A stretch of 64,000 nt of DNA from Alphaproteobacteria bacterium (GTDB taxonomy: Bacteria > Pseudomonadota > Alphaproteobacteria > Sphingomonadales > Kordiimonadaceae). Shown here one piece after another: positions 1 to 64,000 of this stretch; position 1 is the first letter of the stretch; each line of letters starts with the position of its first letter. The stretch spans positions 1-64,000 of the forward strand of contig JAJFIS010000027.1 in assembly GCA_021774735.1 (NCBI GenBank), read 5' to 3'. Under the pieces are notes generated by a model. It made no database searches, was not told the DNA's origin, and was given only the letters and a program-made list of their open reading frames with translations. A program made the translations under genes and the position numbers.

Positions 1-2
1 CA

Positions 3-428
3 ATCAAAGCGGCAGCGCAACGTGCTGTCGTACCCGCTACAAAATGTTCTTGTAATCGTGATCGTTTAGCTTGGCTTAATCTGCTCTTTCTCATACATAC
101 CCCTATAACACAAATTATGCATTATCTGGGTCAGCCCCTAATTTTTTCTCCGGCTGATAATTTTATTTTAATGCGGGATTTCCGTGCCGTTCATATCGCG
201 GATCATGATGCCGCTGCTATCCTTGGAACTATTGAAATAAAAGATAGTTTGTCCGCGATGTGGATGAGCGTTGACGAAAAATGGGTTTATTTGCTGACCG
301 AGGACGGAAAAATTAATAGACATCGGATGGGTAAGTGGGGTCAAGATTTACTTGATCATGTGGATGAAATGCATTTGCCCAAGGTTCATAAGCTACCAGA
401 TAGCGGTGGGGAAGCTCCTGTAAAGTAA
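3..428 (+). CDS. C-terminal part of an unidentified protein, possibly a beta-propeller (5' end outside the window)
   Basis: The reading frame ending at 428 has no stop codon back to base 3, so the gene probably begins left of the window. An internal ATG at 117 would give 103 residues, but no Shine-Dalgarno sequence precedes it. The stretch after it reads like WD40-type propeller blades: FSPADNFILMRD followed by VHIADHD, then SVDEKWVYLLTEDGKI, each a strand-turn-strand with a D-x-x motif. The tail (PKVHKLPDSGGEAPVK) is hydrophilic. Family membership is inferred from the pattern only; no catalytic motif is visible. It lies 159 bases upstream of the TIR gene on the same strand, so it may belong to the same locus. 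The coding status of bases 3-116 is uncertain because its translation is Cys/Arg/Leu-rich and unlike the rest. Confidence 0.5.
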   Translation: MKAAAQRAVVPATKCSCNRDRLAWLNLLFLIHTPITQIMHYLGQPLIFSPADNFILMRDFRAVHIADHDAAAILGTIEIKDSLSAMWMSVDEKWVYLLTEDGKINRHRMGKWGQDLLDHVDEMHLPKVHKLPDSGGEAPVK

Positions 429-587
429 TTTTGTCATAAATGTGAAAGACTAATTAAAATAACAATCCTGATTTAATGGGCAGCCACGGGTAAGCATTCT
501 ATGTTTATCGCCGTTACGAGCTTTCATTTCGCCCGATAGGTCAATTATGTTAAACAAAAAGAGCAGCATTTGAAAAGGACCCAACAT

Positions 588-1721
588 ATGGGTCAAGCTG
601 TGCAATCTGTTGCTTCAGGGGCGGTGCAAATGATTTTTATTTCTTATTCTACTAAAGACGAAGTGGTGGCGGGCAAGGTATGTGCGGGGCTTGAAGAAAA
701 GGGCCTGAACTGCTGGATAGCGCCGCGTGACATTCCGGCAGGCGGAAGTTATGCAAGCGCTATCATGCGCGGGCTGGCGGAATCTAAGGTCATGGTCATT
801 ATTATAACGGAAGATTCGGTTCTGTCCGAGCATGTAAAGAATGAAGTGGAGCATGCTTTTTCTAGCAAGGTTCCTATAATCCCCATGCGGGTTTCTAATA
901 TTGACCCGGCGGCGCTTGACCCGACTTCGGACATGAAATATTTCCTAAATCGCATGCAATGGTTTGATGCGGCCTCCGGGGACATGAAAGCTCATATCGA
1001 CGGCCTTGCGGGCCAAATTAATGGTCTGTTGAGCGGCCAGCCCGTTCAGCACCAAACTCAGCCGATTAAGCCATCCAAAAAAGTAAAAAATGTCTCGAGC
1101 ATAAAAATACTCGCTGGATTACTTATTGTGACCGCTCTGGCCGTCGGCGCTTATGTTGCGGTGCAGCCAGCCGGCCCCGCCCCGGTTGATTGGCAGAAAT
1201 ATGCAGTGGCGAATGAGCTGAAAATGGCAGTGCCTAACCAGCAAATAGAGGTCACGGTCAAAACATTGCCCGAGCAAGATATTTACCATGAAGGTGATAA
1301 GGTCATTTTGTCGGTTTCGGTTGATAAACCAGCTTGGATCGTGGCGGTTCTATATGTTGGCAGCGATACCAGTATCCTGCTTTACCCCAATGACTTTTCT
1401 GATATGCGGAAATTAGCAGCTGGCGAAACCGTTCAGCTCGGCGCAGAAGGCAGTGGCTTTGACTTTACCATTTCCCCACCCTTTGGCACAGATTTGGTGC
1501 AGGTTATCGCCAGCGACAGAAAAGAAGAATTGATGGCTTTGCTCGGGGACAGCGCGGCCATTGAGGGGACAGTGCTACGTAGTATTACGGCCAAAGCGCT
1601 GCGAGAGACCATCGGCAGAGTTAATTTAAGAAGCATTACAATTGGTGCAAAAGAAACTGAAATTACTGAGGGATGGGGCCATGGCTCCGTCACAATAACA
1701 TCACAAGAAAAAGACGATTAG
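588..1721 (+). CDS. Membrane-anchored TIR domain protein with DUF4384 domain
   Basis: The 377-residue product starts with a TIR domain (about residues 15-145: MIFISYSTKDE, then CWIAPRDIPAG at 42, then SEHVKNEVEHAF). Glu86 in VKNEVE occupies the position of the catalytic glutamate of NADase TIR domains. A single hydrophobic segment (about 172-194, ILAGLLIVTALAVGAYVAV) follows, then a DUF4384-type domain (about 215-335; VILSVSVDKPAWIVAVLYV, ILLYPNDF, GTDLVQVIASDRKEE). The predicted topology puts TIR in the cytoplasm and DUF4384 in the periplasm. ATG 588 was chosen because AAGGA ends 8 bases before it; a TTG at 570 in frame has no such site. The next gene, a giant CHAT protease, starts 36 bases downstream, which suggests cotranscription. 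Bacterial TIR domains often cleave NAD+ or make nucleotide signals; activity here is inferred. Domain calls are from motif reading. Confidence 0.88.
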   Translation: MGQAVQSVASGAVQMIFISYSTKDEVVAGKVCAGLEEKGLNCWIAPRDIPAGGSYASAIMRGLAESKVMVIIITEDSVLSEHVKNEVEHAFSSKVPIIPMRVSNIDPAALDPTSDMKYFLNRMQWFDAASGDMKAHIDGLAGQINGLLSGQPVQHQTQPIKPSKKVKNVSSIKILAGLLIVTALAVGAYVAVQPAGPAPVDWQKYAVANELKMAVPNQQIEVTVKTLPEQDIYHEGDKVILSVSVDKPAWIVAVLYVGSDTSILLYPNDFSDMRKLAAGETVQLGAEGSGFDFTISPPFGTDLVQVIASDRKEELMALLGDSAAIEGTVLRSITAKALRETIGRVNLRSITIGAKETEITEGWGHGSVTITSQEKDD

Positions 1722-1757
1722 ACAGCGTTCAAGCAACCGAGAGAGTAGGAGAGTGAG

Positions 1758-4700
1758 ATGAAACAACTAAATATAATTAGAACAGGGCTTATCTGTTTCA
1801 TTCTGCTGTTTTTACTCTCGCCAGTAATTGCGAGGGCAGATCAAGCTGCATCGATTTATGATGATGAGAGGGTTAGGCAATATGCCAAGCTTTATCAGGA
1901 AAGTAAGGGCGAAAAGCTTGTAAAAACAGCTGTCAAAGACTTGAAAGGAAAAAGCCCACACCCGCTTTCATCGCTGGCATGGCATGAGGTGGCCCAATAT
2001 TTAACCGACGATGATTTCCATGTTTATTGGGATAAGTTAGACGCCAAAACAAAGGAAGCCGTTGGCGCTTACGGCGACATTAAAGCGCTGATGTCCAGAG
2101 GCGAAAAACATGTGGCGTTAGAGCGCTACCAGCCTGATAGCCCGGCGCTGAAGCCCCATGCAGCTAGCTACCAGCAACTGGCAAATATAGCACTGGAATT
2201 TGGTAACCGAGATCTTCAGGTGACTTATTTACTCACAGGCTTGCGGGAGCATCCAAGTTATTTTCAGTTAGCTTGGAATATTGCTTGGATGAATATGAGC
2301 CAAGTTAATCTCTTGCAGGTTACAGATTTTCTGGCCGCAACACCCTCCTTAAAGGGGTCTCCCCTTGAATATCTTATCAAATCACGGGTGAAATATTACC
2401 CCTATTCAGGGGGCAGTTACCGTACGCTAAGGCCTATTGTTGATCATTGGCTGGCGGCATATCCGGATGACGCCCGTGCGCTCACGCTGAAGGGCCGCAT
2501 TTTAGAGGGCTTGAAGTTAAATGATGAAGCCTATCAAGCCTTTAAAAAGTCTTATGAGCTTTCTCCTTATTATAGCAACCGGGTGGATCTGGCAGAAGTG
2601 GCACTTATTTCAGGTCATGAAGCCGAGCTGCGTAATATTTTACGCCCAAGAGCTAATTTATTTTCTAAGGACGCTAAATCAGCCGCAGGATGGCTTGAAG
2701 CGTTTATCGCTGAAGGCTGGAAAAGTGCTCGATATGAGAAGAACGCAGCAGAGGGCTATGAGGCCGCTCTCGCCAACATTGATGATAAAGCATTTGTTTA
2801 TATGAAGCAGGCAAGTTTGGCCCTTGCCCAAGGTCAAAAAGCTAAACGCATTATCCATATCGAAAATGCTTTGAAAGAGCCCGGCGGGGATGAAATTCGC
2901 AATCAAATGATCTATATTAGGGCTTTGCTTGCTGATGGCCGTGTTGATGATGCGCGCGTTCAGCTGGATGCTTACAAGACACGGGTTGCCAAATTTGATA
3001 ATACGACGACATTATTGGCCAGCTCTATTTATGGCAAGATATCCACCGAGCAACAGCAGAATATTTTGCAGGATGCAATGGTGGAAATGCCTAACTCTCC
3101 TGAGCTTCTTTCCTCATATGGCGGCACTTTAAAAGGCACATCACTGCGCGCGATTGAAGAACGCCGTGATATTTTAGCGAAAGCTTTTTACCTTCGGCCA
3201 ACATCGGGCCGGGCGGCAGAATATTATGATGCGGAGGCCGAATATTTAACCCGCAAAAATTCACGCACTTCCAAGGCTCAACTGGAAGAGTTTATGCAAA
3301 ATTTGGCGGAGGCTTTTCCAGAGATTGGCAAAATCCATGATCTTCATTTGACCCTGTTGGGCTATGAAGGGGAACGGAAAGCCAGCTATTGGCATGAACT
3401 TGCGCTTGAATATCCTCAGCACCCATATTTATTCGATCGTTGGATTGCACTGGCAAAAAAGAAACAAGATTGGGCGACCACTTATGCTCAACTTTCTGAG
3501 TTTTCCTTTGTGACAGGCGAGGACCCCGAAAATATTGATGCGGCTTACCGGAATAACATCACCTATGCACGCACTGTAGTTGCAGAGCTGAATACCCGCC
3601 CTGTAGCACAAGAAAAACTAACCACCTTGTTGGATGGCTTGCAAAAGACAAAACTGTACCTTCCGCAATCGTCGTATCAATATTTTTTGCAAAAAATTTA
3701 TGATGCCCTTGGCCGCGAAAATGAAGCCGCCGATGCCTTGATTGCCCAAGGAAAAGTTGATCCCTTTAATACCAGTATTTTCCATGACATGGTGGCGGAT
3801 TATGCCAAAACCCGCGATTTGGGCTGGCAGTTTGGTTTTAATATCATTGATCAACGACCCTATTTTCAAAATGGCCTCGATAATTTTTTGCATAAGCATA
3901 CCATGTGGGGCGGCAGCCCTATTGTTGCACTTTGGGCGATTGAACGCGGCCAAAATAACGGCTTGACGATTAAAGAAAATTATCGCGCTCGGGCCATTGG
4001 CGCGCTCGGCGACCCTGTGACCGATTATGTTAGTCATTACGGCGGTAAAAATGCTTCGGTTGGCAGCAGCGCACTTTATATGAGCTGGTATGACAGTAAG
4101 GTGGATAAGGTTATTGGCGGCTCGCGCAGTCATTTTGTTTATAACTTCACCGATACCACCGCAGCAGTTGAAATTCACAAAGCTAACGGCGAAGTATTCA
4201 CCCGAGAGGACAGTCTGATATTTGGCAAGCCAATCCGGATGTCCAAGCAGGCAATAAGCTATGAAATTAAATATACAGACAGGGGGTCGTTTAAAGGCGT
4301 GGCTGACCGCGATGGTGATATAATAAGCCTAGATTATAATGCTAAGAACGAGATCATACGCTTTGCCTCTCGCGGTAAGCCAACGCTGGACTTTGAGTAT
4401 AATGAAATTGGCAAGCCCATATTGATCAAGGCTGGGGAAACCGGTGAAGTTCATGTTGAATATGATGAACAGGGCAACATTTTAAAAGTAAGCTCTCCGC
4501 AGGGTCACCAGGCCAGCCTTGTAATCACCCAGCGCTTTCAAAGCCTTTTATCGATTTCTAAAAAAATTGGTCAGGCAACCCAACGGTTGGATATTCCCGA
4601 TATTGGCCTTGGTAATAAAGATCAAAAGCATGATGATCTCTATTCGGCTTATACTGAAATTTCTTATGAAATAGAGTATGACAAACTGCTGAAGAGCAAA

Positions 4701-7700
4701 GCCTACACCAAGGCAGCAGCGTCTTTGATGGAGCACCTTAGGGCTAATATTAATTTTGACGCTAATTATTTGGGGGAAGCGTTAGATGTGGCCCAGAATA
4801 TTGTGTCGGTTGGTTTTGCCCCTGAGCAGAAATCCGAGAAAATTCTTAAAGTTTCCGCCCAATATTTACTGCATTGGAAAGAATTGAAATTGCTGCAGAA
4901 GCCTGATGGCTTGCCCACAAGTGATTATCTTTGGTGGGTGGATCAATATGATCGCTTGGCTAAGATTGCTGCGGTATCAAACGATGCAGCCTTTGGCAAA
5001 ATTCTCAGTAAATTGACGGACGGTGGCATGTCGTTGCTGGAGCATGAACGCTGGTTGCCAAAGCATGATCTGGTTAATGCCGCCCATTGGCAGCATCATG
5101 CCCTTGGTTTACTTCTGTCTGAAAAGCTCAGTGACGCTCAAATAAATGATAGCGTTACCCTGCAAAATGGCATGACTTTGGTTGCTACCTCAAAAGGTCT
5201 AATCATCGGCGCTAAAGGTCATTGGCGGTGGATGGGTTATGACCGCGCGCTTGGTAAATGGTCTCAGTCGGCGGATAAGTTCCGTCTTTCTTTGAAATCT
5301 AACCTATCTAGCATTGTGGTTGACGGCGAAGGTAATATCTGGTTGGGCAGCGCTGGCGGTATTATGGTGCTTGATCGGGAACTCACCAAAACAGTCGCCC
5401 GTTTTGAAACCAAAGACCATGGTCTGAACAGCCCTGCGGTGACAGATCTAACAAATATTAGTGGCACTATCTATGTATCCACCCTGCGCGGGCTTAGCAC
5501 CGGCACCCTTGATAAGGGCCTCGCTTTAATGCCTGCTTTCAAAGGCAAGCGGGTAGAGAAGGTCTTGTCCGCCGATGAAAATGGGGGCCTTATTGTTCAA
5601 GCGAAAGGGATATTGCATTATCTTTCGGCAGCAGGAAAAATAACGACGATCACGGAAAGTCCTGTGGCTGATGTGGCTTGGGCTGATGTTGGTCAAACTT
5701 TGGCATTTTTGTCCAAAGATAACTTATATATGACCAATTTCACAGCGGGTGAAGGCTTTGATGAACCCCGACTTGCAAGCGGCCAGGAAGACATCCGTAA
5801 AAGTAAAGTGGTTCACGGTCTAAAACGTGTCTATTTGCCGGGCGAAGGTTCGCTGCTCGCCATATTAACCGATATGGGTGTTGCCTTTTATACGGGTAAA
5901 CATATTGAGTTTATGGAGCTGCCGCTCAAAGAAAAACGCAATCGCCTAACCCTTGGCCCTGTTCAAGTGAGCGGGAATATGAATGGATTGGTATTTTTCA
6001 CTTCTGAGGGCATCTATAGCTACGGCCAATCAAATGTTCGTTCCTATGCAGGCTTAAAAGCAACAGATTTACTGACCAGTAAAAAATATAAAATGACCTT
6101 TGTCGCAGATGGCAGGCGTTTATATGGCTTCACCCACGGCGAAGATGACCTGTCCACTATTGCAAGGGTAAGTGCCAAATATTTAGCAAATACACAAAGC
6201 GGCGACCTTATCGTCGCGACTAATAATGCGGTCGTGAATGTGGACCCTTTAACGGGTGATGTAAGTGATTTATTTGACCTCCGTCAGCCGGAAATTGATG
6301 ATGAAAATTGGTCGCCGTGGCGCGATGTTACAAGTTTGCTGGTTGATAGCCGAGGGGATATTTGGGCGGCCAAAGGAGCCACTCTTTTCCATTATTCACC
6401 CGAAAAATCAGTAGTTTCTTGGTACAATTTTGCCGAGGACCCCGCACTATTTCCCTCTCGAGCCAATAGCCTTGTCAATATCCATGAACGACCTGATGGC
6501 ATGGTCTATGTGGTGGCCTCCAACAATGCCCATATGAGCTATAAAGGCATGTCGCTCGAGGGCGGCTTATTGCGTTTCAGGGGCGATAAATTTGAGCGCG
6601 TGGACACGAAGCGCTTCACATGGTTTGCGCTGGGCTATACCCAGCTTTCTGCTGGTGAATATATGATAGGAACAGGTAAAAGCATTGTCATTAGGAAGGC
6701 AGGAGACGGAGAACATATTCAGCGCCACGCTGAAGGGGTCAAACAGTTAAAAGCGGATGTCGCAGGTGTATTTTATGTTCGTGACGGTGTAAAATATGAC
6801 GAAGACACCTATTTAGTGCCTACCGCTGGTGGCATTATGATCTACAGCAAAGGGGAATGGTTCCCCGCTGACCATATGAACAGTTTACTGCCGGGCGAAA
6901 GTGAATTTGGACAATATGGTGCGCGCCAAGCAATGGCAGTAGAAACCGATGCAAATGGCACCATCTATGTAGCGTCTAAAATGGGGCTTTCAGTGTTTGA
7001 AATGAGTGGCGGAGCCCAAGCGCTTTTGGCGCAAAATGGCTTCGGTGGGCAAGCTTTCGCCCGCAGCGATGTTCGCACATTGAGTGATTTAAACGATCAA
7101 TTTTTGAATAAAGTTGATAATGCCACTCCCGCAGGCCGATTGCTCGCGCAAATAAAATCAGCGGAGATTGATGTGGTAGAGCTGGAAACAATTTCAGAAT
7201 CTGGTGCCACCCTTGTCAGCCTTCAAGATGTATCCATATCGGCCTCAGATGCCTTGAAGTTGCAACAAGACCGCGACCGGCTAACCAAAGAGTTAACCCG
7301 CAAACGCAAACGGGCGAAAAGCCTTGTCGCACGCTTGGAAAACGAGCATCGGGGCTTGTTTCAAATGTTAAAGCTGGACCCCAATGAGACAGCGTCAATT
7401 TATAAGGAAATGCCGGATAATGCTTTGATCATTCAGTATTTGCCGACACCTGAGACCCTTTATATCCAGCTGACTGATAAGAAAAACGGCCCCCAGGTTG
7501 TGGCGGTTCCAGTGGCGCTTGAACGTTTGACCTCATCAGCGGTGCGGGCAAATGCAGCCCTAAAAAAACGTGCGGAAAACATGCCTTCGCTGCGGAGTAT
7601 TACGGTTACAAAGCAAGAGGCCCAGAAAAAACCTGCTGCGACGGAAGCCCCGGATGCCAAGTCTCTATTTGTTGGTGACCTGGCATGGCTATATGATCAA

Positions 7701-8471
7701 TTGCTCAGGCCTATAGAAGGGCGGCTTGATAATTATGATAATATCTATCTCGTTCCGGTTGGGGCGCTGACCTATGTGCCATTTTCTGCCCTTGTTCGCG
7801 GTGTTGACCCTAAAATAGAATATGCAGTGGAGCGCTATAAATTTAGCACCATCAACAGCCTGTTCCATTTGAATTTGGTGCTCCATAGCGGTGATAGCGG
7901 CGATGACCGCGCCTTGTTAGTTGGCAATGCAGACAAAACCCTTGAATATGCTCAAAAAGAAGTTGAGGAAATTGCTGACTTCTTCGATGATCCCACCCTG
8001 CTTGTAGGGGATAGCGCTGACTATGACACCGTGGTTGATATGATGACCCAACACGGCATCGTACATTTGGCCACCCATGGCTTTTTAGACAGTCAGGAGC
8101 CCAGCAATAGCTACTTGAAGCTTGCAGGTAACAAACGGCTGAATGTCATTGATATTAGCATGCTGAATATGGAAGACGCCCGGGTGGCGGTGCTATCAGC
8201 CTGTGAAACAGGTCTTGGCACAAGCGGTCTTGAATATGCCACCCTTGCGCGGGCTTTTGTCCATGCAAAGGTGCCGTCTATCATAGCCTCGCTTTGGTCG
8301 GTAAATGATGAACCCACCAAAGAATTGATGGTGAATTTCTACCGCCATATGCAAGACGGTGAGACGGTATCAAGTTCGCTCACCGCAGCCCAGCGAGAAA
8401 TGATCGAAGCGGATGGCCCCATGGCTTGGCCGGAAGCATGGTCCGGTATGGTCTTGTTCGGGAAACATTAA
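1758..8471 (+). CDS. Giant exported CHAT (caspase-like) protease with helical repeats, YD-like segment and propeller
   Basis: This 2237-residue protein has an N-terminal signal sequence (ICFILLFLLSPVIARA). Residues about 130-720 look like TPR-type helical repeats (for example ARALTLKGRILEGLKLNDEA). Residues about 850-920 contain YD-repeat-like strands (LDFEYNEIGKPILI, VHVEYDEQGNILKV). Residues about 1130-1750 show two-component-regulator-type propeller blades (VDGEGNIWLGSAGGIMVLD, VDSRGDIWAAKGATLF). A charged coiled-coil segment lies at about 1828-1860. The C-terminal CHAT domain has the catalytic pair His2107 (HLATHGF) and Cys2149 (LSACETGLG), followed by SIIASLWSVNDEPT. ATG 1758 is preceded by AGGAG with a 6-base spacer. 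CHAT proteases in other systems (for example TPR-CHAT bound to Craspase) are cytoplasmic; export here would put the protease in the periplasm. Partner and trigger are unknown; pairing with the TIR gene is inferred from spacing. Confidence 0.88.
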   Translation: MKQLNIIRTGLICFILLFLLSPVIARADQAASIYDDERVRQYAKLYQESKGEKLVKTAVKDLKGKSPHPLSSLAWHEVAQYLTDDDFHVYWDKLDAKTKEAVGAYGDIKALMSRGEKHVALERYQPDSPALKPHAASYQQLANIALEFGNRDLQVTYLLTGLREHPSYFQLAWNIAWMNMSQVNLLQVTDFLAATPSLKGSPLEYLIKSRVKYYPYSGGSYRTLRPIVDHWLAAYPDDARALTLKGRILEGLKLNDEAYQAFKKSYELSPYYSNRVDLAEVALISGHEAELRNILRPRANLFSKDAKSAAGWLEAFIAEGWKSARYEKNAAEGYEAALANIDDKAFVYMKQASLALAQGQKAKRIIHIENALKEPGGDEIRNQMIYIRALLADGRVDDARVQLDAYKTRVAKFDNTTTLLASSIYGKISTEQQQNILQDAMVEMPNSPELLSSYGGTLKGTSLRAIEERRDILAKAFYLRPTSGRAAEYYDAEAEYLTRKNSRTSKAQLEEFMQNLAEAFPEIGKIHDLHLTLLGYEGERKASYWHELALEYPQHPYLFDRWIALAKKKQDWATTYAQLSEFSFVTGEDPENIDAAYRNNITYARTVVAELNTRPVAQEKLTTLLDGLQKTKLYLPQSSYQYFLQKIYDALGRENEAADALIAQGKVDPFNTSIFHDMVADYAKTRDLGWQFGFNIIDQRPYFQNGLDNFLHKHTMWGGSPIVALWAIERGQNNGLTIKENYRARAIGALGDPVTDYVSHYGGKNASVGSSALYMSWYDSKVDKVIGGSRSHFVYNFTDTTAAVEIHKANGEVFTREDSLIFGKPIRMSKQAISYEIKYTDRGSFKGVADRDGDIISLDYNAKNEIIRFASRGKPTLDFEYNEIGKPILIKAGETGEVHVEYDEQGNILKVSSPQGHQASLVITQRFQSLLSISKKIGQATQRLDIPDIGLGNKDQKHDDLYSAYTEISYEIEYDKLLKSKAYTKAAASLMEHLRANINFDANYLGEALDVAQNIVSVGFAPEQKSEKILKVSAQYLLHWKELKLLQKPDGLPTSDYLWWVDQYDRLAKIAAVSNDAAFGKILSKLTDGGMSLLEHERWLPKHDLVNAAHWQHHALGLLLSEKLSDAQINDSVTLQNGMTLVATSKGLIIGAKGHWRWMGYDRALGKWSQSADKFRLSLKSNLSSIVVDGEGNIWLGSAGGIMVLDRELTKTVARFETKDHGLNSPAVTDLTNISGTIYVSTLRGLSTGTLDKGLALMPAFKGKRVEKVLSADENGGLIVQAKGILHYLSAAGKITTITESPVADVAWADVGQTLAFLSKDNLYMTNFTAGEGFDEPRLASGQEDIRKSKVVHGLKRVYLPGEGSLLAILTDMGVAFYTGKHIEFMELPLKEKRNRLTLGPVQVSGNMNGLVFFTSEGIYSYGQSNVRSYAGLKATDLLTSKKYKMTFVADGRRLYGFTHGEDDLSTIARVSAKYLANTQSGDLIVATNNAVVNVDPLTGDVSDLFDLRQPEIDDENWSPWRDVTSLLVDSRGDIWAAKGATLFHYSPEKSVVSWYNFAEDPALFPSRANSLVNIHERPDGMVYVVASNNAHMSYKGMSLEGGLLRFRGDKFERVDTKRFTWFALGYTQLSAGEYMIGTGKSIVIRKAGDGEHIQRHAEGVKQLKADVAGVFYVRDGVKYDEDTYLVPTAGGIMIYSKGEWFPADHMNSLLPGESEFGQYGARQAMAVETDANGTIYVASKMGLSVFEMSGGAQALLAQNGFGGQAFARSDVRTLSDLNDQFLNKVDNATPAGRLLAQIKSAEIDVVELETISESGATLVSLQDVSISASDALKLQQDRDRLTKELTRKRKRAKSLVARLENEHRGLFQMLKLDPNETASIYKEMPDNALIIQYLPTPETLYIQLTDKKNGPQVVAVPVALERLTSSAVRANAALKKRAENMPSLRSITVTKQEAQKKPAATEAPDAKSLFVGDLAWLYDQLLRPIEGRLDNYDNIYLVPVGALTYVPFSALVRGVDPKIEYAVERYKFSTINSLFHLNLVLHSGDSGDDRALLVGNADKTLEYAQKEVEEIADFFDDPTLLVGDSADYDTVVDMMTQHGIVHLATHGFLDSQEPSNSYLKLAGNKRLNVIDISMLNMEDARVAVLSACETGLGTSGLEYATLARAFVHAKVPSIIASLWSVNDEPTKELMVNFYRHMQDGETVSSSLTAAQREMIEADGPMAWPEAWSGMVLFGKH

Positions 8472-8571
8472 AGCAAGGCTTTTGTCGCCCGCCTCTTCAC
8501 AAAGCCATGATATGCCTATACCGTGGGTCTAGGCACATTTGAAAATGTGAAATTTCAGGGGAGGGAAGCTT

Positions 8572-10254
8572 ATGTCTTTTATGCGAATAGGGATGGCAAT
8601 TAGCGCTGTTTTTTTGGTCACCAACGGCGCTGTAGCGGCGGGTGGAGACCCAGATCATTATGGTTGGGTATCTATTTTGCCGCCACTAGTGGCGATTGCC
8701 ATGGCTTTGATAACGCGGCAAGTTATTCCATCCTTATTCCTTGGAATTTTCACCGGCGCCTGGGCCCTGAATGGTTTCACTCTTGTGGGGTTTGGCCTTG
8801 GCTTTCTTGAAGTGGCGCAGAAATATATTAAAAACGCTCTTTCTGATCCTGACCATGCTGCCATTATAATATTCAGTTTAATGATCGGCGGCACCGTTGG
8901 TGTGGTTAACCGCAACGGCGGTATGGCGGGCATTGTTAACAGCATTATTGGCTGGATTAGTAACCCGCAGCGGGCACAGGTTGGCACGGCCACAATGGGG
9001 CTAGCGATCTTCTTTGATGACTATGCCAATACGCTTGTTGTCGGTAATACGATGCGTTCTGTTACCGATAAGATGAAGGTTTCGCGCGAGAAGCTGGCTT
9101 ATTTAGTCGATTCTACCGCAGCACCTGTTGCTTGTATCGCACTGGTTACCACATGGGTGGGCTTTGAACTTGGTCTTATTGGGGATGCTATTAAACCTTT
9201 GGGCATTAGCGAGACACCCTATTCCATATTCTTAAATTCAATTGCCTATGCCTTCTATCCCATCCTTGCGCTTTTCTTTGTTTATGTGGTGGCGTCTACG
9301 GGAAAAGATTTTGGCCCTATGTATAAAGCAGAAGCTGCGGCGCGAGCAGGGCAAATGAAGGCAACAGAAAGCACGCAAAACGCAGACATGGAAGCCGTGA
9401 TGCCTGAAAGCCATATTGAACCGAAAGCCTTAAATGCGGCTATTCCCATTGGTGCATTGGTGATTACGGTTTTGGTCAGCCTTTATTTCACCGGCTATGC
9501 CAATGTGTTATCGGATGGTAAAATACCCGTTGATGACATTACGCTCAAAGATATTATCGGTGCGGCAGATAGCTATAAGGCCCTGATGTGGTCAACCCTT
9601 GTTAGTTCGGTCATTGCAATCGGCATGTCGGTAGGGCGCAAGGTCCTAACAATGGAAGGCGCCCTGAATGCTTGGGTGTCGGGAGCCAAGGGCATGATGA
9701 TGGCCTTTATGATTTTGGTCATGGCTTGGGCACTTGCCGCCACCACAAACGATCTCGGCACGGCAAATTATTTGGTTTCGGCTTTGTCGGGTGAAATGCC
9801 CTATCAGATCATTCCAACCTTGGTGTTTTTGCTGGCTGCGATCACCGCTTTTTCAACCGGCACAAGCTGGGGTACTATGGGCATATTAATGCCGCTTGTG
9901 GTGCCACTGGCCTTTGCCTTCATTCAAGTGGGCACTGGGGACGGTGCTGCTGTGGACGCAAGCAAAATGCATATCGTTTATTCTTCTGTTGCCTGTGTGC
10001 TAGCTGGCGCTGTGTGGGGCGACCATTGTTCGCCGATATCAGACACCACTATCCTGTCGTCACTGGCTTCAGGTTGCGATCATATCGAACATGTGCGCAC
10101 CCAAATGCCTTACGCGCTCACCGTTGGTGCAGCTGCTGTATTTCTGGGTACATTGCCCGCGGGTTACGGCATGCCCTGGTGGTTGGGGCTGTCGGTTGGT
10201 GCAGGGCTTTTATACGGCTTGATGCAATTGGTCGGTAAAAAACAAACTGCGTGA
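8572..10254 (+). CDS. nhaC: NhaC-family Na+/H+ antiporter
   Basis: The 560-residue polytopic membrane protein has about twelve hydrophobic segments and the NhaC-superfamily features GWVSILPPLVAIAMAL near the N-terminus, FFDDYANTLVVGNTMR in the first half and GDHCSPISDTTILSS near the C-terminus, where charged and polar residues sit in the membrane repeats. The first about 23 residues could be a signal-like first helix. The family exchanges sodium (sometimes organic cations or amino acids) for protons across the inner membrane; the substrate cannot be read from sequence. GGGAGGGA ends four bases before ATG 8572. A small hairpin (CACATTT/AAATGTG, 8534-8549) lies just upstream. The next gene follows without a gap, so the two are probably cotranscribed. 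Confidence 0.85.
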   Translation: MSFMRIGMAISAVFLVTNGAVAAGGDPDHYGWVSILPPLVAIAMALITRQVIPSLFLGIFTGAWALNGFTLVGFGLGFLEVAQKYIKNALSDPDHAAIIIFSLMIGGTVGVVNRNGGMAGIVNSIIGWISNPQRAQVGTATMGLAIFFDDYANTLVVGNTMRSVTDKMKVSREKLAYLVDSTAAPVACIALVTTWVGFELGLIGDAIKPLGISETPYSIFLNSIAYAFYPILALFFVYVVASTGKDFGPMYKAEAAARAGQMKATESTQNADMEAVMPESHIEPKALNAAIPIGALVITVLVSLYFTGYANVLSDGKIPVDDITLKDIIGAADSYKALMWSTLVSSVIAIGMSVGRKVLTMEGALNAWVSGAKGMMMAFMILVMAWALAATTNDLGTANYLVSALSGEMPYQIIPTLVFLLAAITAFSTGTSWGTMGILMPLVVPLAFAFIQVGTGDGAAVDASKMHIVYSSVACVLAGAVWGDHCSPISDTTILSSLASGCDHIEHVRTQMPYALTVGAAAVFLGTLPAGYGMPWWLGLSVGAGLLYGLMQLVGKKQTA

Positions 10255-10265
10255 AGGGAAAATGG

Positions 10266-12044
10266 ATGAATTATGTCACCGGCATTATGGCGCTTGTTTT
10301 ATTGAGCTTAAGTGGATGTGAGGCTGAGCCAAGCCGGCCAGATTACGGCGATAGTTTTTCTGCCCCTGAAAAAATGATCGCGCAAGCCGGGGTATACCAG
10401 GAACGGATTGAGGAAGTATCAGACGCTCCGGTTTGGATGATCGCCAATATTAATGACACGATCCCTAACATCATTGTGGTTGAGGGCGATAGTGGCCTGA
10501 TCATTGTAGACACTGGCTTGCGCACTGAGGACGGCGAAAAAGCTGTGCGGATGATCCGTGAACGCACCGACAAGCCCATTGAAGCTGTCATTTATACCCA
10601 CCATCATATTGACCATGCTGGCGGCGCCTCTGCCTTCGTCAGCCCGGATGACGCGGCTAGCGGCAAAGTTAAAGTTATCGGCGCGGATAATTTCATGACC
10701 GAAATGCAGGATGAAACCGGCGTTATTGGCCCACTGATGGCGGTGCGGGCCATGTATATGTACGGCATGCTGCTCGACCCCAAAACCGACGGACAGCATT
10801 ATTTTGTTGGCCTTGGTGGCCGCGTCAAGCCGGGCCCCAACCAATATATCGTCCCTAATACGCTTATAAGTGACCCCGTGGATATGACCATCGCCGGGCA
10901 TGAACTGCGTATATTTAAAACAGGGGGCGAATCCGCTTCGCACATTGCTATCTATATGCCCGCTTATGGTTTGATGCTATCCGGCGATGAAATCCAAGGA
11001 CCGACTTACCCCAACTTGCACAGCCTGCGGGGTACTAAGCCGCGTGACGCAGAAAAATGGATCACGGCGCTCGATCGCATGCGCGCTTTTAATCCTCGCA
11101 CCCTAGTGCCTAGCCACGGACCTGTGGTTGAGGGAGCAGCTAAGGTGGCTGCTTTGCTGCAAGAATACCGCGATGCCATCCAGTGGACCCACGACCAAGC
11201 TGTACGCTTGATCAATCAAGGCTATACCCAAGAAGAATTGGCCGAGGCATTACCCGCCTTGCCAGAGCATTTGAAGACACAGGGCTGGACCGAAGAATGG
11301 TACGGCACCATGAAACATAATGTGCGGAATTATTACACTGGTTACGTTAGCTGGTGGGACGGCGACCCCGCGACCCTTGACCCAACGCCCCGCGTTGAGC
11401 GGGCAAGCCGCACGGTGGCTCTAATGGGCGGTCGCGATGCAGTTTTCGCAGAAGCGGAAAAAGCTATCGAGGGATCTGATCCGCAATGGGCATCGGAATT
11501 ATTGACCTTACTCGTGCGCATCGATCATGATGACATGGAGGCGCGGCACCTGAAAGCACGGGCCTTGCGCCAAATCGGCTATAAAACCCTGAACACCAAT
11601 TGGCGGGGCTTTTATCTGACCGGCGCTATGGAATTAGACGGCGTCTATGATACCGGCGAGCTTGCCAAGCGCTCGTTGAAATCCTTTTCGCCCAAGGCCG
11701 TGCCCTCAAAGAACCTGTTGTCGCTGTTGCGGTACCGCCTTGTGCCAAAAGAAGCGGGTGACAAGCATTTGACCGTTGGTTTCGTCTTCCCGGACAGGGA
11801 TGAGGCTTTCACGCTGGAATTACGCAATCAAGTGCTCGAAGTGCGCGTGGGAGCCGAAGAGGATATGGACGCGGTTATCACCATGGGCAGGTCGGTCTAT
11901 GATAAATTGTTGGTGAAAAAAATTGGCCTTTTAGGCGGCATAGCATCCGGTGACATTAGTATTTCAGGCAGTAAAATGGATATGCTGTCCTTTTTTGGCA
12001 GTTTTGACGCCGAGCTTAAGGGCATAAGTTTAGTGGTGAGATGA
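10266..12044 (+). CDS. Alkylsulfatase-type metallo-beta-lactamase-fold lipoprotein
   Basis: The protein begins with a lipoprotein signal ending in the lipobox LSGC, so it should be anchored to the membrane facing the periplasm. The metallo-hydrolase motif is HHHIDH at residues 112-117 (HxHxDH), followed by SASHIAIYMP, LSGDEIQGPTYPNLHSLRG and PSHGP, the further metal-binding strands. The central alpha-helical part (about 300-440) and the SCP2-like C-terminus (about 460-590) match the layout of SdsA1/YjcS linear alkylsulfatases. ATG 10266 is preceded by AAGGGA; a GTG at 10251 overlapping the previous stop is an alternative that also keeps the signal. The family hydrolyses primary alkyl sulfates such as SDS; the true substrate is unknown. 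It is tightly linked to nhaC upstream and the reductase downstream (3-base gap). Confidence 0.82.
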   Translation: MNYVTGIMALVLLSLSGCEAEPSRPDYGDSFSAPEKMIAQAGVYQERIEEVSDAPVWMIANINDTIPNIIVVEGDSGLIIVDTGLRTEDGEKAVRMIRERTDKPIEAVIYTHHHIDHAGGASAFVSPDDAASGKVKVIGADNFMTEMQDETGVIGPLMAVRAMYMYGMLLDPKTDGQHYFVGLGGRVKPGPNQYIVPNTLISDPVDMTIAGHELRIFKTGGESASHIAIYMPAYGLMLSGDEIQGPTYPNLHSLRGTKPRDAEKWITALDRMRAFNPRTLVPSHGPVVEGAAKVAALLQEYRDAIQWTHDQAVRLINQGYTQEELAEALPALPEHLKTQGWTEEWYGTMKHNVRNYYTGYVSWWDGDPATLDPTPRVERASRTVALMGGRDAVFAEAEKAIEGSDPQWASELLTLLVRIDHDDMEARHLKARALRQIGYKTLNTNWRGFYLTGAMELDGVYDTGELAKRSLKSFSPKAVPSKNLLSLLRYRLVPKEAGDKHLTVGFVFPDRDEAFTLELRNQVLEVRVGAEEDMDAVITMGRSVYDKLLVKKIGLLGGIASGDISISGSKMDMLSFFGSFDAELKGISLVVR

Positions 12045-12047
12045 GAC

Positions 12048-13097
12048 ATGAATAGTTGGATGATTTACGGTGCCACGGGCTACACCGGCAAGCTGATTGT
12101 GGCTGAAGCAGTGCGGCGCGGCATGAAGCCGGTTATTTCTGGCCGTAGTGCCGATAAGGTCGCGGCTGTTGCGGGCGAATATGGGCTCGATCATGTGGCT
12201 TTCAGTGTAGATGATACGGCAGCGATGGATGCAGCCATTAAAGGCAAAGCGCTTGTACTGAATGTGGCAGGGCCATTTTCCGCCACCGCAGAAGCCGTCA
12301 GTGATGCTTGCATCCGCGCAGGCGCTCATTACCTTGATGTCACTGGCGAAATTGATGTCTTTGAGGCGATGGCGGCCAAAAGTAATGTGGCTGGTGCTGC
12401 GGGCGTCATGTTGATGCCCGGTGTCGGCTTTGACGTTGTACCAAGCGATTGCTTAGCTGCCCATGTTGCTGCCCGCTTGCCAAGTGCAAATAGTTTGCGC
12501 CTTGCTATCGCTGGTCTTGGTAGTGCATCCCAAGGCACGGCGAAAACCGGCGTTGAAAGCTTGGGGAACGGCACTGCCGTTCGCAGGGGCGGGGCGATTG
12601 AGTATTTGAAAAAAGCGCCACGCCGTAGTTTTGATTACGGCGAAGGGGCAACGGACTTTCTTGCCGTTAGTTGGGGGGATGTTTCCACCGCGTGGCATTC
12701 AACCCATATTGACGATATTGAGGTTTACTTTGAGGCCAGCAAACAGATGCGCCAAATGGATGCCATGGGACGCTGGCTTGGCCCCTTGGTGCGCACAAAC
12801 GGCTTTAAAAATTTTCTCAAAAAACAAATTGATAAAATGCCTGCTGGACCTAACGAAGCAGCGCGGGCAGAGGAAAGCAGCACCCTTTATGCGTTGGCCA
12901 CAGACAAAGACGGCGCGTCAGCTAGTGCGGCATTGAAAGTTCCAAATGGCTATACGCTTACGGCCCAAACGGCGGTGGAGATAGCGGCTCGTGTTCTTGT
13001 CGGAGACTTCAAGGCAGGGTACCAAACGCCGTCTAAAGCTTACGGCGCTGATTTTATTTTAGATTTTGACCTTTCAGAGCGGCGTGACCTTGATTAA
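12048..13097 (+). CDS. Saccharopine dehydrogenase-like NAD(P)-binding reductase
   Basis: The 349-residue protein opens with a Rossmann dinucleotide motif, IYGATGYTGKLIVAEA, followed by SGRSADKV, the pattern of the saccharopine dehydrogenase NADP-binding family that includes trans-acting enoyl reductases. LNVAGPFSATAEAVSDACIRAGAHYLDVTGE is the second conserved part of that family; only its pattern is cited here: VAGPF then HYLDVTGE. Such proteins usually reduce carbonyl or enoyl groups; no substrate is evident. The gene sits three bases after the MBL lipoprotein gene and 34 bases before kdsA, so it closes the nhaC run and could be read through into the capsule sugar genes. Confidence 0.8.
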   Translation: MNSWMIYGATGYTGKLIVAEAVRRGMKPVISGRSADKVAAVAGEYGLDHVAFSVDDTAAMDAAIKGKALVLNVAGPFSATAEAVSDACIRAGAHYLDVTGEIDVFEAMAAKSNVAGAAGVMLMPGVGFDVVPSDCLAAHVAARLPSANSLRLAIAGLGSASQGTAKTGVESLGNGTAVRRGGAIEYLKKAPRRSFDYGEGATDFLAVSWGDVSTAWHSTHIDDIEVYFEASKQMRQMDAMGRWLGPLVRTNGFKNFLKKQIDKMPAGPNEAARAEESSTLYALATDKDGASASAALKVPNGYTLTAQTAVEIAARVLVGDFKAGYQTPSKAYGADFILDFDLSERRDLD

Positions 13098-13131
13098 GGT
13101 GCCCTAATTACAAATGTACAAAGGTGGGTTT

Positions 13132-13974
13132 ATGCAGGAAGCGGTCCAGATCAACCAAGATATTACAGTTTCTAACCAACGGCCTTTCACCTTGTTTGGT
13201 GGCATGAATGTGCTGGAATCAAGGGAAATGGCCTTTGATGTCGCTGGCCATTTTGTGGATGTTAGCGCGAAACTTGATGTTCCTATCGTCTTTAAAGCTT
13301 CGTTTGATAAGGCCAATAGATCATCTGTGACCAGCTTTCGCGGGCCGGGTATAAAGGATGGTTTGCAAATATTGGCCGATATCAAAGCTAAATACCACGT
13401 GCCTATTATTACTGATGTTCATTCCCCAGAACAAGCTGCGCGCGTGGCTGAGGTGGCGGATGTGCTGCAAGTGCCAGCTTTTCTTGCCCGCCAAACGGAC
13501 CTGATTGTCGCAGTGGCGGAAACCGCCAAGGCAATTAATATCAAAAAACCACAATTTTTGGCCCCACAAGAAATGTCGCATATCATGCGCAAATGCATGG
13601 ACGCGGGTAATGACAAAATCATGCTCTGTGAGCGGGGCAGCTGTTTTGGCTATAATAATCTAGTGGTGGATATGTTGGGCATGGATAAAATGCGCGCCCT
13701 TGCCCCTGTGATATTTGATGTTACCCATGCACTGCAGCAGCCTGGTGGTCAGTCTGACTGCGCGGGCGGCAGGCGGGATCAAGTTACTGCTCTTGCGCGT
13801 TCCGGCATGGCATTGGGTATAGCGGGCTTGTTTGTTGAAGCCCACCCAAACCCAGATAATGCCGCATGTGATGGGCCCTGTGCTTTGCCGCTTACCGCCC
13901 TTGAAAAATTCTTAAAACAAATAAAAGCGGTGGATGATGTGGTAAAAGGCTTTTCGCCAATTGTGACGGGGTAA
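13132..13974 (+). CDS. kdsA: 3-deoxy-8-phosphooctulonate synthase (Kdo-8-P synthase)
   Basis: KdsA condenses phosphoenolpyruvate with arabinose-5-phosphate to make Kdo-8-phosphate in the cytoplasm. The 280-residue product has the family motifs [66 protein letters not shown] and [14 protein letters not shown], close to the E. coli length of 284. The cysteine in LCERGS and the histidine and aspartate-rich C-terminus fit a metal-type or mixed-type enzyme; this was not resolved. ATG 13132 is preceded by AAAGGTGGG; an earlier ATG at 13114 would add six residues with no good ribosome site. It is the first gene of kdsA-kdsC-kdsB-kpsC-kpsS. Confidence 0.95.
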
Positions 13975-13978
13975 TCAA

Positions 13979-14482
13979 ATGACGAAAATGCTTATTTTGG
14001 ATGTGGACGGCGTATTAACCGATGGCACCCTTTATTATTCGGCTGAAGCTGAAGCCCTAAAAGCTTTTAATGCCCATGATGGTTACGGTCTTGCGCTCTG
14101 CATGAAGGCGGGCATTAAGGTCGCGATAATATCTGGCCGCACGTCAGCTCCACTTGAGCGCCGCCTCGACGACTTGCACATTCACCGCCGTTATTTGGGC
14201 TGCAAAGATAAGGCCGCAGCGATAAAAGACATTGCAAATGATACCGGGATTGATCCCTCTGATATGGCTTTCATGGGGGATGACCTGCTCGATTGGCCCG
14301 CCATGCAGTTAGCGGGCCTTAAAATCGCCCCGGCTAATGCGGTGGCAGCCATTCGCGAGAGGGCTGATTTGGTAACCAAAGCCTCTGGCGGTAAGGGCGC
14401 AGTGCGGGAAGCTGTCGAGTATATTTTAGGTCAAGCAGGCATAGATATTTTGGCGCTGGCTAACGGGGGTCTAAGCCAGTGA
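13979..14482 (+). CDS. kdsC: Kdo-8-phosphate phosphatase (HAD family)
   Basis: The 167-residue HAD hydrolase removes phosphate from Kdo-8-phosphate. It starts with the nucleophile motif LILDVDGVLTDGTLYY (DxD), has HDGYGLALCMKAG and AIISGRTSAPLERR (Ser/Thr motif) and the acidic motif AFMGDDLLDWPAM. This is the compact cap-less KdsC form that works as a tetramer. It starts four bases after kdsA and overlaps kdsB by four bases, so translation of the three Kdo genes is probably coupled. Confidence 0.93.
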   Translation: MTKMLILDVDGVLTDGTLYYSAEAEALKAFNAHDGYGLALCMKAGIKVAIISGRTSAPLERRLDDLHIHRRYLGCKDKAAAIKDIANDTGIDPSDMAFMGDDLLDWPAMQLAGLKIAPANAVAAIRERADLVTKASGGKGAVREAVEYILGQAGIDILALANGGLSQ

Positions 14483-15246
14483 CCCCCTTTAAAGTGGTTA
14501 TACCGGCGCGCTATGCCTCCAGTCGCTTACCCGGTAAACCTTTGGTGGACATCGCGGGCAAGCCCATGATCTGGCACAGTTGGCAACGTGGCTTGGACGC
14601 CGCAGCATCCAGCAATGACGTGGTTATTGCCACCGATGATGAACGTATTTTTGATGTGGCCTCGGCCTTTGGCGCAAATACTGTGATGACCTCTATGGAC
14701 CATGATAATGGCTCGGAGCGCATCGGCGAAGTTGCAGATATTATGGGGTGGTCATCAGATACTATTGTTGTAAATCTGCAAGGAGATGAACCCTTGTTGC
14801 CGCCGGGTTTAGTAAAACAGGTGGCTGCAGATATTGATGCAAATACCGAAGCTGCCATTGCCACACTTGGCTATCCGATACAAGACCCCGGTGCACTCAG
14901 CAATCCAAACATTGTTAAAGTGGTGCGCGATAAAGCTGGCTTTGCCCATTATTTCTCCCGTGCCTGCATCCCCCATGACAGAAGTGCAAGTGGGAATGTG
15001 AAGGACACGGGAAACTATCCATATTTGCGCCATATTGGTCTTTATGCGTACCGGGTTCATACCTTAAGGACAGTAAACGCATTAGAAGCTGCGCCGACTG
15101 AAGTCGTGGAAAAATTAGAGCAATTGCGGGCTCTTTGGCACGGCCTGCGCATATATGTTGGTATCGCCGATATTGCGCCACCGCAGGGTGTTGATACGCC
15201 TGCTGATTTGGATGCCGTTCGGCGCACCATTGCTGAGGCGGGATAA
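14479..15246 (+). CDS. kdsB: CMP-Kdo synthetase (3-deoxy-manno-octulosonate cytidylyltransferase)
   Basis: KdsB activates Kdo with CTP to CMP-Kdo, the donor used by KpsC and KpsS and by lipid A Kdo transferase. The 255-residue protein has the N-terminal nucleotide-binding loop PARYASSRLPGKPL, VATDDERI, NLQGDEPLLPP and the C-terminal HIGLYAYR and EKLEQLRALWHG signatures. The GTG start at 14479 overlaps the kdsC stop (GTGA). In E. coli group 2 loci a second copy, KpsU, does this job; here a single KdsB-like gene sits inside the capsule cluster, so it may serve both lipopolysaccharide and capsule. Confidence 0.94.
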   Translation: MTPFKVVIPARYASSRLPGKPLVDIAGKPMIWHSWQRGLDAAASSNDVVIATDDERIFDVASAFGANTVMTSMDHDNGSERIGEVADIMGWSSDTIVVNLQGDEPLLPPGLVKQVAADIDANTEAAIATLGYPIQDPGALSNPNIVKVVRDKAGFAHYFSRACIPHDRSASGNVKDTGNYPYLRHIGLYAYRVHTLRTVNALEAAPTEVVEKLEQLRALWHGLRIYVGIADIAPPQGVDTPADLDAVRRTIAEAG

Positions 15247-17286
15247 ATGGCAAGGGCGCTAACAGTATCGCGCGGTATAAGGCGTAATGGTGAGCTAGGG
15301 TTATTTTTGTCGCGTAACATTGTCCCGCTCAGCAAGCCGAATGATGATGATGTTGTTGTGGGGTGGGGGCAGAAGGCCAATACGATAAAAGCTGAACGGT
15401 TCGCGAAGAAACATAGCTTGCCCTATTGGCGCATTGAGGATGGTTTTCTCGCCTATCTTAGCCACCCGGCACGCGGTGCCCAGCGGCTATCCCTAATCAT
15501 TGATAAGACCGGCATCTATTATGATGCCCACCGGCCTAGTGATTTGGAAAATATGCTGAATGATGGCTTGTGGATGACGCCGGAGCTAAAAGAGAGAGCG
15601 GTATCACTGCGGGAGCGTATTGTTGCTGCGGGGCTTAGCAAATATAATCATGCACCAAACAAGTTAAGCGACAATAGGTTGGCTGAAATTGGCACGGGGC
15701 CTTTTGTGTTAGTTGTGGACCAAACTGCGGGAGATGTGTCGATTGAAGCGGGCCATGCAAATTCTGATTCTTTTCAGGAGATGCTCTCGGCAGCCCTTGA
15801 TGAAAACCCGGATGCAACAATATTGGTGAAGGTGCATCCTGATGTACTTATAGGTAAAAAAGCAGGTCATTTTAGTGATTTGGATCACCCACGGTGTAAA
15901 CTGGTTGCCGACCCATGTTCGCCTTATGCACTGTTTGATATGGCGAGCAAAGTTTATGTTGTGACATCTCAAATGGGCTTTGAAGCCTTGCTGGCGGGTA
16001 AAGATGTAACCTGTTTTGGTATGCCTTTTTATGCCGGATGGGGGCTGAGTGATGATCGATTAGTGTTGGACCGCCGTGTGGCGAAGCCCTGTCTTGATAC
16101 ATTGGTTGCGGCTGCTTTAATAAGATACCCAAAATACCGCGATCCATTTCTGGGGGAAGACAGTGATGTCGAGCATGTCATAGCTTTGCTTGAGAATGAA
16201 AAAGCCTTAGCGCGGCCAGTAGGCAAAACAGCTTGGTTTGTTGGCTTTTCTTTGTGGAAGCGCTCCTTCATCGCCCCTTTCATTGAAGGGGGTGTTGACC
16301 AAATTCGCTATATTGGCCCTCGCCGTGCAGTGACACTGAAACCCGCCAAGGATGACTGTGTGGTTTTGTGGGGTAGGCGCTTCCCCGAAGTGGCAGCGCG
16401 ACTGAAAGGTCATTGCTCTGTTTGGCACATGGAAGATGGATTTATCCGCTCAGTGGGTTTGGGGAGTGATTTGCAGCGGCCTTCCTCATTGGTTTTGGAT
16501 AGCCGAGGCATTTATTATGATGCTTCGGATGAAAGTGACCTTGAGCATTTTTTGGCTAACCATGAATTTAGCGATCATGATCGGGAGCAGGGAGCAAAGC
16601 TGCTTACCAGTATTCGCGAAAGTAAGGTTAGTAAGTATAATGTAGGCTCGGGTGCTGACATTGATTTCAAAGAAGCAGCTGGCCGCAGGATCATATTGGT
16701 GACAGGTCAAGTGGAGGGTGATGCGTCTCTGCGCTATGGGGCAGGTGGCATCGATAATAACAACAGCTTGCTACAAGCGGTTAGGAAAGCAAACCCGGAT
16801 GCTTTTATTGTCTATAAGCCTCATCCTGATGTGATCAGTGGCAACCGCCTCGGTGTGGTGAGCGAGGAAGTGATGGCAACGGCTGTAGATTATCTGCTGG
16901 AAGGCACCAGCATTACCGATTGCTTTAAGACTATCGACGCGTTGCATGTCATGACATCACAGGCTGGCTTTGAAGCTTTGCAATATGGGGTGAAGGTAAC
17001 CACATGGGGATGTCCTTTTTATGCTGGGTGGGGCCTTACCACCGATATGCAATCTGCACCGCGCAGAGGCAGGGCACTAACCTTAGAAGAAATGGTCTAT
17101 AGCGCGCTTATTATATATCCGCGCTATGCAGCTTGGCCCGCTGAGCGCCCTGCAACGGCAGCGTCCATAGTGGCGGCTTTGGCGCACTATAATAAGGCAG
17201 CTAAGCCCGGGCGCAGGAATGTTCGGGGCGGCCTCTATAGTGTAGGTAGAAAAGCCCGAAATTTGCTGGAGGCTTTCATTCGGTGA
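15247..17286 (+). CDS. kpsC: Capsule linker beta-Kdo transferase KpsC (two transferase modules)
   Basis: KpsC extends the poly-Kdo linker that joins group 2 capsule to a lipid anchor. The 679-residue protein is two related halves: each has an EDGF motif (WRIEDGFLAYL; WHMEDGFIRSV), a GIYYDA motif, a KVHPD or KPHPD motif, a TSQMGFEALL or TSQAGFEALQ motif and PFYAGWGL. This matches the dual-activity architecture known for KpsC (N-terminal GT99 and C-terminal GT107 modules forming alternating beta-2,4 and beta-2,7 Kdo linkages). It starts directly after the kdsB stop and overlaps kpsS by four bases. The length matches the E. coli protein (675). Confidence 0.93.
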   Translation: MARALTVSRGIRRNGELGLFLSRNIVPLSKPNDDDVVVGWGQKANTIKAERFAKKHSLPYWRIEDGFLAYLSHPARGAQRLSLIIDKTGIYYDAHRPSDLENMLNDGLWMTPELKERAVSLRERIVAAGLSKYNHAPNKLSDNRLAEIGTGPFVLVVDQTAGDVSIEAGHANSDSFQEMLSAALDENPDATILVKVHPDVLIGKKAGHFSDLDHPRCKLVADPCSPYALFDMASKVYVVTSQMGFEALLAGKDVTCFGMPFYAGWGLSDDRLVLDRRVAKPCLDTLVAAALIRYPKYRDPFLGEDSDVEHVIALLENEKALARPVGKTAWFVGFSLWKRSFIAPFIEGGVDQIRYIGPRRAVTLKPAKDDCVVLWGRRFPEVAARLKGHCSVWHMEDGFIRSVGLGSDLQRPSSLVLDSRGIYYDASDESDLEHFLANHEFSDHDREQGAKLLTSIRESKVSKYNVGSGADIDFKEAAGRRIILVTGQVEGDASLRYGAGGIDNNNSLLQAVRKANPDAFIVYKPHPDVISGNRLGVVSEEVMATAVDYLLEGTSITDCFKTIDALHVMTSQAGFEALQYGVKVTTWGCPFYAGWGLTTDMQSAPRRGRALTLEEMVYSALIIYPRYAAWPAERPATAASIVAALAHYNKAAKPGRRNVRGGLYSVGRKARNLLEAFIR

Positions 17287-18512
17287 ACGATCCTCTTCCT
17301 CATAAGCTTGAGCGTGTGTTGTTGCTGCAAGGGCCACTAGGGCCATTTTTTGCCGACCTTGCACGGGTGTTTTCAGCTAAAGGTATTGAAACGCACAGGG
17401 CATGCTTTAATGCTGGTGATGTGGCATATGGCTGGGCCGATCACATGCTGCATTTCAGAAAACCCTATGAAGATTGGCCAGAAGAATTGGCGCGCTATGT
17501 GGCAAAGTATGATATTCAGGGCTTCATTCTATATGGGGACAGTCGTTATTATCACCGAGTGGCAAGGAAGCTTGCAGAAAAATTAGGGCTGCCTTGCTTG
17601 TGTTTGGAGGAAGGGTACCTACGCCCTCATTTTATCACTGCCGAATTGGGTGGTAATAACAATAATAGTATGCTTAGCCGTGATCCAGAGGTGATCAGGG
17701 CTTTTGCCGGTGAAATGCCGCCTAGTGATAGTTTTGAGCCTATTGGACCAGTATTTGGCAGGCAAGGTTGGTTCGCGTGGCTTTATTATTGGGCGAAAGG
17801 GCTTTGTGGGCGTTGGTTTGCCAATTACCATCACCACCGGCCCGGACAGGGCATTGTTGAGCTAGTGGCATGGATATGGGCTTTCCCTCGCAAGCAGATG
17901 TCAAAAATTCGTGAACTTGGCGTTGTGGAGCGATTGATAGCCGAACACAGTGGCCAAATATTTATCATACCTCTGCAAGTGGCAGTGGATAGCCAATTAG
18001 TATATCATAGTGACTTTAACCATATTAAAGAATTTATCGCAGAAGTGATCCGGTCTTTTGCAGCAAGCGCTGAATATGGTGACCAATTAGTTATTAAGCA
18101 TCATCCCATGGACCGAGGGTTTCACCATTATGGTGGGTACATACAAAAATTGTCTGAACAGGCAGGAATTGAAAAGCGGGTTAAATATGGTTTTGACTTT
18201 GATTTACATGCACTTTTAAGGCACGCGAAGGGCTGTGTTACTGTGAATAGCACCGTTGGCGTTTCTGCTTTGGCTGCGGCTGTGCCCGTAAAAGCTTTAG
18301 GCAGGTCGCTTTACGATATTGCGGGCATGACAAACCAGATGGAGCTGGATGATTTTTGGACAAATCCAGGCAATGTTGATCGCGCTCTTTTTGCCAAGTG
18401 GCAAGCTTATATCTATGACGGCGCACTGATCTATGGCTCATTCTACCGGCAAAGAAAAGTGACTTCAGAAAGTATTTGTTCACTTTTTTGCCATTATTAT
18501 ACAGGATGTTAG
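17283..18512 (+). CDS. kpsS: Capsule linker beta-Kdo transferase KpsS
   Basis: KpsS adds the first beta-Kdo to the phosphatidylglycerol-type acceptor that becomes the capsule anchor. The 409-residue protein has the family opening LLLQGPLGPFFADLA, the segment YGDSRYYH, LCLEEGYLRPHFIT, PLQVAVDSQLVYHS, VIKHHPMDRG and a C-terminal TVNSTVGVSALAAAVPVK. The GTG start at 17283 overlaps the kpsC stop codon, so the pair is translationally coupled. The order kpsC-kpsS mirrors E. coli region 3/1 logic though here they are joined to Kdo synthesis. Confidence 0.92.
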   Translation: MNDPLPHKLERVLLLQGPLGPFFADLARVFSAKGIETHRACFNAGDVAYGWADHMLHFRKPYEDWPEELARYVAKYDIQGFILYGDSRYYHRVARKLAEKLGLPCLCLEEGYLRPHFITAELGGNNNNSMLSRDPEVIRAFAGEMPPSDSFEPIGPVFGRQGWFAWLYYWAKGLCGRWFANYHHHRPGQGIVELVAWIWAFPRKQMSKIRELGVVERLIAEHSGQIFIIPLQVAVDSQLVYHSDFNHIKEFIAEVIRSFAASAEYGDQLVIKHHPMDRGFHHYGGYIQKLSEQAGIEKRVKYGFDFDLHALLRHAKGCVTVNSTVGVSALAAAVPVKALGRSLYDIAGMTNQMELDDFWTNPGNVDRALFAKWQAYIYDGALIYGSFYRQRKVTSESICSLFCHYYTGC

Positions 18513-18728
18513 GAGAATATAGATAAAATTGCATCTATGGATTGACGAGAGTAATCTGAGAGTGTAACTATTTGGCTGCTTTTACTCGGCGCCAAAATCG
18601 ATTGGGGGCGCGAAGGTAAATATCTTGCTGTATCGTAAGGATTATGTAAGAGAGCACTTTGGAAATACTTTGGCTATTGGTCAATAGTAAATGGCGTTAA
18701 TAAGCCGTAATGCACGGCAATAAAGAGT

Positions 18729-18743
18729 AAGGCAATTTGCCTT
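18729..18743. repeat. Short inverted repeat before kpsF
   Basis: AAGGCAA and TTGCCTT (7 bases each, one-base centre) form a perfect inverted repeat about 30 bases before the GTG start of kpsF. It is a possible operator or leader hairpin. The rest of the 259-base gap 18513-18771 shows no gene. Confidence 0.35.
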
Positions 18744-18771
18744 ATAAGAACAATAAGATCAGGGGAAATTT

Positions 18772-19761
18772 GTGAGCAAGGTCCTAGAGCTACCAAGTGG
18801 TAACCAAGCAGAAATTGCGGCAGTAGTTGATGATATTGGTGAAACCTTTCTTCATCAGGCAGAAGCGCTGAGCCGTTTGGCCCGAAATTATGATTCAGAA
18901 GATTACCGACAAGCCCTGAGGCTTATGCTTGAGAGCAGTGGTCATATTGTTGTCATTGGTATTGGCAAGTCGGGCCATGTGGGCCGTAAAATTTCTGCCA
19001 CGCTGGCTTCAACCGGCACACCTTCATTCTTCTTACACCCAGCGGAAGCTTTTCACGGCGACCTTGGTATGGTTACAAGCCAAGATGTGATAATGTTGGT
19101 GTCTAATTCGGGCGAGACTGCTGAAATAGTCCAGCTTGTGCCTTCCTTAAATGCTTTTGGTAATCCGGTTATTGCTGTGACCAGTAATCCAAATTCGACC
19201 CTGGGTCGGTATGCCGATGTGTCGCTTGATATTGGTGTGCGGGAAGAAAGCTGCCCTAATAATTTGGTGCCAACAACATCGACAACCGTGACGGTTTCTA
19301 TTGGTGATGCGCTGTCGGTTGCCCTGATGAATTTACGTCATTTTCAGGCAACGGATTTTGCCAAATATCACCCGGGTGGCACGCTGGGCCGCCGTCTGCT
19401 CTCTCACGCAGAAGATTTGATGATGAATACGGGTGTAGCATGTCTTTCATCTGATGAAGTGCTACTAGATATGGCGGCGGAGATGGCCGGTGCTCGCACA
19501 AATATTGCCGTTGTGTTAGATGGTGACGGCAAACCCATCGGCGTTGTAACGCAGGAGCAATTAGCGGTGGCCTTGCGTGTGACGCGCCGTTTACATGATG
19601 TGAAAGCGTCAACCATAATGCATACAGAATTTATGAGCGTTCGCCCCAATGATACGCTTGAGCATATCCTTAATGTTTTCAGTGAGAATAGTATAAGCAG
19701 CTTGTTGGTTGTTGATAGTGAGGGCCGTTATTTGGGCCTTCTTGAGGAAGATTTTCTCTAA
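18772..19761 (+). CDS. kdsD: Arabinose-5-phosphate isomerase (KpsF/KdsD)
   Basis: The enzyme interconverts ribulose-5-phosphate and arabinose-5-phosphate, the first committed step to Kdo. The 329-residue protein has an N-terminal SIS domain (VIGIGKSGHVGRKISATLASTGTPSFF, cited here as its first part GIGKSGHVGRKI; HPAEAFHGDLG; VSNSGETAEI; TSTTVTVSIGDALSVAL) and two C-terminal CBS domains (about 210-325). The GTG start follows AGGGGAAA. Position between kpsS and kpsM favours the capsule isoform KpsF, but it could be the only such enzyme of the cell. It ends before a clear terminator, so it is probably its own transcription unit with the 259-base upstream gap. Confidence 0.93.
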   Translation: MSKVLELPSGNQAEIAAVVDDIGETFLHQAEALSRLARNYDSEDYRQALRLMLESSGHIVVIGIGKSGHVGRKISATLASTGTPSFFLHPAEAFHGDLGMVTSQDVIMLVSNSGETAEIVQLVPSLNAFGNPVIAVTSNPNSTLGRYADVSLDIGVREESCPNNLVPTTSTTVTVSIGDALSVALMNLRHFQATDFAKYHPGGTLGRRLLSHAEDLMMNTGVACLSSDEVLLDMAAEMAGARTNIAVVLDGDGKPIGVVTQEQLAVALRVTRRLHDVKASTIMHTEFMSVRPNDTLEHILNVFSENSISSLLVVDSEGRYLGLLEEDFL

Positions 19762-19789
19762 GCATTAACGAATAAACGAGTAATTTAAT

Positions 19790-19825
19790 AGACCACGGCA
19801 GATAAGATGTTTGCAGTGGTCTTTT
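19790..19825 (+). terminator. Intrinsic terminator after kpsF
   Basis: AGACCAC (19790-19796) pairs with GTGGTCT (19816-19822), 7 bp, followed by TTT. It separates kpsF from the export genes kpsMTED. Confidence 0.65.
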
Positions 19826-19865
19826 ATCTTTGGTGAAATAAATGTTGTTCGCCTTTGGTGAGAGC

Positions 19866-19907
19866 GTTACTGTAACAGTGAAACAACATTGATTAATGTA
19901 ACATCAA
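19866..19907. promoter_or_regulatory. Repeats in the promoter region of kpsMTED
   Basis: GTTAC-T-GTAAC (19866-19876) is a palindrome; TGTAACA occurs at 19871-19877 and again at 19897-19903, and TTGAT/ATCAA (19889-19893/19903-19907) flank the second copy. They lie just upstream of kpsM and could be a regulator site. No promoter hexamers were assigned with confidence. Confidence 0.3.
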
Positions 19908-19919
19908 CTGAGAGCGAGA

Positions 19920-20708
19920 ATGATGAAGAGACGTTCCTTAATCGCGCTTCAGCTTGATGTGATTTTTGCGATTTTCATCCGTGAAATTCACCGGAAATTT
20001 TCAGATTATAAGCTTGGCACCTTGTGGGCGATCTTGGACCCCATGGTAATGGTCATGGTGTTCGTGATTTTATTTGGCTTTAAGGGTCGGGGTGAGTTCG
20101 GTTATGTGGAGCCACCTCTTTTTATATTAGCTGCTTTTTTACCCTTTAAGGTGATGTGGAACCAAACCATGAAGGAATGCAGCAATGCAAATAATATTGC
20201 ACGGGGCTTGAAGTCATTTAGGCAGATTAGATTGTTTGATATACTAGTGACACGGGCAATTGTGGTTTTTCTTACAGCTCTAACGGTTGGTGTCGTAATA
20301 TCCTTTGGGTTTTGGTGGGTTCTTGGGATTGACCCTATTCCATACCGAATTTTAGAAACAATTTTTTATGGGGGTACTTTAACCATCTTTGGTTTCGCGA
20401 TTGGTACTATGGTTTGTATGGTAACAGATATTGCCAAAGAGATTGGTAAATTGATTAATATCACCACCATGCCATTGTTGTTTATTTCCGCAGTTTTTTT
20501 CCCAATGTCCGCCATTCCGGAACCGTACCGTGGCTGGCTTGCTTATAATCCTCTGGTTCATCCGATGGAGCTTATTCGTGAAAACTGGTTCTACCGCTAT
20601 GAAAGTCCTGTGTCCGACCCAGTTTATTGGGGCTATTGGCTCATTGGAGCGTTATTCATGGCATTGATGACATATCGCATTAGGTGGCGGAAGGTGATGG
20701 CATTATGA
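19920..20708 (+). CDS. kpsM: Capsule ABC transporter permease KpsM
   Basis: KpsM is the inner-membrane channel subunit of the group 2 capsule exporter. The 262-residue protein has the ABC-2 permease layout: an N-terminal amphipathic stretch with REIHRKFSDYKLGTLWAILDP (first part REIHRKFSDYKLG shown), six hydrophobic segments and the conserved LFISAVFFPMSAIP and YNPLVHPMELIRENWF near the end. It starts at the first of two adjacent ATG codons. Its stop overlaps the kpsT start (ATGA), so both subunits are coupled in translation. Confidence 0.93.
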   Translation: MMKRRSLIALQLDVIFAIFIREIHRKFSDYKLGTLWAILDPMVMVMVFVILFGFKGRGEFGYVEPPLFILAAFLPFKVMWNQTMKECSNANNIARGLKSFRQIRLFDILVTRAIVVFLTALTVGVVISFGFWWVLGIDPIPYRILETIFYGGTLTIFGFAIGTMVCMVTDIAKEIGKLINITTMPLLFISAVFFPMSAIPEPYRGWLAYNPLVHPMELIRENWFYRYESPVSDPVYWGYWLIGALFMALMTYRIRWRKVMAL

Positions 20709-21364
20709 TCAGAATTGAGAGGCTTTCAAAGTCATATGACATCAAAAAAGGTCGTGCGATAATATTTAAAGATGTCAATCTAACTATTCCAACAGGCAGA
20801 TCCATAGCTATCTTAGGTTCAGGGGGAAGTGGAAAAACAACTCTATTGAACCTTATTGGAGGGATAGATTTTCCGACGATAGGGAAAATTAAAACTGAAT
20901 TGGACATGTCATGGCCAATTTCCCATTTAAGGTATGAGAAAAGCATGTCAGTGCGCCAGAATATTCGGTTTGTTGCACGTTTATCTGGTCGAGAAAATTT
21001 TGACCATATAGAAGAAGAGGTTAAAACTTTAAGCCTTGTTGGTGACCGCATGTCGGCAAGAACGCAGCACTTTACTGTGAATGAATTACGGCCTTTAGAT
21101 ATGGCGATAGCGTTGGCATTAAATTTTGATGTGTATTTATTTGATGGAGCCATAAACTTTGGCAATCAAAGTAATAAAGAAATATTACGCGCAGCGTTTG
21201 ATAAAAAAATGAAAACATCCCAAGTGATTATGGCTGTAGATAACCCAGCCCAAGCAAAGGAATATTGTGACGCATCAATTGTCATTAAGGGAAATGATGC
21301 AATATATTTTGACGTCTTTGATGAAGGGGTGGAAGAATTTAAAATTAGCAATGCTGTGAATTAA
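20705..21364 (+). CDS. kpsT: KpsT-like capsule ABC ATPase with degenerate catalytic motifs
   Basis: By position and overall sequence (MIRIERLSKSYDIKKG, WP-x-x, NIRFVARLSG, EYCDASIVIK) this is KpsT, the ATPase partner of KpsM. The 219-residue protein keeps a Walker A loop (GSGGSGKT, residues 38-45). However, where E. coli and Campylobacter KpsT have GGFQ, it has LRYE; the signature SSGMRSRL is replaced by TVNELRPLDMA (124-134); the Walker B end DE is DG (Asp147-Gly148); and the H-loop SHS is VDN (178-180). It should bind ATP but hydrolyse it poorly or not at all by the usual mechanism. The ATG at 20705 overlaps the kpsM stop; an upstream GTG in frame at 20684 is less likely. No frameshift is seen, and downstream kpsE and kpsD look intact. 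Confidence 0.85.
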   Translation: MIRIERLSKSYDIKKGRAIIFKDVNLTIPTGRSIAILGSGGSGKTTLLNLIGGIDFPTIGKIKTELDMSWPISHLRYEKSMSVRQNIRFVARLSGRENFDHIEEEVKTLSLVGDRMSARTQHFTVNELRPLDMAIALALNFDVYLFDGAINFGNQSNKEILRAAFDKKMKTSQVIMAVDNPAQAKEYCDASIVIKGNDAIYFDVFDEGVEEFKISNAVN

Positions 21365-21431
21365 TAATTTCCGCTGTGTTTGATATCTGTTAACAAAGGC
21401 AATTAGATGAACTATGGGGACACTATAGAGG

Positions 21432-22550
21432 ATGCAAAATAATTTGTTCAAAAGATACTGGTCACAATTTTGGGGGCTCGGAAGCTATCGCTGGGTCATG
21501 GTGATTTGGGTTATGTCGGCATTCTACTATATGGGTGTAGCATCAGACCGTTACGTGCCTGAAACAAAAATATATGTCAAGTCGATCAAATCGGTTTCCG
21601 GTGAAGGTATGCCTAATTTATCCTTGCTTGCTACTGGTATCACACAGGCATCTCCTGATCTCTTGCTTCTGCAAGAATATATGCGGTCTATGGATATGCT
21701 GAAACAGCTGGATGAGCATATTCAGTTAAGGAAACATTATAGCGATGAACGTTGGGATTTTATCTCTAGGCTAAATAGTTGGGCCTCAGAAGAAGATTAT
21801 CTTGAATATTATCGTGATCACCTTGAACTGGAGGTTGATGCAGAATCAGGGATCATGTTTGTTCGCGCTGAGGCCTTCACCAAAGAATTTTCGCTAAAAT
21901 TAACCCATGAGCTGCTCCAGCGAGGAGAAGCTTATTTGAATAAAGTTGGGCAAACTATTGCGATGAGTGAGATTAAATTTGTTGAAGGTGAGCTTGGCCG
22001 AGCTCAAGCTGAGCTCAAGGTTGCCCAGGCAGAGTTATTGAAGTTCTTAGGTGAGAATAAAACTTTAAGTCCAGAGGTTGAGGGCAAAGCTTTTCAGCAA
22101 GTTGTTACAGAAATGCGATCACAATTAGTAAATTTGAAAGCAGAAGAAAAGGCCTTGGCAAGTTTTTTAAACGCTGACGCGGCAGAACTGGTGACTGTAA
22201 AGTCCAAGATTTTAGCAATTGAGGAACAGTTGGCAATCGAAGCTGCCAAGCTATCATCAGGTGGTGATGCTTCAATGGGTAAAGTAAATGCGGAATTTCA
22301 GATGCTTGAGATGCAAGTTAAATTTGCTACTGATATTTATAAATCTACTTTAACCGCCCTAGAAAAAACCAGAGTGGATGCATACAGAAAATTAAAGCAT
22401 TTGGTAGTGGTTCAATCACCGCTTCTTCCCGATGCGCGAACTTATCCACGCGTAATATATATGTTAATAACTATTTTTATCATTATGAGTCTGATTTATG
22501 GCATTGTAGCCATGATTGTGGCAACTGTGAAGGAACACCGTGATGCTTGA
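21432..22550 (+). CDS. kpsE: Capsule export inner-membrane protein KpsE
   Basis: The 372-residue protein belongs to the BexC/CtrB/KpsE family of periplasmic polysaccharide co-polymerase-like adaptors. It has an N-terminal membrane segment (YRWVMVIWVMSAFYYMGV), an extended coiled-coil periplasmic part (about 170-290, rich in Glu, Lys and Ala) and a C-terminal membrane segment (YMLITIFIIMSLIYGIVAMI) preceded by the conserved SPLLPDARTYPRV. It links KpsMT in the inner membrane to KpsD in the outer membrane. Start ATG 21432 is preceded by a GGGGA about eleven bases upstream. The last codons overlap kpsD. Confidence 0.92.
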   Translation: MQNNLFKRYWSQFWGLGSYRWVMVIWVMSAFYYMGVASDRYVPETKIYVKSIKSVSGEGMPNLSLLATGITQASPDLLLLQEYMRSMDMLKQLDEHIQLRKHYSDERWDFISRLNSWASEEDYLEYYRDHLELEVDAESGIMFVRAEAFTKEFSLKLTHELLQRGEAYLNKVGQTIAMSEIKFVEGELGRAQAELKVAQAELLKFLGENKTLSPEVEGKAFQQVVTEMRSQLVNLKAEEKALASFLNADAAELVTVKSKILAIEEQLAIEAAKLSSGGDASMGKVNAEFQMLEMQVKFATDIYKSTLTALEKTRVDAYRKLKHLVVVQSPLLPDARTYPRVIYMLITIFIIMSLIYGIVAMIVATVKEHRDA

Positions 22551-24201
22551 TATTAATGTTTCGGTGAAAGCCCAATTTCAGGCCTTACTAATTGCTTGTA
22601 TGGCACTGGTAGGTTTATCTGTATCAGCAGTAGCCCAAGTGGGCGATGTAGCACAAGATGCAACACCCGTTGCTACCACAACCACTAAGGCCGCTGAGGG
22701 GCGCAGAGTATTCGGCGATTGGATGTTCTCTGGCAGCTTTGCTAAACAGGCTTTCGTTGGTTTTAATCCAAGCTATGAAGTTGCCATCGGAGACCAAGTT
22801 GCCGTGCAAATGTGGGGTGGATTTGAATTTCAGGAAATTTTAACGGTTGATAATCAAGGCAATATCTTTTTACCTCGGGTTGGCCCTATTCAGGTTCTTG
22901 GTGTTCGCAATGGCGCATTAAATAGTCATGTGGTGCAAGCTGTCCAGAAGATATTCAAGAAGAATGTTGGTATTTATGCCTCTCTGACAGGTGCAGAGCC
23001 AGTTAAGATTTTTGTCACGGGTTTTGTCGCTAAACCAGGGCTCTATGCGGGGCATTCATCTGATAGTGTATTGCGGTTCTTGGATATGGCTGGTGGTATT
23101 GACCCTGCACGGGGTAGCTATATTGCACTTGAGGTTCTTCGTGGGGGTGAATTATTGAAAGCCATCAACCTATATGACTTTCTTTTACAGGGTAAGCTAC
23201 CTTCCTTTCAATTATTTGACGGCGACACCATTCTCGTTAAAGGCCTAAACAAACAAATTGGTGTGGTTGGTCTTGTTCAAAATGCTTTTGTTTATGAATT
23301 TTCAAAGGACACAATCACCGTTGCTGATGCTCTTGCTCTAGCGCACCCGAATTCACGCGCCACCCATGTGCGGATCAACCGTAATAACCGCGTGAAAGAA
23401 GAGGTGGAATATTATTCCCTAAATGAAGCGGCTGAGATGACCTTAACCGACGGAGATGTGCTCGATATAACATCGGATAAGCTCCCCGGGTCTATTTCCG
23501 TTCGAGTTGAGGGAGAACATTCTGGCCGCCAAGAATATATTTTGCCCTATGGAGCACGGTTGGAAGATGTTTTATCACAGCTTTCACTCACTGAGAATGC
23601 GCAGATTGATGCAATCCAGCTTTACCGTATAAGTGTGAGAGCGCGCCAAAAAGAAATGTTGATGGCACAGCTCCGTGCAGTTGAAAGCAGTGTTTTGACG
23701 GCGCGTTCTAACACCACTAATGAAGCGGCGCTTAGGGTTCAAGAAGCCCAAATGGTTTTGCAATGGGTTGAACGTGCCCGCAGTATTGAGCCAAAAGGGC
23801 AGGTTGCGCTCGGAAATTCTAATATTAAAGATGATATATTATTAGAGGCAGGTGATATTATCCGCATACCACGGCGCAGCAATTTGGTTATGGTTCACGG
23901 CGATGTATTGTTTCCAAGTGCTATGACCTATGACGCAAGTAAAACGACACTAGCGTATATTGAGAAAGCTGGAGGTTTCACCCAAGGGGCGGGCAGCTCC
24001 AATATTTTAATTTTACGTCGGGACGGTTCGTTTGAAAAAGTCTCCAAAGGCAAACTCAAGAGCAAGAAATTGATTATTCACCCCGGTGATGAAATTTTTG
24101 TTCTTCCGAGAGTACAAACCAAATATATTCAGGTTGCAAGCGATATAACATCGGTCTTATATCAGATTGCGGTGGCAGCTGGGGTAATATTGCGCCTTTA
24201 A
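22543..24201 (+). CDS. kpsD: Capsule outer-membrane export protein KpsD (poly-export/SLBB)
   Basis: The 552-residue protein has a signal sequence (LLIACMALVGLSVSAVAQ), a polysaccharide-export domain (YEVAIGDQVAVQMWGGFEF, TVDNQGNIFLPRVGPIQVLG) and SLBB-type beta-grasp repeats (VFVTGFVAKPGLYAG-like at about 155; MVHGDVLFPSAMTYD at about 450). A C-terminal hydrophobic stretch (VLYQIAVAAGVILRL) may form the outer-membrane helix. It is the Wza-like channel subunit of the group 2 exporter. ATG 22543 overlaps the end of kpsE; the GTG at 22540 is an alternative start with the same AAGGA ribosome site. Confidence 0.92.
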   Translation: MLDINVSVKAQFQALLIACMALVGLSVSAVAQVGDVAQDATPVATTTTKAAEGRRVFGDWMFSGSFAKQAFVGFNPSYEVAIGDQVAVQMWGGFEFQEILTVDNQGNIFLPRVGPIQVLGVRNGALNSHVVQAVQKIFKKNVGIYASLTGAEPVKIFVTGFVAKPGLYAGHSSDSVLRFLDMAGGIDPARGSYIALEVLRGGELLKAINLYDFLLQGKLPSFQLFDGDTILVKGLNKQIGVVGLVQNAFVYEFSKDTITVADALALAHPNSRATHVRINRNNRVKEEVEYYSLNEAAEMTLTDGDVLDITSDKLPGSISVRVEGEHSGRQEYILPYGARLEDVLSQLSLTENAQIDAIQLYRISVRARQKEMLMAQLRAVESSVLTARSNTTNEAALRVQEAQMVLQWVERARSIEPKGQVALGNSNIKDDILLEAGDIIRIPRRSNLVMVHGDVLFPSAMTYDASKTTLAYIEKAGGFTQGAGSSNILILRRDGSFEKVSKGKLKSKKLIIHPGDEIFVLPRVQTKYIQVASDITSVLYQIAVAAGVILRL

Positions 24202-24221
24202 GGCTGTATGGAGTTACGTTG

Positions 24222-24875
24222 GTGCTAAAGAAAAAGAACTTACAAACTGTTGTTTTTGTTCACATCCCAAAAACCGCAGGGTCTTCCTTGCGGCAAGGGG
24301 TGCGCCAAGCAAAACCTAAACACACCATTTTGTTTGACTATCGCCCTGATGGAAGGGCTACGACTAAGGAATATGTTGATAAATTTGATAACCCTGATGG
24401 CCGAAATGAATTAGCGGAAGAGTTTGCTGAAAAACCTCTATTTCTTTGCGGGCATTTCAGGGCAGAAAAATATGTTCCCCATTTCCCGCTCTCAACCTTT
24501 GCCGCTTTTTTTCGAGACCCGGTTGAGCGCGTTCTGTCAAATTATAATCAAAGGCTTCGACGTGGTTTTGAATATACTTTAGAGGAATACCTCAACCTAA
24601 CAGACCATCATAATGTTCAATCTAAGTTTGTGATAGGCGTAAATTGGCGCGAATTCGGCTTCATTGGGCTAACCGATGAATATGATGAAAGTTTAAAACG
24701 CTTTCGTGAGTTTTCTGGCATTAAAGTCAAGGCATTAAAACGTAATGTGCGGGCGCGCCCGTTTGCACCGCCATCACCTGATATGGTTGCGCAAATTAAG
24801 GCAGTAAACATGGATGATATTGAATTATATAGGCAAGTGAAGGATCATTGCCAGAAAAAATGGCCACCATTTTGA
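24222..24875 (+). CDS. Sulfotransferase family protein
   Basis: The roughly 217-residue cytoplasmic protein has the 5'-phosphosulfate-binding loop (FVHIPKTAGSSLRQG) and the 3'-phosphate motif (FFRDPVERVLSNYNQR), typical of PAPS-dependent carbohydrate sulfotransferases. GTG 24222 follows GGAG by eight bases; the adjacent TTG at 24219 is the alternative. It lies 20 bases after kpsD on the same strand, so it is probably part of the kpsMTED transcript, and it may sulfate the capsule or a capsule precursor. The target is inferred only from position. Confidence 0.82.
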   Translation: MLKKKNLQTVVFVHIPKTAGSSLRQGVRQAKPKHTILFDYRPDGRATTKEYVDKFDNPDGRNELAEEFAEKPLFLCGHFRAEKYVPHFPLSTFAAFFRDPVERVLSNYNQRLRRGFEYTLEEYLNLTDHHNVQSKFVIGVNWREFGFIGLTDEYDESLKRFREFSGIKVKALKRNVRARPFAPPSPDMVAQIKAVNMDDIELYRQVKDHCQKKWPPF

Positions 24876-24916
24876 GCTTGGTGAAATACCTACAGTTACT
24901 AATTGAGTTTATTTCA

Positions 24917-25897
24917 TTATCGACTGAGAAGGTCACTTAATAATTTAAGCGTTATGCCCTGCATCTGCAAAAGAGCTTCAATGTCATTGGGAGCTTTATG
25001 GGGGTGTTTTGGTCTAATTTTCAACCAATTTTCCAGTCCTTGCTCTTTGAAAAACTCAGCCTCTAACCAAGCATTTTCTTCAGCGTGGGTGGCTAAAATA
25101 GCCTGTCTTTCTTTCACGCTCAATGGGTCATCATTAGAGATAGAAAGACTTGCACCAAATTCCGTTTGCAGGAAATTAGTCAATGTCGAATCGTGAGGAC
25201 CATTGAAAAGATAAGGGCTATAGGAAAGCCCATGAACCAAATGATGGTTCAGTGAAAGGTTGGCATCATCGGTATTTGTATAACTAATATTCTTCTTAAG
25301 GCCTATTTGGGCAATAAAGTCGTCAATTAGTGCCCCATTGGTTAAATAGTCTGGATGTACGAGGCCAACATGCATATTTTCGCGGCCACATACATTGGAC
25401 CAATTGGCAATGATGGTCCGGTATAAGTCTTTAGGATTAGCGATATGATTTTGAACAATTTGCGAAAGCTTGGAGCCTTCTTTTGATTGCCACTGCTTCC
25501 ATGATGATACTAACCAGTCATCCTGCCGACGAATATAATAAATGACTTTTATATTAATCTCATCACTGATGAATCCGCTGAAGAGTTCAGGAAACTCAGG
25601 ATGAGTAAGATTTTCAGCTGAGATGACTAGGCTATGGTGCCCAGCCTTTTCATTGAGTGTCAGTAAATTTCTAATAGCATCGGTAAATTTTGTCTGGCTT
25701 TTGGGGTAGTTGTTACGAATATTCGTCAAATATCGCACCGGAGCCAGTTTGGATGATCTTCGTGACATCAGCTTTAGTCTTTTATCAGCAATGCCAAAGC
25801 CCTGCTTAGATAGCAGTACCTGATTTGCATGTAAAAAATTTTGGATGGTGGTGCTGCCACATTTTGGGTGGCCTATATGTAGGATAATGTTTTGCAT
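24917..25897 (-). CDS. Sulfotransferase-like protein
   Basis: The 326-residue product begins HIGHPKCGSTTIQNFLHAN, a P-loop-like PAPS-binding segment of the sulfotransferase superfamily, with YYIRRQDDWLVSSWKQW about 130 residues in, which resembles the 3'-phosphate-binding region. It is convergent with the first sulfotransferase gene and separated from it by 41 bases. No signal or membrane segment is visible. The substrate is unknown; a role in capsule or surface-glycan modification is inferred from the neighbourhood. Distant homology makes the exact family less sure than for the upstream gene. Confidence 0.72.
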   Translation of the reverse strand: MQNIILHIGHPKCGSTTIQNFLHANQVLLSKQGFGIADKRLKLMSRRSSKLAPVRYLTNIRNNYPKSQTKFTDAIRNLLTLNEKAGHHSLVISAENLTHPEFPELFSGFISDEINIKVIYYIRRQDDWLVSSWKQWQSKEGSKLSQIVQNHIANPKDLYRTIIANWSNVCGRENMHVGLVHPDYLTNGALIDDFIAQIGLKKNISYTNTDDANLSLNHHLVHGLSYSPYLFNGPHDSTLTNFLQTEFGASLSISNDDPLSVKERQAILATHAEENAWLEAEFFKEQGLENWLKIRPKHPHKAPNDIEALLQMQGITLKLLSDLLSR

Positions 25898-26033
25898 TTT
25901 ACCTCAGAGAAATGAATTATCATTTTACTTTACATTAGGAAGCCAGAAACAGTAATGGATTATTTCGATATAATGTATTTTTGAATATTTAAATAAATTT
26001 GGAGCTGACCTTATAAATGGCTGTTACTCTTTT

Positions 26034-26396
26034 TTAGGTAACTAAATTTTCGACTTTTTCTTTTAGTATCTCAATTTTGACCGGCTTGACAATATAATCA
26101 GCAGCACCGGCCTTATAGGCTTGTTCCATCGTTTTGGGTGTTGCATCCGCGCTGACCATCACAATTGGTAGGCTTTCCTGCCCCAGAGTTTTCTTGATAT
26201 GCCGTACAGCATCAACACCGTTCATTCCGGGCAAATTAATATCCATGAAAATTAAATCGTATTTCTCATGCTTAATTCTTTCAATTCCTGCCTCTGCCGA
26301 GGGTGCAACGGATAAAGGAATATGCCAGATGCTTTTAACATAAAGTTCTAAGACCTTTGCATTGATGGCTATATCTTCAACATATAAAAACTTCAT
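26034..26396 (-). CDS. Stand-alone response regulator receiver
   Basis: The 120-residue protein is a receiver domain only: acidic pocket VED near residue 7, phosphoacceptor Asp52 in IFMDINLPGMNG, MVSADA and the conserved Lys in YIVKPVKIE. There is no DNA-binding or enzymatic output. Its start overlaps the end of the histidine kinase gene by four bases, which marks it as the cognate partner, likely acting by protein-protein contact like CheY or DivK. Confidence 0.9.
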   Translation of the reverse strand: MKFLYVEDIAINAKVLELYVKSIWHIPLSVAPSAEAGIERIKHEKYDLIFMDINLPGMNGVDAVRHIKKTLGQESLPIVMVSADATPKTMEQAYKAGAADYIVKPVKIEILKEKVENLVT

Positions 26397-28489
26397 GACA
26401 TCTTCAATATTGGTAGAGTAATTTGGAATTCTGTAAAGGATTTGCCGTCACTTGAAAAGCTGATGGCACCTCCAATAGCATCTAATCTTTCTTTTACGAT
26501 AGCAAGTCCTAACCCTGTGCCTGGTATATTACTGTTCGAATGGCGACCACGCGTAAAGCGCTTGAATATATTTGCTTTGTTAGCTTCAGGAATGCCTACG
26601 CCACTATCTTTTATCGATATTTCAACGCTCGGCCCCTTCGCTTGGGTGGACAGCGTGATGGTGCCATCTTGCTTGTTATATTTAACGGCGTTGACCAAAA
26701 TATTCTGTAGAACAGACTGCACAATATCCACGTCAGAATCTATGAGGTATTTAGCGTCCATATTAATGGTTGCTGAGATATTTTTGGGGCTCATAAGTGG
26801 CTTTAAAATTTTCATAATATTGCCTACCGTTTCATCTAAATAACATGTTCCTCGTACGCTTGTATCAATATTTTTCAGGGCTACAATTTGGTTCAATTGG
26901 CGCTCAAGAAGGTCAGCAGAGAGTTCCAAATTATCAAGATATTCCCTTTGCTCAGAGGATAGATCAGTGCCGTCTAACATGGTTGCAAAGCCAACGATGC
27001 CGTTAAGTGGAGTGCGAAGTTCATGGCTGATGTTGGAAATAAAAGTGTCTTTTTGCAAGGTTTCTAACAATTGCTCCTCATAGGCTTCTTTTTCAGCCGT
27101 TATATCGGTTCGAATGGAGATATAGCCGTCTATTTTTCCTTTGGCAGAAACTAGCGGATGAATGGTTGAACGGACCCAGTAATAGCCGTCTGTTTTCGTT
27201 CTATTTTTAAATTCGCCAACCCATGTTTTACCCGCTGTGATAACATTATACATTTCTTGGTAAAACTTCTTGGAGTGTTCGCCAGAGTTTATTAATGAAT
27301 GGGTCTTGCCAAGCAGTTCGTCCCGACTATAACCCGATATTTTGCAAAACATGTCATTAACATAGGTTATTTTGCCCTGACGATCAGTTGAGCTGACAAT
27401 AGCATGAAGGTCTAATGCCTCACTGGTTTGTCGCTCAGACTTCTGAAGGGTTTGAAAGTTTTTTTGGGCATTAATACTCTTTAGAATAACCTCAATACTA
27501 TGCACAAAAACTTCTATTTTGGCCTTCATTTGTATTTCAGGGTGATCGGGTTTTTTTGCCAGTCCGATCATGCCTATAATTTTATCTTCATTCTTTAAAG
27601 GTATCCCGACAAATTCATTTAATTCAACAGTTCTTTGCGGTTCCTTTTTAACTGTTGAGGCTGCCAGAACATCATCTGAAATGATGATTTCATTCACCAT
27701 GTTGCATGTATCAAACATGCCTTTAAAATTGACTAGCTTTTGACCTACACTGTTTATTTCAAGAAATTTTTCCTGAGTTTCAACGCCCCATAGAATATTA
27801 GTAATGGCATTAACCTGCAAAAATGGCTTTCCGCTCGGCGTGAAGGCAACCTCTCCAATAAGCCCATATTCGCTACCAGTGGCTGATAGTATGAGGTCCA
27901 AAAAATCATTAAAAAGTATACGGTGAGTTCCCGAAATATGCCTCAGCTGAAGGGCACTTAACTTGGATAGCATATTCTCATAACTGGTGACTAAATTTGA
28001 ACTAGCAATTGTCTCTATATATGCTCCAGTGATGGGAGAAAAAATCTGAATAAGACTGGATACTTTTAATTCATCAAATTCACCATCATGCATAATACCG
28101 ATTAAACCATTAACATTTCCATCATTTGAGTAAGTCGGCGTGCCAGCATAGCTTGCTATACGCAAATCTTTCAACATTTGGTCATTGGGGAATTTTTGTT
28201 GAACATCTAGATGATGGCTACAAAAACTACGGTTAGTGACATGCTCACAGGGTGTACCAGCGAGGTCATAGGTGATATTTTCAATAATATTACCTTCATG
28301 ACATATGGACAATGTACTTACTGCACCGTCCACTTGGTCGTCATATAAGTCTATAAAAGCATATTCCACGCCAGTATTTTCAACAATATAAAGCGTTATG
28401 GCATCTAAAAGGCTAACGTTTTTGGTTTCCCATGAACGGGCCGCCAAGAAATTGATGGCTTTCTTCAAGTAGTTAAAACCTTCACTCAT
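26393..28489 (-). CDS. GAF-GAF-PAS sensor histidine kinase
   Basis: The 698-residue protein lacks membrane segments. Two GAF-like regions (about 25-150 and 190-335) are followed by a PAS domain (about 355-465; ITYVNDMFCKISGYSRDELLGK) with a PAC tail (YYWVRSTIHPLV, GYISIRTDITAEKEA). The HisKA domain has His489 in ISHELRTPLNG, and the ATPase has NILVNAVKYN (N box), DSGVGIP (G1) and GTGLGLAIVKERL (G2). The first GAF contains several cysteines and histidines (CEHVTNRSFCSHH) that could bind a metal or heme, which is speculative. It begins directly after the chemoreceptor stop and overlaps the receiver gene. Confidence 0.9.
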   Translation of the reverse strand: MSEGFNYLKKAINFLAARSWETKNVSLLDAITLYIVENTGVEYAFIDLYDDQVDGAVSTLSICHEGNIIENITYDLAGTPCEHVTNRSFCSHHLDVQQKFPNDQMLKDLRIASYAGTPTYSNDGNVNGLIGIMHDGEFDELKVSSLIQIFSPITGAYIETIASSNLVTSYENMLSKLSALQLRHISGTHRILFNDFLDLILSATGSEYGLIGEVAFTPSGKPFLQVNAITNILWGVETQEKFLEINSVGQKLVNFKGMFDTCNMVNEIIISDDVLAASTVKKEPQRTVELNEFVGIPLKNEDKIIGMIGLAKKPDHPEIQMKAKIEVFVHSIEVILKSINAQKNFQTLQKSERQTSEALDLHAIVSSTDRQGKITYVNDMFCKISGYSRDELLGKTHSLINSGEHSKKFYQEMYNVITAGKTWVGEFKNRTKTDGYYWVRSTIHPLVSAKGKIDGYISIRTDITAEKEAYEEQLLETLQKDTFISNISHELRTPLNGIVGFATMLDGTDLSSEQREYLDNLELSADLLERQLNQIVALKNIDTSVRGTCYLDETVGNIMKILKPLMSPKNISATINMDAKYLIDSDVDIVQSVLQNILVNAVKYNKQDGTITLSTQAKGPSVEISIKDSGVGIPEANKANIFKRFTRGRHSNSNIPGTGLGLAIVKERLDAIGGAISFSSDGKSFTEFQITLPILKMS

Positions 28490-29734
28490 TTACATTGTCC
28501 TAATAGATTCGATGAAGGCTTCAGATTTCACTTTCAGGCCAGCAGTTTGCTCTTGTATTTCTTGTGCAGCATTCACTAAGTCTTCAGCCCTTGATAATGT
28601 CCGAGTTGCAGTTTCACTGACTTCAGCAATATTAGAGGATACCTCCATTGTACCTTGGGAGGCCTCTTGGATGTTTCGGCTAATTTCCATAGTGGCGGAG
28701 GATTGTTCTTCGGTCGCTGCGGCAATAGCATTTGCAATCTCGTTCAGTGTTTCTATGACTGTGCTAACATCGGTCACCGCACCTACAGACGTTTGGGTTT
28801 TATCCTGAATATCGGATACTTGGCTGCTAATATCTGATGTCGCATTCGCAGTTTGTTGCGCTAGGCTCTTCACTTCACTTGCAACTACGGCAAAGCCTCG
28901 GCCAGCCTCACCAGCGCGCGCCGCTTCAATCGTGGCATTGAGCGCTAGAAGGTTGGTTTGTTCCGCAATATCGCTGATTAAATTAACCACTTGGCCAATT
29001 GTGCCAGATGCTTCATCAAGCTCATTTATGGTTGCCGATGCTTTTTGGGCGTCTGTGGCTGCGGTAGATGTCTTCTGCGATGAATTGGTAACCTGGTGGG
29101 CAATTTCTTCAACGGAAGCTGTCAGTTCTTCGGCAGCTGCTGCCACCGTTTGCACATTCACTGTGGCCTGTTCAGCCGCTGCAGCAACAGCATTTGCTCG
29201 GCTTTGATTGTCTCGCGCATGGTTCATCATGCCCGATGCATTGTCATTTGTTTCAGCCGAAACCTTGGTAAGGTTATTAATCACTTCCATAACCTGACTT
29301 TCAAACTGGTTGGCCAAGTTGTTTAGTGTGTTCCTTCGGTCATTCTCGGCATCTAACATAGACTGTGTGGCGATATTGTTGATCTCTGCACCTCTGCCAA
29401 GGTCCCCCAAAATGCCATGGCTTAGGAACTTCCGGTGATATTCTTTTTTCTGTGCCGCTTGCAGGGAAGCGCCAGATTCTCGTACAAATGCATCAGCTAA
29501 GTCATAGGACTGATTTAAGGCAGCAAGTGTTTTAGACAGATCACCGAATTGATCCCAATAGATAATGCGCGCGGTAAAATCGCCTTTAGCTACTCTGTGA
29601 GCAACATCATATATTTGCTTAAAAGCTTTTTTGTATTTGGCTAATTCTTTTTCTGCCTCACTCTGTTCTCCCGCATCAGCCACTTGGATAGTATTAGCAT
29701 TGGTTTTTTTGTTAAATAAATTGAACACTGTCAC
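28490..29734 (-). CDS. Soluble methyl-accepting chemotaxis protein
   Basis: The 414-residue chemoreceptor has no transmembrane segment and no ligand-binding domain. After a HAMP-like region (about 40-100, [15 protein letters not shown]) comes the signalling coiled coil with the hairpin tip [17 protein letters not shown] and [17 protein letters not shown]. Its start overlaps by four bases the stop of the PAS gene, so the two proteins together equal a split Aer-type receptor. The end lacks an obvious CheR-docking pentapeptide ([18 protein letters not shown]). Confidence 0.9.
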
Positions 29735-30261
29735 TCTCCTATCGACCAGAAAAATTCTGAATACGTCACACCTTGGTCTTCCAGCAGGCCGACGAGCATA
29801 GCAAAGCTGGCGTCTAAACCGGCCTTGGCATTTGTTTGACGCGTTTCTTCTGCAAGGAGCTGCGTGTAAATGGCACTGATTTGGTCAATCGCTTTGCGGG
29901 TTGGCGAGCGTCTATTAGAGTGATAGCCAATAATATTATTATTTAAGTCAAAACTTGGTGTGACATGGGCATGAACCCAGTAATAGCGCCCCGACTTTGA
30001 CATGTTTTTCACATAGGCAAATATTTCTTCACCCATAGAAATTGTATCCCATAGCAGTTTAAAAACGGCTCTTGGCATATCGGGGTGCCGTATAATGCTG
30101 TGAGGTTGGCCAATAATTTCTTCAGTAGTCATTTCTGCCATACGGCAAAAAATATCATTGCCGTATACAATTTTGCCTTTTAGGTCGGTTTTCGAGACAA
30201 TGATTTCATCTCTTGCAAACCGATTCTCTTCATCAATCGGCTGAACGGAATATTTTGTCAT
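29731..30261 (-). CDS. Aer-like PAS domain protein
   Basis: The protein of about 176 residues is a single PAS domain of the Aer type: [65 protein letters not shown] and YHSNRRSP. Aer PAS domains bind FAD and sense redox or energy state; the RHPDMP and W-x-x-I segments are conserved in that family. ATG 30261 follows GGGA by six bases; a TTG at 30273 would add four residues. It lacks the Aer membrane anchor and signalling domain, which are replaced by the next gene. A 272-base AT-rich gap separates it from the divergent DUF6265 gene. Confidence 0.88.
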
Positions 30262-30533
30262 AGGAAGTCCCAATCTTTTAATTGATGCTTCCCAACAAAA
30301 ATTAATGACTGAGTTTAGAATGTGAAAGATTAATAATTACTAAAATTTTACCAACTTTATGAGCATAATATCTTAAAGAGGTATTTTAAATACATTTATC
30401 AATGATTTACCTTCTCAAAATGAATTAAAAACTTTTGTTAGAAGCATCGGGTTAATGTCACATGTATCTGATTTTCCTGTGATACTTACATCATGTAATG
30501 TAGGGAAAATAATAGCGCTTAAAGGATTCCCCA

Positions 30534-31058
30534 ATGGTTTATATAAAAAACAAACGGTCACAATGGCTTATTTTAGGGGCATTAATTTTTACATTTTCTT
30601 TCAGTTTTTTGGGTTCTACGGCAGATGATGAGCAATCGTTTCAGCTGTCTGATTTGTCATGGATTTCAGGCGATTGGGTAGAAGAAAAAACGGAATATAA
30701 GCGTATAATTAAAATCCATTGGGGAGCGCAAATGGATGATGCTTATGTCGGGACGTGGTCGACGTCAAAAGAAGGTGAAATGGATGCCTATGAGATGTTG
30801 ACAATGCGTCAGACCGACGAGGGCATCATTTACCGCTATGAATATTTTAGCAGGAAAGATGGTTTTATAGAATCACAGCCTTCTGAATTTCTCTTAAAAG
30901 AAGTGAAAGGGCACAGGGCTGTATTTACCAGTCAGGCAGACCCCAAATGGATATTGGTAATGGAGATTACCGAAGAGGGTTCACTGCGCGGCATGCAGGT
31001 CAACTCTGAAACTGGAAAAACATATATTGGTTATACAGCCGCCAAAGCAGGCTCTTGA
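30534..31058 (+). CDS. DUF6265-like exported protein
   Basis: The 174-residue protein has an N-terminal hydrophobic signal (WLILGALIFTFSFSFLGS) and the pattern LSDLSWISGDWVEE, the W-x-x-G-x-W opening of DUF6265 and related lipocalin-like domains, followed by MLTMRQTDEGIIYRYEYFS. It is probably periplasmic. The function of the family is unknown. It is convergent with the ferredoxin reductase gene, 16 bases apart. Confidence 0.7.
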   Translation: MVYIKNKRSQWLILGALIFTFSFSFLGSTADDEQSFQLSDLSWISGDWVEEKTEYKRIIKIHWGAQMDDAYVGTWSTSKEGEMDAYEMLTMRQTDEGIIYRYEYFSRKDGFIESQPSEFLLKEVKGHRAVFTSQADPKWILVMEITEEGSLRGMQVNSETGKTYIGYTAAKAGS

Positions 31059-31074
31059 TTTAGCGACTTTAGTT

Positions 31075-32379
31075 TTAGTGTGCTGCATCCAGCATATCAT
31101 TGACATCAGCAAATTTCACACGCGGTGTTATGTCGCTGCCTGCTGCTTCTTCCGCCGCTTCAATTTTTTTCCAGTCGCGGAAAGTTACAATGTCAAGATT
31201 GCGCGCAGCACAAAGAGTATCAAGCCCTGAGCGTCCTTCGCGGCCCATAGCTTTAACATCGTTGAGGATTTTTGCGGCGACCAGTTTGCCATCTGGCTTA
31301 TTTGTTCCGATGGTGCCCATGGGGCCCCGTTTGGCCCAACCAACGCAGTAAAGCCGGTCTGAAATTAAACCGTCTTCATTATTGAAATGGCCACGGCGTT
31401 CGTCGTATGGCACATCTTGAATGGGGGTTGTGCGATACCCAATGCAGGGCACCACCATGCCGGTGGGTAAAACTTCGTTTTCACCAGTGCCAATACATTT
31501 ACCATCTTCAACCTTGGTTTTTTCAAGCCGGATGCCGCAGACACAGTCATGCCCCAGCACTGCCATAGGGCGTCGATAAAATTGTAAGTGGACGCGAACA
31601 GGCTTCAAATCGGGAGTGTTCTCTGCCATGGAAGAAAATATTTTCATATTTTTCTTGGCGGCACCCGTGAGCTCAGCTGCTTCGATTGTTGCTTCACTAG
31701 GCAGTTGTTCCGGGTCCAAAAGGGCCACAGCATTTTCAAGTCTATTCAACTCTCCCAGTTCTTTAGGTGTAAAGCTGGATTCTAAGGGGCCGCGACGACC
31801 AAGAATATAGATATCCTTGATTTGAGCAGGGTGAATGGCATCAGCTGCGTGACAGGCCAAATCGCTGCTTTCCATTTCCTTGGCGGTTTTTGCGAGCACA
31901 CGGGCAACATCCACCGCTACATTACCATTGCCGATAACAGTAACCGCAGGGATGTTTAGGTCGGGGTTTAGATCCTTATAGTCGGGATGAGCATTATACC
32001 AACTAACAAAGGCACCAGAGCCAATAACACCTGAGAGTTCTTCCCCTTCAATGCCGAGAGGGCGGTCTTTTGGGGCGCCTGTGGCCAGCACAACAGCGTC
32101 ATAAAGGGTTAGTAATTCAGCGAGCGTAATATCGCGGCCAAGAGAGAGGTTGCCAACAAAGCGGACAGTGTCTCGGTTGTTGGTTTTTTCATATCGCATG
32201 GAAACATTTTTTATGCTTTGGTGGTCCGGAGCAACCCCAGCGCGGATAAGTCCGTAGGGTGTTGGCAGGCGGTCAATAATGTCTACGCGGACATTAGTGT
32301 CACCACCTGTTAAGGCTTCTGCAGTGTAATACCCGGCGGGCCCAGCGCCAATGATTGCGACCCAAAGCGTATCTGTCAT
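31075..32379 (-). CDS. fprA: Ferredoxin-NADP reductase, FprA/adrenodoxin reductase type
   Basis: The 434-residue flavoprotein has an FAD-binding GxGxxG (IIGAGPAGYYTAEAL), an NADP-binding motif (VIGNGNVAVDVARVL) and the family-specific C-terminal WAKRGPMGTIGTNKPDG. This class transfers electrons between NADPH and ferredoxin or adrenodoxin-like proteins in the cytoplasm. The second ATG (32379) was chosen because GGAGG lies about eight bases upstream; ATG 32385 nearly touches that site. No ferredoxin gene is adjacent. The hypothetical secreted protein follows upstream on the same strand after a terminator. Confidence 0.88.
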   Translation of the reverse strand: MTDTLWVAIIGAGPAGYYTAEALTGGDTNVRVDIIDRLPTPYGLIRAGVAPDHQSIKNVSMRYEKTNNRDTVRFVGNLSLGRDITLAELLTLYDAVVLATGAPKDRPLGIEGEELSGVIGSGAFVSWYNAHPDYKDLNPDLNIPAVTVIGNGNVAVDVARVLAKTAKEMESSDLACHAADAIHPAQIKDIYILGRRGPLESSFTPKELGELNRLENAVALLDPEQLPSEATIEAAELTGAAKKNMKIFSSMAENTPDLKPVRVHLQFYRRPMAVLGHDCVCGIRLEKTKVEDGKCIGTGENEVLPTGMVVPCIGYRTTPIQDVPYDERRGHFNNEDGLISDRLYCVGWAKRGPMGTIGTNKPDGKLVAAKILNDVKAMGREGRSGLDTLCAARNLDIVTFRDWKKIEAAEEAAGSDITPRVKFADVNDMLDAAH

Positions 32380-32466
32380 ACCCATTCCCTCCCACTTCTA
32401 AATGTAGACTGCCACAGCTTGTTGGCGCTGAAAAGTGCGAAGTTTTTAAGAAGAGGAATTCTAAGT

Positions 32467-32501
32467 AAAAAAAGGTCAGATAGACACCTGTCCATCTGAC
32501 C
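32467..32501 (-). terminator. Intrinsic terminator, minus strand
   Basis: GGTCAGAT (32474-32481) pairs with ATCTGACC (32494-32501), 8 bp; read on the minus strand it is followed by seven T (A-run 32467-32473). It ends the transcript of the small exported protein gene. Confidence 0.8.
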
Positions 32502-32530
32502 AAATTAGTTTGCTGTAAAAAAAGGCGTGT

Positions 32531-32995
32531 TTATTCCTCTTTTTCCATTTCATCACTATGATGATGGCCAATCATTACATTCGTGCGAGCCACCATCGAC
32601 TGATATTCTTTCATCAATTTTCCAGCATTTTCTTTGCCACCTTCTAATTCTGCAAAGGCTGCCATCCATTTGACATCATTTGGACTTCTAAACCACTCCA
32701 TATCAGCGGGACCATTTTTCATGCTCCAGAAAAACACAGCATCCCAACCACCGGTTTGCATATGCATGGCCCACACAGGTGGAACCCCAGCTTTTTTAGC
32801 AGCCGGCACGAAATGTTCGTCGATTATTTCCAGCGCACGCGTTCGCATGCCCGGCTTATAGTCGACCAGAACCATAGATAGATATTCAGCATTTTCATAT
32901 TTTTGCGGCCCATCATCGTCTTGGGCCATGCTTGCAGTGCTAAGGCTTAGCGTTAACGCTGCCGTTGCTGCAAGTATATTGGTAACTACTCTCAT
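32531..32995 (-). CDS. Small exported protein of unknown function
   Basis: Starting at ATG 32995, preceded by GGGGAGGAAG, the 154-residue product has a signal sequence (VTNILAATAALTLSLSTASMAQ). The mature part (SMVLVDYKPGMRTRALEIID, AGVPPVWAMHMQTGGWDAVFFW) looks like a small alpha/beta sandwich of the dimeric ferredoxin-like (Dabb/NIPSNAP-type) kind, by pattern only. The tail has the sequence HHHSDEMEKEE. A longer frame starting at 33076 would hide the signal and has no ribosome site. I do not recognise the family. Confidence 0.75.
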   Translation of the reverse strand: MRVVTNILAATAALTLSLSTASMAQDDDGPQKYENAEYLSMVLVDYKPGMRTRALEIIDEHFVPAAKKAGVPPVWAMHMQTGGWDAVFFWSMKNGPADMEWFRSPNDVKWMAAFAELEGGKENAGKLMKEYQSMVARTNVMIGHHHSDEMEKEE

Positions 32996-33232
32996 AAGCT
33001 TCCTCCCCGAGGTAAATGTTAAAGATGTACTTAAAACACTAAAATGTAGAAGGGGAGCATAACACAGCATTGACAAGTAATCCTGAAACGGTACTAAATA
33101 CAGGAGCTTATGAATAGTTGAAATATCATGTAAGCCTTTGTTTTAAAAGGACTCGGGGTTTTCCTTCTTACTCAGAGCTACCCGCGACATCATGTCAGTT
33201 GCCAAGATGTCTAATGGTGATATTGGTCTTAC

Positions 33233-35002
33233 ATGATACGCAAAGACAAACAACCATCCATGCGAGCCTTCTTTTTAGGGCCTAAATCTGAGAATGAATC
33301 TTGGGTTCGATCAGAGATTCAATCTATCTTGGAGGAATGGTTTCAGTATCGACAAAGCCTATTCCCCGGCGACCCTGAGGTCATCAGCGCCAAGGAGCGC
33401 CGCTCAATACCATTTCTGCAAAGGCGGGAAGAGCTGTCCAGCCATTTAAGTGATTTGCTGAACCGCTTGAAAGGTGAAACGCCCAAATTTACGCCGCGAT
33501 ATATTGGCCATATGGTGTCGGAGACTTCATTGCCAGCAATTTTTGGTCATTTTGCCGCGCTGCTGCATAACCCAAATAATACTTCACGGGAAGTCTCTCG
33601 CGTTACATCAGAGCTGGAAGAAGAAGCCATTGCTATGCTCGCAAGCATGATTGGATATGATCCCAATCAGGCACAGGGTCATTTTACTTCAGGCGGCACC
33701 ATCGCCAATTTTGAAGCAATATGGCGGGCGCGGTTCCGCATGGATCACTGGGTAAGCCTTGCGCTGTATTTAGCAGAGGAATGCGGTGCGCATTTTGATC
33801 TGATCCAAGCGTCCCATATGGGTTGGCAACGTTATTATCAGCTTGTTAAAGAGCATGATGTTGATGAGAAAGTTACTCGGCAATATAGCATTGTTGGCAG
33901 TAACCCATTTCGTACCGCTGCCCGGTTGAATAAATATCTTGATAAACCCTATGAGGGACCGGTTGTTTTAGTGCCAGGTAACAAGCACTTTTCTTGGGTG
34001 AAAGGGACAAGTGTATTTGGTTTGGGCGAGGATGCCTTTTGGACCGTGCCGTTAAATGCCAATGGACGGGTGGATAGAAGTGCTTTGACGGAAATGATTT
34101 CGCGGGCTCATAGCCAAAACCGCCCAGTTATGATGGTGGTTACTGTGGCAGGTACTACAGAGACCGGTGAAATTGACCGAGTTGACCGCACAGATGAAAT
34201 CCTTAGGGATATGCAAAACAATGATGGTCTTGATATTTGGCACCATGTTGACGCGGCTTATGGGGGTTTTCTATGCACCATGTTAGGGGGAGAAGATGAA
34301 AATTTATTTGCTCCGGATTGCTTAAAGGCGTTGAAAGCCATCAGGCGGGCAAACTCTGTAACACTTGACCCACATAAACTAGGCTATGTTCCCTATAGCT
34401 GTGGGGCATTTTTAACATTAGACGCAGAAAATTATAGGATGCCAGAATACCGCGCCCCCTATCTTGAACGTGCCCATGTTGGGCCAGAAAAATGGGCCAT
34501 GACTTTGGAAGGCTCGCGCTCAGCAGCGGGGGTGACTGCGACATGGTTAAGTGGGCGTGCTCTGGGCTTTAATCCGAATGGCATGGGGCGTATCATTGCG
34601 GCCACCATGCATGCTGCTCGCGATGCAGCTAGTTACCTTTATGCACAGTGTAATGGCTTTCAAATTCTTCAGCCGCTAGACAGTAATATTCTTTGTTTTT
34701 CGATTGCCTATGAGGGTGAGCCTTTATCGAGCGTAAACCAACGCGTTGAGGCAATTTTTGACAGTTTCTTGGAAAGTGAGAGTTTTTCCATTTCAAAGAC
34801 CACCTTAATTCCGGAAAATTATGGCGCTTTGATGCAGGCCCATATGGACCAGACAGGTGGTGCAATTGACTGTGACCATATGGTATTATTGCGCTGTGTA
34901 TTCATGAATCCCTTTTGGGCAAAGGAAGCGGTTAGCAATCAACTGTTACCAGAACTAGCTATTGAATTACAGCGCTACAGTGATGTTTTTGATGGTCTAT
35001 AG
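33233..35002 (+). CDS. PLP-dependent group II amino acid decarboxylase
   Basis: The 589-residue protein matches the glutamate/aspartate/tyrosine decarboxylase family: FLGPKSENESW, TSGGTIANFEAIW, HHVDAAYGGF, and Lys382 in DPHKLGYVPYSCGAF, which should carry pyridoxal phosphate. The closest match by eye is PanP-like bacterial decarboxylases (the FLGPK opening). It would release CO2 from an amino acid, possibly aspartate to beta-alanine; the substrate cannot be set from sequence. Only a weak ribosome site precedes ATG 33233. It precedes the TonB receptor on the same strand with a 139-base gap. Confidence 0.85.
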   Translation: MIRKDKQPSMRAFFLGPKSENESWVRSEIQSILEEWFQYRQSLFPGDPEVISAKERRSIPFLQRREELSSHLSDLLNRLKGETPKFTPRYIGHMVSETSLPAIFGHFAALLHNPNNTSREVSRVTSELEEEAIAMLASMIGYDPNQAQGHFTSGGTIANFEAIWRARFRMDHWVSLALYLAEECGAHFDLIQASHMGWQRYYQLVKEHDVDEKVTRQYSIVGSNPFRTAARLNKYLDKPYEGPVVLVPGNKHFSWVKGTSVFGLGEDAFWTVPLNANGRVDRSALTEMISRAHSQNRPVMMVVTVAGTTETGEIDRVDRTDEILRDMQNNDGLDIWHHVDAAYGGFLCTMLGGEDENLFAPDCLKALKAIRRANSVTLDPHKLGYVPYSCGAFLTLDAENYRMPEYRAPYLERAHVGPEKWAMTLEGSRSAAGVTATWLSGRALGFNPNGMGRIIAATMHAARDAASYLYAQCNGFQILQPLDSNILCFSIAYEGEPLSSVNQRVEAIFDSFLESESFSISKTTLIPENYGALMQAHMDQTGGAIDCDHMVLLRCVFMNPFWAKEAVSNQLLPELAIELQRYSDVFDGL

Positions 35003-35141
35003 CCAAAAGGCAGCCTTCAAAATAGTTTTCTGATCAATTAGTCAGCCCATGCCAGAATGTTATACGATATATTCATAATGGAATTTGATTTCTGATGTTG
35101 CTGAATTACATTACTCTGAACAATATTCAGGGAGTTACACT

Positions 35142-38100
35142 ATGAAAAATACTAACATGTATAAATTTCTGTTGTTATCGACAGTATTTATATCACTGAG
35201 CTCGCGGGGGCTTGCTCAGACACCAGATGCAGATGCAGATGCTGAGGAGGATGCCGTAGAAGAGGTAATCGTCACCGGTTCACGCATTAAAGGCGCTAAA
35301 GTTACAGCAACATTGCCAGTGACCTTATTTAACCAAGATGATCTTGATGCTCTTGGTAGTTTTGATGGGGATGATCTTATCCGCTCTCTACCAGGGCAGG
35401 GGGAAGTTGATTTCCGTGATGATAATGGCAATACCGTTAATAACGCACGCGGTGACGTATCATCCATTAACTTGCGTTCACTCGGCCCAGGAAATACACT
35501 TGTGCTGTTAAATTCACGCCGAGTAGTTAATCACCCCGGCACGCAGACTAAGAATCTAGTGCCTGCGGTAACACCAAATGTGAATGCGCTGCCTGTTGCA
35601 GGCATTAGCCGTGTTGAAGTGCTGAATGATGGTGCTTCATCCATTTATGGCTCTGATGCTGTTGCCGGTGTATTTAATACTATTCTAAAAAGAAACTTTG
35701 AGGGGCTACGCGTTTCTTTCCGCGCTAGTGCGGCTGAGGAATCTAGTCTTGATGAGCAGCAGGTAACGGTCAATGCTGGCAAGACCTTTAATGGTGGCAG
35801 CACAAATATTTCCTTCGCGGGTAGTTTTTCCCTTCGTAATGGCCTTGATTCGAGCGAAGTGCCGCTAGCTGCAAATTCTGACCAACGTGGTTTCTTAATC
35901 GGAACAACTTTTGAAGGCGATACTTCCTTTGATAACCGCCATACCAGAACCGCATGGGGCCAGTTTACCCTGCGGACATCAAGTTCCACGCGGGTGAGAC
36001 AAAATGGTGAAATATTGACGACATCCAGTGGCCGTTTCCACATTCAGCCTTCGACTTTCTCTGGCTGTCGCGGAACAACAGCAACTGATCTGGCGACGCC
36101 GGGCATTTGTATTGATGATAGTTCATTGAACCGCGAGTTACGCCATAACCGGGGGGCGGATCGCTCGCTGATCTCAGACCGCGAGCGGGTTAACCTGTTT
36201 GCTTTCCTGAACCATGAATTTGATAGCGGTACCGAACTTTACGGTGAACTTGGTTATTACCGCGCCGAAACCGACGCAACGATTGAGGCTATTACGCCAA
36301 TTTCAAGCGGCGATATTGTCGTGCCAGCAAATAACTATTGGAACCCCTTTGGCCCGGTTACTTTTTCTGACGGAACTGTAAACCCCAACCGTTTACCTGG
36401 TCTTACCAATGTGCCGGTTGAAGGCTTGCCTGTTTTTGTTGACGGTGCGCGTTACCGGCTAACAGAGCTTGGGCAACGGAATATTAATGTTGTTAACACA
36501 TCATTCCGAGCCTTGATGGGCGCGCGCGGTGACTTTGGCGATTCTGGTTGGGATTGGGATAGTGCGGCGCTTTATTCCCGTGCTGTAACCACCGATATTA
36601 CGGATAACCGTGTGTCATCAACCCTATTCGCGGCAGCGTTGGATAGTGAAACGCCAAACGCCTTTAATGTGTTTAATGGTGCAGACCCTAACAATCCAAA
36701 CTCTTTGGATAGTACGACCAACCCACAGAGCGTCATCGATACATTCTTAATTGACGTTCAGCGTAAAAGTACCACTGAACTTGCGCTGGTTGATTTTAAA
36801 ACATCAAACGGTAGTGTGTTCGAATTGCCGGGTGGTCCTGTCGGTGCTGCCTTTGGTGCTGAGCTTAGATACGAATCATACGATGAAGACCGTGATGACC
36901 GCTTAGACGGCACCATCACCTTCACCAACCCTGTAACGGGTGATTTCACCGCGAGTGATGCGATGGGTTCTTCGCCAACATTCGATTCGAACGGCTCACG
37001 TACCGTGCTATCTGGTTTTGGTGAACTTTTTGTTCCACTGATTGGTGAGGACCAAAATATACCGATGATCCGTGACTTAAGCTTGCAGCTTGCGGGCCGG
37101 GTCGAGCATTTCTCAGACATTGGCTCCAGCGGTTTTAAACCCCGCATTTCAGGTACTTGGTCGGCAACAAACTGGTTAAAGGCACGGGCATCATGGTCCG
37201 AAGGCTTTAAAGCACCTAACTTGCCGCAGATTAACGAAGTGAGTGTGGCGCGGTCTAACACCCGTGAAGACGGTATCTTCTGTGAGGCCGGTGTTCGAAA
37301 CGGTACTTTTGCCAATTTCTCAGCTTGTGATGGTTTCTCAGAATCACGCGAAGAGCAACGGGCAGGTAACCCTGACCTGACGCCGGAAGATGCTGAAAAC
37401 ATTACATACGGTATTGTTATCGACCCTCAAGACTTTACTGACGGTCTAAGCTTCCTGAACGGTTTCACCTTCACTGTTGACTGGTGGGAGATTGATCAAA
37501 AGGGAACGGTTGGTATTTTTGGTGGAGCTAATCATATTGCCCTTGATTATGCCTTGCGTCTAAATGGCTCATTTAACCCCAATGTAGTGCGCGCTGATCC
37601 AACTGTTGATCAGGTTGCCTTCTTTGCCGGAACCGGCATTGATGCTGTTGGGGACATATTGTTCATTAAAGACCAATATTTGAACCTGTTACCGCGTAGT
37701 ATTAAGGGTGTTGATTTCGGTTTTTACTATGATCTGCCAGATACCGCCCTTGGTGATTTCAAGTTCAAAGTTAATGCTGCTAAAATGAGGCAGTTAGACG
37801 TTGAACCATCACCACGCGCTAATATCATTCTAGATGCTATCGCCGCCGGTGAAGTCGATGATTCGATTTCAGTTGCGGGTGCCGGTAGCCTTATTGAGAG
37901 AAACGGCACACCAAAATGGCGGGGTACGGCCAACATGACATGGCGTCACCCAAGCGGCTTTGGTGCTGGTGTTCTTGCTAACTATATCGGTAAGTTCATC
38001 GACACAGGCGCTGGTCCAGATTCAAATGGTGACCCGCATGTGGTTAAAGAGTGGATCACGGCCAATGCCTATGTTCAGTATGAACATCAGGGCGACGGCA

Positions 38101-38246
38101 TGTTTGCTGACACGCGGATCCGCTTTGGTGCAAATAACTTCACCAATGAAGCACCGCGCCAAGATGATGAGATCAGAGGCTTTAAGTCCAGCATGCATAA
38201 CGCACGCGGCAGAGTGTTTTACCTAGATATCAGTAAATCATTCTAA
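35142..38246 (+). CDS. TonB-dependent outer-membrane receptor
   Basis: The 1034-residue protein has a signal sequence (FLLLSTVFISLSSRGLAQ), an acidic spacer and TonB-box-like EEVIVTGSRIKG, a plug domain (about 60-190, VEVLNDGASSIYGSDAVAG) and a 22-strand-type barrel ending in the C-terminal phenylalanine of YLDISKSF. The class imports large or scarce nutrients (siderophores, peptides, glycans) using ExbBD-TonB. ATG 35142 is preceded by AGGGAG; the frame opens earlier at 35085 but without a site. A strong terminator follows. Its neighbours, peptidases and a deacylase, suggest a peptide-type substrate. Confidence 0.92.
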   Translation: MKNTNMYKFLLLSTVFISLSSRGLAQTPDADADAEEDAVEEVIVTGSRIKGAKVTATLPVTLFNQDDLDALGSFDGDDLIRSLPGQGEVDFRDDNGNTVNNARGDVSSINLRSLGPGNTLVLLNSRRVVNHPGTQTKNLVPAVTPNVNALPVAGISRVEVLNDGASSIYGSDAVAGVFNTILKRNFEGLRVSFRASAAEESSLDEQQVTVNAGKTFNGGSTNISFAGSFSLRNGLDSSEVPLAANSDQRGFLIGTTFEGDTSFDNRHTRTAWGQFTLRTSSSTRVRQNGEILTTSSGRFHIQPSTFSGCRGTTATDLATPGICIDDSSLNRELRHNRGADRSLISDRERVNLFAFLNHEFDSGTELYGELGYYRAETDATIEAITPISSGDIVVPANNYWNPFGPVTFSDGTVNPNRLPGLTNVPVEGLPVFVDGARYRLTELGQRNINVVNTSFRALMGARGDFGDSGWDWDSAALYSRAVTTDITDNRVSSTLFAAALDSETPNAFNVFNGADPNNPNSLDSTTNPQSVIDTFLIDVQRKSTTELALVDFKTSNGSVFELPGGPVGAAFGAELRYESYDEDRDDRLDGTITFTNPVTGDFTASDAMGSSPTFDSNGSRTVLSGFGELFVPLIGEDQNIPMIRDLSLQLAGRVEHFSDIGSSGFKPRISGTWSATNWLKARASWSEGFKAPNLPQINEVSVARSNTREDGIFCEAGVRNGTFANFSACDGFSESREEQRAGNPDLTPEDAENITYGIVIDPQDFTDGLSFLNGFTFTVDWWEIDQKGTVGIFGGANHIALDYALRLNGSFNPNVVRADPTVDQVAFFAGTGIDAVGDILFIKDQYLNLLPRSIKGVDFGFYYDLPDTALGDFKFKVNAAKMRQLDVEPSPRANIILDAIAAGEVDDSISVAGAGSLIERNGTPKWRGTANMTWRHPSGFGAGVLANYIGKFIDTGAGPDSNGDPHVVKEWITANAYVQYEHQGDGMFADTRIRFGANNFTNEAPRQDDEIRGFKSSMHNARGRVFYLDISKSF

Positions 38247-38256
38247 TCAAACACTG

Positions 38257-38288
38257 AAACCCCAGCATTTAATTGTGCTGGGGTTTTT
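38257..38288 (+). terminator. Intrinsic terminator after TonB receptor gene
   Basis: An 11-bp stem, AAACCCCAGCA with TGCTGGGGTTT, and an 8-base loop are followed by a T-run (38284-38288). It is the strongest terminator in the window. Confidence 0.9.
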
Positions 38289-38349
38289 CTTTGCCTTTAT
38301 GCTTTCGCATGCATGGCGAAATGATACCTAACAAGATAGTGGGGAGATT

Positions 38350-39555
38350 ATGTTAAAACGTCCCATGATATGGTTTCTGCTCTGTTCAAGCATGATTGCG
38401 CTAACAGCAGTATTTTCGGCAAATTCATTTGCACAAACCGACCCACCCACAGCATTATGCCAAAATGAAATGGCATCAATCGAAGCAAATTTCCCATCAG
38501 CGCGCGCCAACAAATGTACCGTCGTGTCATCATCGGCTTTAGCTGTTGTAATTGCCCCTGAGAACAAACCAATCAATGATAGCGCATGGTATGCTTTTAA
38601 AGTGGTTCCAAAGCAGGCGAAAGAATTACAGGTTATTTTGCAATATAGCTTTTCAAAACATCGCTATAGACCTAAAATTAGCTATGATGGTACTAATTGG
38701 GAATTGCTTGATGAGGCGCTGGTCGATCCAATTTCTGAAACTGAGGTTCGTCTGCGCTTAGCGATGAATGAGCGGCCCTTTTATATTTCAGCTCAAGAAA
38801 TTTTTACCAATTCCAGCCATACTGATTGGATTGGTAAGATAGCTGCAGAAGCCTTTGTTGCGAGATCGGTCATCGGCAAGTCTGTTGAGGGGCGTGACAT
38901 TGTAAAGCTGGAAGTGCGTACCGACAAAAAACATAGCAAGCCCTATATATTTATTGTTGGCCGCCAACACCCACCCGAGGTTACGGGGGCATTCGCCCTA
39001 GCGCGATATGTTGAGACGCTTCTTGGTGGATCTGATTTAGCGAAGCAGTTTCGCAATGCTTATGACATTATCATTATCCCAAATATGAACCCAGACGGGG
39101 TAGTGCACGGCAATTGGCGCCATAATATGAATGGTATTGACCTAAACCGCGATTGGGGACCCTTCACCCAGCCAGAAACGCAAGTAATTCAATCAGAGCT
39201 AAAGCGCTTTGACGGCGACGATGAATTGATTTTATTTCTAGATTTTCATTCGACATTTCGGAATTTATTTTATACGCAAACGGACGGGGAGCCAACAAGG
39301 CCTGAGCATTTTACCAGAGATTGGCTGTCAGCATCAAGGCAATATATTGATGAAAAAACATATAAATTTACGCGAGAACAGAGCCCTAACTCGGGTCAGC
39401 CAACATCGAAGAATTACATGTATTCTACTTATGGAATTCCGGCAATTACCTATGAGGTAGGGGATGAAAGCGACCGAGATGGCACTTTAAAAGCGGCAGA
39501 AATATTTGCCCAAGAGATGATGAAAAACCTATTGCAATGGAAAGATAACCAGTGA
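38350..39555 (+). CDS. Exported M14 zinc carboxypeptidase
   Basis: The 401-residue protein has a signal sequence (MIALTAVFSANSFAQ). The zinc site is His207 and Glu210 (HPPE) with His300 (DFHS), and the catalytic base is probably Glu369 (ITYEVGDES). NMNPDGV and GIDLNRDW are the substrate-binding signatures of M14 peptidases. A beta-sandwich-like N-terminal part (about 30-170) precedes the catalytic domain, as in M14 family zinc peptidases of the cytosolic-carboxypeptidase-like group. The start follows GGGGAG. It overlaps the next gene by four bases. Confidence 0.88.
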   Translation: MLKRPMIWFLLCSSMIALTAVFSANSFAQTDPPTALCQNEMASIEANFPSARANKCTVVSSSALAVVIAPENKPINDSAWYAFKVVPKQAKELQVILQYSFSKHRYRPKISYDGTNWELLDEALVDPISETEVRLRLAMNERPFYISAQEIFTNSSHTDWIGKIAAEAFVARSVIGKSVEGRDIVKLEVRTDKKHSKPYIFIVGRQHPPEVTGAFALARYVETLLGGSDLAKQFRNAYDIIIIPNMNPDGVVHGNWRHNMNGIDLNRDWGPFTQPETQVIQSELKRFDGDDELILFLDFHSTFRNLFYTQTDGEPTRPEHFTRDWLSASRQYIDEKTYKFTREQSPNSGQPTSKNYMYSTYGIPAITYEVGDESDRDGTLKAAEIFAQEMMKNLLQWKDNQ

Positions 39556-41111
39556 AGAATATAAAATACTTAATCTTATTGTTAGCCGTACCCTTGATTG
39601 GCTGTAGTGAACCCATAGAGGTTGATATTCTGCTAAAGGGGGGACAGGTTTATATTGGGGATGGATCGGGTAGTATTACCGCCGATGTGGCGATTAAAGC
39701 AGATGAAATTATTTTCATTGGTAATGCATCTGGGCATTTTGTTGCCGCCAGGACAGTTGACGTAAGTGGATTGGTTGTAGCTCCTGGATTTATTGATCCC
39801 CACACCCACAGCTTGGAAGAATTACAAAGCGACGACGCTAAGTTGCGGCAAAATATCAATTACCGTCTTCAAGGCGTTACGACCGTTTTTAATGGTAATG
39901 ATGGTGGCGGCGATCCTGATATTTTAGCTAAATCGCAGGAAATGCAAGCCACGGGTATTGGAACAAATACAGCCCTGTATGTGGGGCATGGTGCCGTTAG
40001 ACGGCATGTAATGCAAAATGACCGTCGTCCGCCAACTGAGGCCGAGTTGGAACAAATGAAGGCGCTGGTTGATGGGGCCATGGATGCCGGTGCGCTGGGC
40101 TTATCAACAGGGCTATTTTATGTGCCGGGCAGCTATTCAACCACCGATGAAGTTGTTGCGCTCGCTAAAGTCGCGGCTAAGAAGGGCGGCGTTTATGACA
40201 GTCATATCCGCGACGAAAGCACCTATAATATTGGTCTAGAAGCTTCGATTGAGGAGGTTATAGAAATTGGCAGGCGTGCGGAAATGCCTGTTCATATAGC
40301 CCATATAAAAGCGCTCGGCGTTGATGTGTGGGGAAAAAGTGTGCCGGTCATAAAGCTGGTTGAAGCAGCAAGGGCGGATGGTATTAAAGTGACGGCTGAT
40401 CAATATCCATGGCTAGCGTCAGGCACCAGCATTTCAGCGGCTTTGATTCCCCCGGGGTTGAAAGCGGGCGGTGAAGAAAAATATCTCGCACGGTTAAATG
40501 ACCCCAAATTACGCTCGGAAATAATTATAGATGTGGAAGAAAACCTCCGCCGTCGGGGTGGGTCAGAAGCCGTATTGATCTCTTTTGCGAAACCTGAATG
40601 GCAGGGTAAAACGCTAGGTTTTCTGGCCAAAGCTAATGCCATGACGCCTGCCGAAATGGCGATAGAAATTGCCCGTAACGGCGACGCTAAAATCGCCTCA
40701 TTTAACATGGACGAGGGCGACCTGACTAATTTTATGCGTCAAAGCTGGGTTATGACAAGTTCCGATGGCTCATCCGGCCATCCGCGTAAATATGCAAGCT
40801 TTCCTGAGAAATATGTAACCTATGTACAGACTAAGAATGTGCTGGATCTGCCAACCTTTCTATATCGCAGTAGTGGCTTGGTCGCGGATACATTTAATCT
40901 TTGCGGAAGGGGCTACATAAAAACCAATTATAAAGCTGATATTGTTATTTTCGATCCGGAAGAATTTTCAGCCAAGGCAGATTTTCAGCAGCCTGAGCTT
41001 TTATCAACTGGGGTTAAATATCTGCTTGTAAATGGGCAATTGGCCGTTGATGAGGGCACGTCCCAAAATATCTTACCTGGCAAACTGTTGAAACGTTGCT
41101 CTGGACAGTAA
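39552..41111 (+). CDS. D-aminoacylase/N-acyl-D-amino-acid deacylase-type amidohydrolase lipoprotein
   Basis: The 519-residue protein starts with a lipoprotein signal ending in LIGC. The metal-binding HTH is at residues 84-86 (DPHTHSLEEL), with further residues in SHIRDES and HIAHIKALG, and the family signature TSSDGSSGHPR. The group removes acyl chains from N-acyl-D-amino acids or dipeptides; the substrate is unknown. The GTG start overlaps the carboxypeptidase stop, so the two are cotranslated. A lipoprotein form at the cell surface fits processing of imported or extracellular amides. Confidence 0.85.
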   Translation: MKNIKYLILLLAVPLIGCSEPIEVDILLKGGQVYIGDGSGSITADVAIKADEIIFIGNASGHFVAARTVDVSGLVVAPGFIDPHTHSLEELQSDDAKLRQNINYRLQGVTTVFNGNDGGGDPDILAKSQEMQATGIGTNTALYVGHGAVRRHVMQNDRRPPTEAELEQMKALVDGAMDAGALGLSTGLFYVPGSYSTTDEVVALAKVAAKKGGVYDSHIRDESTYNIGLEASIEEVIEIGRRAEMPVHIAHIKALGVDVWGKSVPVIKLVEAARADGIKVTADQYPWLASGTSISAALIPPGLKAGGEEKYLARLNDPKLRSEIIIDVEENLRRRGGSEAVLISFAKPEWQGKTLGFLAKANAMTPAEMAIEIARNGDAKIASFNMDEGDLTNFMRQSWVMTSSDGSSGHPRKYASFPEKYVTYVQTKNVLDLPTFLYRSSGLVADTFNLCGRGYIKTNYKADIVIFDPEEFSAKADFQQPELLSTGVKYLLVNGQLAVDEGTSQNILPGKLLKRCSGQ

Positions 41112-41155
41112 GCCTTAACATAGGCAAAAATACTGAAAATTAACGGGAGAAGATC

Positions 41156-43726
41156 ATGCGATATGGGTTGGTTTTAAAGCTATTTACGTTGTTTTTATGG
41201 GGCATTAATGCGCCGATTGCTGTGGCCCAACCAAGCCAATCATATTTCCCTGACACCGTATCTTTTGACCAAAACATTCCAAAGCCTGAGCGTTATCTGG
41301 GCTTTGATGTTGGTAGTTGGCACGTCTCACCCGATGCGCTTACAGGTTATATGCGGCATTTGGCACAGGGAAGTGAACGGGTGTATATTGAAACTATTGG
41401 CTATTCCCACGAACGTCATGCCCTCAGCCATGTCTTTATTTCGTCACCTGAAAATATCGCGAGCCTTGATGAACGATTGTTACAGCATCAATCAGCCACA
41501 AGCGCGGCGGATGATATTTTAGTGTTGAATTTGGCCTATAGTGTCCACGGCAATGAACCATCAGGGTCAAATGCTGCCATGCTGGTTGCTTATTATTTAG
41601 CCGCATCACAGGAGCAATGGGTTAAGGATTTTCTAGCCAAAACGATCATTATTATTGACCCAACTCAAAACCCTGATGGCCTTGGTCGCCACGCAAATTT
41701 TGCTAATCAGCATAAAGGTGCTACAGAAAACCTTGATCCAGCGGACCGCACCCATTTTGAAGGATGGCCTTCTGGGCGCACCAATCATTATTGGTTTGAC
41801 CTGAACAGGGACTGGATTTTTGGAACCCAACCAGAATCAGTTGCTCGCATAAAGGCTTACCAGAAATGGCGACCGCATGTTCTGGGTGATTATCATGAGA
41901 TGGGCGGGGATTTTCCAACTTATTTTTTCCAGCCGGGTCACCCTGACCGGACACACCCCCTAACGTCAGAGGAAAACCAGCGCATCACTATGGAACTGGC
42001 GAAATTTCATGCGAAAGCTTTGGATAGCCGCGCGCAACCCTTTATAACCCAAGAACGTTTTGATGACTTTTATTATGGCAAAGCATCTGCCTACCCAGAC
42101 GCCATGGGGGCAATTGGTCTTTTGTTCGAGCAAAGCGCCGTACGCGGCCATGTCCGTGAATTTGGTGGTGTAAAGATTCGTTTCCGCGATGCCGTTGCCA
42201 ATCATTTAGCCACATCGCTTTCGTTGATGAAAGGGGCTGATGCCAACCGAGATGATATTTTGGCCCACCGCTTCAACGCTATGAAAAGGGGTGTTCAATT
42301 AGCTGCCAAGGACCCGGTGAAAGCTTATGTATTTGCTGATGACGGGGACCCTGCGCGCGCAAAAAAACTATTGGATATTTTGGCTTTACATCAAATTCCG
42401 GTTTACGGCCTTAATAACGATATTCGAGTTGATGATGATATATTTCGGCCCGGCTATGCATGGGCCGTTAAAATGGATGGGGCTAAATACGGTCTAATAC
42501 GATCTTTATTTGAAACTCGAACCAGCTTTGGGGACACCATTTTTTATGATGTATCTAGTTGGAACTTACCTCTTGCGCTGAATTTGCCCTTTGCTCCATT
42601 GCGCAAATTAAAGAATATTAGCACTGATCTTGCAATTATCTCTGATGAGGCGGCAGTCACTGCCATGAAGGCAAAGCCAGTTGCCTATGCCTTTGAATGG
42701 AATCAATATAGGGCCCCGCATTTGCTGCAGGCCTTGCTTTCAGGTGGCTTAAAGCCACGGTTGATGACCAAGGATTTTGCTGTGGATACGGAGGAAGGCA
42801 ACATTCAAAAGTTTAAAGCTGGGACTATAGTTATCCACCCTAAGACAGCAGATGATCATGAAAATATCCAGCAAATAATTGCCGAGCACTCTCAGGTGAG
42901 GGCATATGGCCTTGCCAGTGGGCTGACGGTATCAGGGCCAGACATGGGTTCCAGTGCCGTACGGGTGCTCAATCCCATTAAAGCGGCAATTTTGGTGGGT
43001 CCAGGGGTAAACCCTAGCGAGGCAGGCGAGGTTAGATTTGCGCTGGATCAAGCATTTTCTATGCCTGTTACTATTTTGGATGCTGACCGCCTCAGTGAAA
43101 CTGATTTGACCTACTACAGCCATATTCTAATGGTCGATGGTCGCTATAAACAATGGGGTAACTATTCCAAGATACTGCAAAAGTGGGTGCAGTCAGGTGG
43201 GGTTATAATTGCACAGAAAAATGCGGCAACGTGGCTTGAAAAAACGGTTCTAACTAAGAATAAAAAAGCCAAGACAAAGGCCGCAAAGCAACCAGAAAAG
43301 AAAATTGCCGAAAGGCGCAGCTATCAAGACTATGAACAAGATCGCGGTAAAAGTACTATTTCAGGCGCTGTCTTATGGGCAAAAGCTGATCTGACACACC
43401 CATTAATGTTTGGTTTTGAGCGCGCAAAAATCCCGCTTTTCTATAATGCACGGTCCACGCTTAGTGTACCTAAAATACCATATGACATACCGCTTATATA
43501 TGGGGATAAGTCTAAGGTTTTGGCCGCTGGTTACGCTGATCAGAAACTGCTGGATAAGATTGCAGGAACACCAGCAATAGCCTTGCACCGCGTTGGGACT
43601 GGCAAAATTGTATTGTTTAGCAATAACGTAAATTTCAGAGCTATTTGGATAGGAACCGAGCGATTATATGCTAATGCCCTGTTCTTCACCCAAGCTGTTG
43701 AAGGCCGCAGAAACTTAGAGCAGTAA
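41156..43726 (+). CDS. Large exported M14 family peptidase
   Basis: The 856-residue protein has a signal sequence (FTLFLWGINAPIAVA). The zinc ligands are His131 and Glu134 (HGNE) and His247 (DYHEMGG), with the base at Glu325 (LLFEQSAV). NPDGLGRHANF and FDLNRDWIFG are M14 signatures. Behind the catalytic domain come about 450 residues of a second part with a glutamine amidotransferase-like or Rossmann-type feel (HILMVDGRYKQWGNYSKIL; WVQSGGVIIAQKNAATW), ending in a beta-rich region. It follows the deacylase after 44 bases and likely belongs to the same unit. Both M14 enzymes are predicted to be outside the cytoplasm. Confidence 0.86.
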   Translation: MRYGLVLKLFTLFLWGINAPIAVAQPSQSYFPDTVSFDQNIPKPERYLGFDVGSWHVSPDALTGYMRHLAQGSERVYIETIGYSHERHALSHVFISSPENIASLDERLLQHQSATSAADDILVLNLAYSVHGNEPSGSNAAMLVAYYLAASQEQWVKDFLAKTIIIIDPTQNPDGLGRHANFANQHKGATENLDPADRTHFEGWPSGRTNHYWFDLNRDWIFGTQPESVARIKAYQKWRPHVLGDYHEMGGDFPTYFFQPGHPDRTHPLTSEENQRITMELAKFHAKALDSRAQPFITQERFDDFYYGKASAYPDAMGAIGLLFEQSAVRGHVREFGGVKIRFRDAVANHLATSLSLMKGADANRDDILAHRFNAMKRGVQLAAKDPVKAYVFADDGDPARAKKLLDILALHQIPVYGLNNDIRVDDDIFRPGYAWAVKMDGAKYGLIRSLFETRTSFGDTIFYDVSSWNLPLALNLPFAPLRKLKNISTDLAIISDEAAVTAMKAKPVAYAFEWNQYRAPHLLQALLSGGLKPRLMTKDFAVDTEEGNIQKFKAGTIVIHPKTADDHENIQQIIAEHSQVRAYGLASGLTVSGPDMGSSAVRVLNPIKAAILVGPGVNPSEAGEVRFALDQAFSMPVTILDADRLSETDLTYYSHILMVDGRYKQWGNYSKILQKWVQSGGVIIAQKNAATWLEKTVLTKNKKAKTKAAKQPEKKIAERRSYQDYEQDRGKSTISGAVLWAKADLTHPLMFGFERAKIPLFYNARSTLSVPKIPYDIPLIYGDKSKVLAAGYADQKLLDKIAGTPAIALHRVGTGKIVLFSNNVNFRAIWIGTERLYANALFFTQAVEGRRNLEQ

Positions 43727-43759
43727 TAGGTTAGTTTAAGCAGCCTTCACTGATTAGCT

Positions 43760-44143
43760 TTAAGGTTGGATCAATTGGTATAGATGCAGGGTATCCATAT
43801 ATTCCTTCACCGCTACAATCTGCCCACCTCTCACTGTGATCAGGAAGTGGTATTCGTTGGCATAAGTGCGACCATTAACATGTTTGCCATCGGACACAAC
43901 TTCCACCGCAACCATGTCCCCTTCTGCGATCATTGATTTCACGGTTAGCTTCAAGCCATCTGGAAAGCCATTTTGGATGTTGCCTACAATTTGCAAATAT
44001 TCAGCTTTGGTCTTGGTGCCTGAAAAGGGTAGGTTCCCCGGCACCCACCAACTGGCATCCTCGCTTACCATTTTAAAGGCTGCATCGATGTTTCCAGCAC
44101 TAAATTCTTTAAAAAATTCGCTTACTAAATCTTTAGTCCCCAT
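43760..44143 (-). CDS. SnoaL/NTF2-like domain protein
   Basis: The 127-residue product from ATG 44143 (AGGAG, eight-base spacer) is a SnoaL-like polyketide-cyclase/ketosteroid-isomerase-fold domain: LVSEFFKEFSAGNIDAAFKMV, WWVPGNLPFSG, EYLQIVGNI, VAVEVVSDG and NEYHFLITVRGGQIVAVKEYMDT (shown in part). The same frame is open upstream to an ATG at 44401 that would add 86 residues containing a weak signal-like stretch; that start also has an AGGA nearby, so an exported form remains possible. Function is not specified by the fold. Confidence 0.7.
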   Translation of the reverse strand: MGTKDLVSEFFKEFSAGNIDAAFKMVSEDASWWVPGNLPFSGTKTKAEYLQIVGNIQNGFPDGLKLTVKSMIAEGDMVAVEVVSDGKHVNGRTYANEYHFLITVRGGQIVAVKEYMDTLHLYQLIQP

Positions 44144-44426
44144 AATTTTCGCTCCTGATTTTGATGATAATTCAACGGTTTCATGCAAGGCACTGCAGCC
44201 ATTTGCACAAGTATAAAGCTGGAGAGCTGATGCTAGTGCAACGACAGAATGCTTCTGGTCGCTAAAGAGGCCGGTAAAGTTTAAGTTTCTTATATTATCG
44301 ATCTTGTTTTTTTCGTCTGTCATTAAGTCGTTGGAATGAATTTCACCATTGAAAACAAATAGATACGTAAAAATTATTATAGTATGTTTACTGATTGTCA
44401 TTGCATTAATTCCTAAGAAAGTATGC

Positions 44427-44463
44427 AGCTGAAATGCATGTAAAATTTTTACATTTTTCAGCT
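44427..44463. repeat. Imperfect 37-base inverted repeat
   Basis: AGCTGAAA (44427-44434) pairs with TTTCAGCT... at 44456-44463, then ATGTAA (38-43 of 444xx) pairs with TTACAT (49-54), with a three-against-one internal loop. There is no T-run on either side. It lies between the SnoaL gene and the structured leader. Confidence 0.55.
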
Positions 44464-44490
44464 CGCTCGAAGATAAAGTTTAAAATATCA

Positions 44491-44518
44491 TTGCTAGCAT
44501 TTGTTGACAATATATAAA
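44491..44518 (+). promoter_or_regulatory. Candidate sigma70-type promoter for the structured leader
   Basis: TTGCTA (44491-44496), a 16-base spacer and TATAAA (44513-44518) resemble a housekeeping promoter. A second candidate is TTGACG (44550-44555), 17 bases, CATAAG (44573-44578). Either would start a plus-strand transcript through the hairpins that follow. Confidence 0.45.
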
Positions 44519-44579
44519 GCGCACATGCAGTTAGTTAATCATAAAAGCCTTGACGTAGCTCGCTGTTCACGACATAAGC

Positions 44580-44720
44580 AGCCCAACCGCGTGGCATAAG
44601 CCGCGCCTTCATCAGGTGGCGCTAAAAATGAAACATATTTCCCACATGCAGCGACGCTGCCTTATGCGACGACAATTGGTCTAGCCCTACCGCTATTCAA
44701 TCCAATTATTCGATCGCTCA
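44580..44720 (+). ncRNA. Structured leader or small RNA upstream of a GNAT gene
   Basis: Three hairpins can form. Hairpin 1 is GCGTGGC/GCCGCGC with loop ATAA (44589-44606, 7 bp). Hairpin 2 is GCGCC/GGCGC (44603-44607/44618-44622) and shares bases 44603-44606 with hairpin 1, so the two exclude each other. Hairpin 3 is GCAG/CTGC (44648-44660). A terminator follows at 44721. No known family was recognised; tmRNA, SRP RNA and common riboswitch signatures were looked for and not seen. It may be a transcription attenuator of the next gene or an independent small RNA. Confidence 0.5.
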
Positions 44721-44745
44721 CCCGTCTTTTAAAACGGGTTTTTTT
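44721..44745 (+). terminator. Intrinsic terminator just before the GNAT gene
   Basis: CCCGT (44721-44725) pairs with ACGGG (44734-44738), extendable through A-T pairs, followed by seven T (44739-44745). The ribosome site GGGA (44748-44751) and ATG 44759 come right after it, the arrangement of an attenuator. Confidence 0.75.
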
Positions 44746-44758
44746 ATGGGAAAAACCA

Positions 44759-45289
44759 ATGATTACTATCAGCCTTCAGTGTAGCCAAGACGCTGCACAA
44801 ATTGAAAAATTACTCGATGATGTGTTCGGGACAGACCGGCACACGAAAGCCTCTTACAGTGTCCGCAGTGGAGTTACTGCGATCGCTGAGCTGTCCTTCG
44901 TCGCCCGCATTGAAAACAGGGTTGTCGGCACCGTGCGTTTTTGGCCGGTTCAGGTTCAAGTGCGCAATAGCCGCGCCGTTACGCAGGCGCTGCTGCTTGG
45001 CCCCTTGGCGATTGACCCCATGGTGCAGGGCTGCAAGCTTGGTAGCAAGTTGATGGAAGTGGCCTTGAGCACCGCCAAAGCCCATAAGGCTGGGCCAATT
45101 TTGCTGGTTGGGGCGGAGAGCTATTACAGTCGTTTTGGCTTCATGCGGCTATCTGACCACAGATTAGCGCTAACCGGTGGCTTTGATGCAGACCGTATAT
45201 TGGTGCTGGCGGGTCATGCGCTTGCAAGCTTGCCAAAAGACGGCATCATTGAGCCTATGCCATCGCCTAAACGAACAATGGCGGCGTAA
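44759..45289 (+). CDS. GNAT family N-acetyltransferase
   Basis: The 176-residue protein is a YhbS-type GNAT: FVARIENRVVGTVRFWPV (strand 2-4), LLGPLAIDPMVQGCKLGSKLMEVAL (acetyl-CoA loop with Q-G-x-x-x-G-S; shown in part) and LVGAESYYSRFGFMRL. It transfers an acetyl group from acetyl-CoA to an unknown amine. Its start lies 13 bases after an intrinsic terminator, with GGGA as a weak ribosome site, so its expression may depend on read-through. It is followed by DUF1285 after 115 bases. Confidence 0.85.
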   Translation: MITISLQCSQDAAQIEKLLDDVFGTDRHTKASYSVRSGVTAIAELSFVARIENRVVGTVRFWPVQVQVRNSRAVTQALLLGPLAIDPMVQGCKLGSKLMEVALSTAKAHKAGPILLVGAESYYSRFGFMRLSDHRLALTGGFDADRILVLAGHALASLPKDGIIEPMPSPKRTMAA

Positions 45290-45404
45290 CTATGTTGGCA
45301 GTTCACGGTTAATGCCTACGCTTTATTCTATCAACCACCCTGCATGTTTGCTTATAGTGGGCTATTGCAGACACAAATAATATTCAAGCAAGGTACCGAT
45401 ATAG

Positions 45405-45971
45405 GTGAGCGACAGCCCAAAATTTGATCTAAATGCCCTTATGAAGGCCGTGGGGGATCAGCGTTATCCGCCGGTTCATCTATGGAACCCGGATTTCTGC
45501 GGCGACATTGATATGGTCATTAAGGCCGATGGGACGTGGTTTTATATGGGCACGCCGATTGGTCGGCAGAAGATGGTACGACTTTTCTCTACTGTTTTAC
45601 GCCGCGATGAAGACGGGCGTTTTTACTTGGTCACTCCGGTTGAGAAAATTGGTATTCAGGTTGATGATGCGCCTTTTGTTGCTATTCGTGTGGATCAAAT
45701 TAAGAGTGATAGTGGCCCCATGTTGATTTTTGAGACCAATGTGGGGGATAAGGCAATCGCAGGGCCTGACAACCCCATCAGGGTGATGGTGGACCCTGTG
45801 AGCGCAGAACCACGGCCCTATATTTTGGTGCGAGACAGGCTTGAAGCGCTGGTCACGCGCGCGGTATTTTATGAGCTCGTGGAGCTTGCCCATGAGCATG
45901 ACGGCGAATTGTTTGTCACCTCAAACGGCACTGACTTTTCACTTGGCCGTTTGGACGGAGTTGTAGCCTAA
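45405..45971 (+). CDS. DUF1285 domain protein
   Basis: The 188-residue protein matches the DUF1285 family: [22 protein letters not shown] (opening shown in part), [22 protein letters not shown] (in part) and [11 protein letters not shown]. The function is unknown. The GTG start at 45405 has only a weak site (AAGGTA about 15 bases upstream). Its stop overlaps the start of the NUDIX gene by one base. The DUF1285-NUDIX-CCA order is common in alphaproteobacteria, which supports the call. Confidence 0.85.
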
Positions 45972-46585
45972 TGCGAAGCTTGATCGAGAAAGCCCTGTCA
46001 CGTGATAATCCCGCTCGGCGCGGTATGCGCAGCGACTTGGATTTAAACATGGACTTGGCGGGCCATGCGGTTATGCCCACAAGCTATAAGCCTGCCGCTG
46101 TTTTGGTGCCACTAGTGGAACGTAGCGGTGATCTAACGGTGCTTTTGACCAAACGTACCCACCAATTGCAAACCCACGCAGGCCAAGTTGCCTTCCCCGG
46201 TGGGCGGGTTGACCCGGAAGACGCCGATGATACCGCTTGCGCCTTGCGGGAGACCCACGAGGAGATTGGCCTAGCGCGGGAGCATATTGATATTGCGGGC
46301 ATGCTCGACCAACATAAAACGGGCACGGGTTATTTGATCACCCCAATCGTTGGCTTTGTAACCCCGCCGTTTGAACTGATAGCTGAGCCGGGTGAGGTGG
46401 AAGCGATTTTTGAAGTGCCGCTCTCTGTGATACTCGCTGATGGAGCACTGGCGACCGAAAGCATGCATTATAAAGGACATTTGCGTCACTACTATGCAAT
46501 GCAGTATGATGGCTATAATATTTGGGGTGCAACGGCGGCAATTTTGGTAGGATTGAAACAGCTGGTGGAAGCCACACAGATTTAA
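45971..46585 (+). CDS. CoA-diphosphatase-type NUDIX hydrolase
   Basis: The 204-residue protein carries the CoA pyrophosphatase signature LLTKRTHQLQTHAGQVAFPGG (residues 58-78; shown in part by LLTKRTHQLQTH and GQVAFPGG) joined to the NUDIX helix with REx2EE at 93-98 (ALRETHEEIGL). Such enzymes hydrolyse CoA and its derivatives to 3',5'-ADP and 4'-phosphopantetheine. It is coupled to DUF1285 upstream and followed by the small membrane protein gene. Confidence 0.9.
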   Translation: MRSLIEKALSRDNPARRGMRSDLDLNMDLAGHAVMPTSYKPAAVLVPLVERSGDLTVLLTKRTHQLQTHAGQVAFPGGRVDPEDADDTACALRETHEEIGLAREHIDIAGMLDQHKTGTGYLITPIVGFVTPPFELIAEPGEVEAIFEVPLSVILADGALATESMHYKGHLRHYYAMQYDGYNIWGATAAILVGLKQLVEATQI

Positions 46586-46594
46586 GGAGTGCGC

Positions 46595-46828
46595 ATGGCA
46601 CTTTTAATTACGCGAATACTTTTAATGACTTTACCCGTTTTGCTGCTGATTTGGTGGCTGCGGAAACGGGCAAAATCTGGCGGTGGTGCGGATGCTAAAG
46701 ATCTTGTGCCTGTCGCGTTTGGTATTTTAGGTGTCTTTATTTTATTACTTGTTGCCATTAAAATATCTGGACCCGGCGAATTGTCACCGCGTTTGGATGT
46801 AACCAAAATAGAGCAAAGCCAACCTTGA
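46595..46828 (+). CDS. Small membrane protein (DUF6111-like)
   Basis: The 77-residue protein has two hydrophobic segments (ILLMTLPVLLLIWWLRKR and VPVAFGILGVFILLLVAIKI) split by a short basic and glycine loop. AAGGAG lies six bases before ATG 46595; a GTG at 46589 overlaps that site and is rejected. The family name is from position between a NUDIX and a CCA transferase gene in alphaproteobacteria and is tentative. It overlaps the next gene by four bases. Confidence 0.7.
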   Translation: MALLITRILLMTLPVLLLIWWLRKRAKSGGGADAKDLVPVAFGILGVFILLLVAIKISGPGELSPRLDVTKIEQSQP

Positions 46829-48000
46829 CCCTTACATCATCATTTGATGCCCCGTGGATGCATTTGCCCCTTGTTAAGGCAGTGGAGGCGGCGCTTGGGC
46901 CGGCCAATGTGCGTTTTGTTGGTGGCGCCGTGCGTGATACGTTAAAAGGCTTGCCGATTAAAGATATTGATATAGCGACTGCCCTTAAACCAGATGCTGT
47001 GGTGGCAGCCCTGGAAGAAGCGGATATTCAAGTGGCGTTGACCGGTCTGCAACATGGGACGGTCACAGCACATGGCGGTGGTAGCTCGGTGGAAGTTACG
47101 ACGCTGCGAGTGGATATGGAAACCGATGGGCGACATGCGGTTGTTGCCTATACAGATGACTGGCAAAAGGATGCAGAGCGCCGTGATTTTACCATCAATG
47201 CACTTTATGTAGATCCCTATGGTCGGCTGTATGATCCTGTGGGTGGGGCGCATGACCTGCAAGCGGGCTTGGTGCGCTTTATAGGTAACGCCAAAGACCG
47301 CATCGAAGAAGATGGCCTGCGTATTCTGCGTTTTTTCCGTTTTTATGCTCATTATGGTCGTGGCCCTGTGGATGCAGATGTCTTATCGGTCATGCGCGCA
47401 AAGGCTGGGATGATAGCGAAGCTTTCAGTTGAACGGGTGCGGGATGAAATATTCAAACTGCTGGCAGCGGGTGATCCATTATCAGCACTGCAAATGATGG
47501 ACCAAGCCGGGCTGATAAAGCCAATATTTGGCATGCCGATTGATCTAAGCCAGCTTGCCCAAGCTTTGTCCGCTGAAACTAGTCACCCAATTCGTGCCCT
47601 GCGGCGTTTGGCGGCCCTGTTGCCTGAGGGGCAAGATACTCTGCGTGAATTTGCCGCTCATTTTAAACTATCAGTGGCGCAGCGTAAGCATTTGTTGGCA
47701 GTTGGTGCCGCCCGAGATGACGTTGCAGAAAATCAATATGGCGTTCGAGCGCTGCAATATTTATATGGCAGGGAACCTCTGCTGGACGCTTTTATCATTG
47801 CGAGGCCCAAATTGCTTGCCACATGGAATATTACGCCAGATAGCATTTTCCCGCTGATGGGTCGTGACCTCATCGCACTTGGTGTTGAACCCGGGGTCGA
47901 GATGGGCGCTATGTTAGACGAGGCCAAAATCCAATGGTTGACCAGTGATTGCCAGCTGGATCAAGCGGAGCTTCTGTCGTTGTTACAAAGCCATAACTAG
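46825..48000 (+). CDS. cca: CCA tRNA nucleotidyltransferase / poly(A) polymerase family
   Basis: The 391-residue protein has the class II nucleotidyltransferase motifs FVGGAVRDTLKG and the metal-binding IDIAT (DxD), then RRDFTINALY, and YDPVGGAHDLQAGLVRFIG, LRILRFFRFYA. It adds or repairs the 3'-CCA of tRNA. The TTG start at 46825 overlaps the preceding stop; an ATG at 46858 would shorten it by 11 residues before the domain and is the alternative. The C-terminal half is the helical tRNA-binding part and diverges in this group. It is convergent with hemF. Confidence 0.9.
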   Translation: MTLTSSFDAPWMHLPLVKAVEAALGPANVRFVGGAVRDTLKGLPIKDIDIATALKPDAVVAALEEADIQVALTGLQHGTVTAHGGGSSVEVTTLRVDMETDGRHAVVAYTDDWQKDAERRDFTINALYVDPYGRLYDPVGGAHDLQAGLVRFIGNAKDRIEEDGLRILRFFRFYAHYGRGPVDADVLSVMRAKAGMIAKLSVERVRDEIFKLLAAGDPLSALQMMDQAGLIKPIFGMPIDLSQLAQALSAETSHPIRALRRLAALLPEGQDTLREFAAHFKLSVAQRKHLLAVGAARDDVAENQYGVRALQYLYGREPLLDAFIIARPKLLATWNITPDSIFPLMGRDLIALGVEPGVEMGAMLDEAKIQWLTSDCQLDQAELLSLLQSHN

Positions 48001-48004
48001 TGGT

Positions 48005-48871
48005 TTATGGCCATTTGGCCTCGGGTGGCAGGGACATTAAAATAGCATCCACATTGCCACCGGTCTTTAAACCAAAACTGGTACCCCGGTCATAAACTAG
48101 GTTAAATTCCGCATAAAGCCCTCGGTATTCTAATAGTTTTTCGCGCTCTGCGTCAGTCCAAGCTTCGTTCATATGGCGGCGAACAAGGGCTGGATATATT
48201 TCATTAAAGCTGCGGCCAACGTCCTGGGTGAAGGCAAAATCGGCGGCCCAATCACCGCTAGCCAACTGGTCATAGAATATACCGCCTTCGCCGCGTGGTT
48301 TATTGCGGTGGGGGATGAAGAAATATTCGTCACACCACTTTTTAAAGCGCTCATAATAACTGTCACCGTGGCGGTGACAGGCGGCCTTAAAAGCAGCATG
48401 GAAGTCAGCGGTGTCTTTCACAATGGGCAAGGCAGTGTTCAGGTCAGCGCCGCCGCCGAACCAAGCTTTTTGGGTGCTAATAAAGCGCGTGTTCATATGT
48501 ACGGCGGGCACACGCGGGCTGTTCATATGGGCAACAAGCGATACCCCAGTGGCAAAAAAGCTCGGATCTTTGTCCGCGCCGGGCATGTTTTTGGCGAATT
48601 CAGGCTCAAAAGTACCGTGAACGGTGGAAATATTGACGCCGACTTTCTCGAAGACCCGCCCGCCGCGCATGATTGACATAGTGCCGCCGCCGCCTTCAGC
48701 GCCGTCACTTTGGTTGGTGCGCTGCCAGCTTTTACGCTCAAACCGACCAGGCTCACGGTTAGACAAAGGGCCTGTGCAGTCATCTTCAATCGCTTCGAAG
48801 GACGCACAAATTTGGTCTCGGAGCTCTTTGAACCATGCACTCGCTGTTTGTTTTTCTGTGTCGTTGGACAT
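48005..48871 (-). CDS. hemF: Oxygen-dependent coproporphyrinogen III oxidase
   Basis: HemF decarboxylates coproporphyrinogen III to protoporphyrinogen IX using oxygen. The 288-residue protein has the family motifs [21 protein letters not shown] (shown in part GGTMSIMRG), [39 protein letters not shown] and the C-terminal [21 protein letters not shown] ([13 protein letters not shown] shown). The length is normal. ATG 48871 is taken; TTG 48874 just before it is an alternative. It follows trmL on the same strand after 19 bases. Confidence 0.95.
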
Positions 48872-48890
48872 CAAGTTTTCTCTTTCTTAA

Positions 48891-49340
48891 TTAACGGCGC
48901 GTTTGGCGCAATGCTTCGCCCAAAACCATCGCCGCAGATATGGCAACATTTAAACTACGCAGCTGCGGTTGCATGGGTATTATCAGGCGCATATCGGCGG
49001 TAGCATGAACCGCTTCAGGCACACCAGCGGATTCTTGGCCCAAAAGCAAAATATCATCTTTGCTGTATAGGGCGTCGCAGTAAGGCGTGCTTGCTTTTGT
49101 GCTCAACAGCGCCAAGCGCCCCCCATCAGCCTCGCGCCATGCCTCAAAAGCTTCAAAGTCCACATGGCGGGTAATGTTCACATGATCGACATAATCCATC
49201 GCAGCACGGCGTAATGCTTTGACCGAAAAAGGAAAGCCGCAAGGTTCAATGATATGGACATCAACGCCCATACAGGCACCAAGGCGCAGAATCGTTCCAG
49301 TGTTTTGGGGCTGGTCTGGTTGGTATAAAGCCAGTCGCAT
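48891..49340 (-). CDS. trmL: tRNA (cytidine/uridine-34 2'-O)-methyltransferase
   Basis: The 149-residue SPOUT methyltransferase has the three family motifs: LYQPDQPQNTGTILRLGACMG (NTGTILRLGA), LLLGQESAGVP and RLIIPMQPQLRSLNVAISAAM (RSLNVAISAAM), which form the knotted SAM site. It modifies the wobble base of tRNA-Leu. It is divergent from petA with a 303-base gap and cotranscribed with hemF by proximity; this trmL-hemF-petABC arrangement is frequent in alphaproteobacteria. Confidence 0.93.
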   Translation of the reverse strand: MRLALYQPDQPQNTGTILRLGACMGVDVHIIEPCGFPFSVKALRRAAMDYVDHVNITRHVDFEAFEAWREADGGRLALLSTKASTPYCDALYSKDDILLLGQESAGVPEAVHATADMRLIIPMQPQLRSLNVAISAAMVLGEALRQTRR

Positions 49341-49643
49341 GCAGTGCTGCCTATTAATAAATTTATTATTTGGTCGTCTATATTTGACCGCCTACATACG
49401 TTCTATCTAGTTAATTGTCTTCTTTTTTCAGAAATATGGCATAAATTCTTGCCACCAGCCTTTTCGACCATTAAACAAAAGCTAAGTCGCTGAATGAAAT
49501 GCATTTGGCGGCGCATGCGCATGTTAGGTATCTGTCGGATGGGACAAATGCAATAACAGGCACATGTGGGGTAGCCAGTGCGCTGTTATTTGCACATGGC
49601 AGTTACTGATTATCTTCAGGGAATTCCTTGTAGGGAAACATAC
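49341..49643. other. Divergent intergenic region between trmL and petA
   Basis: No gene or RNA is evident in these 303 bases. It must hold the divergent promoters of trmL-hemF and petABC. A perfect 10-base palindrome GCGCATGCGC occurs at 49511-49520. No hexamer pair was convincing. Confidence 0.5.
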
Positions 49644-50186
49644 ATGACCACTATTGAAACAACGAACGAACATGATGAAGGCGCGACCCGTCGCGATTTC
49701 TTGAATGTTTTTGCTGTCGTCGGGAGTGCTGTTGGCACTGCCGCTTTTGTTTGGCCACTGGTTGACCAAATGAACCCAGCCGCAGACACTCTCGCCCTTG
49801 CCTCGATTGAGGTAGATTTAAGCGCCGTTGAAGAAGGCCAATCGGTAAAAGTGAAATGGCGCGGAAAGCCCGTTTTTGTTCGCCACCGTACTGCGGCTGA
49901 AATTGCAACAGCGAAAGCCGATGATGGGGCGTCTGACCTGAAAGATCCAGAGAGCGACGCTGACCGCGTAACAGCGGGTAAGGAACAATGGCTCGTAATG
50001 GTGGGTGTATGCACTCACCTTGGCTGTGTTCCGCTTGGGCAACAGGGTGAATATGGTGGCTGGTTCTGCCCGTGCCATGGTTCACACTATGATACATCTG
50101 GGCGTATCAGGAAAGGCCCGGCACCGAAAAACCTTGAAGTGCCGAGCTATAGTTTCCTGAGCGACACGCGCGTATTAATTGGTTAA
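49644..50186 (+). CDS. petA: Ubiquinol-cytochrome c reductase iron-sulfur subunit (Rieske)
   Basis: The 180-residue Rieske protein has a twin-arginine signal-anchor ([17 protein letters not shown]) and the 2Fe-2S ligands Cys123, His125, Cys142 and His145 (CTHLGC and CPCHGSH), with disulfide cysteines 128 and 144. It passes electrons from quinol to cytochrome c1 in the bc1 complex at the periplasmic face. ATG 49644 is preceded by AGGGA; the frame is open upstream to 49578 but lacks a site. It overlaps none; petB starts 13 bases after the stop. Confidence 0.95.
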
Positions 50187-50199
50187 GGGGGAGTTTGAT

Positions 50200-51495
50200 A
50201 TGGCTCATGGCCCAACATTTGAACCGAAAAACAGCGTTCTGAAATGGACAGAAGAACGCCTGCCTATTTTCGGCCTTATTCATGGTTCGCTTGGCCCGGG
50301 ATATCCGGCCCCGCGTAATCTTAATTATTGGTGGAACTTTGGCTCGCTCGCCGGTCTCTGCCTCGTTATTCAAATTATAACCGGCATTATCCTTGCCATG
50401 CACTATACGCCGCATATTGATATGGCGTTCGATAGTGTTGAGCGGATAACACGGGATGTGAATTATGGTTGGCTGATGCGCTATATGCACACCAACGGTG
50501 CGTCGATGTTCTTCATCGCAGTTTATATCCATATCTTCCGGGGTATGTATTATGGCTCTTATAAAGCACCACGCGAAATGCTGTGGATGCTCGGCCTTGT
50601 TATTATGCTGCTAATGATGGCGACCGCTTTCATGGGTTATGTGCTGCCTTGGGGCCAGATGAGCTTCTGGGGTGCAACGGTTATCACCAACTTCTTCTCA
50701 GCCTTTAATGACCTATACGCTGGCTCCGGCAACGGGGACGGTCTTGGCGACATGGTTGTTAGCCTGCTGCTTGGTGGTTTCTCGGTGGATAATCCAACGC
50801 TGAACCGCTTTTACAGCCTGCATTATTTGCTGCCATTTGTAATTACGGGTGTGGTTATCCTGCATATTTGGGCACTGCATATTCCAGGCTCAAACAATCC
50901 GCTCGGCATTGATATGAAGGGCAAGCAGGACAAGATCCCGTTCCATCCTTACTATACAGCCAAGGACGGTTTCGGAGTGTTTGTCTTCCTCGCTATCTTC
51001 GCCATGGTTATATTCTATGCACCAGATTCGATGGGCCATCCGGACAATTACATTCCGGCAGACCCCATGGTGACGCCCGCGCATATTGTGCCTGAATGGT
51101 ATTTCTTGCCATTTTATACCATCCTCAAATCCTTCACGATTGATTTCATTATCACCGCGAAATTCTGGGGTGTGATTGCCATGTTTGCGTCGATCATCTT
51201 GCTCTTCTTCTTACCGTGGCTGGATAGCAGCAAAGTGCGCTCAGCCCAGTTCCGGCCTGTGTTCCGCTTCTTCTTCTGGGTATTGCTGGTCGATCTTGTG
51301 GTTCTGACATGGATTGGCGCTAAGTCAGCGGATGAAATTATCTTCATGGACATTCAGGCGGTGACGATCGGTCAGGTTGCGACCTTCTGGTATTTCTTCC
51401 ACTTCTTCTTCCTGTTGCCCGTGCTGTCACGGGTTGAGAAGACACTGCCGTTGCCGGAAAGCATCGCCAGTGCCGTGATTAAAGATAAAGCTTGA
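50200..51495 (+). CDS. petB: Cytochrome b of the bc1 complex
   Basis: The 431-residue protein has eight or nine membrane helices and the standard features: [37 protein letters not shown] (shown by HTNGASMF and [11 protein letters not shown]), [18 protein letters not shown] (WGQMSFWG), LHYLLPFVI and [14 protein letters not shown], whose PEWY loop forms the quinol site. Four histidines in two helices bind hemes b. ATG 50200 follows GGGGGAG; an earlier ATG at 50179 in the petA end is rejected. Separate petB and petC genes, not a fusion. Confidence 0.96.
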
Positions 51496-51509
51496 AAGGG
51501 GTGATGAAA

Positions 51510-52310
51510 ATGCTCAAAGCAAAGACCATACTTGTTGCCCTGACCGCAGTTACCACCGTCGCATTCGGCGTTGGTGCAGCGGGGGACAGCATCGAGATGA
51601 AGAAAAAAGAATGGCAATTTGACGGACCGTTTGGCACCTTTGACCGCCCAGCGGCACAGCGGGGCTTTCAAATATTCCGCGAGGTTTGCTCTTCTTGCCA
51701 CAGCTTGAAATATTTCAAGTTCCGTAATCTGTCTGGTCTCGGTTATGAAGATGACATGATCAAGGCTTTTGCGGCTGAATATGAAGTGGTGGACGCGGAC
51801 CCTGACGAATACGGCGACGAGAAAATTCGCAAAGGGGAGCCTAAAGATGCTATCCCTGCGCCGTTCGCTAATGAGAATGCAGCACGGGCATCCAACGGTG
51901 GGGCTTTCCCACCTGATCTATCATTGATCACCAAGGCACGCGCTGATGGCCCTAACTATTTATTTAGCCTGATGACCGGCTATGTGGAAGCCCCTGTTGG
52001 CACAGACGTACCAGAGGGCATGCACTATAATAAATATTTCATTGGTCATAATATCGCCATGGCATCACCCTTGAGCGATGGCATCGTTACTTACGAAGAT
52101 GGTACGCCAGAGACGCTTGACCAATATGCCTATGACATTACCAACTTCTTGCATTATGTGGCTGAGCCTAAGTTGGAAGAGCGTCATGCGCTCGGCTTAC
52201 CGGTGATGATGTTCCTGTTTTTCATGATTGGGGTTACCTATTTGGTCAACCGCAAGATCTGGAAGCCGGTTAAAGAGGGCAAGACCCTTTGGCATCACGG
52301 CGACGATTAA
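51510..52310 (+). CDS. petC: Cytochrome c1 of the bc1 complex
   Basis: The protein has a signal sequence (TILVALTAVTTVAFGVGAAG), a heme-binding CSSCH at residues 60-64, the methionine ligand region HNIAMASPL and a C-terminal anchor (LPVMMFLFFMIGVTYLVNR). It is the periplasmic electron carrier that receives electrons from the Rieske protein. ATG 51510 was chosen because AAGGGG lies eight bases upstream; ATG 51504 and a TTG at 51492 overlapping the petB stop are alternatives that only change the signal N-terminus. A terminator follows. Confidence 0.94.
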   Translation: MLKAKTILVALTAVTTVAFGVGAAGDSIEMKKKEWQFDGPFGTFDRPAAQRGFQIFREVCSSCHSLKYFKFRNLSGLGYEDDMIKAFAAEYEVVDADPDEYGDEKIRKGEPKDAIPAPFANENAARASNGGAFPPDLSLITKARADGPNYLFSLMTGYVEAPVGTDVPEGMHYNKYFIGHNIAMASPLSDGIVTYEDGTPETLDQYAYDITNFLHYVAEPKLEERHALGLPVMMFLFFMIGVTYLVNRKIWKPVKEGKTLWHHGDD

Positions 52311-52335
52311 CCGCTTTTGCTAACTGAACAGATTT

Positions 52336-52367
52336 AAAAGCCGGGGCTGACACGCTCCGGCTTTTTT
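52336..52367 (+). terminator. Intrinsic terminator of petABC
   Basis: AAAAGCCGG (52336-52344) pairs with CCGGCTTTT (52357-52365), 9 bp, followed by TT. It closes the bc1 operon before the DUF3604 gene. Confidence 0.85.
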
Positions 52368-52428
52368 CTTGCTTTGACCCATGGGATTATCCGGTCTAAG
52401 CTTGCCGCTTAACAGGGCGGAGGAAACG

Positions 52429-54267
52429 ATGATCACCAAATTAATCACGGGCTTTTTGGCGTTAACTTTTTCGGCGACGGTGGCTTTTAGCGACGATAGC
52501 CCTGACACTGAAACAAAGCTATTTTGGGGTGATACCCACCTGCATACAAAATTGTCTGGCGATGCCTTTGGTTTCGGCGTCATCCTTGGCCCGGCAGACG
52601 CTTACAGACTTGCCAAAGGTGAGAAAATAACCGCCTCCAGTAACCAGCCAGTTAAACTTGCACGTCCGCTTGATTTTTTGGTTGTGGCCGACCACGCGGA
52701 AGGTTACGGCCTGATGGGGCTGATCAAGCGCGGCGATAAGATGATCATGATCAATGATACGCTTATCCGCTGGAACAAGCTGCTTAACGGCGATGAGGCT
52801 GACCGCGTAAAAGCTGTTATTGAGATGATTGACGCGCAAGCTAGCGGTAAGCTGGCTACCCGCAATATCATGGGAGACATTCTGCGCGCTGGTGTTTGGT
52901 ACGATAGTCTTCAAATTGCAGACCAATATAATGATCCTGGAAAATTTACTGCTCTGCTGGGCTTTGAGTGGACTTCCATGGTTTCCGGCAAAAATTTACA
53001 CCGAGTGGTCGTCTTCCGCGATGACGCAGACAAGGCGGGCCAAACCTATCCGCTCGACAGTAATATCAGTGGCATGAACCCGGCAGGCCTGTGGTCATGG
53101 ATGCAAGATTATGAGACAAAAACAGGCGGAAAAATTCTGGCCATTCCCCATAACAGTAATCTGTCGAACGGCATGATGTTTTCCATGCAGGACTTTGATG
53201 GCTCTGAGCTAACGCGTGAATATGCTGAGCGTCGCATGCGCTGGGAGCCTCTCGTAGAAGCATCCCAAATCAAAGGGGACAGTGAAACCCATCCGACACT
53301 TTCTCCCAATGATGAATTTGCTGATTATGAAACATGGGACAAAGGTAATTTAACGCTGTCTGAATTGAAAACGCCTGAGATGTTGCCGGGAGATTATGTG
53401 CGCTCTGGTCTGAAACGCGGTTTGATGCTGGATGAAAAGCTGGGGGCTAACCCTTATAAATTTGGCCTCATTGGCGCGACGGATTCGCACACCGCCATTT
53501 CCTCATCCGAGGAGAATAATTTTTGGGGTAAGCATAGCGGCACTGAACCTCAGCCGGGGCGCATTAACAAGCCCTTCCGTTCGACCCCACAGGTACGATT
53601 AGAGGGCTGGCAGATGGTAACATCGGGCATTGCCGCAGTTTGGGCGACGGAAAATACGCGCGCAGGCCTGTTTGATGCCATGCAGCGCAAGGAAGTTTAC
53701 GCCACCACAGGGCCGCGCATGGCCGTGCGGCTGTTCGGTGGTTGGGACTTTGAGGCTGGTGATGCCAAGTCCCGTGATATTGCTGCCACTGGCTATGCAG
53801 GCGGCGTGCCGATGGGTGGCGACTTGACCGCCGCACCGGATGGCAAAGCACCATCCTTTTTGGTTTCAGCCCAAATGGACCCGCTTAGCGGCACGTTAGA
53901 CCGGGTCCAAATGGTTAAAGGCTGGGTTGACGCAGACGGCAAAGCCCAAGAGCAGGTTTATGACATTGCTTGGAGCGGTGAGCGCACCATTGGCGAAGAC
54001 GGTAAATTACCACCGGTGGGGAATACGGTTAATGTGAAGGCTGCCACTTGGACCAACACCATTGGGGCAGCTGAGCTAGTAACTGTTTGGCAGGACCCTG
54101 ACTTCAAACTGGATCAGCGGGCCTTTTATTATGTAAGAGTGCTCGAGATACCAACCCCGCGTTGGACCGCTTTTGACGCCAAGCGCTTTAATGTTGAGAT
54201 GGGCCCTGAAGTGCCGATGACGACGCAGGAGCGAGCCTACACGTCCCCCATTTGGTATACACCTTGA
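52429..54267 (+). CDS. DUF3604 (PHP-like) exported protein
   Basis: The 612-residue protein has a signal sequence (ITGFLALTFSATVAFS) and a PHP-type metal site, with His37 and His39 in GDTHLHTK, DHAEGYGLM, LGFEWTSM, AIPHNSNLSNGMMF and GATDSHTA further on. This is the DUF3604 family, of unknown function but with the fold of metal-dependent phosphoesterases. ATG 52429 follows GGAGGAAACG; an upstream in-frame ATG at 52381 is rejected. It is followed by a PPIase and a HupE/UreJ-type gene that appear to form an operon. Confidence 0.82.
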   Translation: MITKLITGFLALTFSATVAFSDDSPDTETKLFWGDTHLHTKLSGDAFGFGVILGPADAYRLAKGEKITASSNQPVKLARPLDFLVVADHAEGYGLMGLIKRGDKMIMINDTLIRWNKLLNGDEADRVKAVIEMIDAQASGKLATRNIMGDILRAGVWYDSLQIADQYNDPGKFTALLGFEWTSMVSGKNLHRVVVFRDDADKAGQTYPLDSNISGMNPAGLWSWMQDYETKTGGKILAIPHNSNLSNGMMFSMQDFDGSELTREYAERRMRWEPLVEASQIKGDSETHPTLSPNDEFADYETWDKGNLTLSELKTPEMLPGDYVRSGLKRGLMLDEKLGANPYKFGLIGATDSHTAISSSEENNFWGKHSGTEPQPGRINKPFRSTPQVRLEGWQMVTSGIAAVWATENTRAGLFDAMQRKEVYATTGPRMAVRLFGGWDFEAGDAKSRDIAATGYAGGVPMGGDLTAAPDGKAPSFLVSAQMDPLSGTLDRVQMVKGWVDADGKAQEQVYDIAWSGERTIGEDGKLPPVGNTVNVKAATWTNTIGAAELVTVWQDPDFKLDQRAFYYVRVLEIPTPRWTAFDAKRFNVEMGPEVPMTTQERAYTSPIWYTP

Positions 54268-54291
54268 TGGATGCCCAGTGAAGGTTGCACC

Positions 54292-55170
54292 GTGAGCAGA
54301 TTTCTCCGCGATCCATTTTTCCATTTTATTGTAGCTGGTGCCCTGCTTTGGCTTTTGGTTGAGGCAGCTTCACCGCCCCTTGAACAAAATACAACAATCA
54401 GGATTGAACGTGTTGACCTGATTGCTTTTATCCAGTTCCAGACCAAAGTCTTTGATGCGAGCAGGGCGGCAGAAAAGTTGGATAAAATGGATGCAGTTAG
54501 CCTTGCGCAGCTAACGCGCGATTATATTCGCAGTGAGGTCTTATATCGGGAAGCTCTGTTACTTGGCTTGGATGAGGGGGACCCCGGCATCCGCGCCCGC
54601 ATGATCCAAAAAATGGAATTTTTAACCGAAGGTTTCGCAGGTAACGCCGATGAGGTTAATGGCGAAGAAGCGCAAGCCTATTTTGATGATCATAAAGAGC
54701 GGTACCAACGGCCCGCCCATATAACTTTCACCCATATATTTACACGGGATGATAAAGCGGAAGCTGAGGAACTGCTTAATGAATTGCACAATGCAGATGT
54801 TCCATTTGAAGGGGCAATTTCATACGGCGACCGCTTTCCTTTTGGCCTAAATTTTGTCGAGCGGGGCAGGGGGTATGTTGCAGCGCGTTTTGGTGATGAA
54901 TTTGCCCGTAATATCTTTGCCTTCAGTGGCGACCTAGGGCGCTGGTCAGGACCTCTCATCTCCGATCAAGGATATCATCTGGTTATGGTCTCGGCGTTCA
55001 GGCCAATAGAGCAATTGTCCTTTGCGAGCGTAGAAGACCGAGTGATCAATGATCTGTTAGTTGACCGTAAGCGCGAACTGCAAAAGGCTACAATTGATAA
55101 ACTCATCCAACGGTATAACATTCAAAAAGGCACGATAAAATTACGCAAGTCCGGTAGTGACACACCATGA
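54292..55170 (+). CDS. Membrane-anchored parvulin-type peptidylprolyl isomerase
   Basis: Read from GTG 54292 (RFLRDPFFHFIVAGALLWLLVE gives an N-terminal anchor; shown in part by FFHFIVAGALLWLL), the protein has a SurA/PpiD-like helical region and a parvulin core (ITFTHIFTRDD, GLNFVERGRG, FAFSGDLGRWSGPLISDQGYHLV in part). It should catalyse proline isomerisation of exported proteins in the periplasm. GTG 54292 has AAGG about eight bases upstream; the in-frame ATG 54271 would add seven residues before the conserved opening. Its end overlaps the HupE/UreJ gene by four bases. Confidence 0.75.
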   Translation: MSRFLRDPFFHFIVAGALLWLLVEAASPPLEQNTTIRIERVDLIAFIQFQTKVFDASRAAEKLDKMDAVSLAQLTRDYIRSEVLYREALLLGLDEGDPGIRARMIQKMEFLTEGFAGNADEVNGEEAQAYFDDHKERYQRPAHITFTHIFTRDDKAEAEELLNELHNADVPFEGAISYGDRFPFGLNFVERGRGYVAARFGDEFARNIFAFSGDLGRWSGPLISDQGYHLVMVSAFRPIEQLSFASVEDRVINDLLVDRKRELQKATIDKLIQRYNIQKGTIKLRKSGSDTP

Positions 55171-56141
55171 TACGCGTTGCTTGTATGATAGCCCTGTGGC
55201 TATTGATTTTGTTTTTGCCATCGGTGGGGAGCTTGGCCCATGAGAGCATTCCGCTTTATATTGAAATTAACCAGACTGATATAAATCGGTATAAGGTTCG
55301 TATAAAAACACCAGATATATTGCCATCAACTAATCAGCCATCTCTTATCTTACCAAGTGATTGTAATTTAAGTGGGCCAAAAGCATTGATGGTTCTAGAG
55401 TGTAGCAAGCCGCTTCAGGGGCGGGATATCGGGATTACTTACCCAGCCTTTCGGCCATCAGTGTCAACGCTTATGCGCTATGATGGTTTAAGTGGTGAAA
55501 GTTACAGCAATTTCATGCCTCCTGATATTGATGTTTGGCACATTCCAGCCCGCCAAGCGACCCTAGGCGTTCTTAGTGATTATGGCTCAATGGGCATGCG
55601 ACATATTTGGGCGGGCGCTGACCATTTATTGTTTTTGGTATGTTTAATGTTGATCGCCGTGAGGCCAAAAAGAATTTTCATGGCAGTCACTGGTTTTACC
55701 CTTGGTCATTCTATAACACTTGCTGCTGCTACGCTGGGGTTGGTGGTGATGCACCCCCTGCTAGTAGAATCTTTAATTGCTTTATCGGTGATATTTTTGG
55801 CCTATGAGTTGGTTCGGCCTAATTCGGAAAATTTGATTCGGCGATATCCGCTTCTTGTGTCATCCCTATTTGGTCTTCTGCATGGTTTTGGCTTTGCGGC
55901 CTTGCTGCAAAATTTTGGTCTCCCGCAAATGCAAAAAATAACTGGATTAATTGGCTTTAATCTTGGGGTTGAGGTGGGTCAGATACTGTTTATCATTGCC
56001 GCTGGTACAATAGTTTGGCTGTTGTACCATATCTCAAACATTGCCCAAAATTGGCCGCAGATAGAACGAGTGAGCGCTTATTTGGTGGGTATTACAGCCA
56101 GCTATTGGCTTTTTGATCGCCTAAGCGGTATAATAGCCTAA
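55167..56141 (+). CDS. HupE/UreJ-type membrane protein
   Basis: The 324-residue protein has an N-terminal signal, a periplasmic part, and about six membrane helices with the family signatures HIWAGADHLLFLVCLML, FTLGHSITLAAA and LFGLLHGFGFAALL. HupE and UreJ are metal (nickel-linked) transport proteins; here no hydrogenase or urease gene is near, so the substrate is unknown. ATG 55167 overlaps the PPIase stop (ATGA). The histidines in GADH and LLHGFG suggest a metal route through the membrane. Confidence 0.82.
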   Translation: MIRVACMIALWLLILFLPSVGSLAHESIPLYIEINQTDINRYKVRIKTPDILPSTNQPSLILPSDCNLSGPKALMVLECSKPLQGRDIGITYPAFRPSVSTLMRYDGLSGESYSNFMPPDIDVWHIPARQATLGVLSDYGSMGMRHIWAGADHLLFLVCLMLIAVRPKRIFMAVTGFTLGHSITLAAATLGLVVMHPLLVESLIALSVIFLAYELVRPNSENLIRRYPLLVSSLFGLLHGFGFAALLQNFGLPQMQKITGLIGFNLGVEVGQILFIIAAGTIVWLLYHISNIAQNWPQIERVSAYLVGITASYWLFDRLSGIIA

Positions 56142-56145
56142 GGGT

Positions 56146-56640
56146 TTATGGGCCATTTAGCTGTTTCAGCACAGTTGCGCGTTCATCTTCGTCCACTATT
56201 GATAATAAAACATCCCAAAAGCCCGCCACTGCTTCTGCCCCGGCAGCTTTATATGCGCTTGCGACCCTATCGCGCTGGGTGGCGAATAAGCCTTCTTCAA
56301 AGGTTTGCCCTTCGTTGGTTAGGGATAATAGCCGCTGTCGCCTGTCTATGGTGCCTTGTACTTGCTCAATAAGGCCATCATCCACCAATTGTCCCAGCAC
56401 CCGTGACAGGCTTTGTTTAGTGATACGCAAAATATTTAAGAGCCCAGAAACGCTGGTACCCGGGTTACGGCCGACAAAATATAAAACGCGGTGATGGGCC
56501 CGACCATAGCCTGACTTTGCCAAGATAACATCTGGGTCGCGGGTAAAGTCGCGGTATGCGAAATAGAGCAATTCAATACCGCGCCGTAATTCTTCTTCTC
56601 GCAAATAAAGCGTGGGTTGGTGGGTGCGAACGTCGTTCAT
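56146..56640 (-). CDS. MarR family regulator, PetP-like
   Basis: The 164-residue winged-helix protein has the MarR fold: IELLYFAYRDFTRDPD, YGRAHHRVLYFVGRNPG, ILRITKQSLSRVLGQLVDDG (recognition helix) and DRRQRLLSLTNEG (wing). This closely resembles the Rhodobacter PetP type found next to ilvE-like transaminase genes. It is divergent from ilvE with a 115-base gap, so it may bind there and control its neighbour or itself. It has no metal or ligand site I can name. Confidence 0.87.
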   Translation of the reverse strand: MNDVRTHQPTLYLREEELRRGIELLYFAYRDFTRDPDVILAKSGYGRAHHRVLYFVGRNPGTSVSGLLNILRITKQSLSRVLGQLVDDGLIEQVQGTIDRRQRLLSLTNEGQTFEEGLFATQRDRVASAYKAAGAEAVAGFWDVLLSIVDEDERATVLKQLNGP

Positions 56641-56659
56641 ATTATTAACCTACTAAAGC

Positions 56660-56674
56660 GTCAGTATCATTGAC
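56660..56674. promoter_or_regulatory. Possible operator in the MarR-ilvE gap
   Basis: GTCA and TGAC flank a seven-base centre (GTCAGTATCATTGAC), and TTGACA at 56670-56675 could be a minus-35 element for ilvE. It may be the MarR-type regulator binding site. Weak evidence. Confidence 0.3.
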
Positions 56675-56755
56675 ACATATGCGACACAATGGTACCGCCA
56701 TCAAGAGAAAATAATATTTTAAGCATATAGATGCCCACTGAATTTTGGAGGCCCC

Positions 56756-57643
56756 ATGGCTGAATTGTCTTTTGATCAACGTGATGGCTGGATATGGCTT
56801 GACGGTGAAACGCTTATTTGGCGGGAAGCTAAAGTTCATGTGTTAACCCATGCATTGCATTATGCTACGTCGGTTTTTGAAGGCCAGCGGGCCTATAATG
56901 GTAAAATTTTTGAGCTTGAAGCCCACACTGACCGTCTATATCGCTCGGCGGAAATATTGGGTATGGAAATGCCTTTTTCTAAGCAAGTGATTAATGACGC
57001 TTGCTATGACAACCTAAACAAAAATGGCCTTGTAAATGCTTATCAACGCCCAATTGTTTGGCGGGGTTCCGAAAAAATGGGCTTGTCGGTAAAGGGCACT
57101 GAAGCACATTTGGCAATCGCATCGTGGGAATGGCCTTCGTATTTTGGCCCAGAAGCTCGGATGAAAGGCCTTCGACTTTGTTTGTCTAAATGGCAACGGC
57201 CTGACCCTAAAACCGCACCAATTTTGGCAAAGTCTGCGGCGAATTATCCCATTAGCTGTTTATCGAAAGACTATGCAGAAACCAATGGTTTTGATGACGC
57301 CTTATTGATGGATTGGGAAGGCTTCGTCGGCGAAGCAACTGGGGCTAATATCTTTTTCATTCGCGGCAAAGAAATACATACTCCGTCACTTAAATGTGTG
57401 TTGGACGGCATCACGCGTAAAACTGTTATAATGCTAGCCCGCAAGCGAGGTTATACAGTCATAGAGCGCGATATTCGACCCGAAGAAATGGCTGACTTTG
57501 AGCAAGCCTTTCTAACGGGTACGGCTGCTGAGGTGACACCTCTGGCTGAAGTCGGGCCGTATAAATTTACCGTGGGCCAGATCATTCAGCAATTAATGCA
57601 GGATTATGATGATTTAGTCCGGGGTGTTGGTCTTTCTTCATAA
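56756..57643 (+). CDS. ilvE: Branched-chain amino acid aminotransferase
   Basis: The 295-residue class IV aminotransferase has Lys159 in AKSAANYPI, the PLP lysine position of E. coli IlvE, with HYATSVFEGQRAYNG, EGFVGEATGANIFF and LTGTAAEVTPLAEVG. It makes or degrades leucine, isoleucine and valine. AGG before ATG 56756 (GGAGGCCCC) supports the start. It is divergent from the PetP-like regulator and convergent with an XRE gene five bases away. Confidence 0.93.
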   Translation: MAELSFDQRDGWIWLDGETLIWREAKVHVLTHALHYATSVFEGQRAYNGKIFELEAHTDRLYRSAEILGMEMPFSKQVINDACYDNLNKNGLVNAYQRPIVWRGSEKMGLSVKGTEAHLAIASWEWPSYFGPEARMKGLRLCLSKWQRPDPKTAPILAKSAANYPISCLSKDYAETNGFDDALLMDWEGFVGEATGANIFFIRGKEIHTPSLKCVLDGITRKTVIMLARKRGYTVIERDIRPEEMADFEQAFLTGTAAEVTPLAEVGPYKFTVGQIIQQLMQDYDDLVRGVGLSS

Positions 57644-57648
57644 AGTAT

Positions 57649-58068
57649 TTAAAGCGGATATTGATTTGATATTGCTTCGGCCAAGTCCTCAAGGGCATGG
57701 CGGATGTTAGGCTTGCCGATTTTACGTGTATTTTTAAGTAAGGGCAGTGGTGTGCCATCGAGCAAGCTCATAAGGTCAAACGCACTATTACTGTGTGGAA
57801 ACATATCAAGAAAATTCACATTCAATAATTTAGCGCATAAAAAAAGCCTACTAGCGCTGATTCGGTTCAAGCCGCGTTCGTATTTCTGAATTTGTTGGTA
57901 ACTAATACCTAGGGGCTTACCAAGATCGCTTTGTGAAAGCCCGCGTGAACGTCTATGGATAGCTAAGTTTTCCCCGATCAATTTATCCAGCGCATTGCAG
58001 GAACGTTGGTCATTTTCTATTGGTTTGTCAGTGTTTTGTTTAATATCTTCAGATGATTGTTTGAACAT
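57649..58068 (-). CDS. XRE family helix-turn-helix regulator
   Basis: The 139-residue protein has a helix-turn-helix of the Cro/C1 type: LGENLAIHRRSRGLSQSDLGK-like opening (RRSRGLSQSDLGKPLGI) and SYQQIQKYERGLNRISASRL. The C-terminal half (FLDMFPHSN, SLLDGTPLPLLKN) is a short acidic/neutral tail seen in alphaproteobacterial XRE proteins. The target is unknown; a candidate is the 9-base inverted repeat in the gap upstream of it (58164-58206). Confidence 0.85.
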   Translation of the reverse strand: MFKQSSEDIKQNTDKPIENDQRSCNALDKLIGENLAIHRRSRGLSQSDLGKPLGISYQQIQKYERGLNRISASRLFLCAKLLNVNFLDMFPHSNSAFDLMSLLDGTPLPLLKNTRKIGKPNIRHALEDLAEAISNQYPL

Positions 58069-58163
58069 TTTACCCCCCTAACTTTCCGTCTTTTGTTTTG
58101 CCATTCTAGTTTTGCCTAACAGTTGCCATCTTTTTCCCAATAATCCTTGTTGGCGCATTGGCT

Positions 58164-58206
58164 TAGCCTATGCTAAATGGTTGTTTGAATAGCTTTCCAT
58201 AGGCTA
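58164..58206. repeat. Inverted repeat between XRE gene and bamD
   Basis: TAGCCTATG (58164-58172) and CATAGGCTA (58198-58206) are perfect 9-base inverted copies 25 bases apart, between two divergent genes. It may be an operator for the XRE protein or a stem-loop. The remainder of the 226-base gap shows no gene. Confidence 0.4.
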
Positions 58207-58294
58207 GACTGTATGTGCATAAAGCAGTATATTACAAAAACGTGCATTACAAAATATTAATTCCCCTAAAAGGGGAAAATGAAAGAAAGAGCGC

Positions 58295-59047
58295 ATGAAA
58301 TTGGGTGTTATCAGAGGGATTAGTGTCGGGGTGATGGCAATTTTCCTTGTTGGATGTAGTAGCTCTGATGAGGATACATATATCGCGCGTGATGTTGAAG
58401 TGCTGTATAATATTGCTGCCGACCAATTGCAGCGCAAGGCATATAAGCGCGCAGCAGCCATGTTTGATGAAGTCGAGCGGCAACATCCCTATTCAACTTG
58501 GGCTCGCCGGTCACAGCTTCAGGCGGGTTATTCTCATTATATGGGTAATGATTATGAGGATGCAGTTCAAACGCTTGAGCGCTTCTTACAATTACATCCG
58601 GGCAATAAAGACGCGCCCTATGCCTATTATTTGATTGCGCTTTGCCATTATGAACGCATCGTTGATGTGGGCCGTGATCAAGATGAAACCATCAAGGCGC
58701 AAAATGCTTTGGTGCAGGTGATCAGGCGCTTCCCAAATTCTGAGTATGCCAAGGACGCTAAGCTGAAGTTGGACCTTACCAATAACCATTTGGCCGGTAA
58801 GGAAATGGAAGTTGGGCGTTATTATTTGAAGCGCCAAGAATATCTGGCTGCCATTGGCCGCTTCAAATTGGTTATTGATAATTATGATACCACCGAACAT
58901 GTACCAGAAGCGATGCACCGCTTGGTCGAATCCTATCTTGCTTTGGGTGTGGAGCCTGAAGCCCGCCGAGTAGCCGCGGTTCTGGGCCATAACTTCCCCG
59001 GCAGCAAATGGTACAAATATAGCTATCGTTTGTTTGAAGGCGGTTAA
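58295..59047 (+). CDS. bamD: Outer-membrane assembly lipoprotein BamD
   Basis: The 250-residue TPR lipoprotein has lipobox LVGC and the BamD segments YNIAADQLQRKAYKRAAAMFDEVERQHPYSTWARRSQL (represented by AYKRAAAMFDEVE and HPYSTWARRSQL), ALCHYE, RFPNSEYAKDAKLK and YLKRQEYLAAIGRF. It is an essential part of the Bam complex that folds outer-membrane beta-barrels. ATG 58295 follows a run of purines (AAAGAAAGAGCGC). It begins the bamD-recN-ligA run, a common alphaproteobacterial order. Confidence 0.95.
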   Translation: MKLGVIRGISVGVMAIFLVGCSSSDEDTYIARDVEVLYNIAADQLQRKAYKRAAAMFDEVERQHPYSTWARRSQLQAGYSHYMGNDYEDAVQTLERFLQLHPGNKDAPYAYYLIALCHYERIVDVGRDQDETIKAQNALVQVIRRFPNSEYAKDAKLKLDLTNNHLAGKEMEVGRYYLKRQEYLAAIGRFKLVIDNYDTTEHVPEAMHRLVESYLALGVEPEARRVAAVLGHNFPGSKWYKYSYRLFEGG

Positions 59048-59113
59048 GGCTTATAGTATTTGGCGGCAAACAGGTGTTAATGTCTGCTTTGTAAGCGCAT
59101 AGGGGTAAGGGGA

Positions 59114-62969
<3,856 letters not shown>

Positions 62970-62978
62970 CTCCCGCCC

Positions 62979-63626
62979 CTACCGCACTTCGGGCTTCTTG
63001 AAATTACGGCGGAACTCAATGGTGGCTTGGCGGTAAGCGCAGCCCACTGTATGGTCATTGACCAGCCCCATCGCTTGCATAAAAGCGTAAGCAGTGGTGG
63101 GGCCAAAGAACTTCCAGCCGCGTTTTTTCAGGTCCTTGCTCAGGGCTAGGGACGTTTTTGTGATGCTGGGAATAGGGTGGCTGTACTCGCCCTTGCCGGT
63201 GTGGGGCTCAACCGTGCTGGGCTCCCACTGCCAAATATAGGCCGCTAAGCTGCCAAATTCCTCCACCAACTCGATGGCCCGTTTGGCATTATTGATCGTC
63301 GCTTCAATCTTGCCCCGGTGGCGGATGATGCCGGCATTGCCGAGCAGCTCAGTGACATTATCCTCATTGTATTTGGCGACAATGTTGAAATCAAACTGGG
63401 CGAAGGCTTTGCGGAAATTTTCCCGCTTGCGCAGGATAGTCAGCCACGAAAGGCCGGACTGAAATCCTTCTAAGCATATCTTCTCGAACAGCTGAATGTC
63501 ATTCCCAGTGGCTAAGCCCCATTCATTATCGTGATATTCGATATAATCAGGGTGTGACATGCCCCACGAACAGCGGGTTATGCCGTCCTCGCCGACGATC
63601 AGATATTTATTACTTTGGTCAGACAT
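62979..63626 (-). CDS. tag: DNA-3-methyladenine glycosylase I
   Basis: The 215-residue protein has the Tag family zinc ligands near Cys19 (TRCSWG) and in DHTVGCAYR, HDNEWG, FEKICLEGFQSGLSWLTILRKRENFRKAF (shown in part) and WKFFGPTTAYAFMQAMGLV. It removes 3-methyladenine from DNA. It is convergent with ligA (nine bases apart), so both repair genes share a dense end. The start follows a GAGGCC; no upstream in-frame start is needed. Confidence 0.93.
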   Translation of the reverse strand: MSDQSNKYLIVGEDGITRCSWGMSHPDYIEYHDNEWGLATGNDIQLFEKICLEGFQSGLSWLTILRKRENFRKAFAQFDFNIVAKYNEDNVTELLGNAGIIRHRGKIEATINNAKRAIELVEEFGSLAAYIWQWEPSTVEPHTGKGEYSHPIPSITKTSLALSKDLKKRGWKFFGPTTAYAFMQAMGLVNDHTVGCAYRQATIEFRRNFKKPEVR

Positions 63627-63714
63627 TATTGTTCGGGCCTCCCTAAATTGCTTGATACTACGTTTGTATTCTCGCGAAGGCCCTTTGTATATGGGTAACA
63701 GTGAAAATGAGGGT

Positions 63715-64000
63715 TTACATTGAAAGCTTTTCCACTAACCCCCCGCCCCATAAGCCCTTTGGCAGTTCAGTAATAACCCCCTTGTTTATTTGCAAGCCGT
63801 GAGGGCGGTCGGTTGATAGCCAGATCGGTCCGTCGAGGTCGATGAAGTCAGCGCCTGAAGCCAGCAGCATCGCCGGGGCCATGGCGAGCGAGCTAGCCAC
63901 CATGCAGCCAACCATAATGTCAAAGCCCATGCCTTGTGCTGTTTGTTTGAGCTTGATCGCTTCGCTTAAGCCACCGCTTTTGTCGAGCTTGATATTGACG
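63715..64000 (-). CDS. Dipeptide epimerase (enolase superfamily), C-terminal part
   Basis: The frame continues to the right edge of the window, so the N-terminus is missing. The translated end reads VNIKLDKSGGLSEAIKLK and then GFDIMVGCMVASSLAMAPA, IDLDGPIWLS, typical of L-Ala-D/L-Glu epimerases and related enzymes; KLDKSGG holds the second metal/catalytic lysine region. These enzymes epimerise dipeptides from murein or diet. The peptide-scavenging context elsewhere in the window is suggestive only. An internal ATG at 63930 is not the true start. Confidence 0.85.
   Translation of the reverse strand, partial: VNIKLDKSGGLSEAIKLKQTAQGMGFDIMVGCMVASSLAMAPAMLLASGADFIDLDGPIWLSTDRPHGLQINKGVITELPKGLWGGGLVEKLSM

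What the first reader, a model, noticed from the sequence alone, without database searches (positions are those of the whole stretch)
588..8471. TIR-DUF4384 and exported CHAT protease pair as a possible envelope-spanning death or defence module
A membrane TIR protein with a periplasmic DUF4384 domain is followed 36 bases later by a giant exported CHAT protease with intact His2107 and Cys2149. TIR NADases and CHAT caspase-like proteases each act in known defence or cell-death systems, but I know of no described pairing across the inner membrane. A hypothesis is that proteolysis or binding outside is sensed by DUF4384 and relayed to a cytoplasmic TIR NADase.
Basis: partly seen in the sequence, partly recalled or inferred. 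Interest (0 to 1): 0.78.

Follow-up and report, generated by a model that had tools for sequence, protein, structure and literature searches.

The report
Envelope-spanning TIR receptor with CHAT protease
Two neighbouring bacterial genes look like the two halves of a signalling device across the inner membrane, an immune-type TIR domain inside joined to a sensor domain outside and an exported caspase-like protease, and they appear to be a TIR-headed version of a recurring module that elsewhere carries a protein kinase instead.

Summary
Window 588-1721 encodes TIR-TM-DUF4384 (TIR inside, DUF4384 in the periplasm). Thirty-six bases on, 1758-8471 encodes a 2,237-residue exported protein ending in CHAT, with E86, H2107 and C2149 in place.

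The interpretation needs recasting. TIR+CHAT is not the recurring unit: TIR-DUF4384 was found nowhere else searched. DUF4384+CHAT is: the two lie within 10 kb in 8-9 of 397 other genomes, against at most 1.6 expected. The closest parallels have the window's layout with a Ser/Thr kinase in place of TIR: kinase-TM-DUF4384 followed by an exported CHAT (G249, twice in G475, and a secretion operon in G121). One distant genome holds a near-full-length homologue of the giant CHAT (29% over 2,250 residues) beside exported caspases and sigma/anti-sigma-like genes. A solved CHAT protein, DdvA, is itself a transmembrane anti-sigma factor.

Best reading: an envelope-spanning signalling module in which exported CHAT works with a periplasmic Ig-like DUF4384 and the cytoplasmic output domain is interchangeable, here TIR. 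NAD+ hydrolysis and signalling direction are inferred. A dedicated defence or death role is unsupported: the flanks are an insertion sequence, an antiporter and capsule genes.

The parts
588..1721 (+). TIR-TM-DUF4384 protein, 377 aa
   Evidence: Pfam TIR_2 and DUF4384 over their cut-offs, one TM segment with positive-inside charge, ribosome-binding site AAAAGGA
633..980 (+). TIR domain (residues 16-131); putative catalytic Glu86 at 843-845
   Evidence: E86 invariant in 17 aligned TIRs
1107..1163 (+). single transmembrane segment (about residues 174-192)
   Evidence: hydropathy 2.48 over 19 residues; 5 K/R before, 1 after
1284..1520 (+). periplasmic DUF4384 domain (residues 233-311), modelled as an Ig-like beta sandwich
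1722..1757 (+). 36-base gap holding the ribosome-binding site of the CHAT gene
1758..8471 (+). giant exported TPR/propeller/CHAT protein, 2,237 aa
   Evidence: near-full-length homologue G113:C25:78320-86881
1758..1841 (+). signal peptide (about residues 1-28)
   Evidence: sequence shows MKQLNIIRTGLICFILLFLLSPVIARADQ; only strongly hydrophobic segment of the protein
5304..5354 (+). propeller-type (Reg_prop) repeat match, part of a likely beta-propeller region
   Evidence: Pfam PF07494 E 9.6e-5; the G113 homologue matches the same family at 5e-11
7680..8462 (+). CHAT protease domain (residues 1975-2235); His2107 at 8076-8078, Cys2149 at 8202-8204
   Evidence: Pfam E 6e-53; dyad invariant in 44 CHATs; model matches Csx29, separase and DdvA
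1..138 (-). end of a multi-copy insertion element (context, not part of the pair)
   Evidence: identical 138-140 bases at other contig ends; transposase-like start

Best explanation
An envelope-spanning signalling pair. The TIR protein is a single-pass receptor: TIR in the cytoplasm and an Ig-like DUF4384 domain in the periplasm. The second gene makes a giant exported CHAT cysteine protease whose TPR and propeller parts probably sense or scaffold something in the envelope. The most likely course of events (inferred) is that the exported CHAT protein, when triggered, binds or cleaves the DUF4384 ectodomain or a shared periplasmic target; that changes the oligomeric state of the receptor and switches the TIR domain on, giving NAD+ cleavage, a nucleotide signal, or recruitment of TIR partners. 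It is a TIR-headed version of a recurring unit (cytoplasmic transducer - TM - DUF4384, with an exported CHAT) that elsewhere carries a Ser/Thr kinase. Shown here: domain content, topology by sequence, gene linkage, recurrence of DUF4384-CHAT, exchange of TIR for kinase. Inferred: physical contact, protease activity, direction of signalling, TIR output.
For: Same strand and 36-base gap. DUF4384 and CHAT within 10 kb in 8-9 other genomes, expected at most 1.56. Same layout with kinase in place of TIR: G249 (gap 58), G475 twice, G121. 10 of 11 kinase-DUF4384 proteins have a hydrophobic segment between the two domains. DUF4384-linked CHATs lie on several branches of a CHAT tree, the window's on another. 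Active-site residues intact. Homologous giant CHAT beside exported caspases, a weak zf-HC2 membrane protein and a sigma70-like gene in G113. DdvA, a CHAT protein, is a transmembrane anti-sigma factor and keeps the His and Cys motifs.
Against: TIR-DUF4384 was found in one genome only, so the TIR version itself has no comparative support. No contact or activity was tested. The co-location statistic is crude and weaker by family (P about 0.005). The giant CHAT homologue in G113 is not next to a clear DUF4384 gene: nearby matches are marginal.
Confidence: 0.58

Rival explanations
1. A dedicated anti-phage or cell-death module: periplasmic proteolysis triggers the TIR NADase, which depletes NAD+ and kills the cell.
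For: TIR and caspase-like proteases act together in type IV Thoeris (PMC12847820); the nearest solved TIR by sequence is Cat1, an NAD+-degrading CRISPR effector; catalytic residues intact. DdvS, the sigma factor held by the CHAT protein DdvA, controls an anti-phage island in Myxococcus (PMC12288465).
Against: No defence genes among the neighbours scanned; only weak TIR hits in PADLOC; not in phage or viral collections; related loci carry kinases, sigma/anti-sigma-like genes or secretion genes.
Confidence: 0.14
2. DUF4384 is a membrane-anchored docking site or substrate for the exported CHAT, and signalling runs from inside to outside: the cytoplasmic TIR or kinase controls periplasmic CHAT activity, for example in surface-protein processing.
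For: Exported DUF4384 without any cytoplasmic domain also sits beside CHAT (G151, G146), and two related operons carry a two-partner-secretion system. Downstream of the window pair are capsule genes.
Against: Nothing shown here tests direction; TIR domains are not known to me to drive a conformational change outward.
Confidence: 0.2
3. The TIR domain is a non-catalytic scaffold that recruits other TIR proteins; the genome has a second TIR gene on another contig.
For: Second TIR protein, 42% identical, on contig C43 beside a small membrane protein gene. E86 alone does not prove catalysis, since it is invariant across the diverse TIRs aligned.
Against: No sign of active-site loss; most bacterial TIRs studied are NAD+ enzymes (general knowledge).
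Confidence: 0.15
4. The two genes are neighbours by accident, brought together near an insertion element, and do not work together.
For: The pair is confined to this genome among 100 relatives and lies next to an insertion element.
Against: Same strand, 36-base gap, matching compartments for DUF4384 and CHAT, and recurrence of the same layout with kinases.
Confidence: 0.07

Closest known systems
Kinase-TM-DUF4384 + exported CHAT pairs (G249, G475, G121; undescribed in the library searched)
   Same: Same order of parts: cytoplasmic enzyme, one TM segment, periplasmic DUF4384, then a signal-peptide CHAT protein on the same strand.
   Different: Ser/Thr kinase instead of TIR; CHAT proteins of about 760-1,100 aa, on other CHAT branches.
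DdvA/DdvS of Myxococcus xanthus (transmembrane anti-sigma factor with a CHAT domain, PDB 8rot/8rw5)
   Same: A CHAT domain in a membrane-spanning signalling protein; the His and Cys motifs are kept.
   Different: CHAT fused to an anti-sigma factor in one chain; output is a sigma factor, not TIR; no DUF4384 tested.
Type IV Thoeris (TIR + caspase-like protease)
   Same: A TIR gene and a caspase-family protease gene side by side (PMC12847820).
   Different: There both act in the cytoplasm through a nucleotide signal; here the protease is exported and the TIR is membrane-bound.
Csx29/Craspase TPR-CHAT proteases
   Same: CHAT fold with TPR repeats; best structural match of the CHAT model.
   Different: Cytoplasmic, CRISPR-bound; no signal peptide, no TIR, no DUF4384.
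YARHG domain proteins
   Same: An extracytoplasmic domain found with membrane Ser/Thr kinases and with secreted caspase-like proteases (PMC3355149), a partner set like that of DUF4384.
   Different: Predicted to be all-helical, not a beta sandwich; I read only passages of the paper, on kinases and peptidases.

Membership tests
Transducer-TM-DUF4384 + exported CHAT module (grouping made here) | DUF4384 on the outer side of a single-pass protein with a cytoplasmic enzyme domain | tested here: met
   TIR 16-131, TM 174-192, DUF4384 233-311, positive-inside charge
Transducer-TM-DUF4384 + exported CHAT module (grouping made here) | adjacent same-strand CHAT gene with a signal peptide | tested here: met
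   36-base gap; signal-peptide-like N-terminus
Transducer-TM-DUF4384 + exported CHAT module (grouping made here) | physical or functional coupling of DUF4384 and CHAT | not testable with these tools
   no complex prediction or assay available
CHAT peptidase family (PF12770) | domain match over the curated cut-off and His/Cys dyad | tested here: met
   180.6 bits against a cut-off of 24; H2107 and C2149
TIR NADases | TIR fold with catalytic glutamate | tested here: met
   TIR_2 E 8e-21; E86 aligned and invariant
TIR NADases | NAD+ hydrolysis | not testable with these tools
   needs a biochemical assay
Thoeris (including type IV) | match to Thoeris protein models over cut-off | tested here: not met
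   ThsB/ThcB4 models match only part of the TIR domain, below cut-off where one is given (ThsB_TIR 18.2 of 21.2 bits; ThcB4 22.8 of 220)
Thoeris (including type IV) | cytoplasmic effector protease activated by the TIR product | tested here: not met
   the protease gene encodes a signal peptide; location itself is predicted, not measured
Anti-phage defence island | known defence genes close by | tested here: not met
   neighbours scanned with Pfam or PADLOC show metabolism, capsule, transport and signalling; only one side can be read because the contig starts at window 1

The most novel reading that the evidence does not exclude
A bacterial receptor with an outside Ig-like domain, one membrane pass and an inside TIR, switched by an exported caspase-like protease. 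It would resemble, by convergence, the animal Toll and IL-1 receptor layout with protease-triggered activation, and would pass a periplasmic proteolytic event to an NAD+-based signal inside the cell.
Probability: 0.25. Interest if true: 0.88.

Novelty: new variant of a known kind. Interest (0 to 1): 0.62.

Why it matters
Bacterial TIR domains are mostly studied as cytoplasmic immune enzymes; a TIR placed behind a periplasmic sensor and paired with an exported caspase-like protease would link envelope events to NAD+-based signalling. More broadly, the comparison identifies DUF4384 (no known function) as an extracytoplasmic module that recurs beside exported CHAT, on exported caspases, on membrane kinases and here on a TIR, so its role becomes directly testable. 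Only 5 papers in the library name DUF4384; the two read list it as an accessory domain of cyanobacterial orthocaspases.

Tried and rejected
TIR+CHAT as a conserved pair: not found in 100 relatives, 398 phylum genomes or the genome-contig scan, nor TIR-DUF4384 in 205 class genomes searched for DUF4384. Phage or viral origin: no relative in viral contigs; the CHAT protein has none in phage records. Plasmid relatives: TIR-only or CHAT-only matches. Conservation of the giant CHAT among 13 relatives of G113: only partial matches, to CHAT or to the repeat regions. DUF4384 function from its fold: only a common Ig-like sandwich (best Z 8.0, with complement, alpha-2-macroglobulin and many others), so no function drawn. 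DUF4384-like domains in the G113 exported caspases: marginal scores only, not claimed as members. Promoter and terminator scans: promoter-like sites at the number expected by chance, no terminator-like site reported between the genes. Greedy ORF calling went wrong in high-G+C loci and was replaced by domain-first calling. A DUF4384-CHAT complex model was not attempted (single-chain tool, length limit, no deep alignment for the first 1,800 residues of the CHAT protein).

Full report
OBSERVATION. The two genes are as described. 588-1721 encodes TIR_2 (16-131), one hydrophobic segment (about 174-192; 5 K/R in the 15 residues before it, 1 after, so the N-terminus is inside) and DUF4384 (233-311). 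1758-8471 encodes a 2,237-aa protein with a signal peptide, TPR matches, weak YD/RHS and propeller matches, and CHAT at 1975-2235. The gap is 36 bases, and both genes have ribosome-binding sites. E86 is invariant in 17 TIRs; H2107 and C2149 in 44 CHATs. The CHAT model (mean pLDDT 89) matches Csx29/Craspase, separase and the transmembrane anti-sigma factor DdvA.

SURROUNDINGS. Window 1-138 is the end of a multi-copy insertion element, identical at other contig ends, with a transposase-like start MRKSRLSQAKRSRLQEHFVAGTTARCAAALI on the minus strand (IS1595-like from memory). The ORF at 117-428 starts inside the element, so it is probably the remnant of an interrupted gene. Downstream are an NhaC-type antiporter, an alkyl sulfatase, KDO and capsule genes, and further on a polysaccharide export protein, a histidine kinase, a chemoreceptor-domain protein, a TonB receptor and M14 carboxypeptidases. 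Ten window proteins scanned with PADLOC gave matches for one only, the histidine kinase, which is what its kinase domains would give.

DISTRIBUTION. In 100 relatives there is no orthologue of either protein. In 398 phylum genomes the TIR protein finds TIR domains only, several of them followed by a TM segment. In 385 class genomes the CHAT protein finds only CHAT domains at the threshold used. A scan of genome contigs found one TIR relative, in a Methanobrevibacter MAG. DUF4384 in 205 class genomes never came with TIR outside this genome.

WHAT DUF4384 DOES ELSEWHERE. DUF4384 occurs in 52 of 398 phylum genomes and CHAT in 112. Of 78 distinct DUF4384 proteins examined, 65 have a hydrophobic segment before the domain; partners detected by home-made profiles are caspase 12, kinase 11, trypsin 6, trypsin+caspase 1 and TIR 1, and 47 have none of these. 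In 10 of 11 kinase fusions a hydrophobic segment lies between kinase and DUF4384. The domain is therefore mostly extracytoplasmic. The model is a confident Ig-like sandwich in its core.

DUF4384 AND CHAT. The two lie within 10 kb in nine other genomes (eight without the weak, convergent G180 case), against at most 1.56 expected from genome sizes and counts (P 4e-5 to 2e-4; 0.005 by family). The calculation ignores contig breaks, which lower the real expectation, and relatedness, which makes the cases less independent. The arrangements are instructive. G249 has kinase-TM-DUF4384, then a 57-58 base gap, then an exported TPR-CHAT; G475 has two such pairs; G121 has a two-partner-secretion operon with an exported CHAT and kinase-TM-DUF4384; G236 has a similar gene order with caspase-DUF4384; G151 has exported DUF4384 beside exported CHAT (gap 21); G336 and G155 have caspase-DUF4384 beside lipoprotein-like CHATs. 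On a CHAT tree these CHATs fall on several separate branches, and the window CHAT is on another. The cytoplasmic head (TIR, kinase or none) changes while DUF4384 and exported CHAT stay.

THE GIANT CHAT. G113:C25 encodes a 2,854-aa exported protein that aligns with the window protein from residue 33 to 2236 at 28.7% identity, with ankyrin repeats added at its N-terminus. The same strand also carries two exported caspases and a protein with a weak zf-HC2 match and a hydrophobic segment; a sigma70-like gene is divergent. This resembles DdvA, where CHAT is part of a transmembrane anti-sigma factor. DdvA's sigma factor controls an anti-phage island in Myxococcus (PMC12288465).

MECHANISM. Best supported: a membrane-spanning signalling pair in which DUF4384 and CHAT meet in the periplasm and TIR is the interchangeable cytoplasmic output. 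Shown: domains, topology by sequence, linkage, exchange of heads. Inferred: contact, proteolysis, direction, NAD+ chemistry. A defence role is possible through regulation, as for DdvS, but nothing at this locus shows it. The resemblance to Toll/IL-1 receptors is an analogy only.

NOVELTY. CHAT in envelope signalling is known (DdvA), and TIR with caspase-like proteases is known (type IV Thoeris, PMC12847820). In the library only five papers name DUF4384; the two read treat it as an orthocaspase accessory domain, and one search for CHAT with two-partner secretion found nothing. The TIR-headed pair is a new variant, and the DUF4384-CHAT unit appears undescribed in this library, which does not hold most subscription papers.

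Noticed in passing
L010 1369-1920 and 814-1338 (minus strand; G000:C43 near 24,400): A second TIR gene in the same genome (42% identical TIR, no TM of its own) followed about 30 bases on by a small membrane-protein gene.
   Followed up: no
window 1-428: Contig starts inside a multi-copy insertion element that ends at 138; ORF 117-428 begins in the element and continues into what is probably the 3' part of an interrupted gene.
   Followed up: partly
L224 and L170 (G113:C25 62000-97900): A dense cluster of four exported caspase-domain proteins, one with an added DUF900 alpha/beta hydrolase, around the giant CHAT, a weak zf-HC2 membrane protein and a sigma70-like gene.
   Followed up: partly
L168 2027-12761 and L169 1304-13942 (G236, G121): Operons with an exported CHAT, a large exoprotein gene and a DUF4384 protein headed by caspase (G236) or kinase (G121); in G121 the exoprotein and transporter match two-partner-secretion families.
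   Followed up: partly
L172, L173, L178, L179, L180, L182: A family of exported CHAT proteins of about 2,560-2,640 aa, each preceded by a gene of about 190-200 aa in most of these loci; one such small protein matches DUF1318.
   Followed up: no
L002 9962-11845: Two tandem TIR-TM proteins in a Methanobrevibacter MAG, beside large surface-type protein genes.
   Followed up: no
L099/L175 (G336) and L085 (G141): Loci with several DUF4384 proteins close together, including DUF4384 on a trypsin-like and on caspase proteins.
   Followed up: no
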